Assembly: GCA_903901335.1 (NCBI GenBank)
Contig: CAIUQR010000032.1
Coordinates: forward strand, 1 to 64,000
Length of the DNA stretch: 64,000 nucleotides
Direction: 5' to 3'
Origin: an uncultured delta proteobacterium
Lineage (GTDB): Bacteria; Desulfobacterota; Desulfobulbia; Desulfobulbales; Desulfocapsaceae
This document shows positions 1-64,000 of this stretch, piece after piece. The position numbers and the translations under genes are program-made. The notes beneath the pieces were generated by a model. It searched no databases and was not told the DNA's origin. It saw nothing but the letters and a program-made list of their open reading frames with translations. Numbering within the stretch: position 1 is the stretch's first letter; each line of letters begins with the position of its first letter.

Positions 1-513
1 AAAGATGCCTCGGGATCTCCGGAAGATCTGCCCGTATTCCAGACAGGCCTGTCCCACCGTCGGGGTGTAGACAATCGGCATCAGGTCTTCGATATTGTCC
101 AGGAGAAGCCGGTAAAACAGGGTCTTGTTGCGATCCTGCAGGCCTGTCAAGAAAATGTACCGCTCCATGTCGGTTGATTTTCTGCCGAGATTCCACAATA
201 TTCGCTGAACCTGCTCATCAATGTTGTACACGCGTGGCGGTAAAAGTCCCCGCAGACCCAGGACATCCCGTTCCTCCTCGGTGAATGCCGTTCCCTTATT
301 GAGGGCTGGATCACGCAGCAGGGCCAGGCCGGTCGGAAAATTGCTCATCCGGTTCTGCAGTTTCATCCGCTGGCTGGTGCCGGAGGAGAGGCTTTTCCGT
401 AATATGGACTGGGAGTTGATATGACCCAAGAATTTTGACAGGGCCTCGCTTTCTACGAGGTCCTTGGCAAAACGAATCACCATCTTCTCGCCTTCAAAAT
501 CAATTTTATACAT
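1..513 (-). CDS. maeA: NAD-dependent malic enzyme, N-terminal part (cut by window edge)
   Basis: The minus-strand reading frame is open from an ATG at 513 to the window edge, giving 171 codons. It is absent from the ORF track because its end lies outside. The translation contains LTGLQDRNKTLFYRLL and the malic-enzyme signature IEDLMPIVYTPTVGQAC, typical of the N-terminal domain of the SfcA/MaeA-type enzymes that decarboxylate malate to pyruvate. The NAD-binding domain is not in the window, so the NAD versus NADP preference is not visible. It lies 16 bases downstream of dctA on the same strand, so the two probably form an operon that imports C4 dicarboxylates and feeds malate to pyruvate. Confidence 0.9.
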   Translation of the reverse strand, partial: MYKIDFEGEKMVIRFAKDLVESEALSKFLGHINSQSILRKSLSSGTSQRMKLQNRMSNFPTGLALLRDPALNKGTAFTEEERDVLGLRGLLPPRVYNIDEQVQRILWNLGRKSTDMERYIFLTGLQDRNKTLFYRLLLDNIEDLMPIVYTPTVGQACLEYGQIFRRSRGIF

Positions 514-529
514 AGTTGTCACTCTCTAA

Positions 530-1864
530 CTATTGGATCCTTTCTGCCATTTCCCGTACCGGCACCAGCCCTTCGATAATTAATTCCGGCTCATCCGCCT
601 CGATATCTGTCTCGCCGGCGAGAGTCCTTTGCATCTTCGCCGCATCAAGCTCATTTTCCCATTTGGATACCACAATGGTGGCCACGCCGTTGCCGACAAG
701 GTTGGTCAAGGCTCTGGCTTCGGACATGAAACGGTCGATACCTAATATAAGCGCCAGTCCCGCTACCGGGATCGTCGGAATGGCGACAAACGTTGCAGCC
801 AGGGTTATAAACCCGCCGCCGGTAACGGCAGCCGCCCCTTTGGAGGTCAGCATCAACACCGTCAAGATGGTCAGCGTCTGGGTAAGGGTCAGATGGGTAT
901 TTGTGGCCTGGGCGACAAATACGGCTGCCATAGTCAGGTAAATCGATGTGCCGTCAAGGTTGAAGGAATAGCCTGTAGGAATAACCAGACCAACGACTGA
1001 TTTTGCACATCCGAGGTTTTCCATTTTTGCCATCATCCGCGGTAGTACCGATTCGGATGACGATGTACCGAGCACAATCAGAAGCTCTTCTTTGATGTAG
1101 CTGATAAATTTAAAAATATTGAACCCACACATTTTACAGATGATGCCGAGTACCCCGAAAACGAAGATGATGCATGTCAGGTAAAAACTCCCCATCAGCA
1201 TTCCGAGCTTTGAAAGAGACCCGACTCCGAATTTACCGATGGTAAAGGCCATGGCCCCGAAAGCGCCTATGGGCGCGAGCTTCATGATAAAACCGACCAC
1301 TCCGAACATCACATGGCACACCTGATCATTCAGGTCTTTGACAATCTTCCCTTTTTCACCGAAGAGCGACAGAGCAAACCCGAACAGCAGCGCAAAGAAA
1401 AGAACCTGGAGGATGTCCCCCTTGGCAAAGGCATCGACGACACTGTTCGGGATGATATTCATAAGAAAATCTGCCGTGGAAAGCGATTTGGCGCCGGTTG
1501 TATAGGAAGCCAGCGCTTTGGTATCCAGTTTGGAGACATCGGCGTTAAAGCCGACACCCGGTTGAACAAGAGTAATAACCGTCAAGCCGATAATGAGGGC
1601 CAGTGTACTGACGACCTCAAAATAGAGCAGGGCCTTTGCCCCGACCCGTCCGACTTTCTTCATATCCTGCATCCCGGCTATGCCGGAGACGACAGTGCAG
1701 AAGATGATCGGAGCGATAACCATCTTGATCAGTTTAATGAAACCGTCTCCCAAAGGCTTCATGGACTCACCGACCTGGGGCACGAAATAGCCGAGTGCAA
1801 CACCAATTGCGATTGCCGTTAACACCTGTGCATACAAATGTTGATAAATCTTTTTCTTTGCCAT
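530..1864 (-). CDS. dctA: C4-dicarboxylate:cation symporter DctA
   Basis: This is a dicarboxylate/amino acid:cation symporter that would import succinate, fumarate or malate across the inner membrane. The protein is hydrophobic throughout. It carries the family substrate-site motifs [14 protein letters not shown] and [20 protein letters not shown], which resemble DctA more than the glutamate carriers. The ORF track starts at a TTG (1909). I prefer the ATG at 1864, which follows AAAGGAAACGAG and gives 444 residues beginning [11 protein letters not shown]. It sits directly upstream of malic enzyme on the same strand, which supports a dicarboxylate rather than glutamate substrate. Confidence 0.9.
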
Positions 1865-2342
1865 CTTCTCGTTTCCTTTGTTCTGTTTTTTTGAATGATC
1901 CAACTTCAATTGCCAGTTCCCGGAAAGTAGGACAAAGAAAAAATGCCATTAATCCGGAATGAGTATCAAGAGCCGTGAAAAGCTCATTCTGGCTATGGCA
2001 AGATATATACCAATGGCAAAAAAATATTATTGTTAATTTATTTCGTATTGTTAATCGTTATATTTTCGAAATTGTTCTATTCAATACGGGCTATTTTTCA
2101 CCCATTTTAATCAATCCTATGGAGGGAATCTGCCCCAAAAGGTCTCTTTTCAAAGAGAAAGTAGATGGAAAATTACTTTTGAATGAGAAATATGGGCAGA
2201 TGCAGGGAAGGCGTCAGATGTGCTGTAAGAATATGGCTGAGCATCATACTGAACGAGCTTCATCCGACAAAGATTCCGAACGATCATTCAGTATGATACT
2301 TTATTATTCTCCGACACAGGCAGCTATGCCGAGTCTTGCCGT
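1865..2342. other. Intergenic region with one long hairpin
   Basis: About 480 bases lie between dctA and the end of glmS. The plus-strand ORF at 1975-2418 has no recognisable protein features and runs into glmS in antisense, so I treat it as chance. The AT-rich part near 1990-2100 probably carries the dctA promoter. The only clear structure is an imperfect inverted repeat at 2240-2300, listed separately. Confidence 0.6.
2240..2300. repeat. Imperfect inverted repeat downstream of glmS
   Basis: The arms ATCATACTGAA (2243-2253) and TTCAGTATGAT (2287-2297) pair perfectly. Two more base pairs follow beyond one mismatch, and the loop is 33 nt. It lies 43-103 bases beyond the glmS stop. The T-rich run follows on the plus strand only, so it is not a textbook terminator for glmS. 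It could be an mRNA 3'-end stabiliser or one copy of a dispersed palindromic repeat. Confidence 0.5.
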
Positions 2343-4187
2343 CTACTCGACAGTCACACACTTGGCCAGGTTCCTGGGCTGGTCGACGTCGCAGCCGCGC
2401 CGGGTCGCGATCGCATAGGCCAGCAGCTGGGCGGGGATGGTATAGAGGATCGGGTTCATATCTTCATGCACCGCGGGCAGATAGATGATATCGTCCGTTA
2501 TGGTTTTCAGGTGCTGATCCCCTTCCGTCCCGATCAGGATCAGCCGCCCCTGACGGGCTTTAATCTCCTCTACGTTGGAGATGACCTTCTGGTAGACCGC
2601 ATCCTGCGGCACCAGGGCAAGGATCGGCATCTCCTTATCGATCAGTGCTATCGGTCCGTGTTTCAGCTCGCCTGCAGCGTACCCTTCCGCATGGATATAG
2701 GAAATTTCCTTCAATTTCAACGCCCCTTCCAGCGCAATCGGGAAGTTCAAGCCCCTGCCGATAAAGAGAAAATCCCGGCAGCTGTAAAAGCTCTCAATCA
2801 ACTGCTGAATCTGGGTCTGGATCACCGGCAGTTTTTCTTTGATCACTTCGGCGATACCGATCAATGCCTGACCGAGCTCCCTGCTTTTTTCAGGCGAGAT
2901 GACGCCCTTGCGTTGGCCAAGGAAGAGCGTAAACAGGAAAAGTGCGGCCAGTTGAGCGGTGAAGGCCTTTGTCGAGGCCACGCCGATCTCCGGACCGGCA
3001 TGGGTATAGACCGTCCCGTGCGCCTCACGGGTCATCGTCGAACCGACAACATTGCAGATAGTCACAACCTTTGAGCCCAGTTTTTTGGCGAGACGAATCC
3101 CGGCCAGGGTGTCAGCCGTCTCACCCGACTGGGAGATCGAGACCGTCAGCACCCTGTCATTGACAATGAGCCGGCGATAGCGGAACTCCGAGGCGATATC
3201 CACCTCGACCGGGATACCGGCATATTTTTCGATCCAGTATTTCGCTACCAGCGCCGCATGCCACGAGGTGCCGCAGGCCACCAGAAATATCCGCTCGATA
3301 TACCTGACATCCTCGTCGGTAATTCCAATTTCCGGAATATCCACTTCCCCTGATTCCGGATTGATCCTGCCGCTAATTGTATTAGTTATTGCCTGGGGCT
3401 GCTCAAAGATCTCCTTCAGCATGAAATGCTTGAACCCGGCCTTTTCAGCCATAGCCGCATTCCACTCAATGGTTGTCACCTTTTTTTCTATCTTCTCGCC
3501 GGACAGCAGGGAATAGACAGAACAGTCGCCTGCTGTCAGAAGAGCAAACTCCCGGTCCTCCAGGAAGATCACCTGCTTTGTGAAGGGCAGAAGAGCAGGG
3601 ATATCGGAGGCCATAAAGGACCCCTGGCCGTTCTCGTCTATACCGAGGACTAGCGGACTCTGGTTCCGGGCAGCCACCAGGGTATCGGGCATGCCGGCCC
3701 AAAGAACACCGATCGCGTAGGATCCTTCCACCAGATCGAGTGTTTTCCGAATCGCCGCCACCAGATCGCCATCGAGATTCTCCTCGATCAGATGTGCCAG
3801 CACCTCGGTGTCGGTCTCGGAGGTAAACCGATGTCCCTTTGCCCTCAGTTCCTCGCGCAGTGAATGATAGTTTTCTATGATACCGTTATGAACCACCACC
3901 AGATCACCGGTACAATCGCTGTGCGGATGGGCGTTCTCGGTGGTCGGAGCGCCATGGGTCGCCCAGCGGGTATGGCCAAGGCCGATATGCGACGGGGCCA
4001 TGATTGCCTCATCGATAATGGCCTCAAGATTCGACAACTTTCCCTGGCACCGGTATTTGATCAGCTTCCCATCCTGCAGATAAACCACCCCGGCGGAATC
4101 ATACCCTCTGTACTCTAATCGTTTCAAACCTTCTAAAACAACCGGGATAACACGACGTGGCCCGGCATATCCGACTATACCACACAT
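2343..4187 (-). CDS. glmS: Glutamine--fructose-6-phosphate aminotransferase (isomerising)
   Basis: GlmS makes glucosamine-6-phosphate from fructose-6-phosphate and glutamine, the entry step to UDP-GlcNAc for peptidoglycan and LPS. The 614-residue length is normal. The protein begins MCGIVGYAG, placing the catalytic cysteine of the N-terminal glutaminase domain at position 2. Two SIS sugar-isomerase domains follow (SISQSGETADT, ASTKAFTAQ). The C-terminus ends DQPRNLAKCVTVE as in the family. AAAGGAGAAAGTT precedes the ATG. It is divergent from pyrE, and the 219-base gap must hold both promoters. I see no glmS ribozyme in that leader. Confidence 0.97.
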   Translation of the reverse strand: MCGIVGYAGPRRVIPVVLEGLKRLEYRGYDSAGVVYLQDGKLIKYRCQGKLSNLEAIIDEAIMAPSHIGLGHTRWATHGAPTTENAHPHSDCTGDLVVVHNGIIENYHSLREELRAKGHRFTSETDTEVLAHLIEENLDGDLVAAIRKTLDLVEGSYAIGVLWAGMPDTLVAARNQSPLVLGIDENGQGSFMASDIPALLPFTKQVIFLEDREFALLTAGDCSVYSLLSGEKIEKKVTTIEWNAAMAEKAGFKHFMLKEIFEQPQAITNTISGRINPESGEVDIPEIGITDEDVRYIERIFLVACGTSWHAALVAKYWIEKYAGIPVEVDIASEFRYRRLIVNDRVLTVSISQSGETADTLAGIRLAKKLGSKVVTICNVVGSTMTREAHGTVYTHAGPEIGVASTKAFTAQLAALFLFTLFLGQRKGVISPEKSRELGQALIGIAEVIKEKLPVIQTQIQQLIESFYSCRDFLFIGRGLNFPIALEGALKLKEISYIHAEGYAAGELKHGPIALIDKEMPILALVPQDAVYQKVISNVEEIKARQGRLILIGTEGDQHLKTITDDIIYLPAVHEDMNPILYTIPAQLLAYAIATRRGCDVDQPRNLAKCVTVE

Positions 4188-4406
4188 AACTTTCTCCTTT
4201 TGGGGAAGTAGAGCAGTGAATTTTCAAGCGCTTAGAATGAAGAACAAAAAAATGATATGAAAAATCTTATATTAATGTTTTAAAATAACATAGCATTTTT
4301 GATCTTGGCGAGTTTTTTCTTTTCACTGCCCGAAAAAGAATGTACCATTTATTGATTATTGAAATAGACTCAAACACTTCGAACCCATACAACAACATAG
4401 CAGAAC

Positions 4407-4958
4407 ATGAAAGACAGACAACGACTCAAAGCGCTCCTCCTTGAGAAATCATACCGGGAGGGCAGCTTCACTCTCACCTCCGGGAAGACCTCGGATTTTT
4501 ACATCGACGGAAAACAGACAACACTCTCGGCCGAAGGATCCTATCTCTGCGGCAAATTGCTGCTGGAATTAATTGCCAGAGAAAAACAACCGATCGAGGC
4601 AGTGGGTGGCATGACCCTTGGGGCCGACCCGTTAGTAACGGCTGTTTCACTGGTAAGTTTTTTAGAAGGCAGACCGATTCCTGCTTTTATTGTCCGGAAA
4701 GAAGCTAAAGGCCATGGCACCGGTAATTACATAGAAGGACTAAAAAATATGCCCGCAGGGTGTCGGGTTGCCCTGGTTGAGGATGTGGTCACCACCGGCG
4801 GTACGCTCTTAAAGGTTATCGAGCGCGTCGAGGCCCAGGGTTTCAAGGTTGGCCTGGTCGCGACAGTAGTCGAGCGGCAGGAAGGCGGCGTGAAGGCCTT
4901 GACGGATAAAGGGTACAGGCTTGAGTCGATTTTCACCCGGGAGGAGCTGTTGAGCTGA
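4407..4958 (+). CDS. pyrE: Orotate phosphoribosyltransferase
   Basis: PyrE transfers phosphoribose from PRPP to orotate, giving OMP in pyrimidine synthesis. The 183-residue protein has the short-form OPRT architecture. It has FTLTSGKTSDFYIDGK near the N-terminus, the flexible-loop motif RKEAKGHGT (97-105), and the PRPP-binding loop VALVEDVVTTGGT (121-133). The stop is followed after 4 bases by a small zinc-ribbon ORF on the same strand, so the two are probably translationally coupled. Confidence 0.95.
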   Translation: MKDRQRLKALLLEKSYREGSFTLTSGKTSDFYIDGKQTTLSAEGSYLCGKLLLELIAREKQPIEAVGGMTLGADPLVTAVSLVSFLEGRPIPAFIVRKEAKGHGTGNYIEGLKNMPAGCRVALVEDVVTTGGTLLKVIERVEAQGFKVGLVATVVERQEGGVKALTDKGYRLESIFTREELLS

Positions 4959-4962
4959 TTCT

Positions 4963-5133
4963 ATGCAATGTAAAAAATGCTCGGCCAAATTGGAAGTCCA
5001 ACGCCAGTGCAGACGTGTTTTTATGCGGTGTACAGGCTGTAACCGGGTATATCAGATTCATGAAGTCGCCGGCGATCTGGATCCTGAGACAGAAAAAATA
5101 CTGGAGAAATATACGGTTATCATTTATGATTGA
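4963..5133 (+). CDS. Small dual-CxxC zinc-ribbon-like protein (56 aa)
   Basis: This ORF is too short for the supplied track. ATG at 4963, only 4 bases after the pyrE stop, opens a 56-codon frame ending in TGA at 5133. The product starts MQCKKCSAKLEVQRQC, has a second pair CTGC, and ends EKYTVIIYD. Two CxxC pairs suggest a metal-binding or redox knuckle. I recall similar short proteins with two CxxC pairs and the same acidic, aromatic tail from Desulfobacterota, but no defined function. GAGGAG lies within the pyrE 3' end, so reinitiation from pyrE is likely. The protein is cytoplasmic, with no signal or membrane segment. Confidence 0.75.
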   Translation: MQCKKCSAKLEVQRQCRRVFMRCTGCNRVYQIHEVAGDLDPETEKILEKYTVIIYD

Positions 5134-5210
5134 ATAAATGCTGTGGATAGGAAGATACGGTCGAATATTGATATAAAAGAGAATCACCTTGATTTTATAG
5201 ACGACACGAA

Positions 5211-5678
5211 ATGGACGTTCAGAAATCTTTTGTGAATACTGATGGCATCGCCACAATCAAATGCCCCCAGTGCGGGATCATTAAGAATCTGGCCGTAACG
5301 CAGTTTCGTGGACGGCAACATACCCTGAAGATTCGATGCGGCTGCGACTATGCCTGGGATCTTCTGCTGGATTTTCGCAGGCATTACAGAAAAAAAACTG
5401 ACCTGACGGGTACTTACCTCCTGGAGCCGCCCGCAAGCGGTGGAGGCCGTTTGACCGTACTGAATATCTCCCGCAGCGGCGTCGGATTCAGTGTTACCGG
5501 ACTGCATGCGGTCAAAATCGGCCAAAAGGCTCGCCTGCAGTTCACCCTGGACAACAAAAAACAGACCCCCATTGACAAACATGTGTCCATCAAGTCGGTG
5601 AAGGACGGATATATCGGCTGTGAGTTTGTTGACGACCGGGTCTTCGAAAAAGATCTTGGTTTTTATCTCCAACCCTGA
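5211..5678 (+). CDS. PilZ-domain protein with N-terminal zinc ribbon
   Basis: A 155-residue protein. The N-terminal part has paired cysteines (CPQC at 18-21, CGC at 43-45), consistent with a zinc ribbon. The C-terminal part is a PilZ domain with the c-di-GMP signatures RRHYR (56-60, RxxxR) and NISRSGVGF (85-93, N/DxSxxG). PilZ proteins sense cyclic di-GMP and act on motility, polysaccharide or adhesion. The target here is unknown. It lies downstream of pyrE and the small CxxC protein on the same strand, and its stop is 3 bases from the convergent hflX stop. The ribosome binding site is weak. Confidence 0.85.
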   Translation: MDVQKSFVNTDGIATIKCPQCGIIKNLAVTQFRGRQHTLKIRCGCDYAWDLLLDFRRHYRKKTDLTGTYLLEPPASGGGRLTVLNISRSGVGFSVTGLHAVKIGQKARLQFTLDNKKQTPIDKHVSIKSVKDGYIGCEFVDDRVFEKDLGFYLQP

Positions 5679-5681
5679 AGG

Positions 5682-7214
5682 CTACCTGTCCAGAACCTTT
5701 CCTATCAACTTCTGGGCCTGTTGCAAAAAAGGCATCAGGGTTTCACGCTGGACAGCACTGATCACAACCCCCTCTTTTTCCACCTCGATAATCACCGGCC
5801 CAGGATCGTTCACCTTGTCGATTTTATTGAAGACCTTCAGGCAGGGGATCTCTGTGAGCTGGAGTTCTACAAACAGCTTCTCCACCACCGCCATATGATC
5901 CCGGAAGCAGGGATTTGAGATATCGATCACATGAACCAGAAGGTCTGCCTCTCCAAGTTCTTCCAGGGTTGCTTTGAAGGCCTGCAGGAGTTCATCGGGC
6001 AGGTGCTGAATAAACCCTACTGTATCGGTGATAATAACCTCAATATCTTCGGGAAAACGAAGTCTGCGGCTGGTCGGATCGAGTGTTGCGAACAACTTAT
6101 CCTCGGTAAGGATATGACTGTCCGTCAATGTGTTCAAGAGGGTGGATTTTCCGGCATTGGTATATCCGACCAGTGACAGTACCGGCAGTTCCTTCTTCCG
6201 GCGTTTGGCCCTTCTCCGGTAGCGTTCACGGGTTACACCTTCCAGTTCTTTGGTAAGCCTCGCCAGCCGGTCGTTTATACGCCGCCTGTCAATCTCCAGT
6301 TTCGTCTCGCCCGGTCCTCTGGCGCCAATTCCCCCGGAGAGCCGCGACAGGGCGTCATCACGGGTGGAAAGCCTCGGCAGCATATATTTCAGCTGGGCCA
6401 TCTCCACCTGGAGTTTTCCTTCCCGGCTCATTGCCCGGTGGGCAAAGATATCCAGGATCAGCTGGGTCCGGTCAATGACCCGCATCTCGGTGAAATCGGT
6501 GATGGATCTGACCTGGGAGGGATTGAGTTCCTGGTTGAAGATAAAAAGATTGGCGTCCAGCTGCAGGGCGCGGATCATAATATCCGCCAGTTTCCCTTTC
6601 CCGAGAATCAACCGGGGATTGGTCTTTCTGCTCCGTTGCAGGACGGAATCAAGCACCAGTATCTGATCGGAACGGGCCAACTCAACGAGTTCCCGCAGGG
6701 ATTCTTCGGCGGTTATCTTTGGTTCGGTGCTGACACTGATCAGAATCGCCCTGTCCTGCCCTTTATCAACATTTTTTCCGGCTCCCTTGCGGGTGAATTC
6801 AGATTCCAGTTCACCTATCAGATCGCTAAACGAGTCTTTCTGGTTAGCAGGATGAATGGGTTTCAGGAAAGACCAGCTCTTTCCCTGCACCGTATCCGGG
6901 AGGAGATGGACAGATGAGAGAAGCCCTGGAAAGCCGTCTTCCGCCACCTGCAGGACAGAGAGCATATCAAGGCGCAGAAAGAGGAGATCCATCAGGTCTT
7001 CATCGTTGATTTCCTCTCCCGCAAGATGGGTATGGATGAGCCGTAGTCCCTTCAGCCGCCCCCCAGCCGTACGAACAAGCGACAAAGACGGAATCATAAT
7101 CCCGTTGAAGGTGCCGACGATCACGGATTCAACCTTCCCGGAACGGTGGATAAGAATACCTATCTGCCTGTTTAACTCAAAGGAGATCTGGCAGAGCGTT
7201 CTGGCCATATCCAC
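5682..7214 (-). CDS. hflX: GTPase HflX (real start probably about 34 codons upstream)
   Basis: HflX is a ribosome-binding GTPase that splits stalled or hibernating 70S ribosomes. The frame has the HflX N-terminal domain, a charged linker (RERYRRRAKRRKK), the P-loop GYTNAGKSTLLN, DTVGF and NKID. The coordinates use the only standard start, a GTG at 7214, but this cuts into the conserved N-terminus. The same frame stays open upstream and encodes GIVTGNIGGLKKNHLKVLER, matching the usual HflX beginning. Just before it is a good GGAGG at 7324-7328 but no ATG, GTG or TTG in frame. ATA (7316) or ATT (7310) would be needed, or a frameshift from the ATG at 7330. It follows nadE on the same strand. Confidence 0.9.
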   Translation of the reverse strand: MDMARTLCQISFELNRQIGILIHRSGKVESVIVGTFNGIMIPSLSLVRTAGGRLKGLRLIHTHLAGEEINDEDLMDLLFLRLDMLSVLQVAEDGFPGLLSSVHLLPDTVQGKSWSFLKPIHPANQKDSFSDLIGELESEFTRKGAGKNVDKGQDRAILISVSTEPKITAEESLRELVELARSDQILVLDSVLQRSRKTNPRLILGKGKLADIMIRALQLDANLFIFNQELNPSQVRSITDFTEMRVIDRTQLILDIFAHRAMSREGKLQVEMAQLKYMLPRLSTRDDALSRLSGGIGARGPGETKLEIDRRRINDRLARLTKELEGVTRERYRRRAKRRKKELPVLSLVGYTNAGKSTLLNTLTDSHILTEDKLFATLDPTSRRLRFPEDIEVIITDTVGFIQHLPDELLQAFKATLEELGEADLLVHVIDISNPCFRDHMAVVEKLFVELQLTEIPCLKVFNKIDKVNDPGPVIIEVEKEGVVISAVQRETLMPFLQQAQKLIGKVLDR

Positions 7215-7363
7215 TCCGATGATCAGATTTTCGTCGACTCGTTTGGCAGCAAGCCTTTCCAGGACCTTCAGATGGTTTTTTTTCAGGCCTCCGATATTAC
7301 CCGTTACAATGCCTATAGTTGATCCTCCATGTGAGGTATATGTTTCATCTGTATGATATAAGG

Positions 7364-9010
7364 TTATTCTTTATAATTCTGGACATTCGGGTACCGTCTC
7401 CCGTATCCGAATGCCTTGCTGGTCACCTTCAGCCCCATCGGGGCCTGTTTCCTTTTATATTCATTCATCCGAATACGCCGCAGGATATCACGGACCACCT
7501 TCTCAGCAAAACCGTAAGAGATTATCTCATTCAGGCTGCAACCCTTTTCAAGATGCAATTCCAGGATCTGATCCAACATCTCATATGGAGGAAGATCATC
7601 CTGATCGAGCTGATCGGGTTTCAGCTCCGCAGTCGGTGCCTTGGTAATAGACCGCACCGGAATAATCTCACCGTTACGGTTTACATATCGGGAAAGCTCA
7701 TAGACCAGCTGTTTCGGCACATCTGAGATAACCGCCAGTCCGCCGCTCATATCGCCGTAAAGGGTACAGTAGCCCACTGCCATTTCGCTCTTATTGCCGG
7801 TAGTCAGGAGTAGGCTTCCGAGCTTGTTTGACAGGGCCATCAGCAGGTTGCCGCGGATTCGAGCCTGGATGTTCTGTTCGGTCAGGTCCTCCCGCATTCC
7901 GGTAAACAACGGCCCCAGACTCTTCCGGTAGCAGGCAAACAGCTCACTTATCGGCAGCACCTCAAACCGGCAGCCCAGATTCGCAGCCAGTGCCCTTGCA
8001 TCCTCCAGGGAATCAGTTGAACTGTACGGAGAAGGCAGGGCCACCCCCATGACATTGTCAGCACCCAGGGCGCTGACCGCAAGGGCTGCTGTCAAGGCAG
8101 AATCGATCCCTCCGGAAAGGCCTAAAACCGCTGATTTGAAACCGCATTTTCCCGCGTAGTCCCGCACGCCCATTACCAGGCTGTCATGGACCGCCGCAAT
8201 GTCATCCTCGTCAATGGGACCATGTATCTCCCCCAGCCAGGTGTCGGTGTCGACGACAAAAAGATCCTCAGAAAAACCGGCTCCTTTGCCTATGACCGTC
8301 CCGTTACCGTCCATTGCTATACTGCGGCCGTCAAAGAGCAGAGAATCCTGTCCACCTACTTGATTGACATAGAAAAAAGGCACATGAAAACGGGAGATGA
8401 GCGAGCGGAAGATTGCATAACGGGTGTCCTCCTTCCCTCTCTGAAACGGAGACGCGGAGACATTAATCAGAACATCGATCGTTGTTTTCAACCTTTTGGC
8501 AGTGGTAAAGAGGTCCTTAACCGGATCAACCCTGTATTCGCCGACCTGATCATGCCAGATATCCTCGCAGACTGTCACCCCGAAGGTGAGGTCGTCAATG
8601 GTGTAGAGCTCAGAGGGCGGGCCGGGTTCGAAATAACGCGTTTCATCGAAGACATCATAGGAAGGCAGAAGCTGTTTTCTTGCTCTGAAGACAACGGCAC
8701 CGTTTCGGACCACGACGACGGAATTATAGAGGGGTTTTCCAGGATGGCCTTGCCGTCTCTCGATACAGCCGAACATCACGTCGACAGGAGGCAGATCGCG
8801 GAGAATACCGGCTATGGCGCGTTCATGGTCATCCAGAAAGGAGGTTCGTTCCAGAAGATCCTGCGGGGGGTACCCGGAAACCGCCATCTCGGGAAAGACC
8901 ACAAGTCGACAGCCTCGCTCCAGGGCCTCACAGGCACTCTTCACGATCTTTTTACAATTTACCGGAAAATCACCGATAACCGGATTTGTCTGTACCAGCC
9001 CGATTTTCAC
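7364..9010 (-). CDS. nadE: Glutamine-dependent NAD+ synthase
   Basis: NadE amidates deamido-NAD to NAD, drawing ammonia from glutamine. The 548-residue protein has both parts of the long form. The N-terminal nitrilase-type glutaminase domain starts MKIGLVQTNPVIGDF and has the catalytic-cysteine context VTVCEDIWHD. The C-terminal ATP-pyrophosphatase domain has the P-loop LGLSGGIDSALTAAL and TTGNKSEMAVGYCT. The start is GTG at 9010, preceded by GGGGAG. It is followed by hflX within about 50 bases and preceded by mltG, all on the minus strand. Confidence 0.96.
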   Translation of the reverse strand: MKIGLVQTNPVIGDFPVNCKKIVKSACEALERGCRLVVFPEMAVSGYPPQDLLERTSFLDDHERAIAGILRDLPPVDVMFGCIERRQGHPGKPLYNSVVVVRNGAVVFRARKQLLPSYDVFDETRYFEPGPPSELYTIDDLTFGVTVCEDIWHDQVGEYRVDPVKDLFTTAKRLKTTIDVLINVSASPFQRGKEDTRYAIFRSLISRFHVPFFYVNQVGGQDSLLFDGRSIAMDGNGTVIGKGAGFSEDLFVVDTDTWLGEIHGPIDEDDIAAVHDSLVMGVRDYAGKCGFKSAVLGLSGGIDSALTAALAVSALGADNVMGVALPSPYSSTDSLEDARALAANLGCRFEVLPISELFACYRKSLGPLFTGMREDLTEQNIQARIRGNLLMALSNKLGSLLLTTGNKSEMAVGYCTLYGDMSGGLAVISDVPKQLVYELSRYVNRNGEIIPVRSITKAPTAELKPDQLDQDDLPPYEMLDQILELHLEKGCSLNEIISYGFAEKVVRDILRRIRMNEYKRKQAPMGLKVTSKAFGYGRRYPNVQNYKE

Positions 9011-9096
9011 CTCGGCGCTCTCCCCTGTTTAATGTACTGTCAGCATCTCATGCAAGACACAGTCAACATACCATCTCTGCCTTGACACAACATCAA

Positions 9097-10140
9097 TCAT
9101 TTCTCCTTTTCCGGAACATTTCTGTCCTTTTGGTACTTCTGCACGGCACGGTTATGTTCGACGAGGGTCTTCGAAAACTGATGGGTTCCATCGTTTCTCG
9201 AAACAAAATAGAGAAAGGATTCCTGAGCCGGATGGAGGGCTGCTTTCAGGGCCTCCCGGCCCGGGTTACAGATCGGACCGGCTGGAAGGGCCGGTGTCAT
9301 ATACGTGTTATAAGGGGTATATCTCTGCAGATCATCCCTGGTAAGGGTGCCGGAGTTACCGGAGAAATTCTGTATACCATAAACCACGGTCGGATCGGAT
9401 TGCAGGCGCATTCCTTTCTTTAAACGATTGATAAAAACTGACGCAATCACCGGACGTTCCGCAGGATCTGCCGTTTCTTTTTCAACAAGCGAGGCCAGGA
9501 TAACGGTTTCATATTTTCCAATCTTTCCGGCGTCCCCCTTGTTAAGTTCCGCCCAGACTTTTTGAAAATGCTGGACCATAATCCTGATTATGCCTCTGGC
9601 ATCAGTGGACATCCGGGTCAGATAATAGGTGTCCGGAAACAGATAGCCCTCAAGGCCGGCAACTTTTTCAATCCCCAGTGACTGAATAAAATCATGATCA
9701 TGGACAAGTTGCAGGAACTCATTGTACTCACACCAACCACCCTCGGCATAAATCCTGGCAATATCCTCTGCCCGCAGTCCTTCCGGGATTGTAACCGGAT
9801 GCTGCACGAGTTGGGCCTCGGAGAGTTGTCTCATAACCTCGGCAGGGGTTTTTCCTGTTGCCAACCGAAACTCTCCCGCCCTGAATTTCCTTGAGTATCC
9901 AGCAATCTTTGCATAGAGGGGAAAACGGACATCATCATGAATAAGGCCTGCCTTGGCAAGAATATGGCCGATATGATCAACCGAAGTGCCATGCGGAATC
10001 GCTACCACCACAGATGCTGCCGTGACGGCAGGCCCTCTTGTTCCGGTATAACTCATCAGCCATCCGGCCAATGCAACCGAGCAGAAAAAGAACAAAAGGG
10101 CTGCCCGACGGACAGCCCTTTGAGAATAGTGAGTAAGCAT
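9097..10140 (-). CDS. mltG: Endolytic murein transglycosylase MltG
   Basis: MltG (YceG family) cleaves nascent glycan strands at the inner membrane and is thought to set peptidoglycan chain length. The 347-residue protein has one N-terminal membrane anchor (ALLFFFCSVALAGWLM). The YceG domain carries LASLVEKET with the catalytic glutamate, the motif LQSDPTVVYG, and YNTYMTPALPAGPICNPG. It lies 38 bases downstream of lon. A perfect terminator-like hairpin (10095-10121) falls inside its first codons. AAGAAG lies 9 bases before the ATG. Confidence 0.93.
   Translation of the reverse strand: MLTHYSQRAVRRAALLFFFCSVALAGWLMSYTGTRGPAVTAASVVVAIPHGTSVDHIGHILAKAGLIHDDVRFPLYAKIAGYSRKFRAGEFRLATGKTPAEVMRQLSEAQLVQHPVTIPEGLRAEDIARIYAEGGWCEYNEFLQLVHDHDFIQSLGIEKVAGLEGYLFPDTYYLTRMSTDARGIIRIMVQHFQKVWAELNKGDAGKIGKYETVILASLVEKETADPAERPVIASVFINRLKKGMRLQSDPTVVYGIQNFSGNSGTLTRDDLQRYTPYNTYMTPALPAGPICNPGREALKAALHPAQESFLYFVSRNDGTHQFSKTLVEHNRAVQKYQKDRNVPEKEK
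10095..10121 (-). terminator. Terminator-like hairpin inside the 5' end of mltG
   Basis: On the minus strand AAAGGGCTG, a 9-base loop and CAGCCCTTT form a perfect 9-bp stem followed by TGTTC. It lies 58-84 bases beyond the lon stop, where a lon terminator would be expected, yet it overlaps roughly codons 7-16 of mltG. It may attenuate lon-mltG read-through or be chance coding sequence. The T-tract is short. Confidence 0.5.
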
Positions 10141-10178
10141 GTGTTACAACTTCTTAAAAACGGTTAAGCAATGAATAA

Positions 10179-12590
10179 TTACGCCTTTTTTTGCACCCGG
10201 GCAGCTTTTTTTTCGGATTTTCCGAAGGCGATACGGACAACCTCGTCCATGTCCTTCACCGGGAAAAATTGCATCTTTTTCCGGACATCCGCCGGAATTT
10301 CGATGAGGTCCATTTTATTCTGATCGGGAATAATAACCTTGTTGATATTCGCCCGCAGGGCTGCCAGAGCCTTTTCCTTCAAGCCGCCGATGGGCAGTAC
10401 CCTGCCCCGCAGGGTTACCTCACCGGTCATCGCCAGCCCTTTGATCAACTTTTTCTTGACGATGGCGGAATAGAGGGCTGTCGCCATGGTGATCCCGGCG
10501 GACGGCCCGTCCTTCGGTATCGCCCCGGCAGGTACATGGATATGGATATCGGTCTTCTCGAAATATTCCTCTTCAACCCCCATTTCCTGAGACCGGCTGC
10601 GGCAGTAGGTCAGCGCCGCCTGAGCCGATTCCTTCATCACATCCCCAAGCTGGCCGGTAAGGATCAGTTTCCCCTTGCCCGGCATCAGATTCACCTCGAT
10701 ATGCAGGATCTCACCGCCGATCTCCGTCCAGGCAAGACCAGTCACCAGACCCGGCTGGTCCAGCGTTTCAATCTCCGAATCGGGGATTGACTTCGGAGGC
10801 CCGAGATACTTATCCAGCGTCTGCTTGGTAATACTGTAAGGTCCCTTTCCGCCTTCGGCGATCTTCCGGGCAATCTTTCTGCACAACTTTCCGATCTCCC
10901 GTTCCAGATTCCTGAGTCCGGCCTCGTAGGTGTAATGGGTAATGATATGGATCAACGTCTCGTCCTGGATTTTGATATGGGACGTGTCGATACCATTTTC
11001 TTTCAGCTGCCGCGGCAGCAGATACCGATTGGCGATGACGAGTTTCTCCTCCTGCGTATACCCCGACAGACGGATAACCTCCATCCTGTCCAGAAGCGGG
11101 CTGGGGATGGTATCGCTCATATTGGCGGTGGTGATAAACATGACCTTGGAGAGATCGCAGGGTAGATTCAGATAATGATCCGAGAATTCGAAATTCTGCT
11201 CGGGATCGAGAACTTCGAGCAGTGCCGAAGAAGGATCGCCCCGATAATCGGAGCCGATCTTGTCGATCTCGTCCATCATAAAGATCGGGTTATTGGATTT
11301 GACGGTCTTCAGGCCCTGGATAATCCGGCCCGGCATCGCCCCGATATAGGTCCGCCGATGGCCGCGGATTTCCGCCTCATCACGCATGCCGCCAAGCGAA
11401 ATGCGATGAAACTTCCGCCCCATGGCCCGGGCGATGGACTGGCCGAGCGAGGTCTTGCCGACACCCGGGGGACCGACAAAGCAGAGAATGGGACCTTTGG
11501 TGGAGGTGTTCAATTTGCGCACGGCCAGATATTCCAAAATCCTCTCTTTCACCTTGTCCAGGCCGAAATGATCCTCGTCCAGGACCTTTTTCGCAGCTAC
11601 CAGATCAAGGCTGTCACGAGTGCCTTTTTCCCAGGGAACATCGAGAATCCAGTCGATATAGGTCCTGATGATCGTGGCCTCGGAGGAGTCGGGATGCATC
11701 ATCTCCATCCGGCTGAGTTGCTTTTTCGCCTCCTTCCGGACTGGTTTGGGCATCTTCTTTTTCTTCAGCTTCTTCTCCAGCTCTTCGATCTCCTGGATAC
11801 GCTCATCGGTATCACCAAGCTCTTTTTGCAGGGCATGCAGCTGTTCGCGGAGATAGTATTCACGCTGCGACTTGCTCATCTCCTCTTTCGCGTCATTCTG
11901 GATCTTGGCCTGGACGGTGGAGACCTCCAGTTCCTTGGTCAGCAGCTCACTCACCAGCTTCAGCCGTTTGACCGGATTCGACTCTTCCAGGATAGATTGT
12001 GATTCGGCTATCTTCAGGCGCAGATTGGAGCCGACGAGATCGGCAAGACGGCCTGGCTCCTCGATATTATTGATAATCATCATCAGGTCGGCCGACAGGA
12101 TACCCCGAAGAGACATGATCTTCTCGGTTTGTTCCCGCACGGTACGCATCATGGCCTCGACCTCGACGGTGATCGGCCCGGCCTCTTCTTCTTCAATCAC
12201 CTCAACAGAAACCTGGTACGATGGCTCCTTGCGTTTATATTCCTTTATACGGGCCTTGGACATGGCCTGCACCAGCACCTTCAAACGGCCATCTGGTAAC
12301 TTTAACGTCCGCATGACCATGCAGACCATCCCTGTTTCGTACAGATCTTCGGCGGCGGGATTGTCCTTGGTTGCATCTTTCTGGGTTACAAGCATTAGCA
12401 ATTTGTTCGATCCAAGGGCCTCGTTCACCGCCTCAACCGAATTCGGACGACCGACAAAGAGGGGGATTATCATATAGTTGAAGATCACTACATCACGAAC
12501 GGCCATCATCGGTAACACTTCAGGGATTTCCATATCTTCATTGCCGGAAAAATCGTCCATACCGATGCTTAATGAATCATTATATTCCAC
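10179..12590 (-). CDS. lon: ATP-dependent protease Lon
   Basis: Lon is the cytosolic AAA+ serine protease that degrades misfolded and regulatory proteins. It has an N-terminal LonN domain ([12 protein letters not shown]), a long coiled coil, and an AAA+ module with Walker [11 protein letters not shown] (about 371-380). The C-terminal protease domain has the Ser/Lys dyad in [10 protein letters not shown] and [13 protein letters not shown]. The ORF track begins further upstream. I choose the GTG at 12590 because AGGAGG lies 5 bases before it, giving 803 residues. A Lys/Ala-rich tail ([13 protein letters not shown]) ends the protein. I see no CIRCE element or convincing heat-shock promoter upstream. 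Confidence 0.96.
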
Positions 12591-12892
12591 ACAGACCTCC
12601 TGACAGAAATGATGGTCCGGCATGATAATCATATATCACGACGAACCACACACTTGAGGAATTCAACCCCTGCTCCGGTATCATTGCCCCTGTGTTTATA
12701 TTGTACACAAAATCTTTAATTTATCAAAAAAGTTGGAAAAAGCTAAACACTGACTTATATGAAGTCAAGATGACAAGCGCAAGCTTATTTACCATATGTT
12801 ATTATTTCTTGAACTCTTGCCCCATTTCAACCATATTGAGCATATTTCTAAATATTATGTATCCTTATTCACAATAAGCAAGGAGAATGAAT
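12591..12892. other. Divergent intergenic region before lon and the beta-helix gene
   Basis: This is about 300 AT-rich bases between two divergent genes, so it should carry both promoters. The short plus-strand ORF at 12692-12877 has low-complexity sequence and no ribosome site. I see no tRNA, riboswitch or clear operator. Confidence 0.5.
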
Positions 12893-13693
12893 ATGTTAAA
12901 CGCCGGATCATTTTTTGCCCTGTCGGATTTCCCCCATACGGAAATATTCCCAACAGAAGAATATGTCTGGACTGGCCTCAACCTATTGAAAGAATATATG
13001 GATTCTTTTTCTTATCCCACTTTTTATACCGGTTTGATCAAGGAGGGAGTCCCCTTGAGAGAGACTGTAATCCTCTATGAAGAGGAACTCCTTGATTCAA
13101 CGCATTTCGAGATAGTCTACGGAGATACAACCAAAGGAAAACTGGCTGTGTTCAAAAACGGTGAACAACTTGCCGGGGCCACGGTGATCATGGCCGGCAC
13201 TGTTCTGCTCGGCAGACAGATCAAACTGGGGCAAGGAGTATTGATCGAAAGCGGTGCGATGATCAAATCTCCCGCCATCATCGGCGATCAGACCGAAGTC
13301 CGCCAGGGTGCCTATCTGCGCGGATATTGTCTGACCGGCAGGAGTTGCGTTCTCGGGCATACGACTGAGGTCAAGCATTCCATCTTTTTAAACCGCGCCA
13401 AAGCCGGACATTTTGCCTATCTGGGTGATTCCATCCTCGGCGAAAACGCCAACCTTGGGGCCGGCACCAAATTTGCCAACCTCCGATTTCTCGATGGTAA
13501 TATCACGGTCAGGACTAAAGATGGTTTCATTGATACCGGCAGACGAAAATTCGGCGCGATTCTCGGTGATAACACCCAGACCGGCTGCAATTCCGTCACC
13601 AGCCCCGGAACTCTGATCGGCAAAGACTCCTTTCTGTTACCGAATACCACCGCCCGTTCGGGATATCATTCTCCCAGGAGCATTATCCGTTAG
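12893..13693 (+). CDS. GlmU-like left-handed beta-helix (hexapeptide) protein
   Basis: A 266-residue protein. About residues 75-260 are imperfect hexapeptide repeats (for example AGTVLLGRQIKLGQGVLIES, then GAMIKSPAIIGDQTEVRQGA), the left-handed beta-helix of acyltransferases. The order of motifs (LGHTTEVKHSIFLNRAKAGH, then LGDSILGENANLGAGT) matches the C-terminal half of GlmU-type sugar-1-phosphate enzymes. There is no nucleotidyltransferase domain; the first 75 residues are a short unrelated helical cap. It could be an N-acetyltransferase on a sugar phosphate or a non-catalytic partner. I use the ATG at 12893, because AGGAG is 7 bases before it but only one base before the ATG at 12887. Confidence 0.8.
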   Translation: MLNAGSFFALSDFPHTEIFPTEEYVWTGLNLLKEYMDSFSYPTFYTGLIKEGVPLRETVILYEEELLDSTHFEIVYGDTTKGKLAVFKNGEQLAGATVIMAGTVLLGRQIKLGQGVLIESGAMIKSPAIIGDQTEVRQGAYLRGYCLTGRSCVLGHTTEVKHSIFLNRAKAGHFAYLGDSILGENANLGAGTKFANLRFLDGNITVRTKDGFIDTGRRKFGAILGDNTQTGCNSVTSPGTLIGKDSFLLPNTTARSGYHSPRSIIR

Positions 13694-13877
13694 CCGGTTT
13701 CCGATCATCGGTTAACGGTAGAGAATTTACACTCGTTACCCCTTCCAAATTTTCTGATTCTGGATTATTTTTATTGATCGGAAGTGCTTGAATACGATAA
13801 CATGATAACAATGTTACAGAAGGGAACCGATCCAATCTGATATGTTATGAACTACCAACATAAACCAAGGATATCTT

Positions 13878-15389
13878 ATGAGAACTATTAAAAAAGCTGA
13901 TTTCGTTGATTCCATTGCCGACAGCCTGCAGTTTATCTCCTATTACCATCCGCTGGATTTCGTCCGGGCCATGCATGCCGCCTACCTCCGGGAGGAAAAT
14001 AAGGCGGCCAAAGATGCAATCGGCCAGATTTTGATTAACTCCAGGATGGCAGCCATTGGCCGCCGTCCGATCTGCCAGGACACGGGTATCGTTACCGCCT
14101 TTGTCAAGATCGGGATGCAGTGCTGCCTAGACACCGACATGACCGTCCAGGAGATGGTCGACGAAGGAGTCCGCCGCGCCTATAAAAATCCGCAGAACCC
14201 GCTCCGGCTCTCCGTTGTCGCTTCACCGGCGACAAACAGAAAAAACACCAGGGACAACACCCCTGCCGTCGTCTATACCGAGTTGGTCCCGGGCGATGGT
14301 CTGGAGGTCTTCATCGCCGCCAAGGGCGGCGGTTCTGAAAACAAGACCAAATCCGTGATGCTGAATCCGAGTGACTCCATCGTTGAATGGGTAAAACGCA
14401 CGGTGCCTCTGATGGGCGCCGGCTGGTGCCCTCCGGGGATACTGGGGATCGGTATCGGCGGCACCGTCGATAAGGCCATGCTGCTGGCCAAGGAATCCCT
14501 GATGGAGCCCGTCGACATGCCGGAACTGCTCAAACGCGGTCCGCAGAATAAGATCGAAGAGCTGCGCATCGAGATCTACGAGGCGGTCAACAGTCTCGGT
14601 ATCGGCGCCCAGGGGTTGGGAGGGCTGACAACCGTGCTTGATGTCAGGATCCGCGATTACCCGACCCACGCCGCCTCCCTGCCGGTGGCGATGATCCCGA
14701 ACTGCGCCGCCACCCGCCATATCCATTTCAAACTTGACGGTAGCGGTCCGGCGGCCTTGACTCCGCCGAGGATTGAGGAATGGCCGGAGATCGCGCTTGA
14801 GGCCGGAGCAGACGTCAAGCGGGTCTTTATCGAATCCCTGACCAAAAAAGATATTGCCGAATGGAAGACCGGCGAGACCCTGCTCTTAAACGGCAAGATC
14901 CTCACCGGCCGGGATGCCGCCCACCGCCGCATCCAGGAATTCTACACGAAGGGCGAACCGCTGCCGGAAGGTGTTGACTTTAAAGGACGTTTCATCTATT
15001 ACGTTGGGCCGGTCGACCCGGTAGGCGATGAGGTAGTCGGTCCTGCCGGGCCCACCACCTCGACCAGGATGGACAAGTATACCGACATGATGCTGGAAAA
15101 GGCCGGCCTTATGGGCATGATCGGCAAATCCGAGCGCGGCGACGCGACCATCGCCTCGATCAAGAAACATGGCGCCGTCTATCTGATGGCAGTCGGCGGA
15201 GCCGCCTATCTGGTCTCAAAGGCCATCAAGAAATCACGGACCGTAGCCTTTGCCGATCTGGGGATGGAGGCGATCTATGAATTCGAAGTGGAAGACATGC
15301 CGGTGACCGTGGCCGTCGACAGCCGCGGCGAGGCGATCCACAAGACCGGCCCTGTCTTCTGGCAGAAGGAAATTGCTAAAAGAAAATAA
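13878..15389 (+). CDS. fumA: Fumarate hydratase, class I (4Fe-4S), fused alpha-beta form
   Basis: This enzyme interconverts fumarate and malate with an oxygen-sensitive 4Fe-4S cluster. At 503 residues it is the single-chain form containing both subunit domains. The three likely cluster ligands are C66 (PICQDTG), C184 (GAGWCPPG) and C276 (IPNCAATRH). The C-terminal beta domain has YYVGPVDPVGDEVVGPAGPTTS and ends with GDATIASIKKHGAVYLMAVGGA. AAGGATATCTT precedes the ATG. It stands alone, with mobile-element debris immediately downstream. With DctA, malic enzyme and Mdh in the same window, it belongs to C4 dicarboxylate metabolism. Confidence 0.95.
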   Translation: MRTIKKADFVDSIADSLQFISYYHPLDFVRAMHAAYLREENKAAKDAIGQILINSRMAAIGRRPICQDTGIVTAFVKIGMQCCLDTDMTVQEMVDEGVRRAYKNPQNPLRLSVVASPATNRKNTRDNTPAVVYTELVPGDGLEVFIAAKGGGSENKTKSVMLNPSDSIVEWVKRTVPLMGAGWCPPGILGIGIGGTVDKAMLLAKESLMEPVDMPELLKRGPQNKIEELRIEIYEAVNSLGIGAQGLGGLTTVLDVRIRDYPTHAASLPVAMIPNCAATRHIHFKLDGSGPAALTPPRIEEWPEIALEAGADVKRVFIESLTKKDIAEWKTGETLLLNGKILTGRDAAHRRIQEFYTKGEPLPEGVDFKGRFIYYVGPVDPVGDEVVGPAGPTTSTRMDKYTDMMLEKAGLMGMIGKSERGDATIASIKKHGAVYLMAVGGAAYLVSKAIKKSRTVAFADLGMEAIYEFEVEDMPVTVAVDSRGEAIHKTGPVFWQKEIAKRK

Positions 15390-15412
15390 CCCCGGCGCAC
15401 GGGATCGTTGGA

Positions 15413-15440
15413 ACTCCTCGACCGAAAGAGGCCGAGGAGT
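15413..15440 (+). terminator. Hairpin after fumarase
   Basis: ACTCCTCG (15413-15420) and CGAGGAGT (15433-15440) form a perfect 8-bp stem with a 12-base loop, 24 bases after the fumarase stop. No T-tract follows, so it may be a 3'-end stabiliser rather than an intrinsic terminator. Confidence 0.4.
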
Positions 15441-15554
15441 CAACCCCCGGTCAGCTTCTCATGCCGTAAGCTCCCGTTGTCCTTCGTATCCACAAGGGGT
15501 GGCGGCTTCAGACAAAGCCTGCTGCCGCAATGGTTGTATTTTGAAATCGACCGC

Positions 15555-15680
15555 AAAGATCGACAAATCAAGTTCATTGTCGATCAGGTAGTTCAGAGAA
15601 TACTCAAATGTGCCGTTCCGGATCTGCTTCTTGAAAAAGACAGGGATGAACTGACCCTGGGCATAAGAATACGGCGTCAT
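15555..15680 (-). pseudogene. N-terminal remnant of a transposase (IS1182-like)
   Basis: The minus-strand frame encodes MTPYSYAQGQFIPVFFKKQI and then NGTFEYSLNYLIDNELDLSI. As I recall it, this matches the first 40-45 residues of a common transposase family (YSYEQGKFIPV..., TFEYTLNHLIDHELDLSVF). After that the similarity stops, and the DDE catalytic region is absent here. It therefore looks like a stub left by deletion or a later insertion. It lies in a roughly 900-base non-coding patch that also holds a group II intron-like remnant. The assignment rests on recalled similarity; a profile search would settle the family. Confidence 0.5.
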
Positions 15681-15909
15681 TGTCCACCGGAAATCCCCCT
15701 TACCAGAGGTTGAGCGGTTTATTCCCCAAAATTTCAATGCATTATACCAAAATGTTGCCGATTTTCCTATGCTTTTTTACCTTTTCCTACAGGCTAACGG
15801 GGAGTTCACCGGGAGCGTAAACGATCCGGTGGAACGTTTCGTTATGTGCCGAGGTTGGCACGTGTTTCTTAAGGGTACGCATAATATATAACATCATTCT
15901 AGTATGTTA

Positions 15910-16216
15910 TGCAAGTATCAGGCCCAGCCAGGTAGTGACGAGGGGTGTAGCGGTATCACAACTGGGTATCCAGCAATAATGCCTGGGAAGGCAGTGGCCC
16001 TGCTGCGGCAGCGTACCGCGAACGCACGGGGCGACGAATAGAAAACGAGTGAGGCGGGTCTGGAGGGACGAGTCCGCAACACAGGATAAAGTCCTCTAAC
16101 TACTATAGGCCAGACACGTATACTCGGCGCTCGTGTGCGGAAAGACATGTGTTTACCCCGGGAGACCCGCTACACATGGAAACAGGACGCAGTAATGTTT
16201 TTAGGTTCCATGCAGC
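15910..16216 (+). mobile_element. Group II intron remnant (domain I region, no maturase ORF)
   Basis: The block reads like the RNA leader that precedes maturase ORFs in bacterial group II introns: GGTGTAGCGGTATCAC, AACACAGGATAAAGTCCTC, TTTACCCCGGGAGACCCGC and finally TTTTTAGGTTCCATGCAG. Local stems support a folded RNA: ACACG/CGTGT (16114-16118 with 16132-16136), CATGTGT/ACACATG (16146-16152 with 16172-16178), and CGGG-aga-CCCG inside the latter. No reverse transcriptase/maturase ORF and no domain V follow, so the element is 3'-truncated near 16216 and should be immobile. Boundaries are approximate. The identification is from memory of related introns, not a search. Confidence 0.5.
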
Positions 16217-16295
16217 CCATTATCCTCTACTTCTGAAGATATGCTTTAATATACAAAACACAAAAACATAACTGCGTCCCCATTTTCACAATGGT

Positions 16296-17129
16296 CTATT
16301 GTTTGACGAACTCCACTCGACGATTCTTCGCCTTGCCTTCATCCGTCTCATTTGAGGCTACCGGCGAGTATGGCCCGACTCCAGCGGACTTCAGGCGCGA
16401 CACGGATATGCCTCGCCCGGTAAGCGCCTTAACCACGGAAGCGGCGCGGTCGGAAGAAAGTTTTAGGTTTGATTCGAGGCTGCCGACACTGTCCGTATGG
16501 CCGACGACGTAGACCTTGAGTGCGGAGGAGCCGTTAAGCAGCTTCAACATCTCGACCAGAGCAGACTCCGACTCAGGCTTGATTGTGGCCGAAGCGGTGT
16601 CGAAGTAGATGCCGTAGACTATCGTCTTGCCTGTGTCGGCGAGGTCATTCCGCATCACATTGGCATTTGCTACGACGTCCTGCTTCATCGCCTGCGACTC
16701 GACAATCGTAAGACTGTAATCCGAACCGTCATTGAACGCTTCCACATAGACCCCGGTTAAGACGCCTTCCTTTCTGATCTCGGCTGCCATCCGCCTTTCA
16801 TCGCCTCCGAGGACTTTTCCCCCGGCCTGCTTGATCGCCGTTTCGTAGTTTCGCACGATCTGCAGCATACTGATTGGCCGGCCACCATCCTTCCGCGAAT
16901 AATCGCAGGAGTATACTTTCCCTTCCCAGTGGACTTCCTCGCCCCCAATCACCGTCGGATCGAATCCGGCAAACTCAGATACGTTATAATGGCAGATATA
17001 GTAGTCGGGCATGCGGGTTAGCAATGGGTGATCCTTGCTTCCTTTGATATCTGTTTGGGCGAGAGCAACCCCCAAAGTCAAAAAAGAAATAAATAGAATG
17101 CCGGACAAGATGTAAGCGATTCTCTTCAT
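16296..17129 (-). CDS. OmpA-family outer-membrane/periplasmic protein
   Basis: A 277-residue secreted protein. The N-terminal signal peptide (ILSGILFISFLTLGVALAQ) is followed by a region of about 145 residues with two cysteines that I do not recognise (resembling DUF4892-type extracellular domains). The C-terminal OmpA domain (about 175-277) has VVGHTDSVGS, LKLSSDRAASVV and KNRRVEF, which bind diaminopimelate in peptidoglycan. The likely role is anchoring the outer membrane to the cell wall. GGAGGAG precedes the ATG closely. It lies in an accessory patch, downstream of a MauJ-like gene and next to intron debris, so it may be acquired. Confidence 0.85.
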   Translation of the reverse strand: MKRIAYILSGILFISFLTLGVALAQTDIKGSKDHPLLTRMPDYYICHYNVSEFAGFDPTVIGGEEVHWEGKVYSCDYSRKDGGRPISMLQIVRNYETAIKQAGGKVLGGDERRMAAEIRKEGVLTGVYVEAFNDGSDYSLTIVESQAMKQDVVANANVMRNDLADTGKTIVYGIYFDTASATIKPESESALVEMLKLLNGSSALKVYVVGHTDSVGSLESNLKLSSDRAASVVKALTGRGISVSRLKSAGVGPYSPVASNETDEGKAKNRRVEFVKQ

Positions 17130-17167
17130 TATTTTACTCCTCCTTGTGGAACTTCGAAATCTGTTGC

Positions 17168-17217
17168 AGTTAACGCCGCCTTCACCAGTTCATCTGGTGA
17201 AAGGCCCGGTTGGAAAC
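17168..17217 (-). repeat. Imperfect palindrome between the MauJ-like and OmpA-family genes (attC-like?)
   Basis: TTCACCAG and CTGGTGAA form a perfect 8-bp stem with a 5-base loop. The stem extends past a bulged A into GCC/GGC, then a 3x3 internal loop and AAC/GTT. On the minus strand the ends read TTCCAAC and GTTAACT, each 6 of 7 to the integron attC core boxes RYYYAAC and GTTRRRY. The span is about 48 nt, slightly short for attC, and the two cores pair with each other only at AAC/GTT. This is an attractive but weak candidate. Confidence 0.3.
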
Positions 17218-17303
17218 TTTGCGACTCCTATGTTTTTACGTTCCGATGTTGTGCATCTTATCAATAATAATTAAAGATGCGACTCCGATCAGTCTTTTAT
17301 TGG

Positions 17304-18536
17304 TCAAGTCTGAAATTCAGTAATTGGTTGCGATGCATTGATAAGTCTAAAATCCTGAATACTTTCCCAGCCGTCCACACCAGACACAATTATTCCCTCT
17401 TCGATGCAGGCGACACCAATTAAGGCAGACCTTGTTTTTGAACATACTCGATGAATTGGCTTCTTGTAATTCTTTGATAAATCTGATGTATCCTCGTATG
17501 CATTCAATCGAACCACTCCTGGCCTAGTTTGTCCTTTGTAATGAGTGGAGACGAATTCGTAAACTGGCAACCCCTGGGGACTAACCATTGTGTCGTCGCT
17601 ATGAGGAGGTAAATCATCTGATGTATAAGATATTGTTGCACCTTCATTAAGCCCACTTGTCATCATCATTTCAAATCCTGCATATGTGATAACGCCACCA
17701 CCGGTAGGTATATTGAAATATGAACCTGCGATCTGACGCCATATTCTGATGAGTTCACTGTAAGCTTGTTTTACATTTATTGGGCTAATGCAGGAGTGAG
17801 GAAGAGTTGCTGATGGAAACTTTGCATGTTGTAGATTGCATCGAATATCGGTATATTGAGACCTTATAATATATTCAACTGCATCCTCATTCCCTGTTGG
17901 AGTGAAATGCGCAAGACTTGTTGTAGAATTGACAAGCGACAAACACCTCTTCAGCCACTTACCTTCTTTCTCTCCGCGCTGTTTTGGGCATATCTTGTTT
18001 AGGAGCGATTCAAATGCTAAAAATAGATTCCTATATGCTTCAAATAAGTCGCTCGACGATTGAGAAAGACGGTAATAACGAAATGATTCATTCCATATTG
18101 GTTCTGGTGGAGGTGGAGGTTTTACTTCATTCCCAGATGCATCAATATGCTTAACCTCCGCGCTAACTCCCATCGAGAAGTCAAACAAACTGTAGACATA
18201 AGCTACTGTTTTTCCATTAGTGCAGTAAACACCAATATTCGAAGTTTCTGGTTTTGATAAATGTGTTGATACAATGCCTTTCACTGACAAGATATCTAAC
18301 CCATGCTGAATGGCAGAAAATCCTTGGGATTGCAATGCATCAATATCCAACATTGAAGTTGTTCTTGCAACAACTTCAATTGAATCCCTTACAAACTCAA
18401 CTTGCCACGAGCCGTTTTCGATTTCGTAAACGTATGTTATTGGTGATTTCTTTAGCAGAGAAAACGATATTCCTGACTTATACTTTCCCTTAAATGATTC
18501 AGAACCTGCAATGAACATCTTTCCTAAGAATGCCAT
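17304..18536 (-). CDS. MauJ-like protein of unknown function
   Basis: A 410-residue soluble protein. Its middle part (LFEAYRNLFLAFESLLNKIC, then EKEGKWLKRCLSL, and a later YTDIRCNLQHAKF) resembles proteins annotated as methylamine utilisation protein MauJ. That name is historical and gives no confident function. Such genes are often solitary in accessory regions, and no methylamine dehydrogenase genes are nearby. A poly-proline stretch (PPPPPEP) separates the N-terminal domain. I use the ATG at 18536, which follows AAGGAG by 6 bases, rather than the upstream start of the ORF track. It lies next to a broken integron-type integrase and is AT-richer than its neighbours, both consistent with transfer. 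Confidence 0.7.
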   Translation of the reverse strand: MAFLGKMFIAGSESFKGKYKSGISFSLLKKSPITYVYEIENGSWQVEFVRDSIEVVARTTSMLDIDALQSQGFSAIQHGLDILSVKGIVSTHLSKPETSNIGVYCTNGKTVAYVYSLFDFSMGVSAEVKHIDASGNEVKPPPPPEPIWNESFRYYRLSQSSSDLFEAYRNLFLAFESLLNKICPKQRGEKEGKWLKRCLSLVNSTTSLAHFTPTGNEDAVEYIIRSQYTDIRCNLQHAKFPSATLPHSCISPINVKQAYSELIRIWRQIAGSYFNIPTGGGVITYAGFEMMMTSGLNEGATISYTSDDLPPHSDDTMVSPQGLPVYEFVSTHYKGQTRPGVVRLNAYEDTSDLSKNYKKPIHRVCSKTRSALIGVACIEEGIIVSGVDGWESIQDFRLINASQPITEFQT

Positions 18537-18665
18537 GGATTCTCCTTGAGCCAACAAGTTATTAGCTAAACGAAATCGTCCAGGTAATGCACAAAATATG
18601 ATTATTAGCTATAAAAGCAAAAAACATGCAATATTTAAATATTTTCGTCATGAATTCAAAATATT

Positions 18666-19093
18666 TCAAAAACCCAATGGACTTTTTGTCTCTTTCGCGG
18701 TTTTGCTCGGTATACAGTGGGTATATATCATCGTTGTTCTCACGTCAGTGTGCCCCAGCATTGTTTGAATCGTCCGTATGTCGTAATTTGCCTGCAAAAG
18801 ATGCGTAGCAAAACTGTGTCGAAAAGTATGCGATCTAACGCGCTTTGTGAGTTTTGCTATCCTTGCGGCATTTTTTAACGCCTCCTGAACCTGCGATTCG
18901 TGCAGGTGATATCGTCGACGCTCTTTTGTTCCTGGTATCGGAGTCAGTCCCTATTGCGGAAAAAACCATTGCCAGATGAAATCCTTGGCGGCAGCCGGAT
19001 ACATTTTTTGCAGATTATTCAAATCGCTACCGCCTCCCCTGGTTATACATGCTCGCTCTATTCCAGGCCTTTTATAAATATCTCCCTGAAGTG
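18666..19093 (-). pseudogene. Integron-type tyrosine recombinase (IntI-like), C-terminal remnant
   Basis: The minus strand encodes the C-terminal half of a tyrosine recombinase: MYPAAAKDFIWQWFFPQ, then an in-frame TAG (18951-18953), then [29 protein letters not shown] and [14 protein letters not shown]. The YP-A-K---WQ--FP segment before the HxxR box is characteristic of integron integrases. The catalytic HxxR and nucleophile Tyr are present, but the amber codon breaks the frame and the N-terminal half, including the first catalytic Arg, is missing. It is therefore a decayed intI. Its reading frame ends just before an AT-rich gap ahead of the MauJ-like gene. Confidence 0.8.
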
Positions 19094-19106
19094 AGAAGTT
19101 GAGAGA

Positions 19107-20387
19107 TTACAAGGAACCCGGCTTCTCGCGCCGTAATATCCCGTTTTCCTGTGCAGCCGCAAGGATCGGTGCCGTCGTCAGGTATACCCGGTTGCCGGGA
19201 TTGGCGCGGGTGATTACCTCCCCTTTTTCGGTATGCATGGCCAGGATGGTGACGGGCAGCAGATCGACACCGGCAGCCATATATTCGATCTTCTCCCCCG
19301 TCTCCAGCACGTTCCGTACCTCCACCAACGGACGGGTCCCCGTCAGAAGGACCACAGCCACCGGCTCAGCCGGTTGGACGGCGCGAGAAGTGTTATAGAG
19401 CATCTCCGTGCTTCCGGGCTGCTGCCGGATAAAGTTTTCTGTCGTCCCCCTGGTGCCGGTCTTGACGATTTCTTCCATAAATATCTCTGGCATTTTGATA
19501 GCTGCCGGATCCTTCCAGGCCGACGGCGGGAGTGAACGCAGATAGTCAAGGGCCGCCCGGTAGACCCTAACCACCCCGCCGACATAAAAAATGGATTTCA
19601 TCCGGCCTTCGATCTTCAGAGAGTCCACTCCCGAGGCGACCAGCTCCGGCAGCATCTCCAGCAGACACAGATCCTTGGCATTAAAAATATAGGTCCCTCG
19701 TTCATCTTCCTCGACCGGATAATACTCGCCGGGACGTTTTTCTTCGATCAGAGCATAGCTGTACCGGCAGGGATGGGCGCAATTCCCCTGATTTGCATCC
19801 CGCTTTGTCATATAATTCGACAGCATACAACGTCCGGAATACGAGATACAGAGAGCACCATGGACAAAGACCTCAAGCTCACAGCCGACCCTCTGTCTGA
19901 TTTCCCGGATCTCTTTTAAAGACAGCTCCCGGGCCAGGTTCAGGCGTTTAACCCCCTGCCCGGCCCAGAATGCCGCCGCACCATGATTGGTCACATTGGC
20001 CTGGGTGGAAAGATGGATATTTAACTCCGGGACAATCTCCCTTGCCCTCTGCAGGATACCCGGATCGGAAATAATCACCCCGTCAACTCCCAGACGCCTG
20101 AGATCAAGGAGATAGTCATCCAATCCCAGGAGATCACGATTATGGGCAAAGATATTGATGGTCACATAGACCTTAACACTTCGGGCATGGGCATAATCGA
20201 CCGCTTTCCCCATCTGCTCGTCGTTGAAATTACCGGCCCTGGCCCGTAAACCAAACGCCTTCCCGCCCAGATAGACGGCATCGGCGCCATAGTGGATGGC
20301 GGTCACCAGCTTGTCAAAATTTCCGGCAGGGGCAAGGAGTTCCGGGATAGGGGGAGAAACCCCATTGTCACTTTCTTTTTCATTCAT
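19107..20387 (-). CDS. U32 family protein, probably TrhP-type tRNA hydroxylation enzyme
   Basis: A 426-residue member of peptidase family U32. The N-terminal barrel starts PELLAPAGNFDKLVTAIHYG. The signature block EVFVHGALCISYSGRCMLSN plus GNCAHPCRYSY carries the four conserved cysteines of the YegQ/TrhP branch. In E. coli and Bacillus, members hydroxylate U34 of tRNA (5-hydroxyuridine) using prephenate-linked chemistry; others act on 23S rRNA (RlhA). Length and motifs fit TrhP better than RlhA. It is divergent from mnmA, another wobble-uridine modification gene, 93 bases away, which supports a tRNA role. Confidence 0.85.
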   Translation of the reverse strand: MNEKESDNGVSPPIPELLAPAGNFDKLVTAIHYGADAVYLGGKAFGLRARAGNFNDEQMGKAVDYAHARSVKVYVTINIFAHNRDLLGLDDYLLDLRRLGVDGVIISDPGILQRAREIVPELNIHLSTQANVTNHGAAAFWAGQGVKRLNLARELSLKEIREIRQRVGCELEVFVHGALCISYSGRCMLSNYMTKRDANQGNCAHPCRYSYALIEEKRPGEYYPVEEDERGTYIFNAKDLCLLEMLPELVASGVDSLKIEGRMKSIFYVGGVVRVYRAALDYLRSLPPSAWKDPAAIKMPEIFMEEIVKTGTRGTTENFIRQQPGSTEMLYNTSRAVQPAEPVAVVLLTGTRPLVEVRNVLETGEKIEYMAAGVDLLPVTILAMHTEKGEVITRANPGNRVYLTTAPILAAAQENGILRREKPGSL

Positions 20388-20480
20388 GGTCGGTTATTGT
20401 AAGCCATTGGTCAGTATTTTTCCATCAGAAGAAAATTCATCCTGTTTATAAGTCCCCTGCCGGGGATTACAAGGAGGGCA

Positions 20481-21542
20481 GTGAGAAGAAAACGGGTAGG
20501 AATCGCGATGAGTGGTGGAGTCGACTCCACCTCCTGTGCTCTTCTCCTCAAAAGTAAGTACGAGATCAGCGGATACTTCATGCGTCTTGTCCAACCTGAT
20601 ATCGCCCTGCAACAGGCACGGGTGGAAGACATTGCCGCCCGTATCGGCATTGAACTGCACATTATTGACCTGAGAGAGCAATTTGAAAAAAAAATCCTTG
20701 CCTATTTCTCAGGAAGTTATTTTGATGGACTGACTCCTAACCCCTGCATGCTCTGCAACAGGGAGATAAAATTCGGCCTGTTCATGGAGGCAATTCTGGC
20801 CGCCGGGATGGATTCTATCGCCACCGGCCATTATGCCAGGGTGCAGGAGACTAATGGTCTTTTTCATCTATACAAGGGGATCGACTCGGACAAGGATCAG
20901 TCCTACTTTCTGGCCAGGCTGACCCAGAGTCAATTGGGCCGGGTCCTCTTTCCACTTGGGGACATGATGAAAGAAGAGACCTACGCCCTGGCGGAAAAGA
21001 ATGGATTTATGGATTTCCGGGGGATTGAAAGCCAGGATGTCTGCTTTCTTGGCCCGGAAAGCCTTGGCAGCTACCTGGAAAAGCGCCTGCCGGACAGAGC
21101 CCTCCCCGGTCCGATCATGACCAGAGACGGACGCGAGATCGGGCGCCATGGTGGCCTGTTTCGTTATACCATCGGCCAGCGGAGAGGACTGGGCATCCCG
21201 GATGCAACCCCTTGGTATGTCCTGGCAATTGAGAAGGAAGGGAATATAATTGTCGTCGGGAAGGAGGATGACCTGTATCGTGATCACATCGGAATTAAAA
21301 ATGTCCACTGGCTTGCGGGTCTGCCACCTGTTCACCAGACAGGATACCAGGTCCGTATCCGTTATAGTCATCGGGGGGCCGAGGCAACTGTCAACAGGAT
21401 CGGCGAGGATTATTTTCGGCTCACCTTCAGCAAAAAACAGCGCGCCGTCACCCCTGGACAATTTGCAGTGATCTACAGGGACGATGAGGTCATTGGTTCC
21501 GGTGAAATATTCCTGGAAAACGACACACAATCAAGTTCATGA
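20481..21542 (+). CDS. mnmA: tRNA-uridine 2-sulfurtransferase MnmA
   Basis: MnmA activates U34 of Lys, Glu and Gln tRNAs with ATP and inserts sulfur at C2. The 353-residue protein has the PP-loop AMSGGVDST, the catalytic-cysteine context TPNPCMLCNREIKF, ATGHYARV, DKDQSYFLARL, and the second catalytic cysteine in ESQDVCFLG. The GTG start at 20481 follows AAGGAGG closely (4 bases). The next in-frame ATG would cut the PP-loop region. Its stop overlaps the mtaB start by 4 bases (ATGA), so the two are translationally coupled. The window also encodes a tRNA-Glu, one class of its substrate. Confidence 0.95.
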   Translation: MRRKRVGIAMSGGVDSTSCALLLKSKYEISGYFMRLVQPDIALQQARVEDIAARIGIELHIIDLREQFEKKILAYFSGSYFDGLTPNPCMLCNREIKFGLFMEAILAAGMDSIATGHYARVQETNGLFHLYKGIDSDKDQSYFLARLTQSQLGRVLFPLGDMMKEETYALAEKNGFMDFRGIESQDVCFLGPESLGSYLEKRLPDRALPGPIMTRDGREIGRHGGLFRYTIGQRRGLGIPDATPWYVLAIEKEGNIIVVGKEDDLYRDHIGIKNVHWLAGLPPVHQTGYQVRIRYSHRGAEATVNRIGEDYFRLTFSKKQRAVTPGQFAVIYRDDEVIGSGEIFLENDTQSSS

Positions 21543-22861
21543 AGAAAATCGCCATCACTACTCTCGGTTGCAAGATCAACCAATTCGAATCAGCCTCGTT
21601 CCAGAGCAGCTTTGAGGCATTGGGGTGCTTGGTTGTTCCCTTCGGCGAGGCAGCCGATATCGTGGTCATCAACACCTGCACCGTAACCGGCAAGGCCGGG
21701 GCCCAGTCCCGGCAATGCATCCGCAAGGCAGTACGAACAAGTCCCGATGCAAAAATCGTCATCACTGGCTGTCACGCCCAGATGGCGGCCCAGGAACTGC
21801 TTGAGATGAGGGAACTGCAGGACAATCCTCTCTGTATCGTCGGCAACGGCAACAAACATCTCCTCGTAAAGGCCGCCCTGCAGGAGGAGATCTGCGATCT
21901 TTCCATGCTCATCGGAAAAATCTCAAAAAAAACCGATATCTGCCACCTTCCGGTTCGACGTTTCAATGATCGGACCCGAGCTTTTTTACGGGTGCAGGAC
22001 GGGTGCAACAGCTATTGCACCTACTGTATCGTGCCCTATACCCGAGGCATAAGCCGCAGCCTGCCCGCAGCAGAGGTACTGCGACAGGCGGAAATCTTTG
22101 CCGCGGAAGGGCATAAGGAGATCGTGGTCACCGGCATCCATGCCGGCATGTATGGAAAAGATCTGCAGGAAGGAAAAGATATCGGCGCACTACTCCAGGA
22201 TCTTTGTCAGGCAACGCCGACAGTCCGATATCGGCTGAGCTCGATTGAACCGTTGGAAATTAATAGAAACCTGCTGACGCTGATGGCCCGGCAGAAAAAC
22301 TTCATGCCCCATCTGCATATCCCTCTGCAGAGCGGTGACGATGAGATACTCGGACGGATGAACAGACGCTACACGGCCAAACAGTTCGCGGAGGTGATTG
22401 ATCTCTGTCGAGAAATTATCCCGGATGCAGCCATCGGCATCGACGTCCTTGTCGGTTTTCCCGGGGAAAGCGAGGAGAATTTCGCCAACACGGAAGCGCT
22501 TCTTGAAGGTCTTGATTGCACCTATCTCCACGTCTTTCCCTACTCGAAACGACCGGGAACAATCGCATCCACCTTTAAAAACCAGATTTCACGCGCCCTT
22601 AAAGAGGAACGGGTTGACCGTATGCGAAGCCTGGGTGACCGAAAAAAGGCCCAATTCTACCGGAACTATATAGGCGGAAAACGGGAGGTCCTTGTGGAGG
22701 GAAAACGCAATGAACAGGGGCTGTTGAAAGGGTTCACCGATAATTATATCCCTGTTATCTTTGGCGGTGATGACAATCTGATGAATACCATTGTTACTGT
22801 CGAACTTGTAGAAAATATTGATACACATGTTTTTGGGATACCGCAGACAGAGAACAGATGA
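21539..22861 (+). CDS. mtaB: tRNA threonylcarbamoyladenosine methylthiotransferase MtaB
   Basis: MtaB is a radical-SAM enzyme that converts t6A37 to ms2t6A37 in tRNAs reading ANN codons. The 440-residue protein has the N-terminal UPF0004 cluster domain (TLGCKINQFES, INTCTVTGKAG, TGCHAQ), the radical-SAM motif CNSYCTYC, and a C-terminal TRAM-like region. The KINQFES and TCTVT motifs favour MtaB over MiaB or RimO. It overlaps mnmA by 4 bases and cinA by 4 bases, so it sits in the middle of a tight operon with another tRNA sulfur-modification gene. Confidence 0.92.
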   Translation: MKKIAITTLGCKINQFESASFQSSFEALGCLVVPFGEAADIVVINTCTVTGKAGAQSRQCIRKAVRTSPDAKIVITGCHAQMAAQELLEMRELQDNPLCIVGNGNKHLLVKAALQEEICDLSMLIGKISKKTDICHLPVRRFNDRTRAFLRVQDGCNSYCTYCIVPYTRGISRSLPAAEVLRQAEIFAAEGHKEIVVTGIHAGMYGKDLQEGKDIGALLQDLCQATPTVRYRLSSIEPLEINRNLLTLMARQKNFMPHLHIPLQSGDDEILGRMNRRYTAKQFAEVIDLCREIIPDAAIGIDVLVGFPGESEENFANTEALLEGLDCTYLHVFPYSKRPGTIASTFKNQISRALKEERVDRMRSLGDRKKAQFYRNYIGGKREVLVEGKRNEQGLLKGFTDNYIPVIFGGDDNLMNTIVTVELVENIDTHVFGIPQTENR

Positions 22862-24150
22862 AAGGTGAAATAATAGCCATCGGCAATGAGCTGACATCGG
22901 GAAGAATTGCGAACACAACAAGTGGTTTTGCGGCACGCCAGCTTTTTGAGGCCGGTTACGAGATCCATGCCATGCATACCATCGGCGATTCGCCCTCTCT
23001 GATCGGTGAGGCCCTGAAACGGGCCATCGACAGCGTTGACTTTGTTATCGTCACCGGCGGGCTTGGAGCAACGGATGACGATTTGACCAACGAGGCCGTC
23101 TCCATGGCCCTGAATCGGCCGACAATGCCGAACCTGGAGATCCTGTCCCTGATCCGCGCCCATCTGGACGAAATTTCAGGTTCACCGGTCAGCCCCCTGG
23201 AAAAACTTGCCTGGTTGCCGGTGGGGGCCGAGGCTCTGAACCCGAAAGGAAGAATGGCCGGATACCAGCTTGTCCATGACAATAAGCCGGTCTTTTTTCT
23301 GCCCGGTATTCCCCGTCAGATGGAGCAGCTCCTGATCGACCATGTCCTGCCGCGCCTTGCCACCTGGTATCCAGGCCCGCGCCTGTCCACCTGCCGGCGG
23401 CTTTTCAAGATCTTCGATATGTCCGAGATGGAGGTGAACTCCCGGATAGCGACACTCAATCTGGCCGATGATGTGGCCATCGGCTACTATCCGGTCTTTC
23501 CCGAGGTCCATCTGAGCCTTATCATCCGGGATGTCCGGGGAAACAATCCGGAACCGCTCTTTCAGAATGCCTGTGCCGTGGTCGATACGATCCTTGGAGA
23601 TGCCGTCTACGGCCATGATCAGGAGAGCATGGAGCTGGTTGTCGGTTCATTGCTGAAGAGCTCCGGCAGGACTGTTGCCATGGCCGAATCATGCACGGGC
23701 GGCCTTATTTCCCACAAGATCACGACTATCCCCGGCAGTTCGGAGTATTTCCTTGGCGGGGTGACCGCCTATGCCAATAGTATGAAGATTACTTATCTGA
23801 ATGTGGATCAGTCACTTATCGAGACCCACGGTGCCGTCAGTGAAGAGGTCGCCAGGGCGATGGCGGAAGGAATACGGACCCGGACAGGAGCCGATATCGG
23901 TCTGTCGGTCACCGGGATTGCCGGACCTGACGGGGGAACACCGGAAAGACCTGTGGGTACGGTTTTTTTCGGTTTGGTCACAGCTGACTTCTGCCGGGTC
24001 CTGCAATTCAGGTTTTCCGGCAGTCGCGACCAGATTCAGGAAATCGCGGCCTTCACCGGCATGAACTTGGTCAGAAAATACCTGCTGAATAAGAACAGCC
24101 GGACAAAAGGGAAATTAGATCAACTCCATCAATTAGCAGCCCTTGGGTGA
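22858..24150 (+). CDS. cinA: CinA family protein (nicotinamide-nucleotide amidohydrolase)
   Basis: The 430-residue protein has both CinA halves. The N-terminal MoCF-like domain (IIAIGNELTSGRIANTT, VTGGLGATDDD) corresponds to ADP-ribose pyrophosphatase activity in homologues. The C-terminal NMN deamidase domain has TVAMAESCTGGLISHKIT and SVTGIAGPDGGTPERPVGTV. It is thought to recycle NMN in pyridine nucleotide metabolism. The start overlaps the mtaB stop (ATGA), and recA follows after 27 bases. The cinA-recA order is common in bacteria and suggests shared transcription. Confidence 0.94.
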   Translation: MKGEIIAIGNELTSGRIANTTSGFAARQLFEAGYEIHAMHTIGDSPSLIGEALKRAIDSVDFVIVTGGLGATDDDLTNEAVSMALNRPTMPNLEILSLIRAHLDEISGSPVSPLEKLAWLPVGAEALNPKGRMAGYQLVHDNKPVFFLPGIPRQMEQLLIDHVLPRLATWYPGPRLSTCRRLFKIFDMSEMEVNSRIATLNLADDVAIGYYPVFPEVHLSLIIRDVRGNNPEPLFQNACAVVDTILGDAVYGHDQESMELVVGSLLKSSGRTVAMAESCTGGLISHKITTIPGSSEYFLGGVTAYANSMKITYLNVDQSLIETHGAVSEEVARAMAEGIRTRTGADIGLSVTGIAGPDGGTPERPVGTVFFGLVTADFCRVLQFRFSGSRDQIQEIAAFTGMNLVRKYLLNKNSRTKGKLDQLHQLAALG

Positions 24151-24177
24151 TCCCCAAGGTATTCTCAGGAGAAAAAA

Positions 24178-25224
24178 ATGGCAGCAACCGATTCGAATAA
24201 AGATAAGGCAGGCACCGTCGACAATGCGATCAGCCAGATACAGCGCCAGTTCGGCAAGGGCTCAATCATGCGCCTCGGCACCCATGTCACCGAACCCGTT
24301 CCCGTTATCTCAACAGGAGCCTTGAGTCTCGATATCGCCCTTGGCGTCGGAGGATTTCCAAAAGGCAGAGTAGCGGAGATATTTGGACCGGAGTCATCCG
24401 GAAAGACCACTCTCGCCCTGCATGTTATTGCCGAGTCCCAGAAAAACGGGGGCACGGCAGCCTTCATCGATGCAGAACACGCCCTCGATACCAGTTACGC
24501 CGAACGCCTGGGCGTTGATGTTGATAACCTTTTGGTTTCACAACCTGATTTCGGCGAACAGGCCCTGGAAATTGCCGAAATCCTGATCCGATCCGGCGCC
24601 GTTGACGTGATTGTCATCGATTCGGTGGCGGCCCTGGTGCCGCGTGCGGAGATTGACGGCAATGTCGGAGATTCACATATGGGACTTCAGGCCCGGCTCA
24701 TGTCCCAGGCAATGCGGAAATTCACTGCCGTTATCAACCGCAGCAATACAGTTCTGATCTTTATCAATCAGATCAGGATGAAAATCGGGGTGATGTTCGG
24801 CAATCCGGAAACGACCACCGGCGGCAATGCCCTGAAATTCTATTCCTCCCTGCGCCTTGATATCAGAAAGATCAACCAGATCAAAGACGGCCAGGAGGCT
24901 ATCGGCAACAGGACAAAGGTCAAAGTCGTGAAGAATAAGGTCGCACCTCCCTTTAAATCTGCAGAATTCGATATCATCTTCGGCGAAGGGATCTCCAAGA
25001 CCGGCGACCTGCTCGATCTGGCGGCGGAACAGGGGATCATCGACAAGAGCGGCGCCTGGTATTCCTATAAGGATGAGCGAATCGGCCAGGGACGGGAAAA
25101 CGCCAAAAAATTTCTTAAGGATCACCCCGAGATGTGTGCAGAGATCGATGCCAATGTTCGCCTGGCCTTCGGCCTGCCGCCATTGGCAGCTGCTGCCATA
25201 CTCACAACCTCCTCAGAAGAATAA
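24178..25224 (+). CDS. recA: Recombinase A
   Basis: RecA forms filaments on single-stranded DNA, drives strand exchange and activates LexA cleavage. The 348-residue length is normal. It contains Walker [11 protein letters not shown], the family stretch [25 protein letters not shown], and the L2 region [25 protein letters not shown] lies 7 bases before the ATG. It is the last gene of the mnmA-mtaB-cinA-recA run. I see no convincing LexA box in the 27 bases upstream, so SOS control, if any, must act from within cinA or at the operon start. Confidence 0.98.
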
Positions 25225-25280
25225 TCAGGGCTGGCAAGGGTGTTTTTTCAATGTGAAAGACTGTTCTACTCTGAGCCCGT

Positions 25281-26693
25281 ATGGATATGATTAAGACCGA
25301 TTACGATGTTATTATAGTGGGCGGAGGACCAGCCGGCCTGTTCGCTGCCTATTATCTCGGGGAAAACTCCGGCCTCAAGGTCCTGCTGATTGAAAAAGGC
25401 AAGCCCTCGCTTCAACGAATCTGTCCCATCGGTGACAAAGGATGTATGCAGTGTGATCCCTGTAATATCCTCTGCGGAATCGGGGGCGCCGGTCTTTTTT
25501 CGGATGGAAAGTTGAACTTCATCCATAAACTGGGCAAGACCGATCTGACTCAGTTCATGGGCACCTCGGAGGCCATGAAGTTGATCGACGAGACCGAGAC
25601 TATTTTCAACCGTTTCGGCATGGATGGTCAGGTCTTTCCAACGGATATGGACAAGGCAAAAGAGATCCGGAAGGAGGCACGAAAAAACGGTATCGACCTG
25701 CTGCTGATCAAACAGAAACATCTGGGCAGCGAAAACCTCCCCACCCATATCACCGGGATGGCCGAATATGTTCAACAGAAAGGGGTGACGTTTCACCACT
25801 CCGAAGAGGTAAGAGACATCCTGGTAAACTCCGGAAAGGCACAAGGAGTCGTGACAGACAAAGGCACCTATACGGCAAAAAACATAATTGTTGCACCCGG
25901 ACGAGTAGGTGCCGAATGGGTCAGTGGCTTGGCCAGACGCCATGGAATCAAAGTCTCCCAGCGGGGAATCGAGGTTGGAGTCCGTGTCGAAATCCATAAT
26001 GAAATCATGCAGGATCTCTGCTCCATCATTTATGACCCGACTTTTTTTATCCGCACCAACAAGTATGACGACCAGACCCGCACCTTCTGTACAAATCCGG
26101 GAGGCTATGTTGCCCTGGAGAACTACCGGAACTATGTCTGTGTCAACGGTCATGCCTACCTGAACAAAAAATCGGACAATACCAATTTTGCCTTTTTATC
26201 GAAGGTCGTGCTGACCGATCCGGTCGAGGACAACCAGTCCTACGGGGAATCGATCGGCAAGCTGGCTACTCTTATCGGCGGTGGCAAACCGATCCTGCAA
26301 CGCTATGGCGATCTGAAACGGGGGCGGCGGTCTACCTGGAACAGGGTCAGGAACAGCTATATCGAACCTACTTTGCGAAACGTCACCTGTGGAGACATTG
26401 CAATGGCGCTGCCGGAAAGGATTCTGACCAATCTTGTCGACGGCCTGGAACAGCTTAACCAGATCATCCCCGGTGTCTCCAATGATGAAACCCTGCTCTA
26501 TGCCCCGGAGATCAAGTTTTTCGCCACCCAGATTGAGACGGACAATCACCTGGAAACCGCAATCAAAGGTCTCTTTATGGCCGGTGACGGCCCCGGACTG
26601 GCCGGTAATATTGTTTCTGCAACGGCCACGGCCTTAATACCGGCAAAAAGGATCATCGATCGATCGGGGTTCCGAAAAGATCTTCCTTCTTGA
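25281..26693 (+). CDS. FAD-dependent dehydrogenase with cysteine-rich insert (COG2509-like)
   Basis: A 470-residue flavoprotein with an N-terminal Rossmann fold (VIIVGGGPAGLFAAYYL) and a C-terminal FAD motif (LFMAGDGPGLAGNIVSATAT). Right after the dinucleotide fold is a cysteine array, C48-x6-C55-x2-C58-x2-C61-x3-C65, followed by GIGGAGLFSDGKLNF. This fits the poorly characterised COG2509 dehydrogenases. The cysteines could hold an iron-sulfur cluster, but that is inference. Rubredoxin begins 60 bases downstream on the same strand, so electron transfer between the two is plausible. The substrate is unknown. The ribosome site is weak, and a second ATG at 25287 is equally possible. Confidence 0.82.
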   Translation: MDMIKTDYDVIIVGGGPAGLFAAYYLGENSGLKVLLIEKGKPSLQRICPIGDKGCMQCDPCNILCGIGGAGLFSDGKLNFIHKLGKTDLTQFMGTSEAMKLIDETETIFNRFGMDGQVFPTDMDKAKEIRKEARKNGIDLLLIKQKHLGSENLPTHITGMAEYVQQKGVTFHHSEEVRDILVNSGKAQGVVTDKGTYTAKNIIVAPGRVGAEWVSGLARRHGIKVSQRGIEVGVRVEIHNEIMQDLCSIIYDPTFFIRTNKYDDQTRTFCTNPGGYVALENYRNYVCVNGHAYLNKKSDNTNFAFLSKVVLTDPVEDNQSYGESIGKLATLIGGGKPILQRYGDLKRGRRSTWNRVRNSYIEPTLRNVTCGDIAMALPERILTNLVDGLEQLNQIIPGVSNDETLLYAPEIKFFATQIETDNHLETAIKGLFMAGDGPGLAGNIVSATATALIPAKRIIDRSGFRKDLPS

Positions 26694-26753
26694 TCACAAC
26701 CTACAACTTCTCGTTTTTATTAACATTTACTAAAAAAGAAAAGGAGAAAGACA

Positions 26754-26912
26754 ATGCAGAAATGGGAATGCCCCTGTGGCTATATATATGATCCTGAAAC
26801 TGGAGACCCGGATAATGCCGTTGCGCCCGGAACTGCCTGGGAAGATGTCCCTGGGAAGTGGGTCTGTCCTCTGTGCGGTGCCGAAAAGGAATCCTTTTCA
26901 GTCGCGAACTAA
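26754..26912 (+). CDS. Rubredoxin with a CxC first metal knuckle (52 aa)
   Basis: A 52-codon ORF too short for the track, with AAGGAG 8 bases before its ATG. The sequence [18 protein letters not shown], then [13 protein letters not shown], is an ordinary rubredoxin apart from one point. The first knuckle is C-P-C-G (C6, C8) where the family has CxxCG; the second knuckle CPLCG is normal. The frame is intact on both sides. Rubredoxins carry one Fe(Cys)4 and pass single electrons, in anaerobes often to superoxide reductase or oxygen-reducing flavoproteins. The upstream FAD dehydrogenase is a candidate donor; ferritin lies downstream on the other strand. Confidence 0.9.
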
Positions 26913-26961
26913 CCTCAATTCTTTCAGACCGAATTCCACCGTAAACGCAAGAGCCGCTCGT

Positions 26962-26994
26962 CGGTGTATCGACTTCATTCCTGTCGATACACCG
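26962..26994. terminator. Perfect 12-bp inverted repeat between rubredoxin and ferritin
   Basis: CGGTGTATCGAC (26962-26973) and GTCGATACACCG (26983-26994) form a perfect 12-bp stem with a 9-base loop. It sits between convergent genes, 50 bases after the rubredoxin stop and 28 bases beyond the ferritin stop. There is no T-tract, so it may be a bidirectional transcript end or an operator-like palindrome. Confidence 0.55.
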
Positions 26995-27021
26995 GCCTGG
27001 CTGTAAAAATACTGATGCCGA

Positions 27022-27528
27022 TCAGGGAGCCGGCGGAACAAAGACCCGTTTTGCCATCTCGAGATCGATGGCAAAAAGTCCGGCGGAATCATCCCCTACC
27101 AATTTCAAGCGATCATACACAGCGCCGAAACTGGCCTCTTCCTCGACCTGCTCTGCCACATACCATTGCAGGAACTGGTTGGCAGCATGGTCGCGCTCTT
27201 CGAGTGCACAATTGACCAGATCATTGATCATGGCGGTTACCTTCTGCTCATGTTTGAGTGCGCTTTCGATCACCGCCATCGGCGAGTCCCAGCCCGAGTC
27301 GGGTTTTGCCAGGGCTTCGAGAACGACCTCACCATTACGGTCATTGATATAGTCAAAGATTTTGATGGCATGGAACATCTCTTCCTGCACCTGCACACGC
27401 ATCCAACTGGCAAAACCGGTAAGACTTTTTGCTTCGAACCAGGCACACATCGACAGATACAGATACGATGCATAAAGCTCCGCATTAACCTGGTTATTCA
27501 AGGCCTTTTTTATTTTTTTGTTCATCAT
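27022..27528 (-). CDS. ftnA: Ferritin
   Basis: Non-haem ferritin forms a 24-subunit cage that oxidises and stores iron. The 168-residue four-helix protein carries the diiron ligands in NAELYASYLYLS, EEMFHAIKIFDYI and the later EERDHAANQFLQWYVAEQVEEE region. I use the ATG at 27528 because GGGAGGAG precedes it; the track start at 27549 lies before that site. It is convergent with rubredoxin. It forms part of a stretch of iron and oxygen genes (rubredoxin, cox, desulfoferrodoxin). No Fur-like box is obvious upstream. Confidence 0.95.
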   Translation of the reverse strand: MMNKKIKKALNNQVNAELYASYLYLSMCAWFEAKSLTGFASWMRVQVQEEMFHAIKIFDYINDRNGEVVLEALAKPDSGWDSPMAVIESALKHEQKVTAMINDLVNCALEERDHAANQFLQWYVAEQVEEEASFGAVYDRLKLVGDDSAGLFAIDLEMAKRVFVPPAP

Positions 27529-27606
27529 TTCAACTCCTCCCTGTATCAAATTTTGTTTGGCATAAAATTGTTTACATCACGTAATATCTTATGAAACAGT
27601 ATCAGA

Positions 27607-27738
27607 TCAGTGTGTTTTTAATTTTTTCTTTTTTTCTTTCCCTTCGTCTACAAGGCGTCCCGGACAATTTTTACATCTCTTCCCTTTTTTCTCAAATTTC
27701 TCACAGCATTTTTTCTTTGTTTTTTTTTCTTTGGCCAC
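27607..27738 (-). CDS. Small lysine-rich cysteine protein (43 aa)
   Basis: This ORF is not in the supplied track. GTG at 27738 opens 43 codons to TGA at 27607. The product starts MAKEKKTKKKCCEKFEKKGK, continues RCKNCPGRLVDEG, and ends in another lysine run. Four cysteines in the order CC-x9-C-x2-C, in a protein that is almost half lysine, suggest a metal-binding, nucleic-acid-associated peptide. I recall similar lysine-rich CC...CxxCP peptides from Desulfobacterota, without known function. AGGATGG lies upstream. The neighbours are ferritin (upstream) and ctaB (downstream), both on the minus strand. The A-rich coding strand makes chance coding possible, but the cysteine pattern argues against it. 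Confidence 0.55.
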   Translation of the reverse strand: MAKEKKTKKKCCEKFEKKGKRCKNCPGRLVDEGKEKKKKLKTH

Positions 27739-27792
27739 AATTTCACCATCCTAATGATTTAACAACTTGCTGGTATCAATTCCTGAGATTGT

Positions 27793-28647
27793 TCAGCAGA
27801 AGAACACCTTGTCAGAGATAAAGATGACCATTATAAAAAAAAGATACAGATTCTGCTGAATAAAAAGAACTTGATAATCAGGCCTGCGTTTACGGGGCAT
27901 CTGCAGGCAGATAGAAATAAACACAACGAAAACGCTTATCCATACAATCGCTCTCACTCCGTCGGTAAGCCCCATTGGTACCCCGGTAAAAAAAAGCAGC
28001 ACCGTAAAAAACGCCCCCGTCCAGATCATCAGGATCCGTTTCAGAGAGGATTCCGGAAAGAGTTTTATCAGGCTGGGCATATCATTTCTCAGATAATCAT
28101 CTTTATGACTCAGGACAATCAAAAGAGAATGAGGCACCTGCCAGAGGACAAAAAGACCGCACAACAGGAAAGCGGTACCCGACAGAGGGTCACCACCCGC
28201 TGCCGACCAACCGATATACGGCGGCAACGCTCCGCTGAGAGCACCGGGTATAATAGCTGCCACTGTCCTTGTCTTCAGAGTTGTATACACGAGATTGTAC
28301 AGAACAACAGCAACAAGACCCAAGCCCACCGTCCGCAGCACATGCGACCCCAGGTAAAGACCCCAAAGTCCGGCCGCGATCAGCAGGAGCGCAAGTACCC
28401 CGGCCTGACAACCGGAGATACGCCCCTGGGGCAGCGGACGGTCTTTTGTTCTGGCCATGGAGGCATCCAGCTGGATTTCCTGCAGGCTGTTAAGGGCAGC
28501 ACTCCCACAGGCAAGAAGAAGCATACCAAGGACCGTCGGCATGGTCCCGGACAGAGTGACTGGTCCCGCCAGAACGGAGCCGAACAGAGTGGAAAACGCA
28601 ACCAGCAGACATACAGGCAGCTTGATGAGGTGCAGCCAGTCCACCAT
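27793..28647 (-). CDS. ctaB: Protoheme IX farnesyltransferase (haem O synthase)
   Basis: CtaB/CyoE attaches farnesyl to haem b to make haem O for haem-copper oxidases. This UbiA-superfamily membrane protein has about eight or nine membrane segments. The first prenyl-diphosphate motif is NSLQEIQLDASMARTKDRPL, with Glu where the usual NxxxDxxxD has its first Asp. The second is HKDDYLRNDMPSL. The track start at 28734 would overlap coxB. I prefer the ATG at 28647, preceded by AGGAGC at 6 bases, giving 284 residues. It is the last gene of the cox cluster. No ctaA (haem A synthase) is present here, so the oxidase may use haem O or ctaA lies elsewhere. Confidence 0.88.
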   Translation of the reverse strand: MVDWLHLIKLPVCLLVAFSTLFGSVLAGPVTLSGTMPTVLGMLLLACGSAALNSLQEIQLDASMARTKDRPLPQGRISGCQAGVLALLLIAAGLWGLYLGSHVLRTVGLGLVAVVLYNLVYTTLKTRTVAAIIPGALSGALPPYIGWSAAGGDPLSGTAFLLCGLFVLWQVPHSLLIVLSHKDDYLRNDMPSLIKLFPESSLKRILMIWTGAFFTVLLFFTGVPMGLTDGVRAIVWISVFVVFISICLQMPRKRRPDYQVLFIQQNLYLFFIMVIFISDKVFFC

Positions 28648-28702
28648 TCTGCTCCTGAGGGGAGGACCGATCTCCCGTCCCGCAAATGGCCTGTTTATCG
28701 AG

Positions 28703-29293
28703 CTATTTTTTCTGCAACCATTGCAAGTATTCATTCGTAGGGACTATCCGTAATTTTGCCGTCATCTGTGAATGGTCCGTGCCACAATAGACCGTGCACA
28801 TGATATCATAGTCACCAACCTTGTCTGCGAAAAACCATCCGTAGGTCTTCATCTTCGGAACGGCATCGATCTTCACACGAAAGGCCGGCAGGTAAAACCC
28901 ATGCAGAACATCTATCGAGGTGATATTCAATTTCACCGGCTTGCCAAGGGGGACAACCAACTCTCCTTCGGACTCCTTTCCCTCCGGATAAGTAAATATC
29001 CAGGAGAATTGCTGAGCGGTCACCTCAACCTCCAGTGCTCCGGCCGGTACGGTGCGAAGCCCGGTATACGACGACCAGCCGACTGCGAACATAGAGAGTG
29101 CGATAAGAGTCGGAATAATCGTCCAGATCACCTCCAGCTTCCAGTTCCCCCGAATGTCTGCGGCCTCTGGATGTCTGCTTCGCCTGTAGATGATCGTGAA
29201 GGCGATCATCACCGTGGTGATACCCACTAAGAGGACAATGGAAAAGCCGAGTATATACCAGAATGCCAGATCTACGCCTTTTACCGGGTTCAT
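28703..29293 (-). CDS. coxB: Cytochrome c oxidase subunit II
   Basis: Subunit II accepts electrons at the CuA centre. The 196-residue protein has two N-terminal membrane helices (about 12-35 and 55-75) and a periplasmic cupredoxin domain. CuA ligands H131, C166, C170, H174 and M177 are present in LHGFYLP and CTVYCGTDHSQM. The Glu usually between the two cysteines is replaced by Val (C-T-V-Y-C). There is no fused cytochrome c domain and no signal peptide or lipobox. It lies downstream of coxD in the order coxA-coxC-coxD-coxB-ctaB, an unusual position for subunit II, which more often leads the operon. Confidence 0.93.
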   Translation of the reverse strand: MNPVKGVDLAFWYILGFSIVLLVGITTVMIAFTIIYRRSRHPEAADIRGNWKLEVIWTIIPTLIALSMFAVGWSSYTGLRTVPAGALEVEVTAQQFSWIFTYPEGKESEGELVVPLGKPVKLNITSIDVLHGFYLPAFRVKIDAVPKMKTYGWFFADKVGDYDIMCTVYCGTDHSQMTAKLRIVPTNEYLQWLQKK

Positions 29294-29311
29294 CTCAAGA
29301 TCTCCATATCC

Positions 29312-29614
29312 TCATCGGAAGGCCACATCCCAGAAAGTGAAACTAATCATGATACACAAAAAAGCGATGGTGCTGAGAAACGATACCTTGATGGCCGTTC
29401 CTTCGTATTTCATGTGCATGAAGAATAAGAGGACCAGACTCGACTTAGCCGTCGCAATCAACAGTGCAATCGGCACATTATAAAAACCGAGATTCACGTA
29501 CGATACCGCAACTGTGATACAGGTCAGGACAAGCAAGGCAGCGATGATCGCAAACAGCTTCCCGTAACCCATGACATGGGGGTCGTCCGGTTCTGGTCTT
29601 TCCTCCTGCTTCAT
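29312..29614 (-). CDS. coxD: Cytochrome c oxidase subunit IV (prokaryotic type)
   Basis: A 100-residue membrane protein with three helices. Its motif ATAKSSLVLLFFMHMKYEGT is typical of the prokaryotic COX4 family found with A-type oxidases. It probably stabilises subunit III and subunit I in the inner membrane. It sits between coxC and coxB with short gaps, clearly within the operon. A GGAGG-like site precedes the ATG. Confidence 0.88.
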   Translation of the reverse strand: MKQEERPEPDDPHVMGYGKLFAIIAALLVLTCITVAVSYVNLGFYNVPIALLIATAKSSLVLLFFMHMKYEGTAIKVSFLSTIAFLCIMISFTFWDVAFR

Positions 29615-29631
29615 CTCTTCCCTCCGTGGGT

Positions 29632-30228
29632 CTACAGTACAAGATAAAAAAGCGGAAAAACAAATATCCAGATCATATCAACCAGATGCCAGTACAGCCC
29701 TGAATTTTCAAGCATCGAAAAACGATCTTCATTCACCCTTCCGTTAATTACGAAAACAAGACTCACGGCCAGCAGGGTCATACCCACTATCACATGCAGC
29801 CCATGCAGGCCGGTGATCACATAGTAGAGCCCGAAAAAAATATTCGTCCCAGGTGGTCCATTCTGTAAGGTGGCGGAATTCGGAAAAATATCATGATGAA
29901 TCTTCGTTCCCCACTCGACATATTTATTGACCAGGAAGAGACATCCACAAAGAATCGAAAATGTAATCAGAAAAATGGCCAGTTTTTTGGACCGTCTCCG
30001 TATTGCGGTAATGGAGGCCGCTACGGTAAAACTGCTGAGCAGGAGGATGACCGTGTTCACTGAACCGATGATCCGGTCAAGCGCTTTGCCGCCTTCCGCG
30101 AAATTCTTTGGGTATTCGTGAAAATAGACGGCATACAACAGAAAAAGGCCTCCGAAAAGGATGATCTCGGAATAGAGAAAGAGCCACATTCCTAACCTGA
30201 TCCCTGTTCTATCAATATCTTTCTCCAT
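29632..30228 (-). CDS. coxC: Cytochrome c oxidase subunit III
   Basis: A 198-residue, five-helix form of subunit III, which lacks the first two helices of the mitochondrial protein. Motifs are GMWLFLYSEIILFGGLF near the N-terminus and LHGLHVIVGM plus YWHLVDMIWIFVFPLFYL near the C-terminus. It supports oxygen entry and stability of subunit I. Its ATG overlaps the coxA stop (TAATG), indicating translational coupling. Confidence 0.94.
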   Translation of the reverse strand: MEKDIDRTGIRLGMWLFLYSEIILFGGLFLLYAVYFHEYPKNFAEGGKALDRIIGSVNTVILLLSSFTVAASITAIRRRSKKLAIFLITFSILCGCLFLVNKYVEWGTKIHHDIFPNSATLQNGPPGTNIFFGLYYVITGLHGLHVIVGMTLLAVSLVFVINGRVNEDRFSMLENSGLYWHLVDMIWIFVFPLFYLVL

Positions 30229-31871
30229 TACTCCTGCTCTTTTGGGTTCATGGTATTGTAATGGTCAGATACTTGTCTGAAATCATAGGGGAAGTCTTTA
30301 ACTTCAGGTGTTGCAATGAAGTTATGAAGCGGGGGCGGCGACGGGATCGTCCATTCCAGGGTGGTCCCGCCCCAGGGGTCGGCCGGGGCCTCTTGCCTCA
30401 CACGGAAACTCAAAAGCAGGTTGGTGAACATCAACGCCACCCCGGCTACAATGATAAAGGCCCCGAATCCGGCCAGGAAGTTCCCCGTTGCATACTGGGG
30501 CAGATAATCAAAATACCGGCGCGGCATCCCCATGAGCCCCAGAATCATCATCGGGATGAAATGGAAAATAAATCCAATAGTTATCAATATGGAGGCTATA
30601 TATGCCCTCTTCATATTGTACATCACCCCGAACATCTTGGGCCACCAGAAATGCAGGGCGGCAAAAAACGCAAAACCGGTACCGCCGAACATGGTGAAAT
30701 GGAAGTGAGAAACAACAAATTGGGTATCATGAACATAGACATTGGTGCCGGCGGCGCCCAAGAGAAGACCGGTCAGACCACCAACCGAAAAGAGATAGAT
30801 AAAAGCCAGGGCCAGAAAAAGCGGCGGTGTCATCTGGATGGACCCCTTGTACATGGTCGAAATCCACGAAAACACCTTTACCGCCGAAGGAATGGCCACC
30901 AGATATGTAAGCAGAGAAAAGACGAAGATAGAGACGTCGCTTATTCCGCTTGTGAACATATGGTGGGCCCAGACCAGAGACCCGGCGATAGCAATCGCCA
31001 GCGACGAGTAGACTATCGCCTTATAACCAAAGATTGATTTCCGGGAAAAGATCGGGATAATTTCAGAGACAACCCCCATACCCGGCAGAATCATGATATA
31101 GACGGCCGGATGCGAATACAGCCAGAAAAGGTGTTGATAGAGAAGGGGGTCCCCGCCCTTGTCCGGCTCAAAGAGTCCGATGGATAAAAGCCGCTCCAGA
31201 ATCACCAGAATCAACGTGATCCCGATAACCGGGGTTGCCAGCAGCTGCACCCAGGCCGTGGCATATAAAGACCAGGTAAAAAGCGGTATCTGCATCCACC
31301 CCATACCCTTAGCCCGCATGCGATGCACCGTAGTGATGAAATTAAGACCGGTGAGCATCGACGACATGCCTAGGATAAAGGCAGCCGACACCGTCAGAGA
31401 AACATTCGTATTGGTGGAGACACTGAACGGAACATAAAAGGTCCATCCGGTATCGGGAAATCCTTTGCCTGAAAACAGAGAAATAATAGCAAACACACCA
31501 CCGAGCATGTACAGATACCAGGAAAGCAGATTGAGCCGCGGGAAAAATACATCATCCGCACCAATCTGGATGGGTAGAAAAAAATTACCAAATACTGCAG
31601 GAATGGCCGGAATTACTACGAGAAAGATCATGATCACCCCGTGGAGGGTAAACATGGCATTATACGTCTCCGGCCCCATGATGGTCCGTCCTGGCCACAT
31701 GAGCTCGATGCGCATCAAAAGCCCAAGAACCATCGCCAACGAAAACCACAGGAGGATAGCCCAGAGATACATCAGTGCCAACCGCTTGTGATCTCTCGTC
31801 AACAACCAGGCCCAGATACCACGCAGCCCAGGTGGAGAAGGTGTTTCATAAAAAGATTGTTGTTTTGTCAT
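30228..31871 (-). CDS. coxA: Cytochrome c oxidase subunit I, A2-type
   Basis: The catalytic subunit reduces oxygen at a haem-copper centre and pumps protons. The 547-residue protein has twelve membrane helices. Visible ligands are H77 (TLHG) and H391 for the low-spin haem, H389 for the high-spin haem, and H254, H303 and H304 for CuB, with the cross-linked Y258. The sequence LYSHPAVY has the Tyr-Ser pair in place of the D-channel glutamate (GHPEVY in A1 enzymes), placing it in the A2 subfamily. K332 in AVKVFSW is the K-channel lysine. It leads the minus-strand cox cluster. No cytochrome c donor gene lies next to it. Confidence 0.95.
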   Translation of the reverse strand: MTKQQSFYETPSPPGLRGIWAWLLTRDHKRLALMYLWAILLWFSLAMVLGLLMRIELMWPGRTIMGPETYNAMFTLHGVIMIFLVVIPAIPAVFGNFFLPIQIGADDVFFPRLNLLSWYLYMLGGVFAIISLFSGKGFPDTGWTFYVPFSVSTNTNVSLTVSAAFILGMSSMLTGLNFITTVHRMRAKGMGWMQIPLFTWSLYATAWVQLLATPVIGITLILVILERLLSIGLFEPDKGGDPLLYQHLFWLYSHPAVYIMILPGMGVVSEIIPIFSRKSIFGYKAIVYSSLAIAIAGSLVWAHHMFTSGISDVSIFVFSLLTYLVAIPSAVKVFSWISTMYKGSIQMTPPLFLALAFIYLFSVGGLTGLLLGAAGTNVYVHDTQFVVSHFHFTMFGGTGFAFFAALHFWWPKMFGVMYNMKRAYIASILITIGFIFHFIPMMILGLMGMPRRYFDYLPQYATGNFLAGFGAFIIVAGVALMFTNLLLSFRVRQEAPADPWGGTTLEWTIPSPPPLHNFIATPEVKDFPYDFRQVSDHYNTMNPKEQE

Positions 31872-32099
31872 ACCCTTCCAGTCCCATCAGTCATGCCCTT
31901 CTCCCCGCCCCCTCTTTTTGCCTCTCCGTCTCAGGAATACAAGGAACACTCCCTCAAGACTCCACTCTGACAGGTTTTACGGAAAAATCGATACCCCAAG
32001 GCACCGGCCAGTGCAGTTACTCGTTCCTTGCTGCCGACTAAAAATGGTCTATGGATCAGTCTGAAAAATATCAGAAATTTGTCAATTTGTTTTTATGAG

Positions 32100-32642
32100 T
32101 TACTTATTCTTTCCGGTTGCAAGGTTCACTGTCAGTTTGGTACGAAATTTATGTTTCATCTTAAAGCCGTCATGATCGGGTCCATAGGCCAGAAGCACCA
32201 CAGTATCGGCAGCCGGATCAATTTTTCCACCTTTCGTATCCTGTGCAACGAGCGGGAGAATAAACTCAAGGGTTGTGACACCACCTTCTTCAGAGCCGCC
32301 AACCAGAGTAACGTCGGATTTTCCACCCAGGTCCTCAACGGCCTCATGTTTCGTATCCCCTGTGCCGAACTCATCCGAGATTATAGCTTTTCCATCTTTG
32401 ATATAACCAAGGACATACTTTGCATCCTTCATTTCCTTGCTCGGGTTAAATCCGATGCCGACCCAACCTTTGGTTGGAGCTGACAGTTTGACATTGAGAT
32501 TAGCGCCGTCCACTTTCCAGGAAAATGTCATTTTTTGCGCAGTTATTTGATAATCATAACCAGCTGCAAAGACAGTCGAACAGAGAAGCAGTCCCACACA
32601 GTTGACAAACAATATACCTGATTTTAATATCCTACCAATCAT
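32100..32642 (-). CDS. Secreted DOMON-domain protein
   Basis: A 180-residue exported protein. It has an N-terminal signal peptide (ILFVNCVGLLLCSTVFAAG) and a single DOMON domain with the typical core WKVDGANLNVKLSAPTKGW, then VGIGFNP and KYVLGYIKDG. DOMON domains bind haem or sugars and often take part in extracytoplasmic electron transfer. Met and His residues that could ligate haem are present (KEMKDA, DHDGFKMKH). I start at the ATG at 32642, after AAAGGAGAGAG; the track ORF adds an unlikely leader. It lies between cox genes and desulfoferrodoxin, with a strong Fur-like box over its putative promoter, which suggests iron control. Confidence 0.85.
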   Translation of the reverse strand: MIGRILKSGILFVNCVGLLLCSTVFAAGYDYQITAQKMTFSWKVDGANLNVKLSAPTKGWVGIGFNPSKEMKDAKYVLGYIKDGKAIISDEFGTGDTKHEAVEDLGGKSDVTLVGGSEEGGVTTLEFILPLVAQDTKGGKIDPAADTVVLLAYGPDHDGFKMKHKFRTKLTVNLATGKNK

Positions 32643-33243
32643 TTTCTCTCTCCTTTTAATTGTTGTGGTGCACGCTGGGCCATGGTAGCGCACAAGGCAA
32701 CTAGCAAAGCCGGTTTGTCTGTTAAGTATCCGGTCGCTCCAGATACTGCTAAATTTCCTTGACAATATTATAGATCATTAATAATAATCAGTATCATTAT
32801 ACATTGGGCTCATTTCTCTGCAAGAGACAATCTGTTGATAATGAAAGCAGGTTCAATCTATTTCGCAGCCATAATTTTTGTATCAGCGAAACTCTGAACT
32901 GTCGAGATATTTCGTCTACAAGGTTGCAATTCAGACAGGTAAGCCATATTATGAAAGAGTATTGTATGTTGTGCCATCACGAACCGCGCCGGAAGATCAG
33001 TGACTTTCTTTGTCTCATAAAGCATCGTGCAATGAAAAGTATATCCTTTTTCCCCCAAGTGATTTTCACGGATGATTGTACCAGAATGAGACCCAGCCGA
33101 CATTAAAATATCGTATCCGCCACGAGGACTGAAGTTATCCTCTGGTGGTTTTACTGCTGTATAAGACCGATCATGCCGACCATCAATATCGGCCAAGTCA
33201 GGTTGTAATAAACCAGAAAAATACTACTTAAGGAGAAAAAACA
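32643..33243. other. Divergent intergenic region between the DOMON and desulfoferrodoxin genes
   Basis: These 600 bases contain the Fur-like promoter of the DOMON gene at 32767-32796. The remainder has overlapping ORFs on both strands (32804-33106 plus, 32858-33196 minus) without ribosome sites or recognisable domains. One CMLCH heme-like motif on the plus strand is isolated. The desulfoferrodoxin promoter should lie near 33150-33230. Confidence 0.5.
32767..32796 (-). promoter_or_regulatory. Fur-like box over a TATAAT promoter
   Basis: On the minus strand TGATACTGATTATTA (32796-32782) matches the Fur 7-1-7 consensus TGATAATnATTATCA at 12 of 14 informative positions. A TATAAT -10 hexamer lies at 32772-32767. 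The box occupies the -35/spacer region, so a bound repressor would block polymerase. It lies 125-154 bases upstream of the DOMON gene. Confidence 0.55.
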
Positions 33244-33618
33244 ATGGCTGAAAGACTACAGGTCTACAAATGCAATGTATGCGGAAATATTATTGAGGTC
33301 CTGCACGGAGGAGCCGGTTCACTGAGCTGCTGCGGACAGGATATGGTCCTGTTAAAAGAGAATACAACGGATGCAGCGGTTGAAAAACACGTCCCGGTGA
33401 TTACCAAATCCGGTGATGGATACATGGTAACGGTCGGCTCTGTTGAACACCCCATGGTCGATACGCATTTTATTGAATGGATCGAGCTCACTGCCGACGG
33501 TATCAGTTACATCGCATTCCTGAAACCAGGCGACAAACCGCAGGCCTTCTTTCCGGTAACTGCCGCCAAGGTCGTTGCCCGCGAGTACTGTAATCTGCAC
33601 GGTCTCTGGAAGGCATGA
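33244..33618 (+). CDS. dfx: Desulfoferrodoxin (two-iron superoxide reductase)
   Basis: Desulfoferrodoxin reduces superoxide to peroxide without releasing oxygen, a hallmark of oxygen defence in anaerobes. The 124-residue protein is the class I form. Centre I ligands are C10, C13, C29 and C30. The catalytic centre II has H49 (EKHVPV), H69 (VEHPM), H75 (THFIEWIEL), C116 and H119 (YCNLHGLW). AAGGAG precedes the ATG. Rubredoxin, its usual electron donor, is encoded about 6 kb away. A strong terminator follows at once, so it is monocistronic. Confidence 0.97.
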
Positions 33619-33651
33619 TTATCAGCTCCGGATACCTCATATAAAGCGCAT

Positions 33652-33690
33652 AAAAAACAACCTCCTGTTCAAATATGGTGGTTGTTTTTT
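33652..33690 (+). terminator. Intrinsic terminator of desulfoferrodoxin
   Basis: AAAAAACAACC (33652-33662) pairs perfectly with GGTTGTTTTTT (33680-33690), ending in a run of six T. It lies 34 bases after the stop codon. The A-run on the left arm makes it potentially bidirectional. Confidence 0.85.
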
Positions 33691-33705
33691 ATGTTATCTG
33701 GACAA

Positions 33706-33719
33706 TTGATTTTTATCAA
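33706..33719. promoter_or_regulatory. FNR-like box TTGATTTTTATCAA
   Basis: TTGAT-N4-ATCAA matches the FNR consensus exactly, within a longer perfect palindrome AATTGAT-TTTT-ATCAATT. It lies 16 bases past the dfx terminator and 310 bases before the NlpC/P60 gene, so its target is unclear. A chance match in AT-rich DNA is possible. Confidence 0.4.
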
Positions 33720-34029
33720 TTCGAGGAATAATTTCTATTTCCTCACCTTGCAAATCGTTTTTTTCAATTTTTTTTTGTAAAATCCATATATATACAGTAG
33801 AATCCTATCGTCAGCATTTATTCATATTGTTATGTTTTTTCACGTATTGCGCTCGTGTCCGCACAGCATTGGGATGCATTATTTTTTTACAATGTTGTGC
33901 TTTGCAGATTGCAAACACCTGCCCTCTCATTTAACGTTGTCTGGAGAGGTGGATTCTTAGAACAACGAAGAGTTAAGGCAGATATAACTGCCCATATTAA
34001 CTACGTATTCTTCAATGTAATTCTTGACC

Positions 34030-34578
34030 ATGAATCTTTCTCGAATTTTTCCGCTCCCTGTCCTCTTAATTTTATTACTCTTTTTTTCCGGATGCGCCAA
34101 CCAGACAAGGGTCGGAACATTACGGGGTGCGTACGACAACACTCCCCCTGTTGATCTGAGCAACACACCGCTTGTCAAAAAAACACTGTATCAGCAGCTC
34201 AGGCAATGGGAGGGAACGGAATATAAGTATGGCGGGCTCGGCGGAAATGGAGTCGATTGCTCGGGCTTTATTTACCTCACTTTCAAAAGCCGGTTCGGTA
34301 TACAATTACCCCGGTCAACCGATGAACAAATCGAAGTAGGACAGGATGTTACAGGGAGACAACTCCTGCCGGGCGATCTTGTTTTTTTCTCAACCGGTTT
34401 CTTTGACCGCCATGTCGGTATCTACCTGGAAAACAAAAACTTCATTCATGTATCGAAGAACCGAGGAGTTATGTTATCCAATCTGGATGACCAGTACTGG
34501 CATTCACGCTACCGGAAGGCCAAAAGAATCAGGCAGGAGTGGCAGACGCGCCTGTATTCTCAAAACAGATACCCATGA
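34030..34578 (+). CDS. NlpC/P60 family lipoprotein
   Basis: A 182-residue lipoprotein that probably hydrolyses peptide crosslinks in peptidoglycan. The signal peptide ends in a lipobox (FFSGC, C22). The NlpC/P60 domain has the catalytic triad C77 (VDCSGFIYLTF), H128 (RHVGIYL) and H140 (FIHVSK), plus RSTDEQ and LLPGDLVFF. The start is the ATG at 34030; the track begins at a TTG two codons earlier. Its stop overlaps the shikimate kinase start (ATGA), so the two are cotranslated. The protein belongs in the outer-membrane periplasmic leaflet. Confidence 0.9.
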   Translation: MNLSRIFPLPVLLILLLFFSGCANQTRVGTLRGAYDNTPPVDLSNTPLVKKTLYQQLRQWEGTEYKYGGLGGNGVDCSGFIYLTFKSRFGIQLPRSTDEQIEVGQDVTGRQLLPGDLVFFSTGFFDRHVGIYLENKNFIHVSKNRGVMLSNLDDQYWHSRYRKAKRIRQEWQTRLYSQNRYP

Positions 34579-35087
34579 CAAAGGACAAATCCAACATTGT
34601 CCTGATCGGAATGCCCGGCTCGGGGAAGAGCACCGTTGGTATCATACTTGCCAAAATCACTTCCCGGAACTTTATCGATACTGATATTCTCATCCAGCTG
34701 CGGGATGGCAGATCTCTCCAGAACATTGTTGATACCGATGGATATATGGCTCTGAGAAAGGTTGAGGAAGAGGTACTCCTGTCGGTCAACTGCCGGAATC
34801 ATGTCATTGCCACCGGCGGCAGTGCTGCTTACAGCCATACCGCTATGTCTCACTTAAGAGAGAACGGAATTGTGGTTTTTTTGCATGCCACGATGGCTAC
34901 CCTGCAGGCCCGGATCCGGAACTATGCGACACGAGGACTTGCCAAAAGACCGGATCAGAGCTTCGCGGATCTGTTTGATGAACGATTGGCCCTCTATATG
35001 CGCTATGCAGATATCACGGTACCAGGCGACGCTCTGACCCAGGAGGATGTCTGCGCGCAGATCTTAAACGAACTGGGGACACACTAG
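34575..35087 (+). CDS. aroK: Shikimate kinase
   Basis: This enzyme phosphorylates shikimate in the chorismate pathway, which also feeds futalosine menaquinone synthesis encoded nearby. The 170-residue protein has the P-loop LIGMPGSGKST, the shikimate-binding Asp in FIDTDILIQ, ATGGSAAY (GGS where most have GGG), and a LID segment RGLAKRPDQ. The ATG at 34575 overlaps the upstream lipoprotein stop by 4 bases; the track start lies inside that gene. The single Ser substitution in the glycine triplet makes another small-molecule kinase of the family possible. Confidence 0.82.
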   Translation: MTKDKSNIVLIGMPGSGKSTVGIILAKITSRNFIDTDILIQLRDGRSLQNIVDTDGYMALRKVEEEVLLSVNCRNHVIATGGSAAYSHTAMSHLRENGIVVFLHATMATLQARIRNYATRGLAKRPDQSFADLFDERLALYMRYADITVPGDALTQEDVCAQILNELGTH

Positions 35088-35090
35088 CCC

Positions 35091-35447
35091 ATGGATTCCG
35101 GACAATTTCGTATGGACAATGAGCGAAGGACAGTGGAGGCCATGGTGGCTCTCTATTGTCGTGTTCATCATGGCGGGACCGGAGATCTCTGCGACGGATG
35201 CAGTTCCCTTGTCGCCTATGCCCGTCTGCGGCTTGCAGGCTGTCCGTATCAGCAGAGAAAACCAACCTGCGGCAGATGCCCGATCCACTGTTATAAACCG
35301 GAGCTGCGCCTGAAGATCATAGAGGTCATGCGATTCGCCGGCCCCCGGATGTTCCTGCACCACCCGATACTCGCCATCAGACATATGAGAGACCGCTTTC
35401 GGAAGATCCCGCCGCTGCCGCACAAAAAACCGATCCGGGAACAATAA
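35091..35447 (+). CDS. PF11756-type protein (nitrous oxide-stimulated promoter family)
   Basis: A 118-residue protein recognised by the spacing LCDGCSSLVAYARLRLAGCP, then PTCGRCPIHCYKPELR and MRFAGPRMFLHHPILAIRHM. Six conserved cysteines suggest a metal centre. The family name comes from one promoter study and says nothing about mechanism; the function is unknown. It starts 3 bases after aroK, so lipoprotein, aroK and this gene form a three-gene unit. The product is soluble and cytoplasmic, with a basic C-terminal tail. Confidence 0.85.
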   Translation: MDSGQFRMDNERRTVEAMVALYCRVHHGGTGDLCDGCSSLVAYARLRLAGCPYQQRKPTCGRCPIHCYKPELRLKIIEVMRFAGPRMFLHHPILAIRHMRDRFRKIPPLPHKKPIREQ

Positions 35448-35479
35448 GCCTCAAAACGGCCATCCCCGGTGAATCTTCT

Positions 35480-36385
35480 TTACCGTTTGCCGGTTATCCG
35501 CGCCAATGCCTCGGCATATCGCTGCCGTGTCTTCTCGATGATCTCTGCTGGAAGCTCAGGAGCAGGCGGGGTCTTATCCCAGTCGAGCCCGGAGAGATAA
35601 TCGCGCAGGAACTGTTTATCAAAGCTAGGTTGTCCTTTTCCCGGCTTATACGCATCAAGAGGCCAGAAGCGTGAAGAATCCGGGGTCAACACCTCGTCGA
35701 TCAGGATCAACCTGTCATCCTTCAACCCCAGTTCGAACTTTGTATCGGCAATGATTATCCCCTTGCCGCGGGCATAATCGGCAGCTCGCCGGTAAAGGTT
35801 GATGCTGATCTCGGCTATCTCTTTCGCCCGTGCGGAGCCGACTGTTTCGGCCATCTCCGCAATCGAGATATTCTCATCATGCGTCCCCAGCTCCGCCTTG
35901 GTCGATGGGGTAAAAAGCGGCTCAGGGAATTTCTCCGATTCCAGCATTCCAGCAGGTAAGGAGAATCCGCAAACGTCTTGAGACTTCCGGTAGGCACTCC
36001 AGAAGGAACCGGAGATATAGCCGCGGACAATACATTCAATTGGCAGGGGACGGGTTCTGTGCACCAGCATGGATCGGCCCTCCAATTGTTCGCTATATTG
36101 CCGGCAAACATCGGGATAGACCTGAATATCGGAACTTATCAGATGATTTTCGACGACATCTCCCAGCAGATCAAACCAGAAAAGGGACAAGCTGGTCAGG
36201 ATCTTCCCTTTCCCCGGGATCGGTGCATTCATAACCACATCATAGGCAGAGATCCGATCCGTTGCCACCATCAGCAGTTTATCGTCGTGGCCGGGAATCG
36301 CATACATATCCCTGACCTTGCCTCGATGCACCAGATTCAGATCTGCAAACTCGGTTGTAATTATAGCATCCATTTTTACCGTCAT
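35480..36385 (-). CDS. purC: Phosphoribosylaminoimidazole-succinocarboxamide synthase
   Basis: PurC joins aspartate to CAIR in purine synthesis. The 301-residue length is that of the long, yeast-type form. Motifs are VHRGKVRDMYAI, ATDRISAYDVVMNAPIPGKG, PIECIVRGYISGSFW, IADTKFELGL and LIDEVLTPDSSRFWP. AAGGAG lies one base before the first ATG and 13 before the second (MDAIITT), so the exact start is uncertain. It is convergent with the PF11756 gene. Another purine gene, purM, lies elsewhere in the window. Confidence 0.95.
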   Translation of the reverse strand: MTVKMDAIITTEFADLNLVHRGKVRDMYAIPGHDDKLLMVATDRISAYDVVMNAPIPGKGKILTSLSLFWFDLLGDVVENHLISSDIQVYPDVCRQYSEQLEGRSMLVHRTRPLPIECIVRGYISGSFWSAYRKSQDVCGFSLPAGMLESEKFPEPLFTPSTKAELGTHDENISIAEMAETVGSARAKEIAEISINLYRRAADYARGKGIIIADTKFELGLKDDRLILIDEVLTPDSSRFWPLDAYKPGKGQPSFDKQFLRDYLSGLDWDKTPPAPELPAEIIEKTRQRYAEALARITGKR

Positions 36386-36455
36386 GCTCCTTCAACTTTA
36401 TTAGAGTAGTAGAGATTTCTTCGAGGACTCACACCTTGCGTCATTGCCGGGTTCA

Positions 36456-37364
36456 TCAATGCTTCAGCCTCTGATTGGAATTTTGCGCCTGAACCAGACT
36501 GTATTTTTCGCAGGCGGGGTTGCTGTAATAGACTAGGGTGGAGGTTAAAGAGCCGATCACTATTTTCGAGTTGATCAGAACGGGGACCCGGCATTCATCA
36601 TTGGTGTACCAGATAACCGTATCCCCTCGTTTGTCGTACAGGCCGGTAAAGGTCAAAATCGGCATGACCTCAACTGTATCAACCGGTCCGATAACGGTAT
36701 CCTCCAGATGGGTTTTCCGCATGGTCTCAACCACAACTTCATTGCGTTTGTCATCTGCGAAAGTCGGCACCTTGAACGGTTTTCCCATCTCCAGCGGCAT
36801 CACACGGCTCCCGAAAAAGGAGGAGAATTCATTATGGGTGGTCCCGCTGATGGCAAACTCCCTGGTCGGGTCCCCGTCCTTGGTGTAGATCACTTTTCCT
36901 TCCTGCTGCTCATAGGTGAGAACACGATGAGCGGTGTAGCTTCTCCCCTCTTTCTGCCAGATCTCGTAGTGGACCGGCAGCCTCTCATCGCCGGTGACTG
37001 TTGTTACATGGGTATCTTTGACCGGATAAATGTAGCTGAACATCCCGTTATCCGTAGAAATTTTTGCCAGTATTTCATAGGTGTCCTTCTTGGAAGGAAC
37101 CTTTTTGATCTCCAGACGCAGCTCTCCGATCTTGATGCCGCCGGTCCAGGAGATATCATAGACGAATTTTTCTCCGCCGGAATACGCGATCTCTGCGATT
37201 TCCGGCGCTATTTTCCCGAAAGGAATAGTATCCGTCGATGCCTGTGCCTCAGCTGGGGATGCATTTTCAGAGGATTCGCCGGAAATACCGGGATGCCCTC
37301 CGAGGGCTGTGGTCACCTGCAAGAGCAGGAAGAGAGAAAGGAGTGTGATAATCTTCGAGTACAT
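36456..37364 (-). CDS. DUF3108 domain protein, exported
   Basis: A 302-residue protein with a signal peptide (ITLLSLFLLLQVTTALGG) and a DUF3108 domain. The domain is recognisable from the YDISWTGGIKIGELRLEIK beginning, the DKRGDTVIWYTNDECRVPVL block and the IVIGSLTSTLVYY end. DUF3108 proteins are beta-rich periplasmic or outer-membrane proteins of unknown function. It follows ubiA by 6 bases at the tail of the menaquinone cluster, so it is probably cotranscribed, but a role in quinone synthesis is not implied by its sequence. Confidence 0.85.
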   Translation of the reverse strand: MYSKIITLLSLFLLLQVTTALGGHPGISGESSENASPAEAQASTDTIPFGKIAPEIAEIAYSGGEKFVYDISWTGGIKIGELRLEIKKVPSKKDTYEILAKISTDNGMFSYIYPVKDTHVTTVTGDERLPVHYEIWQKEGRSYTAHRVLTYEQQEGKVIYTKDGDPTREFAISGTTHNEFSSFFGSRVMPLEMGKPFKVPTFADDKRNEVVVETMRKTHLEDTVIGPVDTVEVMPILTFTGLYDKRGDTVIWYTNDECRVPVLINSKIVIGSLTSTLVYYSNPACEKYSLVQAQNSNQRLKH

Positions 37365-37370
37365 TTTATA

Positions 37371-38228
37371 TTATCTGGTGGTGGCCAGAGACAGCCAGGT
37401 GGCAATGAACAAGGTCAGACTGATGAAGCCGTTCATCGAAAAAAAGGCTGCCTGAATACGTGAGAGGTCTTTCGGATTGACCAGAATATGCTGATAAAAT
37501 AAAGCGCCGGCAGTCAGGACTATACCGATGTAATAAAAATAGTTCAGACCGGATTGCACACCGGTCAGGGTGAAAAAGACAAACGCCAGAATATGGAAGA
37601 AGACCGCCAGTCTGAACGCATTTTCCCGCCCCAGTCTCGCAGGCAGAGAGAAGAGTCCGGCCTCGCGGTCAAAATCCGAGTCCAGACAGGCATAGATGGT
37701 ATCAAAACCGGTCACCCAGAAAAGGACGCCGATCGACAGCACGAAGGGATATCCCGTCAGATCCCCGCGCACGGCGGCCCAGCCTCCCAGCGGAGCAAGA
37801 GCCAACGCCACCCCCAATATCAGATGGCAGAAAGAGGTGAACCGTTTGGTCAACGAATAAAACAGGGTAAGCGAGAGCGCAAAAGGCGCGAGCATCATCG
37901 TCAGACGATTCAGGTGATAACAGGCGAAGAAAAAAAACACCCCGGCAAGGATGACCATCGACCAGGCCTCAACCATCCTCACCTCGCCGGCGGGAATCGC
38001 CCGGTCGGCGGTACGCGGGTTGGCCCCGTCGAATTTGGAATCAACAATCCGGTTGAACCCCATCGCACAGGTCCTGGCCCCGACCATGGCCAGGACTACC
38101 CAGAAGATGACACGCAGCTGTGGTACACCGCGGGCAGCCAGAAAGGCTCCGGTAAAGGCAAACGGCAGAGCAAAGATGGTCAGCTTGAATTTGATCATCT
38201 CAAGCAATATGCCTATTTTCCTTAGCAT
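37371..38228 (-). CDS. mqnP: UbiA-family prenyltransferase, futalosine-pathway type (MqnP)
   Basis: A 285-residue inner-membrane prenyltransferase with about nine helices and two aspartate motifs: NRIVDSKFDGANPRTADRAI and YACLDSDFDREAGLFSLPAR. These fit the 4-hydroxybenzoate-type UbiA proteins, which in futalosine organisms prenylate dihydroxy-6-naphthoate. Its place in the mqnE-mqnC-mqnA cluster, overlapping the ubiX-like gene by 7 bases, supports the menaquinone role over ubiquinone. Confidence 0.9.
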   Translation of the reverse strand: MLRKIGILLEMIKFKLTIFALPFAFTGAFLAARGVPQLRVIFWVVLAMVGARTCAMGFNRIVDSKFDGANPRTADRAIPAGEVRMVEAWSMVILAGVFFFFACYHLNRLTMMLAPFALSLTLFYSLTKRFTSFCHLILGVALALAPLGGWAAVRGDLTGYPFVLSIGVLFWVTGFDTIYACLDSDFDREAGLFSLPARLGRENAFRLAVFFHILAFVFFTLTGVQSGLNYFYYIGIVLTAGALFYQHILVNPKDLSRIQAAFFSMNGFISLTLFIATWLSLATTR

Positions 38229-38806
38229 TCTTCCTTATCTCCCCAGCATTTTCTCGACGTCACCGGCATGCCGATCTGATCGGCAAGCCTCCAGGCAAAG
38301 GTCTCAGCCGCCGCCTCCAAGCTCTGCGGCTTCAGATAGAAACCTGGCATCGGCGGGCATATTATGGCTCCGGCGTCATGCGCCTGCAACATATTCTGCA
38401 GATGAGTCCTGTTAAAGGGTGTCTCTCGTACCGCCAGGATCAGTTTTTTCCTTTCCTTTAACAGGACATCCGCTGCCCGATGAATCAGATTTATCGATAA
38501 TCCGCAGGCAATCGCGGCCAGTGTTCCCATCGAACAGGGAAGAACAACCATCCCGGAATAACCGCTGGAACCGGAGGATGGCGGGGCGGAAAAGTCATGC
38601 AGATCAAACCATTGCGAGACGACCGGCAGATCTTCAGGGATCAGCCCCTCTTCAAAGGACAAGACGTCCCGCCCTGCGTCCGAGCAGATGCCATGCACGA
38701 TGACACCCTGCTCGCCCAACAATCTGAGGAACGGCTGGAGAAAGAGCATCCCGCTGGCCCCGGTCACGGCAACAAGATATTTCTTTTCGACTTTCTCTTT
38801 TTTCAT
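38222..38806 (-). CDS. ubiX: Flavin prenyltransferase, UbiX family
   Basis: UbiX makes prenylated FMN, the cofactor of UbiD-type decarboxylases. The 194-residue protein has the FMN-binding GASGM loop, VLPCSMGTLAAIACGLS, NLIHRAADVLLKERKKLIL and RETPFNRTHL. It lies between mqnA and the prenyltransferase. In futalosine clusters such a protein serves a UbiD-like decarboxylase acting on the naphthoate ring; that partner is not in this window. Confidence 0.93.
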   Translation of the reverse strand: MKKEKVEKKYLVAVTGASGMLFLQPFLRLLGEQGVIVHGICSDAGRDVLSFEEGLIPEDLPVVSQWFDLHDFSAPPSSGSSGYSGMVVLPCSMGTLAAIACGLSINLIHRAADVLLKERKKLILAVRETPFNRTHLQNMLQAHDAGAIICPPMPGFYLKPQSLEAAAETFAWRLADQIGMPVTSRKCWGDKEEC

Positions 38807-38807
38807 G

Positions 38808-39674
38808 TTAACTCGATGAATTCTCAGGTGATAACGTTTGGAGCGGTCTGATTTTCAAAGGTAAGGCATCCCGCTCAGCCACCCCGCCATCGATCAAATA
38901 CTGGAAAAATTTCGTCACACCCTGTTTCTTCCTGTCCCCAAGATCATACTCAATAGCGGTTAAATATTCATAGCATTTTTGCGGTGTCATTGGAACCCGC
39001 GGAGCAACCAGCTCACAGATCGCCAACAGATCCTTTCGGCCTTCATCCCGGCAGCGCAGGATTTCCTGATGGACTCTTGCTACCAGGCCGGGCTCTTGTG
39101 CACAGAATTCTTCCCGGACCACGCACAAAGAAAAAACAAAGGGAAGCCCGGTATGCCGTTTCCAGAGTTCACCAAGGTCGAGCCGATACGGAAACCGATC
39201 CGCCAGGCGCAGGGCCTCATCGCCAATGGCCAGGATCGCCGTATGGGAAATATTTTCCGCATGAAAAATTTCACCCGAGATATACGCAGGCTGCACCTGG
39301 AAAAATTCCTCCAGCAGAATTTTCACTAAACAGACGGATGTCTCCGACTGGCTGCTTAAAAGCACCGTATGGCCGGTAAGTTTTTCCACCGGCAGGCGAG
39401 AGAAAAGAAAAACGGAACCGACGGGCCCGTTGGCACTGATGGAAAGATCGGCAAGTATTTGATAGTTTTTCGGTCTGACGCAATATTCATAGGCGGAGAC
39501 AAAACCGAGATCTATTTCTCCAGCCGCAAGCATTCGATTAAGGGCCGATGGCGGAGCCTCGACGAGTTCCCATCCCTCTTCCCTGATCGTTCTCTTCCAG
39601 ACTTCATAAATCGGGGCCATATTCACATACTTGACCATACCGACCCGGACTTTCTTGTGTGGTGGAGTATCCAT
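38808..39674 (-). CDS. mqnA: Chorismate dehydratase MqnA
   Basis: MqnA dehydrates chorismate to 3-enolpyruvylbenzoate, the first step of the futalosine route. The 288-residue protein has the substrate-binding fold and motifs VGMVKYVNMAPIYE, IDLGFVSAYEY, LLSSQSETSVCLVKILL and AILAIGDEAL. The track starts at a TTG (39701). I prefer the ATG at 39674, which follows AAAGG. ubiX starts one base after its stop (TAACATG). Confidence 0.92.
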   Translation of the reverse strand: MDTPPHKKVRVGMVKYVNMAPIYEVWKRTIREEGWELVEAPPSALNRMLAAGEIDLGFVSAYEYCVRPKNYQILADLSISANGPVGSVFLFSRLPVEKLTGHTVLLSSQSETSVCLVKILLEEFFQVQPAYISGEIFHAENISHTAILAIGDEALRLADRFPYRLDLGELWKRHTGLPFVFSLCVVREEFCAQEPGLVARVHQEILRCRDEGRKDLLAICELVAPRVPMTPQKCYEYLTAIEYDLGDRKKQGVTKFFQYLIDGGVAERDALPLKIRPLQTLSPENSSS

Positions 39675-39704
39675 CAGACCTTTACCTGTTCTTTTTTCCA
39701 ACAG

Positions 39705-40943
39705 TTACCTGCAACCAATCCAGGAGACCGATTGCGGCCGTCCCTTTCGTGTCAGGATATCTAAAAGTTCCTTTCCGGAGGCAATCCGATCAAATTCCTC
39801 CGAATATAACTCCAGAAAAATCGCTCTTCGCCGGGGAGACAAACTCCCGAAATCGTCTTCACACTGGAGCGCTGCAGCCCCGCCTAGGGTTGCCATCCCC
39901 AGGATTTCCCCCGGGTCCACCTCAGGATATTCTTCCCTGATAATCCGCATCTCCCGCCAAAGATCGAGTGTCTTATTGGAGGCAATCGAATCGGTACCCA
40001 GGCCTGGCAGCAGCCCGTGCCGGAGCATGCTTTCAACAGGAGCCTTACCGACCCGCAGGAACCGGTTGCTCCCCGGACATAGGCAGACATGGGCATCTTT
40101 TTCCACCAGCAGGTACATCTCGTTCTCAGTTATATGGACACAATGGACACAAAGGGTCTTGGAATCAAGGACTCCGAGCTGCTGGAGATACATGACGGTC
40201 CCATCGAGATCGTTTCCTCCTGGCAAAAACGTTGCATCCCACGCCCCGCGTCGCTCAAGAAAGTCTCGAAAACTCCCGGTGGTCGACCGGAGAAATTCAA
40301 TTTCCGAAGCCGATTCGGCAACATGCAGTGAAATAACCTGCCCCAGACGTCTTGCCCTTTTTTTCAATACACGAATAAGTTCAGGAGAGGTCGAATACGG
40401 AGCATGGGGGGTAGCCGCAACGGAGTCAGGCAGGCCCTCAAGAGCGGTTTTTGCCGCCTCCGTTGCCAGTATGGTCGGGGCCAGAAACTCCCGGAAATGG
40501 AGGACCAACGGAAAATCGGGGAGATCCGGAATCGATGGATACGGCTCGTTGCCGATATCGGCAAGCAGAATAACCCCGGATCGGTGCTGATCCTGAAGGG
40601 CCTGCTGCCTGTAGCGCTCCCTCTCTTCAGTGGTGAGCTTGCAGTTGCCTCTGGCTCGGATCAAATCCTCAATCCAGTCGCACATCTTCTGCCCAGCCGC
40701 AGGTCGCCTGATTGCCGTCAGATGAGAGAGCTCGAGATGGATATGGGCGTTGACTAAAGCCGGCATCAGCACCCCCTGGCATTTGATCAATTCCCTGCCG
40801 CCAAATTCAGTGCGGATTTCAGCCACGGGACCAACCGCCTCTATGCGTCCATCCTTAACCGCTACCGCACCATTCCGAATCGCAGGGCTTGTTATCGGCA
40901 GGACCCAGGGAGCCGAATAGAGTGCCGAAGTATGCGTCCTCAT
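39705..40943 (-). CDS. mqnX: Amidohydrolase, probably aminofutalosine deaminase (MqnX)
   Basis: A 412-residue metal-dependent amidohydrolase. The metal site is visible as NAHIHLELSH (HxH), the later PHAPYSTS and LHVAES histidines, and GLGTDSIASN with the catalytic Asp. Such enzymes deaminate adenine-type bases. In mqn clusters that lack mqnB, this family converts aminofutalosine to futalosine or equivalent, and its place between mqnA and mqnC supports that. It begins directly at the mqnC stop (TAGATG). The alternative is an adenosine or chlorohydrolase-like deaminase of other substrate. Confidence 0.82.
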   Translation of the reverse strand: MRTHTSALYSAPWVLPITSPAIRNGAVAVKDGRIEAVGPVAEIRTEFGGRELIKCQGVLMPALVNAHIHLELSHLTAIRRPAAGQKMCDWIEDLIRARGNCKLTTEERERYRQQALQDQHRSGVILLADIGNEPYPSIPDLPDFPLVLHFREFLAPTILATEAAKTALEGLPDSVAATPHAPYSTSPELIRVLKKRARRLGQVISLHVAESASEIEFLRSTTGSFRDFLERRGAWDATFLPGGNDLDGTVMYLQQLGVLDSKTLCVHCVHITENEMYLLVEKDAHVCLCPGSNRFLRVGKAPVESMLRHGLLPGLGTDSIASNKTLDLWREMRIIREEYPEVDPGEILGMATLGGAAALQCEDDFGSLSPRRRAIFLELYSEEFDRIASGKELLDILTRKGRPQSVSWIGCR

Positions 40944-42032
40944 CTAGACCAGGGTGTAATCCATAAGACGTTGTTTCGGTTCAAAGCCCGCTGCACTGAC
41001 CAATCGTTTGATTTCCTGTTCGGAGAGCCTGAAACTGACGCCTGCAGCAGCGACCACGTTTTCCTCGATCATTGTACTGCCGAAATCATTGGCCCCGAAG
41101 AAAAGCGCCAACTGGGCGATCTGCGGTCCCTGGGTAACCCATGAGGCCTGGATGTTGGCAAAATTATCCAGGTAAATCCTGGAAAGGGCAAGCATGCGCA
41201 GGTAGGTGAGACCGGATGTCTTTTCTATTCCACCAAATTCGGCCAAAGCTGTATTGTCAGGCTGGAACGGCCAGGGGATAAAGGCGGTGAATCCGCCGGT
41301 TCGATCCTGGAGCTGGCGGAGACGGCGCAGGTGCTCCAGCTGTTCTGCCGCAGTCTCGATATGACCGAACATCATCGTCGCAGTGGTCCGGAGTCCTTGC
41401 TGATGGGCCTCGTCCATGACCTGAATCCACTCATCGGCGCTGCACTTCCGCGGTGCGGTTGCCTGCCGGACCCTGTCGGAGAGGATTTCGGCTCCTCCGC
41501 CGGGGATGGAGTCAAGCCCTGCCGCGATCAGTCTTTGCAGGACCTCGGTTATGGTCAAGCCTGAAATATTCGCAAAATGACAGACCTCAGGCGGCGAAAA
41601 ACCGTGAATATGGATACCGGTTGTTTTCATAAACCGGAGCATATCCTCATAGAATTCCAGCGGCAGATCGGGATGCAATCCGCCCTGCAGAAGGATCTGG
41701 GTGCCGCCCAGATCCTGTGTTTCCTTGATCTTTCCGGCAAGCTCGGAAAAGGTCAGCACCCTGCCGTCTTTTTGGTCGGGGGCTTTGAAGAAGGCGCAGA
41801 ATTTACAGGCGGAGATACAGATATCGGTGTAGTTGATGTTCCTGTCGATGACGTAGGTCACCACTTTTTCGGGATGGAGCCGTTTTCTGATGTGATTGGC
41901 CAGGAAACCCAGCTGATAGAGTTCGGCCTTTTCCTCCAGAACCAAAAAATCTTCGTCAACAAGGCGATCGCCACCGATGACCTTCTCCGATATCCGGTCC
42001 ACATTCATTTTCAGTCTATCGTCTCTTGCCAT
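40944..42032 (-). CDS. mqnC: Cyclic dehypoxanthinyl futalosine synthase MqnC
   Basis: MqnC is a radical-SAM enzyme that cyclises dehypoxanthine futalosine. The 362-residue protein has YVIDRNINYTDICISACKFC with the CxxxCxxC cluster motif, GGTQILLQGGLHPDLP, HGFSPPEV and GLDSIPGGGAEIL. It is closely related to the neighbouring mqnE but differs in the motif preceding the cluster and in GGLHPDLPLEFYEDM. It starts 3 bases after the mqnE stop. Confidence 0.93.
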   Translation of the reverse strand: MARDDRLKMNVDRISEKVIGGDRLVDEDFLVLEEKAELYQLGFLANHIRKRLHPEKVVTYVIDRNINYTDICISACKFCAFFKAPDQKDGRVLTFSELAGKIKETQDLGGTQILLQGGLHPDLPLEFYEDMLRFMKTTGIHIHGFSPPEVCHFANISGLTITEVLQRLIAAGLDSIPGGGAEILSDRVRQATAPRKCSADEWIQVMDEAHQQGLRTTATMMFGHIETAAEQLEHLRRLRQLQDRTGGFTAFIPWPFQPDNTALAEFGGIEKTSGLTYLRMLALSRIYLDNFANIQASWVTQGPQIAQLALFFGANDFGSTMIEENVVAAAGVSFRLSEQEIKRLVSAAGFEPKQRLMDYTLV

Positions 42033-42035
42033 GAC

Positions 42036-43136
42036 TCAATAGGTGCGGATAACGTTATAGAGGGTATCCCGTTCCACCGGAATACGTCCGGCCTCTTTTA
42101 TTAATCGAACGAGGGTGTCGCTGCCGATGGCCTGCTCCGTTTCGGCTCCGGCCATATGGGTGATCACCTCTTCCTTGACCGTACCGTCCATATCATCGGC
42201 GCCGAACGACAGCGCAATCTGGGCCAGTTTCGGTCCGATCATCACCCAATAGGCCTTGATATGCGGGAAATTATCCAGAAGCAAGCGGGCCACGGCAATA
42301 TTTTTCAGATCATCAATGCCGGTGGTCTTGGCAAGAGAGGACATCTCCGTATTTTTCGGATGAAAGGCAAGCGGAATAAAGGCCAGGAATCCTCCCGTCT
42401 CATCCTGGGCCTGCCGCAGGGCCAGGAGATGCTCAACCCGCTCTTCCAAAGTCTCGATATGACCGTAGAGCATGGTCGCATTGGTACGCAGCCCGTGCCG
42501 GTGCGCGGTCTTCGCCACTTGCAGCCATTCTTCCCCTGGCAGTTTTTTGTCACAGGTCAGTTGCCGGATCCTGGGGTTGAAGACCTCGGCCCCGCCTCCA
42601 GGCAGAGAACCGAGCCCCGCCTCCTTCAGAATGTCAAGGGTGTCGGCAACAGATTTGCCAGCAAGCTCAGCCAGATGGGCAATTTCGACACAGGTGAAGG
42701 CCTGGATGTGGACCGAAGGCCGGATCTCTTTAATCCCATGCAGGAGATCAAGATAGTAACTGAACGGCAGATCCGGATGAAGGCCACCGACCATATGAAT
42801 CTCGGTGATCGGCTCATCCAGACGGTCGCGGATCTTCTTCCTGACCTCGTCGACCGTCATCTGATAGGCGAGTTTTGATTCTTTTTCTTTGCCGAAAGCA
42901 CAGAATTTACAGAGATTTGTACAGATATTGGAATAATTGATATGCTGGTTGTAGATAAAGTAGGTCTTGTCTCCATTGAGACGGCTGCGTACTCTGTCGG
43001 CAAGAGAGCCGACAGCCAGGATATCGTCGCAACGGTAGAGGTGCAGCCCGTCCTCTGCTGACAACCGGACACCGGCCTCAATCTTTTCCAGGATGGTTTC
43101 AAGCCCGGCCTGCCTAATAAAACTTTCTGTAGTCAT
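42036..43136 (-). CDS. mqnE: Aminofutalosine synthase MqnE
   Basis: MqnE is a radical-SAM enzyme that joins 3-enolpyruvylbenzoate to SAM-derived adenosine. The frame contains FIYNQHINYSNICTNLC, the CTNLCKFC cluster motif, EIHMVGGLHPDLPFSYY and GLGSLPGGGAEVF. The track start (43172) falls within a terminator hairpin. I start at the ATG at 43136, giving 366 residues MTTESFIRQ. That ATG is only a few bases beyond the T-run of the upstream sigma gene's terminator and has no visible ribosome site. Expression may therefore depend on a leaderless transcript or read-through. It leads the menaquinone cluster. Confidence 0.92.
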   Translation of the reverse strand: MTTESFIRQAGLETILEKIEAGVRLSAEDGLHLYRCDDILAVGSLADRVRSRLNGDKTYFIYNQHINYSNICTNLCKFCAFGKEKESKLAYQMTVDEVRKKIRDRLDEPITEIHMVGGLHPDLPFSYYLDLLHGIKEIRPSVHIQAFTCVEIAHLAELAGKSVADTLDILKEAGLGSLPGGGAEVFNPRIRQLTCDKKLPGEEWLQVAKTAHRHGLRTNATMLYGHIETLEERVEHLLALRQAQDETGGFLAFIPLAFHPKNTEMSSLAKTTGIDDLKNIAVARLLLDNFPHIKAYWVMIGPKLAQIALSFGADDMDGTVKEEVITHMAGAETEQAIGSDTLVRLIKEAGRIPVERDTLYNVIRTY

Positions 43137-43141
43137 ACAAT

Positions 43142-43169
43142 AAAAAAGCCGGGCTTTAGCACCCGGCTT
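43142..43169 (-). terminator. Intrinsic terminator of the sigma factor gene, abutting mqnE
   Basis: On the minus strand AAGCCGGG (43169-43162), an 8-base loop and CCCGGCTT (43153-43146) are followed by a run of T to 43142. It lies 22 bases after the sigma gene stop and ends 6 bases before the mqnE ATG. Confidence 0.85.
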
Positions 43170-43190
43170 CATCTCTGGAATTTGTAGAAA

Positions 43191-44537
43191 TTAATCTATA
43201 AAAAATTTCAGCTTTTCCCGCCTGCTTGAATGCCGCAACCGGTTTAAGGCCTTTTTTTCTATCTGACGAATACGTTCGCGCGAGACATTGAATCGTCTCC
43301 CGATCTCTTCCAAGGTATACTCGGCCTTTTCACCAATACCGAAACGGAGTCGGATAATTTTTTCCTCCCGTTCACTGAGGGTGGAAAGGATTTCCGTCAC
43401 CCGACCGGCAAGCTCTCTGGTCTGGACCGCATCATAGGGGGATTGGGACTCCTGATTTTCCAGAAAATCTCCCAGGGTCGAATCATCATCACCTACCGGT
43501 GTTTCAAGAGAAATCGGTTCCCGCGAGGCCTCCAGGATAGAGAGGATCTTATCCATCGGCAGGTTCGTGGTGTTGGAGATCTCCAGAGGTGTCGGTTCCC
43601 GGCCGAGTTCCTTGAACAGGGCATAAAAGGCCTTGAAGAACTGGCTCCTCAGCTCAAGGAAATGCACCGGCAGCCGGATGGTCCTGGTCTTATCCAGGAT
43701 GGCCCTGGTGATGGCCTGTCTGATCCACCAGCTGGCATAAGTTGAGAACTTATTGCCTTTGGTGTAATCGAAGCGGAAAACGGCCCGCATCAGACCGAGA
43801 TTCCCTTCCTGAATCAAATCGGCCAGGGTCAGTCCCTGATGCATATACCGTTTGGCAATCGAGACTACCAGCCTGAGGTTGGCCCGGATCATCGTATCCT
43901 TAGCAACCTCGATGGAGCGGCTATAGGCCTCAAGCTTGGCCCGCAATTCAAACAAATCGCGTTTCTCAGGGTATTTCTTCGCCGCACTGACGACATTATA
44001 CCGCATGAAATTGAGCTGCTGTTTTTTGGGCTTTAAGGTTGGATCCCGTTTTTCCCAAAGGTCTATACGATCACAGAGAAAGTGAATTTCATGCACCCCC
44101 GACTGATCTTCCCGAATGGCGGCAATGATCGATTCAAATCCCTGGCGGATGGTCTTACTGTATTTCGCCTCTTCCTCAGGGGTAAGCAGATCAAACCGGC
44201 CCATCTCCCGCAGATAGGTGGTGGTCGTCTCCTCCGCCTCGTGAGAGTCATCTTCCGGCAGGATAATTGCTGCATCATCATCCAGATCGCCAACAGCGAA
44301 TTCGTCCTTTTTTTCCCAGACCTCTCCTGACAGGGTTTTCTTCTCGCCCGATTTCTCGATCGTGACTATTTCGATATTATGGGCTCCAAGAAAATTAAAA
44401 ATCTTTTCAATCGCTTCAGGGTCTTTGATCTCATCGGGTAACAACTCGTTGAGATCAGTGAAGCTGATGCAACCTTCAGATTTTCCGGCTTTCAGCAGAT
44501 TTTCTTTTAATTCAGACAGCACCAAGTAATGCCCCAT
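43191..44537 (-). CDS. RNA polymerase sigma factor, RpoD/SigA family
   Basis: A 448-residue sigma-70 protein. It has a region 1.1-like N-terminus (LSELKENLLKAGKSEG, FTDLNELLPDEI) and region 1.2 (TTYLREMGRFDLLTPEEEAK). Regions 2.1-2.4 follow (ANLRLVVSIAKRYMHQGL, LADLIQEGNLGLMRAV, FSTYASWWIRQAITRAI), then region 3, and region 4.2 ends with the helix-turn-helix FNVSRERIRQIEKKALNRLR. It is shorter than the usual proteobacterial RpoD of about 600 residues because the non-conserved insert is small, and no dnaG is next to it. It may be the primary factor or a second, RpoD-like one. A terminator follows. Confidence 0.9.
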   Translation of the reverse strand: MGHYLVLSELKENLLKAGKSEGCISFTDLNELLPDEIKDPEAIEKIFNFLGAHNIEIVTIEKSGEKKTLSGEVWEKKDEFAVGDLDDDAAIILPEDDSHEAEETTTTYLREMGRFDLLTPEEEAKYSKTIRQGFESIIAAIREDQSGVHEIHFLCDRIDLWEKRDPTLKPKKQQLNFMRYNVVSAAKKYPEKRDLFELRAKLEAYSRSIEVAKDTMIRANLRLVVSIAKRYMHQGLTLADLIQEGNLGLMRAVFRFDYTKGNKFSTYASWWIRQAITRAILDKTRTIRLPVHFLELRSQFFKAFYALFKELGREPTPLEISNTTNLPMDKILSILEASREPISLETPVGDDDSTLGDFLENQESQSPYDAVQTRELAGRVTEILSTLSEREEKIIRLRFGIGEKAEYTLEEIGRRFNVSRERIRQIEKKALNRLRHSSRREKLKFFID

Positions 44538-44994
44538 TGCTTGAAATTTATATGATAAATCAGTTAATAGCTGCTGCAGTACAGCAAGAGCCTACCGTGT
44601 CGACGACAAGAATAAAACGCTTACAACCAACGTTTGCACCAATGACAAAAAAAAATGCCCGCGGACAAAAACCGCAAGCATAACACGAATATTCAAAAAA
44701 GAGTATTATTACCTCATTCTTCCTTTAATGGCAAATTAATAAATCTCTGCCACCCTTTGTTTCATGTAAAAAGTTTCAAGACGGCTTTTCTCACACGCAA
44801 TCACTTCCAGGCTTTAAAAAATAAACCTTGTCACCACCGTGCCTATACCCGATAATCCGTCTATACGAACATATTATAACATCCCTCTATCCATAGACAA
44901 GGATGACAGCAAATGTATTTGCCCCTTTTTTCTTCAATACTCGGCAAGGTCTTGGGATATCAGATTTAATAGAATAATTTTTTCTTGATAAATT
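44538..44994. other. Divergent intergenic region before the sigma factor and malQ
   Basis: These roughly 460 AT-rich bases between divergent genes must hold both promoters. A short palindrome GCAAAT-GT-ATTTGC lies near 44910-44925. Short ORFs here (44655-44855 plus; the end of 44887-45285 minus) have no ribosome site or known motif. I see no RNA gene. Confidence 0.45.
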
Positions 44995-46548
44995 ATGAAA
45001 ACGCTTTCGGCACATCAGAGAACCAGTGGGATACTTGCTCATATAACGTCGCTCCCCTCTCCCTTCGGGATTGGAGACATCGGGCTGTCCAGTCATTCTT
45101 TCCTGCAGTTTCTGTACGACTGCGGCCAAAGCTACTGGCAATTTCTCCCGGTTGGTCCGACCAATCCGATTTTTGATAACTCCCCGTATATGAGCACCTC
45201 TGCCTTTTCCGGCTCTCCCCTTCTTATCTCGCCCGAACTCCTCTACCAGCACAGCCTTGTCAGCCTGAAAAGCAGAGATGATCACCCTGTTTTTTCACCC
45301 TATACCACCGAATTTTCCAAGGTCATCCCCTTTAAAAGAGCCCTGCTGCAGGAGGCCTATCGTAATTTTTCAGCCGGTAAGGAGAGCGGATATCAGCTTT
45401 TTCTTGAACAGACACCGTGGCTTGACGATTATGCCATCTTCATGACCCTGAAGGAAAAATTCTCTCACATCAGCTGGAACCAGTGGCCAGGCGATCTTGC
45501 CGCCCATGATCCTGACGCCCTTGCTAAGGTTACGGCTCACGAGCAAGAAACCATTGACTATTACCGCTTTGAGCAATTTGAATTCTTTCGTCAATGGACA
45601 TCTCTGCATGACCGGGCTCGAGAATTGGATATCCACCTGTTTGGCGACCTGCCGATTTATGTTGGATTTGACAGTGTCGATGTCTGGGCAAACCAGGAAA
45701 TATTCTCACTCGATCAGACCACCCGGCTCCCCACCCGCGTCGCCGGAGTCCCGCCCGATTATTTCAGCAAAACCGGCCAGCGCTGGGGAAATCCGCTCTA
45801 CCTATGGAGGAACCAATCTGTCCAGGCAAACCTGCTGACCTGGTGGACACAACGTTTCGCGTCAGCCTTTACGATGTTTGATGTAGCACGGATTGATCAT
45901 TTCCGTGGATTTGAATCATACTGGTCTATTCCGGCTGATGAGGAAACGGCTGTCAATGGGCAGTGGATAAAAGGCCCCGGAAAACCGTTTTTTACAAAAC
46001 TTATTTCCAGATTAGGCAAACTCGATATTATTGCCGAGGATCTTGGCGATATCACCCCGGCGGTCATCAGACTGAAAAATTCACTGGGTTTCCCCGGTAT
46101 GAAAATCCTGCAGTTCGCCTTCGACAATAATTCTGCCAACAGTTTCCTCCCCTATAATTTTGAAACCTCGAACTGCGTTGTCTACACAGGTACACACGAT
46201 AACGACACAACCGTCGGCTGGTACCTGAGCGATAAACTCAACACTGCGGACAGGACACGAATAAAACAATTCGCCAATCGAGACAACAATGATACTCGCG
46301 GCATACACCATGATCTTATACACCTGGCCCTCTCTTCAACGGCCGGACTTGCGATCATTCCACTCCAGGATCTCCTTGGTTTCGGCAGTGACTGCAGGAT
46401 GAACACACCCGGCACCAAAGAGGGAAACTGGAGATGGCGATGCGCCCCCGAATTCCTTACCGGAGAGGTGTCCACCTGGCTCAGACTGAAGACCGAACTT
46501 TTTGGACGAGGACGAAAAACATCCCTGGAAGGAAGAACAAAATCTTGA
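44995..46548 (+). CDS. malQ: 4-alpha-glucanotransferase (amylomaltase)
   Basis: MalQ transfers alpha-1,4-glucan segments between maltooligosaccharides during glycogen or maltodextrin turnover. The 517-residue protein of family GH77 has TSLPSPFGIGDIG near the start and LFGDLPIYVGFDSVDVWA. The catalytic residues appear in VARIDHFRGFESYW (Asp), IIAEDLG (Glu) and YTGTHDNDTTVGW (Asp). There is no membrane or export signal. It stands alone; the downstream tRNA has its own promoter, which overlaps the end of this gene. Confidence 0.95.
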   Translation: MKTLSAHQRTSGILAHITSLPSPFGIGDIGLSSHSFLQFLYDCGQSYWQFLPVGPTNPIFDNSPYMSTSAFSGSPLLISPELLYQHSLVSLKSRDDHPVFSPYTTEFSKVIPFKRALLQEAYRNFSAGKESGYQLFLEQTPWLDDYAIFMTLKEKFSHISWNQWPGDLAAHDPDALAKVTAHEQETIDYYRFEQFEFFRQWTSLHDRARELDIHLFGDLPIYVGFDSVDVWANQEIFSLDQTTRLPTRVAGVPPDYFSKTGQRWGNPLYLWRNQSVQANLLTWWTQRFASAFTMFDVARIDHFRGFESYWSIPADEETAVNGQWIKGPGKPFFTKLISRLGKLDIIAEDLGDITPAVIRLKNSLGFPGMKILQFAFDNNSANSFLPYNFETSNCVVYTGTHDNDTTVGWYLSDKLNTADRTRIKQFANRDNNDTRGIHHDLIHLALSSTAGLAIIPLQDLLGFGSDCRMNTPGTKEGNWRWRCAPEFLTGEVSTWLRLKTELFGRGRKTSLEGRTKS

Positions 46549-46573
46549 CAACAAAAGTTCTGTCCTGTATTAA
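46545..46573 (+). promoter_or_regulatory. Sigma-70 promoter of tRNA-Glu
   Basis: TTGACA (46545-46550), a 17-base spacer and TATTAA (46568-46573) form a near-consensus promoter. Transcription would begin near 46580, a few bases before the tRNA. The -35 overlaps the malQ stop codon. Confidence 0.8.
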
Positions 46574-46587
46574 AGTGGTCACCACAA

Positions 46588-46663
46588 GGCCCCATCGTCT
46601 AGTGGCCTAGGACGCTGGCCTCTCACGCCGGTAACAGGGGTTCGAGTCCCCTTGGGGTCACCA
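46588..46663 (+). tRNA. tRNA-Glu (anticodon CTC)
   Basis: A 76-base cloverleaf closely matching E. coli tRNA-Glu. The acceptor stem is GGCCCCA/TGGGGTC, and the D-arm is GTCTAGTGGCCTAGGAC. The anticodon loop CTCTCAC has CTC at positions 34-36, and the T-arm contains GGTTCGAGTCC. The 3' CCA is encoded. It reads the GAG codon. Its own promoter and a strong terminator flank it, so it is monocistronic. Confidence 0.96.
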
Positions 46664-46671
46664 TGCAATCC

Positions 46672-46708
46672 AGCCGCTTGGAGAATTCTCTAAGCGGCTT
46701 TTTTTTTG
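46672..46708 (+). terminator. Terminator of tRNA-Glu
   Basis: AGCCGCTT (46672-46679) pairs with AAGCGGCT (46692-46699). An inner GAGA/TCTC extension follows, then a run of eight to nine T. It also faces the end of the convergent ydcF-like gene. Confidence 0.9.
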
Positions 46709-46738
46709 CTATCATCCGCTTTTTCCGTGTGTATCGTT

Positions 46739-47515
46739 CTAGAGGCCAAGATTGTCCTTGATATCCTGAGCCAGGATTCCAACCCATTCATGCACCACGA
46801 TCGAACCGATAGAGCCAGCCGATATGCTGGGAAAATATTCGTAAAATTCCCTTTTGGCCGGTTCGTCGGAAAAAAAGGCTGTTGGTGCAGGTATGAGAGT
46901 AAGTCCAGTGCGCCTGAATTCATTCATCGCCCTGCGCATATGTGCAGCAGTCGTCACCAGAACAACATTTTTAACACCGGCATCCTTCAGGATTTTGGCA
47001 CTGTAGCGGGCGTTGTCAGCTGTATTGAGGGATTGATTTTCAATCCATTGCACGGTGACACTGAAGTCCGTCTTCAATGATTCTGCCATGATCTTCGCTT
47101 CCGGCTCTCGACCAGGCAGTGCACCACCGGAAACAAGCACCGGCAGCGAAGTTTGACGGGCTAAACGGGCACCGTATCGCAATCGCTCCAGAGTATTTCG
47201 ACTCGGTAAAGCACTACCGTACTCTTGAGCCCAACTCCGCGCTCCTCCACCAAGGATAACGATGGCCTGAGCATTCTTGAGTTGATCTGTTTGCAATGAC
47301 GGATAGCACTCCAACCGATTGGCCAGCCAATTGACCGTAACCGGCGTAGAAAAAAACAAACCGATCACCACACCACACCATGCTACCACAAGACCTCGAC
47401 GATATGTACGGGCGATCAACAGGAGCCCACAGATAATCATTAAAAAATGTACTACCGGCGAAAGGAAGACCGCCTCTAACAGGTTTTTAATAAAAAAACC
47501 CCAGGGTATATTCAT
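46739..47515 (-). CDS. YdcF/ElyC family protein (DUF218)
   Basis: A 258-residue protein with two N-terminal membrane helices (HFLMIICGLLLIA, VAWCGVVIGLFFS) and a periplasmic DUF218 domain: AQAIVILGGGARSW, LPVLVSGGALPGREPEAKIM, and VVLVTTAAHMRRAMNEFRR. It is closest in layout to ElyC-type proteins that affect envelope and peptidoglycan biogenesis; the enzymatic activity is not established. It lies 31 bases downstream of the hybrid kinase on the same strand and may share its transcript. Confidence 0.87.
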   Translation of the reverse strand: MNIPWGFFIKNLLEAVFLSPVVHFLMIICGLLLIARTYRRGLVVAWCGVVIGLFFSTPVTVNWLANRLECYPSLQTDQLKNAQAIVILGGGARSWAQEYGSALPSRNTLERLRYGARLARQTSLPVLVSGGALPGREPEAKIMAESLKTDFSVTVQWIENQSLNTADNARYSAKILKDAGVKNVVLVTTAAHMRRAMNEFRRTGLTLIPAPTAFFSDEPAKREFYEYFPSISAGSIGSIVVHEWVGILAQDIKDNLGL

Positions 47516-47546
47516 TCTTCCCTTTTTCCTTGAAAGAGATTTCTAA

Positions 47547-49247
47547 TCAGACAATGCGATCAAGCTCATTTCTCACTGCCACACCCAACTGCTCAAAAAG
47601 ATAAGGTTTTTTTAAATATCTCCCGGCTCCGAGCGCCTGAGCCCGAGTAACTCGTTCTGTTTCGGCAAAACCACTCACAATAAGTGCTTTCTGATCAGGT
47701 CGCCAGCGTTTCATTTCCGTATAGGTATCCAAGCCATCCCTGCCCGGGTCCATTATCATATCCAAAACGACAAGATCGACCACATGTTTTTTCAGATATT
47801 CAATGCCCTCTTCGCCACTTGCTACAGGGACAACCTGATAATCCAGTTTGCAAAGGATTTCTGCGGCCAATTCGCGCTGCTCTTTTATATCATCGACGAT
47901 CAGAATGGTTTCGCCTTGCCCCATATACTCGGCAATGTCCCTCTGACGATCTTCATTTTTTATTTGGTTCATCGTCACCGGGAGGTACAGTGTAAACACA
48001 CTTCCCGCACCCTCACTGCTTTCAACACTTATATAGCCGTCATGATCTTCAACGGAGCCCCAGACAACCGCCAAACCCAGTCCGGTCCCGCTCTTGCCCA
48101 TAACCTTCTTGGTATAAAAGGGCTCGAAAATATGTTTCATGTCTTTTTCTGTTATCCCGCCGCCGGTATCTAAAACAGTAAGAACTGCATAATCCCCAGC
48201 CCTTACATTATCATATCCATCGACAGGTTTATCCAGGTACTGGTTGGTTGTTGTAATCCTGAGATTTCCCCCTTCGGGCATGGCCTCTATTGCATTGCCG
48301 ACCAGGTTGAAAAGAGCTTTTGAAAAATGAATCAATGATCCCGATATATTGTTGAGTTGTGGATCCAGTTGGGTGGTCAATTTTACAAAAGGGTTGTGCG
48401 AAGAGAGCCTTATAAATTCCGGTGATTGCAGGAATTCCTCAACAACTGAATTCAGGTTAAAAACCTCTCTGTTGTATACACCGCGCCGCGCCAGCGTAAG
48501 CAGATCCTGGACGATGGCCGCAGCCCTTTCACCGCTTTTAAGTATACTGGCAAGACGGGGTCTGACAGGGTTATCGGTGCTCATACCATAGAGCAGGAGT
48601 TCGGCATACCCTATGATCACACCCAGAACATTATTCAAATCATGCGCAACCCCGCCGGCCAGGGTACCCAGCGCCTTCATTTTTTCCGATCGCTGTAAAT
48701 GCTCTTCCAGCCGTTTCCGATCCTTTTCCGCGGTTCGTTGATCAGTGATATCACGAATCGCCTCTATGGCCCCCACCATCTTTCCGTTACTGTCAAAAAG
48801 AGATCCCGCCTTTCCCCAAAGATGGCGAATACCCTCCCCTCGCACGGACACATCGGCCTCGGCCAGCAGTACTCCGTCCTTTTTTTGAACGAAATGGTAT
48901 TTTGTTTTAATCTCCTCATCTGAGACAAAGACCAGATCGATCAGAATTGGACGGCGTTTTCCATAAAATGGCAGACTATACTCATAGTTCCCTTTGCCGA
49001 GCATGGACGCGGCCTTAATACCGGTCATCGTTTCAATAGCTTTGTTCCAGGCAATTATCCTTCCTTCCAGATCAATAGCAAATGTTGCGTCGGGTAAAAA
49101 ATCAATTATATCGGAGAGTCGCCGCTCCGACTCCCGTAATGCCGCTTTAATCTTCTTGGCTCCCTGGAGGGAAGAACGTAATTCTTCAAGCTCTTCGATC
49201 AATTGCTGTTTTGACTTTTGATCGTCTTTGATCGAGCGTTTGTTCAT
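47547..49247 (-). CDS. Hybrid sensor histidine kinase (PAS-HisKA-HATPase-REC)
   Basis: A 566-residue soluble sensor. It has an N-terminal coiled coil (about 10-45), a PAS domain (about 43-165), and a HisKA domain with H202 in GGVAHDLNNVLGVI. HATPase_c follows with NLVGNAIEAMPEGG, DTGGGI and GTGLGLAVV. A C-terminal receiver has acid pocket D452/D453, phospho-acceptor D496 (VVLDMIM) and K547. No membrane segment or DNA-binding output is present, so it probably senses a cytoplasmic or redox signal and relays to a separate phosphotransfer partner. GGGGGGAAA precedes the ATG. Its start overlaps the upstream small ORF by 4 bases (ATGA). Confidence 0.92.
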   Translation of the reverse strand: MNKRSIKDDQKSKQQLIEELEELRSSLQGAKKIKAALRESERRLSDIIDFLPDATFAIDLEGRIIAWNKAIETMTGIKAASMLGKGNYEYSLPFYGKRRPILIDLVFVSDEEIKTKYHFVQKKDGVLLAEADVSVRGEGIRHLWGKAGSLFDSNGKMVGAIEAIRDITDQRTAEKDRKRLEEHLQRSEKMKALGTLAGGVAHDLNNVLGVIIGYAELLLYGMSTDNPVRPRLASILKSGERAAAIVQDLLTLARRGVYNREVFNLNSVVEEFLQSPEFIRLSSHNPFVKLTTQLDPQLNNISGSLIHFSKALFNLVGNAIEAMPEGGNLRITTTNQYLDKPVDGYDNVRAGDYAVLTVLDTGGGITEKDMKHIFEPFYTKKVMGKSGTGLGLAVVWGSVEDHDGYISVESSEGAGSVFTLYLPVTMNQIKNEDRQRDIAEYMGQGETILIVDDIKEQRELAAEILCKLDYQVVPVASGEEGIEYLKKHVVDLVVLDMIMDPGRDGLDTYTEMKRWRPDQKALIVSGFAETERVTRAQALGAGRYLKKPYLFEQLGVAVRNELDRIV

Positions 49248-49450
49248 TTTCCCCCCTTCTGTATCCGACGCGGCAATTTTGTATGATAGTTTTCTTTAAG
49301 AAATGTCGCGAAATCATTGAGAGCAGTGAGACGTCCCCGATGAAACTGTTCGGTCTCGGGAGATTCGAAAGGACCTCCACTCTGCCTTTCGATTTCATTT
49401 TTTCTCTCGGCAAGTACCTGGTAAAGATCAAGAAGATAATTGTAAACCAT
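49244..49450 (-). CDS. Small helical protein coupled to the hybrid kinase (68 aa)
   Basis: A 68-residue protein, MVYNYLLDLYQVLAERKNEI..., with a later FHRGRLTALNDFATFLKENY. It is predicted to be a helical hairpin. Its stop overlaps the kinase start (ATGA), so expression is tied to the kinase. It shares the order NYL ... F-RG-L ... FLK/YLK with the next small ORF upstream, suggesting duplication. No known domain was recognised. The ribosome site is weak, but the coupling argues that it is translated. Confidence 0.65.
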   Translation of the reverse strand: MVYNYLLDLYQVLAERKNEIERQSGGPFESPETEQFHRGRLTALNDFATFLKENYHTKLPRRIQKGGK

Positions 49451-49463
49451 TGCAATATGTTGA

Positions 49464-49646
49464 TTAATAGTAGATGAAATTTTTCAGGTCGACATTCTTT
49501 TTGAGATAGGTGCGTATCCAGTACAACTCTTCGAGTTGCCCTCTGAAAAAACAGGAGCGTTCGTCTTTGCGTGCAATACCCTCTTCAGCTTCGGCAATTT
49601 TTTGGGTGAGATAATTGTGGATCTCAACTGAAAACTCGTTCGGCAT
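49464..49646 (-). CDS. Small helical protein, first gene of the kinase operon (60 aa)
   Basis: From the ATG at 49646 (after GGAGATTTG) the product is MPNEFSVEIHNYLTQKIAEA..., then CFFRGQLEELYWIRTYLKKN and a C-terminal FIYY. It looks like a helical hairpin and resembles the 68-residue neighbour in layout. I recall similar short proteins (EIHNYL..., GQLEELY..LR.YL) from Desulfobacterota, always without function. It starts about 60 bases downstream of a good promoter (49714-49741) and precedes the second small ORF by 13 bases, forming a three-gene unit with the hybrid kinase. Confidence 0.7.
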   Translation of the reverse strand: MPNEFSVEIHNYLTQKIAEAEEGIARKDERSCFFRGQLEELYWIRTYLKKNVDLKNFIYY

Positions 49647-49713
49647 CAAATCTCCGGTAGTGAAAATCATCACTCAGTAATCGGGCTATTTCCAGCTGTC
49701 CGCCTTGCCGATG

Positions 49714-49741
49714 ATGATATCGGAAGGTGCTATTTTGTCAA
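49714..49741 (-). promoter_or_regulatory. Putative sigma-70 promoter of the hybrid-kinase operon
   Basis: On the minus strand TTGACA (49741-49736), a 16-base spacer and TATCAT (49719-49714) form a good promoter. The start of transcription would be near 49707, about 60 bases before the first small ORF. Confidence 0.6.
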
Positions 49742-49911
49742 GAATTGTATAACCGACACAGTGAAGGAGGAGGACTCGGGCATTAACCACATAGGTTTGG
49801 CCTGCTTGCGGCAATCCCGTTTGTCTGTTAATGGTACGCTAGGCGAGCGGAAAAATCAATAGGCCGACCACCACAGCAGAATCCATATATACCGACCCCT
49901 GATAACACTGC

Positions 49912-51318
49912 ATGAAAAGCATGAAAAAAAAAGAACAATCTCTTGCCGCTACGCTCTGGGTGATTGCCGCAGTTCAGTTTTTGACCCCTTTCATGTTCTC
50001 GGCGGTAGGGGTTGCTTTGCCGACGATCGGTCATGAATTTGCAGCGAGTGCCGTTCATCTTGGACTGATCGAAATGGTCTACATACTTGGCGTAGCCCTG
50101 TTCCTGCTCCCCATGGGCAGATTCGCCGATATCCATGGACGGAAACGGATCTTTCTTACCGGCAACTTCCTGATTATCCTGGCCACACTCGCCTTATCAC
50201 TCGCACCGACAATTGAATTTCTCATACTTTTCCGTTTTCTCCAAGGCGTCTGCGCAGCCATGATAACCTCGACAAGCCTTGCCATACTCACCTCCGTTTT
50301 TCCCAAAGAACGGCTCGGAAGGGCTATGGGAGTGGTTGTCAGTAGTGTATATCTCGGCATTTCGGCCGGACCGACTCTGGCAGGATTGATGGTTGAGTTT
50401 TTGAACTGGCGCTGGATCTTCTACAGTGCCGTCCCTGTGGAACTCATTACCTTGATCTTTGCCGTGACACGGCTGAAAGGCGAATGGACCGGCTCCAAAG
50501 GGGAGGCATTTGACTGGGTGGGCAGCATCCTCTATATAGCCGCACTGTTTGGAATAATAGTCGGAATCGTGGAGGTCCATGATTTTCCTTCGGCCTGGTG
50601 GTTTGCCTGTGGCGGCATCGGCGTTTTTGCTGCATTTCTGGTATATGAGACACGAATCTCCTCTCCGCTCTTTCCCTTGAAAAGGGTTGTCTCTAACAAA
50701 ATGTTTGCATTCAGTAATCTTGCTACCTGGCTCAATTATGCGGCATCCTTCGGGATCATGTTTTTTTTCAGTATCTATCTCCAAGTCATCAAAGGTGTCT
50801 CTCCTAAAAATACAGGACTTATCCTGATTATCCAGCCACTTCTTCAGGCGGCCTGCTCCCCATATGCCGGCAGGATGTCGGACAGATACCCGCCGGCCTT
50901 TATCGCAACAGCCGGTATGGCCCTCTGCACCCTGGGGATTGCTCTGTCGGCAATGCTGAATGCGACAAGCCCATTTCTGATGATCTACGGCATCCTGCTC
51001 CTTATGGGCCTGGGTTTCGGCTTTTTTTCCTCACCGAACAATACCGCCATCATGGGCAGTATCGGCCCCGGTGAGTACGGTATGGCCTCCAGCTTAATTG
51101 CCACCATGCGAACGACAGGCATGTTGACAGGCATGACCATTATTACCGTCCTGCTGTCGCATTTTCTCGGTGACCGGCCTGTGACAGTGGAAACCGGGAA
51201 GGAATTTCTCCTGGCTATGAAAACCGCCATGATCCTGTTCAGTATCATGGGGATATTCGCAATTGGCCTTTCTCTTGGCCGGACACCGGGTTGGGAATCA
51301 AGGAGAAGTGATTCTTGA
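49912..51318 (+). CDS. MFS transporter, DHA2/EmrB-like drug exporter
   Basis: A 468-residue inner-membrane protein with about fourteen helices. The N-terminal half has the MFS motif GRFADIHGRKRIF between helices 2 and 3, and VVSSVYLGISAGPTLAGLM, the antiporter motif C of drug:H+ exporters. A probable proton-coupled multidrug or metabolite exporter; the substrate is unknown. Two start codons (49912 and 49921) are possible. It is flanked by the kinase operon, transcribed away from it, and by FAH, which ends 17 bases from its stop. Confidence 0.9.
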   Translation: MKSMKKKEQSLAATLWVIAAVQFLTPFMFSAVGVALPTIGHEFAASAVHLGLIEMVYILGVALFLLPMGRFADIHGRKRIFLTGNFLIILATLALSLAPTIEFLILFRFLQGVCAAMITSTSLAILTSVFPKERLGRAMGVVVSSVYLGISAGPTLAGLMVEFLNWRWIFYSAVPVELITLIFAVTRLKGEWTGSKGEAFDWVGSILYIAALFGIIVGIVEVHDFPSAWWFACGGIGVFAAFLVYETRISSPLFPLKRVVSNKMFAFSNLATWLNYAASFGIMFFFSIYLQVIKGVSPKNTGLILIIQPLLQAACSPYAGRMSDRYPPAFIATAGMALCTLGIALSAMLNATSPFLMIYGILLLMGLGFGFFSSPNNTAIMGSIGPGEYGMASSLIATMRTTGMLTGMTIITVLLSHFLGDRPVTVETGKEFLLAMKTAMILFSIMGIFAIGLSLGRTPGWESRRSDS

Positions 51319-51335
51319 CAAAGGTCAGTCGGAAT

Positions 51336-52145
51336 TCAAATCCTCTCGGCCACCACCGGATTCGACATCATGCCGACACCCTCTATTTCGGTTTCCAGCA
51401 CATCCCCGGGTTTTAGAAATACAGGTGGATTTCGTGTAAAACCAACTCCATTTGGCGTACCGGTCAGAATGACCGTCCCCGGCAGAAGGGTGGTACTTTC
51501 TGAAAGAAAGGCGATGATCTCCGCCACGGAAAAGATCATATCCGAGGTGGACGCATGCTGCATCACCTTCCCGTTGAGTCTGCATTCCACGGACAGCTTC
51601 TGCGGATCGGCAATCTCATCGGCAGTAACCAGTTCCGGCCCCAGCGGGCAGAAGGTATCAAAGCTCTTCCCCCTGGACCACTGTTTTCCACCGGAATGTT
51701 TCTGCCATATCCTGGCTGAAACATCATTGGCGCAGGTGTAGCCAAGGACATATCCGAGAGCATCTTCCTTCTTGACGTTCTTTGCTGTTTTACCTATGAT
51801 TACGGCAAGTTCTGCTTCATAATCAACCTGGAGCGGTTCCAGGCAGGAAACCGGGATCTGAATGTTCGCCCCTGCCCCGGTAACAGCCCCCGGATTCTTC
51901 ATAAAAAGGACCGGGTAATCAGGGAGAGAAGCACCTGTTTCAGCCGCATGCAACTTGTAATTCAAACCGATACAGAGAATTGCAGCAGGATTGACAGGAG
52001 ACAGCAGCTCTTTCACCACAACCTTCTGGTTCGTCACCTCCATTCCGGAAAAAATATCTCCGCGGATAACAGTGGCAGTCGTTTTGTTAAATTGGCAACC
52101 TGTAAATATCTGGCCTTCATTGCCTTTACATCGTACTATACGCAT
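51336..52145 (-). CDS. Fumarylacetoacetate hydrolase family protein
   Basis: A 269-residue member of the FAH superfamily, whose members hydrolyse or decarboxylate 2-oxo or acylpyruvate acids with a divalent metal. The metal site is visible as DYEAELAVIIGK (two Glu) and TCANDVSAR (Asp), followed by GKSFDTFCPLGPELV and LLPGTVILTGTPNGVGF. AAGGAGG sits directly on the first ATG, so I use the second ATG at 52145, 9 bases on. It follows pepA by 86 bases on the same strand. Candidate activities include acylpyruvase or oxaloacetate tautomerase/decarboxylase; the sequence alone does not decide. Confidence 0.9.
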   Translation of the reverse strand: MRIVRCKGNEGQIFTGCQFNKTTATVIRGDIFSGMEVTNQKVVVKELLSPVNPAAILCIGLNYKLHAAETGASLPDYPVLFMKNPGAVTGAGANIQIPVSCLEPLQVDYEAELAVIIGKTAKNVKKEDALGYVLGYTCANDVSARIWQKHSGGKQWSRGKSFDTFCPLGPELVTADEIADPQKLSVECRLNGKVMQHASTSDMIFSVAEIIAFLSESTTLLPGTVILTGTPNGVGFTRNPPVFLKPGDVLETEIEGVGMMSNPVVAERI

Positions 52146-52231
52146 GGAAGCCATCCTCCTTATCTTTTATTTTCAAGTGCTTACACCATATCTTTTTACA
52201 GAAAAACAGGCGCAGACATTCACCTCTCCAG

Positions 52232-53764
52232 TTAACCATCAGTCTTCTTCCAGTTACGGACCAGCTCAAGAAGTGTCCTGACCCCGATCCCCGAAGGTCC
52301 TTTGGGTATATACGATTTTTCAGTAAAATCCCAAGCGGTCCCGGCGATATCGAGATGGGCCCAGACCGTCTTGCCGACAAATTTTTCCAGATAGGCCGCC
52401 GCCGTAATCGTCCCGCCGTCACGTCCGCCCGCATTTTTTATATCGGCCACCTTTGAGTCAATCTGTTTTGTGTAATCCTTCCCCAGCGGCAGCCTCCAAA
52501 GCGGCTCGCCACTGCGCTCACCCGCCTCGACAAGACGGTTCACAAGGGCATCGTTATTGCTTAACAGCCCGGTGTAATGATGCCCCAAGCCGATTATTGC
52601 AGCTCCCGTCAATGTCGCAAGATCAATGACGCAATCCGGCTTGAATTTCTTGATTCCATAGGCCAGGGCATCAGCCAGAATCATTCTTCCTTCAGCATCG
52701 GTGTTCACAATTTCGGATGTAATTCCCCCATAGTGACTGATAACATCGCCCGGTTTGACAGCTGAGCTCCCGGACATATTATCGGTTGCCGGGATCATCG
52801 CAATAATATTCAGGTCCGGTTTTTCAACACCTACCGCCTGCATGAAGGCAAGGACCGCAGCCCCTCCGCACATGTCATATTTCATATCCTCCATCCCGGC
52901 CGCAGGTTTCAGGCTGATCCCACCTGAATCGAAGGTCAGCCCTTTGCCGACGAGAAGGAGGGTCTGTTTATTTTTTTTGGCACTGTATTCAAGGATCACC
53001 ATTTTCGGCGGCTCCGATGACCCCTGGTTGACCGCCAGAATCCCACCCATTTTCAGCCGCCGCATATCCTTTTTTTCCAGGACCCGGCATTTCATCGCAT
53101 ATTTCCCGGCCAATGTTCGTGCCAGGATCGCAAAATTCTCCGCTGTCCATTTATTCGCCGGTTCGTTGGCCATATCCCTGGCAAGACAGGCAGCCTTGGC
53201 CGCGTTTTCCCCCATGGCCATGCCCCGGCGGACCGATGTCTCGGAAGAATCGGAAACCAGGATCACCTCCTGGAGTCCCGGATAGATTTTTTCTTCCGGA
53301 TCAGGCTTTTTATATTTTACAAAGCGATAGTCGCCCAGAGCCACTCCCTCGACTATGCATTCGGTCGTCTGTACAACATCTATCTTCTCCAGCTCGGGGA
53401 GCCGGATCATGATTCGCGAAGCCTTCACCTTCTCCGATAGCTTCGCAATACCGCCACCAAATTTTCGTAACAATTCCCGAATCTCTGTAACTGCAGTATC
53501 GGGGCCGATCTTGCCGATGCCGCAAATCGCCATACGCTTTGCCGGTATCCCGGATCCGGTTTGTTCGGACTCCGGATATAAAAGTATCTGCTCGCCGCTC
53601 TTCCCCGAAAAATCTCCTAATTCATATGCCTTCTGCAAAGGATTACTGATGGCCTTATCACAATCCTCAAATCCCTTGTCGGATTGAATAAAACAATAGA
53701 TAAACACATCACCGCCGAATTTTCCGAGATCTTCCGAGGCCACCGTAAATTGAGTAAAATCCAT
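52232..53764 (-). CDS. pepA: Leucyl aminopeptidase
   Basis: A cytosolic M17 aminopeptidase that removes N-terminal residues and in some bacteria also binds DNA. The 510-residue protein has the C-terminal two-zinc catalytic domain: VGKGLTFDSGGISLKP, MKYDMCGGAAVL, the family signature NTDAEGRMIL, and AYLEKFVGKTVWAHLDIAG. The N-terminal domain (about 1-170) is the divergent M17 macro-like domain. AAGGAATACGG precedes the ATG. Confidence 0.95.
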   Translation of the reverse strand: MDFTQFTVASEDLGKFGGDVFIYCFIQSDKGFEDCDKAISNPLQKAYELGDFSGKSGEQILLYPESEQTGSGIPAKRMAICGIGKIGPDTAVTEIRELLRKFGGGIAKLSEKVKASRIMIRLPELEKIDVVQTTECIVEGVALGDYRFVKYKKPDPEEKIYPGLQEVILVSDSSETSVRRGMAMGENAAKAACLARDMANEPANKWTAENFAILARTLAGKYAMKCRVLEKKDMRRLKMGGILAVNQGSSEPPKMVILEYSAKKNKQTLLLVGKGLTFDSGGISLKPAAGMEDMKYDMCGGAAVLAFMQAVGVEKPDLNIIAMIPATDNMSGSSAVKPGDVISHYGGITSEIVNTDAEGRMILADALAYGIKKFKPDCVIDLATLTGAAIIGLGHHYTGLLSNNDALVNRLVEAGERSGEPLWRLPLGKDYTKQIDSKVADIKNAGGRDGGTITAAAYLEKFVGKTVWAHLDIAGTAWDFTEKSYIPKGPSGIGVRTLLELVRNWKKTDG

Positions 53765-53917
53765 CCGTATTCCTTAAAATACTCCATTTTAAACGTTTAT
53801 CAGAATATCGCTGTCCTGGTGTATACTCCCGTGATATTATCAAGGATGCCGGAGTCTGATCCGAATCAATCCCGGTCTCTTTCCGTTAAAGCGATAACAA
53901 TTTGATTGTCAATGACA

Positions 53918-53939
53918 ATTTGATTATTATTAATCAAAT
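53918..53939. repeat. Perfect palindrome upstream of the CNNM-family gene
   Basis: ATTTGATTA-TTAT-TAATCAAAT is a perfect 9-bp inverted repeat with a 4-base centre. It ends 22 bases before the ATG at 53962. The phrase ACAATTTGATT also occurs 17 bases earlier. It could be an operator or, being AT-rich, chance. Confidence 0.4.
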
Positions 53940-53961
53940 CACAAACGACAAATCAATAAAT

Positions 53962-55020
53962 ATGGAGACTTTCGTGTTGCACACACTTCTGACCGCCGTC
54001 ATCCTCTCGATTTGCATAACAGCATTCTGCTCCGTATGTGAGGCCGTTCTCTATTCAATATCGACGAGTCAGGTTGAAATGTTGAAAAAATCCGGTCACT
54101 CATCCGCCGACCTCCTCCAGAATCTGAGAACTGATATAGATGAACCGATCACCGCCATTCTGACCCTGAGCACCATCGCCACTACACTTGGTGCCGGCAT
54201 TGCCGGAGCCGCCGCAGCAAAACTGTTTGGGGATGAAAATCTGATCTGGTTTTCAGGTGCTTTTACTCTCTCTATCCTGATCTTATCAGAAATTATCCCA
54301 AAAACTCTGGGAGTAAGTTTTGCCATCAAACTTGCCCCCTTTGTCGCCGTCCCTTTACACTGGATGGTCTTCTTTCTCAAACCGATTGTCTGGACTTGCC
54401 GATCAATCACCAGACTCCTTCCTCAGAGCAAAGATGAAGGGAACTACTCGGCGGAGGAACTGCAGACCATTGCCGCCCTTTCCCTTAAATCCGGTGGAAT
54501 TGAGGCCGATCAGGAAAGGGTCATAGCCAATATTCTTGAATTACAAACCAAAATAGTGCGTCACGTGATGACTCCCCGGACCGTCACCTTTTCACTTAAC
54601 GAGCATCTGACCGTGGCAGAGGCCATGAAACTGTCGAGTGAACTGAGCAGTCACAGCCGTGTGCCGGTCTACGACAAGGAACCTGACAACGTTACCGGAA
54701 TCATCATGCGAAAAGATGTCCTTCTTGCCGCAGCCGAAAGTAAATTACAGCTCACTCTGTCGAGGCTCATGCAACCCGTTCACTTTGTACCCGAAACCGC
54801 TCCCCTTAATCGCATTCTCATCGATTTTTTTGACCGGCGCCAGCATCTTTTTGTGGTCGTTGATGAGTACGGTTCAATGACCGGGATTATTTCCATGGAA
54901 GACATTCTTGAGGAAATCGTCGGCCGTGAGATCATCGATGAATCGGATAAAACACGCGATATGCGTGAACTTGCAAGAAAGCTGACCCTGGAGGCGCGAA
55001 GAAAACAGAAAAACACCTGA
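53962..55020 (+). CDS. CNNM/CorC-type transporter (DUF21 + CBS domains)
   Basis: A 352-residue membrane protein. The DUF21/CNNM domain (about 1-190) has four hydrophobic segments with the conserved ITAFCSVCEAVLYSI and LILSEIIPKTLGV. A CBS pair follows (VRHVMTPRTVTFSL to VVDEYGSMTGIISMEDILEE). Family members export or transport magnesium or cobalt; the older hemolysin label is misleading. The C-terminal CorC_HlyC domain is absent, so this is the short form. I start at the ATG at 53962 (METFVLHTLL); the 20 extra residues of the track ORF are not hydrophobic and contain the palindrome. Confidence 0.88.
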   Translation: METFVLHTLLTAVILSICITAFCSVCEAVLYSISTSQVEMLKKSGHSSADLLQNLRTDIDEPITAILTLSTIATTLGAGIAGAAAAKLFGDENLIWFSGAFTLSILILSEIIPKTLGVSFAIKLAPFVAVPLHWMVFFLKPIVWTCRSITRLLPQSKDEGNYSAEELQTIAALSLKSGGIEADQERVIANILELQTKIVRHVMTPRTVTFSLNEHLTVAEAMKLSSELSSHSRVPVYDKEPDNVTGIIMRKDVLLAAAESKLQLTLSRLMQPVHFVPETAPLNRILIDFFDRRQHLFVVVDEYGSMTGIISMEDILEEIVGREIIDESDKTRDMRELARKLTLEARRKQKNT

Positions 55021-55610
55021 TTGTTCAGCTTCTGCAATTTCCACTATACAACAGCCAATCCGAGTAACGTCATTACACCGGAGGCAAGTTTATCATACAA
55101 AAAGCGCGACCAAAACCTTTTCTATCAAATTTACTTAGCGTGCTGTTACTTATTAATGATAAGATATTTCATGCTCTACGACCTGGAAATATTCGTCTGG
55201 AGAATAGCAATTAAAAAGCATCACGGACCACTCCGACAAAAGATATTAAATACATATATGTTATTTATTTTATATATAATTACAAACACCCATGCCTCTT
55301 CTTCACCGCTCTCCTGCAAGCAGTTCGTTACCCCTGAGGCCGTTCCGTCACGGTATGCCTGGTGTACGAATCACTGTCTTGTATTTACATTATTGTAGCT
55401 TTTTTTGGGGGCGGATATTAATCTATAAGGGTTTAATTCGGAAGCCGCATCGAATAAACACAGTTGTTCCGTTTTATCCTCCAACCTGCTGCATTCAACG
55501 GAAAGAACATTGACGATGTTCGCCTTTGGGCGCGGAGGCAAAGAGCGTATCAACTACTGATAAGTAATGGTTGCAGGTTATTCGTTAATTTCAAAAAGTG
55601 GAGAACAACA
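55021..55610. other. Intergenic region before malate dehydrogenase, with possible gene remnant
   Basis: These 590 bases have no intact gene. The plus-strand ORFs start upstream of mdh and lack ribosome sites. On the minus strand 55371-55553 encodes [20 protein letters not shown] then FDAAS, resembling the C-terminal beta-clamp-binding tail (QLSLF) of Y-family DNA polymerases such as DinB. Nothing upstream of it is conserved. It may be a relic or a coincidence. Confidence 0.35.
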
Positions 55611-56588
55611 ATGAAATCCCCAGTACGTGTTGCAATTACAGGTGCAGCCGGCCAGATCAGCTATTCGATTATCTTTCGCATTGCCAGTGGCAGTATGCTT
55701 GGTGATGATCAACCCGTTATTCTGCAGCTCCTGGAAATACCTCCGGCAATGGGCGCATTGAATGGCGTGGTAATGGAACTCAATGACTGCGCCTTCCCTC
55801 TCGTCCATGGCATCATCCCCACAGATGATCCCAATGTTGCCTTTAAAGATGTTGATTTTGCAATACTTGTAGGTGCTCGCCCACGCGGGCCGGGCATGGA
55901 ACGCTCCGATCTTCTGAAGGCAAATGCCGCCATCTTCTCCGTACAGGGCAAGGCCTTGAACGATCATGCCAAACGAAACGTGAGAGTCCTTGTTGTCGGT
56001 AATCCCGCCAACACGAACGCCCTCATTACCCTGAAAAACGCCCCCGATCTGAACCCTCGCAACATCACCGCTATGATGCGACTCGATCATAATAGATCTC
56101 TGTCTCAGATTGCCGAAAAGACCGGCAGCCACACCACGAAGGTGGAAAAAATGGTTGTCTGGGGCAATCACTCAGCCACCCAGTATCCTGACATCAGCTA
56201 CGCAACAGTTGACGGTGCGCCGGTAAAATCAAAGGTCGATGATGACTGGAATGTCAATACGTTTATTCCTGTCGTGCAGCAGCGTGGAGCGGCCATCATC
56301 AAGGCACGGGGAGCATCTTCCGCCGCCTCCGCCGCCTCCGCCGCCGTTGACCATATGCGTACCTGGACACTCGGCAGCAAAGGCCAATGGGTCAGCATGG
56401 GTGTCTACAGCAAGGGAAACTCCTATGGAATCAATGATGATATCATTTATTCCTTTCCGATTACCTGTGAAAATGGTGAATGGAAAGAGGTCACCGGTCT
56501 GAAAGTGAGTGATTTCAGCCGTGAGCGTATGAGCCTCACGGAAAATGAATTGCTGAGCGAGAAAGCCGCGATTGCTGATCTGCTTTAA
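55611..56588 (+). CDS. mdh: Malate dehydrogenase
   Basis: Mdh oxidises malate to oxaloacetate with NAD. From the ATG at 55611 (after GTGGAGAACAACA) the protein has 325 residues, beginning [19 protein letters not shown] with the nucleotide-binding glycines. Substrate and catalytic motifs are [35 protein letters not shown] and [13 protein letters not shown] with the active-site histidine. It is the cytosolic-type group. The segment [15 protein letters not shown] reflects a short GCCTCCGCC tandem repeat. A bidirectional terminator follows. Confidence 0.96.
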
Positions 56589-56614
56589 GCCGTTTTCCTG
56601 AAAACGTGTTGTAT

Positions 56615-56650
56615 TAAAAAAAGGGTGCTCGTCTGAACACCCTTTTTTTA
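56615..56650. terminator. Bidirectional terminator after mdh
   Basis: AAGGGTG (56621-56627) pairs with CACCCTT (56638-56644), with an A-run on the left and seven T on the right. It serves mdh on the plus strand and the DMT transporter gene on the minus strand. Confidence 0.85.
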
Positions 56651-56665
56651 TGCCCCTTCCTGATG

Positions 56666-57574
56666 TCAATCATCACGCATGATCCGTGCCCTGTATACAC
56701 GCGTCGGTAAAGCCAGTACGAGCAGACCGGAGAGAATAAGAAGGAGCCCGCACCATGCCGTCCCGGATAACCTCTCACCAACAACCAAGACTCCGAGGAC
56801 AGCGGCCGTCATTGGTTCGGCAAGAGACAGGGTAACGGCTGAAGAAACAGGAACAATCTTCAGACCGCTGGCAAAAAGCCAATATGCAACCCCTGTGGCC
56901 AGAACCCCCAGATGCAGCATCAACAACCAGCCACGAGGGATGGTCAACCAGTGCAGATCTCCGGTAAAGAGCAGTGGCGATAAAAACAGCGCTCCGGTAC
57001 AAAAAATGACTGCGGTCACATCCTCGGCTGCTTTGCCGGGTAACATGAGTTTCATCGCCAGGGCATAGGCCGCATAGGAAAACCCGGCGGCAGCTGAGAG
57101 CAGTATACCGATACCATCAGCATGAAGATCCCGGGAATCCAACAACAGCATCGAGCTGCCGAACAGGGCCATACCTGTTGAAACAATCCAGCGCCGTCCA
57201 ACTTTTTTCCTCTGAAAAATGAAATCGAGAAGACCGGCGAAGACAGGAGAAGAACCTATCCCGACAATTGTGCCGATTGCAACCCCGGTCCGATAGACTC
57301 CCCAGAAAAAACAGACCTGATAGGCTGCGACAAAAAAGCCGGCAAGGAGCGTCAGGCCGGCAGGCCACACCTGTCGCCGCAGTCCTCCCCGTGACAGGGC
57401 GAGCAGAACCAGGGACATGCCGCCCACCAGCAGACGTACGGCTCCGATGGTCTGGGGTGAACTGGCAGCCGGTGCAAGCGCCTGGGATGTCCCGGTCGTT
57501 CCCCACAGTATCGCGGCGGCGATGATCAATACTATGCCTTTACCAGTGGTTGTAGTGGTATTGTTTGCTGACAT
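56666..57574 (-). CDS. EamA/DMT-family permease
   Basis: A 302-residue inner-membrane protein with ten predicted helices formed by two EamA repeats, the first beginning GIVLIIAAAILWGTTGTSQ and the second about residue 155. The helix-ending PMTAAVLGVLVVGERLS is typical. Members export amino acids, nucleosides or other metabolites; the substrate cannot be read from the sequence. It is convergent with mdh. Confidence 0.88.
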   Translation of the reverse strand: MSANNTTTTTGKGIVLIIAAAILWGTTGTSQALAPAASSPQTIGAVRLLVGGMSLVLLALSRGGLRRQVWPAGLTLLAGFFVAAYQVCFFWGVYRTGVAIGTIVGIGSSPVFAGLLDFIFQRKKVGRRWIVSTGMALFGSSMLLLDSRDLHADGIGILLSAAAGFSYAAYALAMKLMLPGKAAEDVTAVIFCTGALFLSPLLFTGDLHWLTIPRGWLLMLHLGVLATGVAYWLFASGLKIVPVSSAVTLSLAEPMTAAVLGVLVVGERLSGTAWCGLLLILSGLLVLALPTRVYRARIMRDD

Positions 57575-57676
57575 GTTTGTGAAAAATGGATGACACCTGA
57601 TTTGGATGGAAATGAAGGATTGTGTTATGCCAGGTTAAAGGACATGTCGAAAGAGAAACGTTTTGTACCTTCCTTA

Positions 57677-57868
57677 TTAGCCACCTCTGTTGACAAGCCA
57701 GCATATTAACAGCCCGCTTGTCACCGTAACGATCCCGACGATACGGAGTTGTTTGGGGTCCATTTGACTGAGTTTCTGCAACCAGTTCTGCATCATATCA
57801 GGTGCTGCAGCATACGGCAGACCTTCAAGAATCAACACCATTCCTACAAGAAGAAGCAAGAGTTTCAT
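57677..57868 (-). CDS. DUF2065 family small membrane protein (63 aa)
   Basis: A 63-residue protein with two membrane helices: MKLLLLLVGMVLILEGLPYA and IVGIVTVTSGLLICWLV. The connecting P-x-x-x-x-x-WL--LS--D---LR pattern is typical of DUF2065 (YjeT-like). Proteins of this family often lie near hflK/hflC or purA, but here it is alone. I use the ATG at 57868; the track begins at an upstream TTG. Function unknown. Confidence 0.85.
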   Translation of the reverse strand: MKLLLLLVGMVLILEGLPYAAAPDMMQNWLQKLSQMDPKQLRIVGIVTVTSGLLICWLVNRGG

Positions 57869-58172
57869 TGGAAACAATTAAACGATTTTGTTATTGTTTT
57901 GCGTCAATGAAGACATTGACCATCGCCAGGTTCAGGCTATCTGAAAGGATATCGTCTTATTCAATTGCTTTTTCCATATACACCTAATAATATGACAGGA
58001 GATCGGGGGTCCCGAAAGAAGGGCCTCTTTTTTTTGGGGGGACCACTCAATGGGCATTGCTGCCAATGTTCCTTGCTGGAACCCACAAAAACGAGAATAA
58101 TGACGATAACAGACTTCACCATTTACGAGCAACTCTTTTCATTCTAATAATGATTCTATACCATTTCTGAAC
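57869..58172. other. Intergenic region upstream of purM
   Basis: About 300 AT-rich bases lie between the divergent DUF2065 gene and purM. GGTCCC (near 58008) and GGGACC (near 58040) can pair around a loop containing a run of eight T. I see no recognised purine riboswitch or PurR-like site, and no ORF with a ribosome site. Confidence 0.4.
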
Positions 58173-59228
58173 ATGAATAATCCTGAACAGTCAAAATATA
58201 AGGAAGCCGGCGTCGATATCGATAAAGGAAACACGTTTGTTAAAAACATCAAAGACATCGTTGCCTCAACGCATCAACGTGGTGTTTTGAATGAAATCGG
58301 CGGTTTCTCGAGCTTTTTTGCCATCGATACCGGAAAATTCAAAAAGCCCGTCCTTGTTTCCTCTACCGATGGCGTCGGTACAAAGCTTATCATCGCCAAC
58401 TTGTGTAATAAACATGATACAATCGGCATCGATCTGGTTGCCATGTGTGTGAATGACATCATTGTCGGAGGTGCCACCCCTCTCTGTTTTCTTGATTATT
58501 TTTCTTCAGGGAAACTGGATATCGATACGGCAACCGAGGTTGTCAGAGGTATCGCCGAAGGATGTCGTCAGGCAAAATGTTCGCTGGTCGGCGGCGAAAC
58601 AGCAGAGATGCCCGGTCTCTATAAGCCCGGAGACTACGATCTTGCCGGTTTCACTGTAGGTATTGCCGATCGCGATGCAATAATTGATGGCTCGGAGATC
58701 AGGGTTGGAAATTCCATCATCGGGCTGGCCTCCAGCGGGCTGCATTCAAATGGTTTTTCCCTGGTCAGAAAGATCTGTTTTGACGACCTCAAACTCACTG
58801 TTGACATGCAGATCGAAGAATTGGGATGCACCTTGGGTGAAGAACTTCTCAAACCCACCAGGATCTATGTCCAATCCGTCCTGAATGTGCTCAGGAAATT
58901 TCGTATTAATGGCATGGTCCATAATACCGGCGGCGGATTTATTGACAATACTCCCCGCATATTACCGAAAGGCTGCAAGGCAGTCATCGACAGGTCCAGC
59001 TGGTCAATACCGCCTGTTTTCGATTTTCTGGAAAAGAAAGGGAGAGTCAGCAGGGAGGAAATGTACCGGACATTTAATATGGGTATCGGCCTGATGGTCA
59101 TCGTCGATGAAGAGACCACCGACGATATCGTCCATCAGTTCAGCGCCCTTGGCGAGGGTCCTTTCATAATAGGAAAGATCACCGCCCGGAAGGATGAACG
59201 CGACCCGGCGGTTGAACTGCTGAACTGA
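58173..59228 (+). CDS. purM: Phosphoribosylformylglycinamidine cyclo-ligase
   Basis: PurM (AIR synthetase) closes the imidazole ring in purine synthesis. The 351-residue protein has YKEAGVDIDKGNTFVKNIK, VSSTDGVGTKL, DLVAMCVNDIIVGGATPLCF, CSLVGGETAEMPGLY and HNTGGGFIDNTPRILP. The start at 58173 is the only good match to the family N-terminus, although the ribosome site is weak. A strong hairpin terminator follows. Confidence 0.96.
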   Translation: MNNPEQSKYKEAGVDIDKGNTFVKNIKDIVASTHQRGVLNEIGGFSSFFAIDTGKFKKPVLVSSTDGVGTKLIIANLCNKHDTIGIDLVAMCVNDIIVGGATPLCFLDYFSSGKLDIDTATEVVRGIAEGCRQAKCSLVGGETAEMPGLYKPGDYDLAGFTVGIADRDAIIDGSEIRVGNSIIGLASSGLHSNGFSLVRKICFDDLKLTVDMQIEELGCTLGEELLKPTRIYVQSVLNVLRKFRINGMVHNTGGGFIDNTPRILPKGCKAVIDRSSWSIPPVFDFLEKKGRVSREEMYRTFNMGIGLMVIVDEETTDDIVHQFSALGEGPFIIGKITARKDERDPAVELLN

Positions 59229-59240
59229 AGCATCCTCTGC

Positions 59241-59285
59241 AAAATTCGGGTTCATTCACTTCACATGCATGAATCCGAATTTTTA
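59241..59285. terminator. Bidirectional terminator between purM and mogA
   Basis: AAATTCGGGTTCAT (59242-59255) pairs with ATGAATCCGAATTT (59269-59282) with one G-T pair. An A-run lies on the left and a T-run on the right. It lies between the convergent purM and mogA-like genes. Confidence 0.85.
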
Positions 59286-59286
59286 T

Positions 59287-59793
59287 TCATCTGCCGCAAT
59301 CACTCGTGCCGCCTTGTATCTTGTCCAGGGCATGCGGAAGAGCGGGCAGGAGTACCTCAATATTTTCCCTCGCCGCTTTTGTGCTGCCGGGAAGATTAAT
59401 TATCAGACTTTTCCCGCGAATTCCAGCTCTAGCTCTCGACAACACGGCATGAGGGGTCATCCGGAGGCTCGCTGCCCGCATTGCCTCTGCCATGCCGGGG
59501 ATATCTTTTTCTATCACCCCCTGCATTGCCTCCGGAGTCACATCGGTAGGCGCAACCCCCGTCCCGCCGGTGGTCACGATCAGGTCGATTTTCCTGTTGT
59601 CGATAAGATCAAGAAGTGTTTCAACAATTACCTCCCGATCATCGGGCACAATCACATACGCACTGAAGAAATACCCTTCCTCCTGCAACAGCCCCTGCAG
59701 AAGTTTACCGCTGGTATCTTCGCGCTCTCCCCGCGACCCCCTGTCACTCATGGTTACCACGGCAAAGCTGAATCGTTGTGCCCCCTCCCTCAT
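59287..59793 (-). CDS. mogA: Molybdopterin adenylyltransferase, MogA/MoaB family
   Basis: A 168-residue MoCF-domain protein that would activate molybdopterin with ATP before molybdate insertion. Motifs are VVTMSDRGSRGEREDTSG, LIVTTGGTGVAPTDVTPEA, MRAASLRMTPHAVLSRARAG and LIINLPGSTKAARENI. MogA and MoaB cannot be told apart reliably here. I use the ATG at 59793, after GGGAGAA; the track start is a GTG five codons earlier. It lies 21 bases downstream of the EF-G paralogue on the same strand. Confidence 0.88.
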   Translation of the reverse strand: MREGAQRFSFAVVTMSDRGSRGEREDTSGKLLQGLLQEEGYFFSAYVIVPDDREVIVETLLDLIDNRKIDLIVTTGGTGVAPTDVTPEAMQGVIEKDIPGMAEAMRAASLRMTPHAVLSRARAGIRGKSLIINLPGSTKAARENIEVLLPALPHALDKIQGGTSDCGR

Positions 59794-59814
59794 CCCAGGT
59801 TCTCCCACATGCAG

Positions 59815-61878
59815 CTATTCGACTTTTCTTTCAGCGACTATCTTTTCTGCAATATGGGCGGGGACCACCTCGTAATGTGAAAAGGACACCGTAAAAGAAC
59901 CACGCCCTCCGGTCATGGATGTAAGATCCGTGGCATAGACCTGGATCTCAGCCATCGGTACCTGGGCATTGATGATCTCATTTTTTTCATCCGAGTCCAT
60001 TCCCATGACTTTTCCGCGTCGGGAATTCAGATCTCCCATGATATCGCCGACATGTTCCTTGCCGACCCGGATCGACATATTCATGATCGGCTCAAGAAGA
60101 ACGAGGCCCGCCTCCTGAGCAGCTTTCTTGAAGGCCAGAGAGCCTGCAATTTTGAAGGCCATTTCCGAAGAATCGACGTTATGAAACGACCCATCCACCA
60201 GAGAAATCTTCACATCAACGACCGGAAAACCAGCCAATACACCTTTTTCCATTGCTTCCTGGATACCTTTGTCAACGGCAGGACGGTACCCCTGCGGAAT
60301 AACGCCGCCGACAATCTTATCTACGAATTCGTACCCTGCTCCCGAGGGTTGCGGCTCCATCTCAATCCAGCAATCGCCGAATTGACCTCGGCCGCCACTC
60401 TGCTTCTTATGTTTTCCCTGGACCCGAGCCTTACCTTTAATAGTCTCCAGATACGGAATCTTGGGAAGAGAGAGCCCCATCTCAACCCCGAACTTGCGCT
60501 TGATCCTTGATCCGACTACCTCAAGATGCACCTGGCCGACGCCGGAGAGCAGGACCTCTGCTGTCTGTTGCTCCCTGGTGACGCGGAGCGTCAGATCTTC
60601 ATCGAGTATTTTGGTGATGGAAGAAAAGAGTTTTTCCTCTTCGCCTTTTTTTGCACTGACAGCATAGGAAATGACGGGTGCAAAAGAACGCAGCGGTTCG
60701 TAAACTATATGGGCGTTGGTATCGCAGAGGGTATCTCCGGTGGTTGTTTCCTTTAATTTTGCAACGGCGACAATCATCCCCGGACCAATCTGTTCGACCG
60801 CTCTTTGCTCCTTCCCTTCCAGGACATAAAGCTGGCCGAATCGCTCGCTTGTCTGCTTGCTGGAATTATAAAAGGTATCACCTGCAAGTGACCCGGAATA
60901 TACCCTGAAGATGGTCAACCTTCCTGCATAGGGGTCTGCCATGGTCTTAAAGACAAAGGCCGAGAATTTCTCATCGACAGCCGGTCTTCGTTCCATCGGC
61001 TCACCGGTTTTCGGATCCTTCCCGACCTTGACCGGCCGGTCTGCGGGTGATGGCAGATATTGATTTATCGCTTCGAGCAGGGCTTCCGTTCCTTTATTGA
61101 GAGTCGCCGATCCGACACAGACCGGAGCAATGGCGCCCGAGGCAACGCCCAGTCTCAAACCCGTCCGAATCTCATCCTCCGAGAGTTCCCCTTCCTCCAA
61201 AAACTTTTCGATCAGCTCATCATCCGTCTCGGCTACATTTTCCATCAGGCTCTCACGGTAAATGGAGACATCATCCTGCAGCTCAGCAGGAACTTCGATC
61301 TCCTTCATCGTGCCTTTATTGCCTTCGTCAAAAAGATAGGCCTTTCCGGAAACGAGATCCACCAGGCCCTTGAAATTATCTTCGGCCCCTATGGGTAGAT
61401 TGATAACAACCGGGGAAAACGGCAGAGACCTCTTGATCTCTTCCAGAGTCCTCTCGAAGTCGGCACGCTCCCGATCCATTTTATTGATATTGATGATACA
61501 GGGTAACGACCTTTCCGCGACAAAATCAGCAAATTTTACTGTCTGCCCTTTCACTCCCATGACCGCGCCGACGGTGAAGACGACACCATCGCATATCTGA
61601 GAAGCAAAGAGAGTCTCATTGATAAAATTGTCATCGCCGGGTGTATCAATCAGATACACCTCATGCTTTTTCCAAAGATAATTATGAAAGGAAGAACTGA
61701 TCGAGATATTTCGTTTGATCTCCTCTTCCTCATAGTCCATGCAGGAACTGCCATCGTCAACCTTTCCCAACCTCTTGATCTTCCCTGCAGTGAACAAAAT
61801 GGCCTCAGCCAACGAAGTTTTTCCACAGTTTCCATGTCCGATAATTGCGATATTTCTGACCATATTTGCATCCTGCAT
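59815..61878 (-). CDS. fusA: Elongation factor G-like translational GTPase (EF-G2-type paralogue)
   Basis: A 687-residue EF-G homologue with the G-domain motifs GHGNCGKTSLAEAI, DTPGDD and NINKMD, followed by domains II-V (GGRGQFGDCWIEMEP, GVIPQGYRPAVDKGI, GDLNSRRGKVMGM). The P-loop GHGNCGKT and the absence of rpsL/rpsG/tuf neighbours point to the divergent EF-G2 branch. Its members may act in ribosome recycling or have lost translocation activity. GGAGATATTC precedes the ATG. It is upstream of the mogA-like gene. Confidence 0.9.
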   Translation of the reverse strand: MQDANMVRNIAIIGHGNCGKTSLAEAILFTAGKIKRLGKVDDGSSCMDYEEEEIKRNISISSSFHNYLWKKHEVYLIDTPGDDNFINETLFASQICDGVVFTVGAVMGVKGQTVKFADFVAERSLPCIININKMDRERADFERTLEEIKRSLPFSPVVINLPIGAEDNFKGLVDLVSGKAYLFDEGNKGTMKEIEVPAELQDDVSIYRESLMENVAETDDELIEKFLEEGELSEDEIRTGLRLGVASGAIAPVCVGSATLNKGTEALLEAINQYLPSPADRPVKVGKDPKTGEPMERRPAVDEKFSAFVFKTMADPYAGRLTIFRVYSGSLAGDTFYNSSKQTSERFGQLYVLEGKEQRAVEQIGPGMIVAVAKLKETTTGDTLCDTNAHIVYEPLRSFAPVISYAVSAKKGEEEKLFSSITKILDEDLTLRVTREQQTAEVLLSGVGQVHLEVVGSRIKRKFGVEMGLSLPKIPYLETIKGKARVQGKHKKQSGGRGQFGDCWIEMEPQPSGAGYEFVDKIVGGVIPQGYRPAVDKGIQEAMEKGVLAGFPVVDVKISLVDGSFHNVDSSEMAFKIAGSLAFKKAAQEAGLVLLEPIMNMSIRVGKEHVGDIMGDLNSRRGKVMGMDSDEKNEIINAQVPMAEIQVYATDLTSMTGGRGSFTVSFSHYEVVPAHIAEKIVAERKVE

Positions 61879-62137
61879 GAATATCTCCTCAAAATAAACT
61901 ATTCAACAAAACACTCGCCCATACCTTGTGTACCATTACCTGTTGGAATATTTTTCGCATTAAGAAAAATCCACCCCTCATATATTCAGTTTCACAGACC
62001 AAAGTCAACAACAAAGAAATGCCGGGAAGGCGACTATTTAGAGAGGGTTTAACGATTATCTGGAAAAATCAGAGAGGAAAAGGTATTCTCCCACGTGTTT
62101 TTCCACTATTTTCTATCAAAAATCTGGGGCACAACAA

Positions 62138-63727
62138 TTGAAAACTTCGTCACAGGACAGCGGGAAAATCGCCAGATCGGCAGGAACCGTTGGCATCGCG
62201 GTGATGAGCAGCCGCATTCTCGGGCTTGTCCGCGAGCAGGTATTTGCCGGTATGTTCGGGGCAGGGACGGCTTATGACGCCTTTGTTGTCGCCTTCCGGA
62301 TTCCCAACCTCTTAAGAGATCTCTTTGCCGAAGGTGCGCTTTCCGCAGCGTTTGTGACGGTATTTTCCGACTATGACACCAACAGGACGGAACATCAGAC
62401 CTGGCAGCTGGCCTCCAATGTCCTGGTTTTTTTTACAATTGCCCTCAGTATCATTACCATCCTGGGGATTGTGATGGCAGGTCCCATAGTATCCCTTTTT
62501 GCCCCGAATTTTGCAGAGATCCCCGGAAAAGTGTATCTGACGACGAAGTTGACAATGATCATGATGCCGTTTTTAGTCTTTATTTCGCTGGCGGCGGTCA
62601 TTATGGGGATACTGAACACCAAAGGCCGTTTTTTCGTGCCGGCTATGGCATCAACCTTTTTCAACCTGGGCTCAATCATCGGCGGTGTCGGTCTGGCCTA
62701 CCTTCTTCCCCGGTTCGGTCAACCACCCATTGTGGGTATGGCCATTGGCACCCTGGTCGGCGGAATACTCCAGCTGGGGATGCAGCTGCCTGCACTCTTC
62801 AAGACAGGTTTTACCTTCCGTTTTCATCTGAATCTTGCCGATCCCGGGCTCAAGCGGATATTACGACTGATGATCCCGGCCACCATCGGTCTATCGGCAA
62901 CCCAGATCAACCTCTTCATCAACACGAATTTCGCCTCATCCTGCGCAGAAGGTTCAGTCTCCTGGCTCCAGTATGCGTTCAGGCTTGTGCAGCTGCCGAT
63001 AGGGGTATTCGGTGTCGCATTTTCGATCGCCGCCATGCCGGTGCTTGCCCGGCATGCCGCCAGAAAGGATATTCAGGGGATGCGGGAGACGCTGGTGTCA
63101 TCCTTAACCATGGTGTTCTGCCTGACCATACCGGCGACAGCAGGACTGATCCTTCTGGCCGAACCGATCATCCGGCTGATCTTTGAACGGGGCGCCTTCA
63201 CGAGTATCGATACAACGGCAACCGCCCAGGCCCTTTCTTTATATGCCGTCGGCCTGTTCGCCTATTCGGCCAACAAGATCCTGGTTCCGGTCTTTTATGC
63301 CCTGGACGATACACGATATCCCGTCATTGCCAGTTTTATAGCTGTGATAGTCAATATTCTGATTATCTCTGCAACCATCAGTTCTTTCCAGCATAAGGCT
63401 ATCGCTTTGTCGATGTCCTGCACCATGCTCTTGAATTTTCTGATCCTGAGTGTGATTTTATTTAAAAAGATGAAAGGCTATTCTATCGCCTATCTGCTGA
63501 AAGGGGTGTTCAAGATTTGTACAGCGACAACGTGCATGTCTCTGTTGATCGTGGCAGCACGCACGGTCTTTGCCTCCTGGTTTATCGGCACCCTCCTGCA
63601 GAAAGCCTCTGCCATGCTCTTTCTGATTACCAGTGCCGCCCTCCTCTATGGCATTTCTCTGTATTTCCTGCGGTTGCCGGAACTGACGGAGATCATCGCT
63701 AAGTTGAAAGTAAAATTTATCCGTTGA
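62138..63727 (+). CDS. murJ: Lipid II flippase MurJ
   Basis: MurJ moves lipid II across the inner membrane for peptidoglycan synthesis. The 529-residue MOP-superfamily protein has about fourteen helices. It has the family N-terminus SSRILGLVREQVFAGMFGAG, AFRIPNLLRDLFAEGALSAA, and AYSANKILVPVFYALDDTRY. The start is a TTG at 62138 preceded by GGGG. An ATG (MSSRILG) lies 22 codons on but would cut conserved residues. It faces a truncated convergent gene. Confidence 0.95.
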   Translation: MKTSSQDSGKIARSAGTVGIAVMSSRILGLVREQVFAGMFGAGTAYDAFVVAFRIPNLLRDLFAEGALSAAFVTVFSDYDTNRTEHQTWQLASNVLVFFTIALSIITILGIVMAGPIVSLFAPNFAEIPGKVYLTTKLTMIMMPFLVFISLAAVIMGILNTKGRFFVPAMASTFFNLGSIIGGVGLAYLLPRFGQPPIVGMAIGTLVGGILQLGMQLPALFKTGFTFRFHLNLADPGLKRILRLMIPATIGLSATQINLFINTNFASSCAEGSVSWLQYAFRLVQLPIGVFGVAFSIAAMPVLARHAARKDIQGMRETLVSSLTMVFCLTIPATAGLILLAEPIIRLIFERGAFTSIDTTATAQALSLYAVGLFAYSANKILVPVFYALDDTRYPVIASFIAVIVNILIISATISSFQHKAIALSMSCTMLLNFLILSVILFKKMKGYSIAYLLKGVFKICTATTCMSLLIVAARTVFASWFIGTLLQKASAMLFLITSAALLYGISLYFLRLPELTEIIAKLKVKFIR

Positions 63728-63761
63728 AGGTCGTTTTTCTGCCCTTCGCAATGTAGAGTCT

Positions 63762-64000
63762 TCAGCATACACATCTTGCAAAAAAATCATTGGCCCTTTC
63801 GGCAGCCTGCTCCATCGAACTGCTCGTCTGCACCGCGGTGGCCAGATGGTGTCCGAATGTATAGGTCCCGGCATAATAATGGGTGAATTGCTTCAGTCTG
63901 CCAAGTTGCCGTTCCGTTGAAAAACGCTCCATAAGCAGCTCGATAAATCTGAAGTATATCTGTTCCCTTGAAAGCCGTGGTTGTTCCGGTTGGCAGCCAT
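63762..64000 (-). CDS. tRNA-dihydrouridine synthase-like protein, C-terminal part (cut by window edge)
   Basis: The minus-strand frame from the window edge to TGA at 63762 encodes about 79 residues: ...REQIYFRFIELLMERFSTE, LGRLKQFTHYYAGTYTFGHH, and a tail MEQAAERANDFFARCVC. As I recall it, this helical pattern matches the C-terminal tRNA-binding domain of Dus proteins in Desulfobacterota. The catalytic barrel lies outside the window, so the call rests only on the tail. Confidence 0.5.
   Translation of the reverse strand, partial: GCQPEQPRLSREQIYFRFIELLMERFSTERQLGRLKQFTHYYAGTYTFGHHLATAVQTSSSMEQAAERANDFFARCVC

Follow-up and report, generated by a model that had tools for sequence, protein, structure and literature searches.

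Putative initiation of hflX at AUU, AUC or AUA across the phylum Desulfobacterota and its possible control by IF3

Initiation factor IF3 keeps the ribosomal subunits apart, and in E. coli the gene that encodes it, infC, has a start codon of the AUU/AUC type. To our knowledge, very few well-documented bacterial genes start at AUU, AUC or AUA (termed AUH here), and gene finders are blind to such starts. Genes already known to have an AUH start include infC, pcnB and, recently, ccpN and cvfC1 (PMC13009471). In S. aureus reporters, the output from AUH starts is approximately 10% of that from AUG (PMC13009471). Codons besides AUG, GUG and UUG are subject to repression of initiation by IF3; infC regulates itself in this way, and sigR of Streptomyces is repressed as well (PMC5472188). 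HflX dissociates 70S ribosomes and may prevent their reassociation (PMC4770234).

The hflX gene described here is on the minus strand of a 64,000 nt stretch of DNA (the window) from an uncultured bacterium with a 155-contig genome assembly. The nearest named relative of this genome is a Desulfocapsaceae MAG in the phylum Thermodesulfobacteriota (L034), which we take to be the Desulfobacterota of GTDB naming. Read from an ATA at positions 7314–7316, the coding sequence (5682–7316) encodes 544 aa and displays a coding pattern from position 7316. The product is a full GTPase HflX (TIGR03156, E = 7e-132, 439.5 bits with a curated cut-off of 216.75), and its alignment with a same-genus orthologue of 85% identity begins at residue 1. 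A perfect GGAGG Shine-Dalgarno (SD) sequence (7324–7328) is 7 bases 5' of the ATA. The 5' neighbour is nadE (7364–9010, minus strand), which encodes a glutamine-dependent NAD+ synthase (PRK13981, E 8e-198) and ends 47 bases from the ATA.

Upstream of the ATA the hflX frame is open for 19 codons, up to a stop, and has no ATG, GTG or TTG. The first canonical codon downstream in this frame is the GTG at 7212–7214, the start according to a standard gene finder. An ATT at 7310–7308 is 13 bases from the GGAGG. A mini-ORF (7313–7348, minus strand) extends over the hflX start; it has an ATG at 7348 and another at 7330, and from the latter it reads ATG GAG GAT CAA CTA TAG, with the TAG (7315–7313) overlapping the ATA. 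It is not conserved and is probably incidental. Folding at the hflX start reveals nothing unusual (z = 0.23), and an Rfam search there gave no match. The coordinates and motifs that a sequence-only reading had given for the hflX start are exact when the window is read directly.

Sequences of hflX were collected from close relatives, 80 named contigs, the class, the phylum and 120 further start regions. A total of 279 loci were anchored on the GN..GLK motif, and 240 remained after near-identical starts were removed. The start column is the fifth codon before this motif, which is the place of the ATA in the window. Codons at the exact column are ATC (101 loci), ATA (52), ATT (38) and ATG (12). 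With a shift of one codon allowed, AUH is present in 205/240 loci (14 of these are one codon away), AUG, GUG or UUG in 32/240 and ACG in 3/240; the loci are not independent of one another, and the assignment is ambiguous where a canonical codon is near the AUH, e.g., in L010, L050, L090 and L246. The lack of ATG, GTG and TTG at the conserved HflX N-terminus, reported in the sequence-only reading, is real, and non-AUG initiation, its first option, is supported by this comparison across the phylum; the codon class recurs at this place far more often than chance would give.

AUH-start hflX genes are spread over dozens of families of the phylum. They include those of isolates, with ATA in Desulfopila sp. 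IMCC35008 (L060; complete chromosome) and Desulfoprunum benzoelyticum, and ATC in Desulforhopalus singaporensis. In 157/240 loci, the stretch that runs from the in-frame stop upstream to the motif has no canonical codon. The upstream in-frame stop is within 15 codons in 145/237 loci and directly precedes the start in some (L028, L048, L143, L271). Because stops are directly or a few codons 5' of the start in many loci, read-in from upstream is impossible there.

Several loci display other arrangements. ACG is the apparent hflX start in three members of family f28 (L259, L263, L266), in whose genomes infC starts with ATA, and another member (L258) has ATG. MAG JAPLJH01 has two hflX copies (L099, L102), in which TTC and ACA are found in place of the AUH and an ATG follows two codons later in both. 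L015, L106 and L110 have an ATG two codons past the AUH, yet their SD is spaced for the AUH; thus the available AUG has not shifted the SD.

A change in substitution pattern is found at the AUH. Substitutions between close pairs, counted by codon position (1/2/3), number 681/370/2070 over hflX codons 2–34 and 1532/1491/1415 over the 45 bases upstream. In the alignment of 239 loci, the SD is the only conserved block 5' of the start; information content upstream is otherwise approximately zero, and it is 1.24 bits at the A and 1.39 bits at the T of the start codon. Of the loci whose AUH is at the exact column, 97% have an SD match of at least 4 nt, and the aligned spacing has a mode of 7. The putative AUH start site with its strong SD is conserved across the phylum, and, by these patterns, the window hflX very probably starts at the AUA at 7316. 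The sequence-only reading had proposed either this ATA or the ATT at 7310; the ATA stands, as it occupies the conserved column and its distance from the SD is the modal one, and the ATT is rejected as the hflX start.

Translation could instead begin at a downstream canonical codon, which in the window would be GTG 7214, the first ATG, GTG or TTG in the hflX frame. This is very improbable. The SD sits at the AUH and coding conservation reaches it. The start in relatives is not at the place of this GTG; the position of their first canonical codon downstream is not conserved and ranges from codon 2 to beyond codon 100. A GTG start would also remove 34 conserved residues; among these are the initial strand and helix predicted for the N-domain (pLDDT 85–95). 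In the AlphaFold model of this domain the pLDDT is 85 in the first ten-residue block and 93–95 in the next ones. The model is thus confident from the first residues, which implies that the fold includes the 34 residues that a GTG start would remove.

Three further explanations of the missing AUG are still less probable. A programmed -1 frameshift from the mini-ORF (ATG 7348 or 7330) into hflX, raised in the sequence-only reading, is suggested by the overlap of the mini-ORF stop with the ATA in the window, but this arrangement is not conserved among relatives. An ATG that reads past the start column in another frame is present only in 29 + 23 of 239 loci; the mini-ORF frames are not conserved, most loci have no such ORF, and the GGAGG would fall within the mini-ORF. 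Hence a frameshift has only a marginal probability. It is equally hard to credit a special initiator tRNA whose anticodon is of the Ile type. There are GGGCTNATAACCC arms with non-CAU triplets in several genomes, yet all arms called as tRNA by ARAGORN carry CAU and none of the non-CAU sites that were checked is a tRNA, so that no special initiator tRNA was found among the GGGCTNATAACCC arms checked; the three AUH codons are also used interchangeably. The least probable explanation is a sequencing or assembly error. The window genome is in 155 contigs, but the same codon class is in the same place in approximately 200 other genomes, some of which are complete genomes of isolates, e.g., that of Desulfopila sp. 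IMCC35008. The one-base error that had been considered is thereby excluded for practical purposes, and no indel that restores an in-frame ATG appeared in the comparison with relatives.

The N-terminal domain of HflX (residues 1–187, window positions 6756–7316, minus strand) has no Pfam family. The best PDB matches to its model are mostly MPN/JAMM structures, i.e., CSN5, Prp8 Jab1, Pyrococcus JAMM1 and RadC; these are weak, with a best E of 1.3e-3. The motif HTHLAGEEINDEDLMDL in this domain resembles a degenerate JAMM metal site. The structural model is consistent with an MPN-like domain, which may be present in HflX of the Thermodesulfobacteriota/Desulfobacterota.

On the hflX tree, the third base of the start underwent no fewer than 48 changes among A, C and T. 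Only 12/203 ATN starts have G at this base, a lower proportion than that of G at fourfold sites (14%, p = 0.0005). G is rare despite these changes and although an efficient AUG is one mutation away, which implies that selection is at work. Selection against AUG at the hflX start is therefore highly probable. AUA represents 27% of starts, and it accounts for 14% of internal isoleucine codons (p = 3e-7). On the tree, AUH was exchanged a minimum of 19–20 times, so it is not essential. Among the control genes, taken from the same genomes, glmS starts with ATG in 51/51 cases and frr, located by tblastn, in 28/28; era has a canonical codon near the start in 25/25. Too few genomes matched TIGR00741 (hibernation factor) for its use as a control. 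SD pairing energy is -9.25 kcal/mol for AUH hflX vs -4.85 kcal/mol for canonical hflX (p = 4e-11, with kinship ignored). Phylogenetically independent pairs, compared for SD strength and start codon, agree with this difference in a ratio of approximately 6:1 (p ~0.1). The SD of AUH hflX is no stronger than that of frr.

The start of infC was read in the same groups. It is AUU or AUC in 29/30 relatives, with AUU in the genome of the window, and AUH or CUG in 30/30 more distant genomes with AUH hflX. Canonical infC starts are absent from the approximately 54 AUH-hflX genomes. AUG is the infC start in 6/27 canonical-hflX genomes (G012, G225 and four of family f42) vs approximately 0/54, with a Fisher p of 0.0009 in which relatedness is ignored; only three lineages contribute the infC AUG genomes. 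The joint pattern of infC AUG and canonical hflX is only suggestive. Many canonical-hflX genomes retain AUH infC, and coupling between hflX and infC is thus not obligatory. The four f42 genomes with canonical starts for both genes (L285, L288, L296, L280) are single-contig genomes of 1.6–1.8 Mb. In family f51 (L419, L428, L430) the infC start is apparently CTG behind a strong SD.

A mechanism can be proposed from these arrangements. The ordinary initiator fMet-tRNA (anticodon CAU) would read AUA 7316 with a mispair at the third base, and the strong SD at optimal spacing would enable initiation there. IF3 would destabilise initiation complexes on AUH, and the codon may be held non-AUG by selection for this property. 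More HflX would be synthesised during a shortage of IF3 relative to 30S subunits, and less during an abundance of IF3. The AUH codon of hflX would then follow the logic of infC self-control. As HflX splits 70S ribosomes and IF3 separates the subunits, hflX and infC would share one control. The reading as a whole, in which hflX is initiated at AUH and kept non-AUG for repression by IF3, is given a probability of roughly 0.68 from the sequence comparisons; IF3-responsive control, taken by itself as the reason for AUH in hflX, is somewhat favoured. A broader proposal is that hflX and infC together constitute a regulon that senses IF3 throughout the phylum; a shortage of IF3 relative to ribosomes would raise both, and the arrangement would tend to be lost from both together. 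The chances for and against such a regulon appear even.

The main rival to IF3 control accepts the AUH start but holds that it does no more than keep HflX constitutively low, a role suggested for E. coli pcnB, with no dynamic control by IF3. The weak SDs of the canonical-start homologues fit this, as if both arrangements give a similar low output, and AUH lowers output approximately tenfold in S. aureus reporters (PMC13009471). However, an AUG with a weak SD would be equally easy to obtain, yet the pair of strong SD and AUH is held phylum-wide, and infC AUG accompanies canonical hflX in three lineages. A constitutive function of the codon is therefore considered unlikely, with IF3-responsive control of hflX preferred.

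A search of the open literature found no report of a non-AUG hflX start. hflX adds to the known AUH-start genes and is unusual among them in its phylum-wide conservation and in the function of its product. A phylum-wide case in a ribosome-splitting gene suggests that discrimination by IF3 is a regulatory input broader than infC self-control. HflX database entries across the phylum are probably truncated. Coding conservation that extends upstream of the first NUG, up to an SD-AUH pair, provides a signature for further genes of this type.

Compared with known systems, infC is similar to hflX in that both have an AUH start preceded by a strong SD, an arrangement that is conserved over large groups and found in the same genomes, and in that the infC product IF3, like HflX, has a role in the separation of ribosomal subunits. 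HflX differs from IF3 in that it is a GTPase that splits 70S ribosomes, and control of hflX by IF3 would act in trans. For the AUU start of pcnB, we know of no conservation beyond enterics. E. coli pcnB resembles hflX in that its AUU start limits the expression of a housekeeping gene (Binns and Masters 2002, as cited in PMC13009471), and it differs in that the start is regarded as a constitutive limitation. Streptomyces sigR is, like hflX, a gene other than that of IF3 in which a non-canonical start is conserved and the SD is strong; it differs in having GTC/GTT instead of AUH (the sigR start is GTC), in that the conservation is within one genus and in that the effect of IF3 was measured (PMC5472188). 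Staphylococcal ccpN (AUA) and cvfC1 (AUU) share with hflX an AUH codon, an extended SD and conservation between species, but they encode a transcription regulator and a small protein in Bacillota, and their starts were found by ribosome profiling (PMC13009471). Outside the phylum, hflX was seen in E. coli and Fusobacterium only. Both have the orthologous GTPase core but, unlike the window hflX, annotated ordinary starts, with ATG read in Fusobacterium. Fusobacterium HflX shares the N-domain motif of the window HflX, whereas E. coli HflX is without the 187-aa N-domain.
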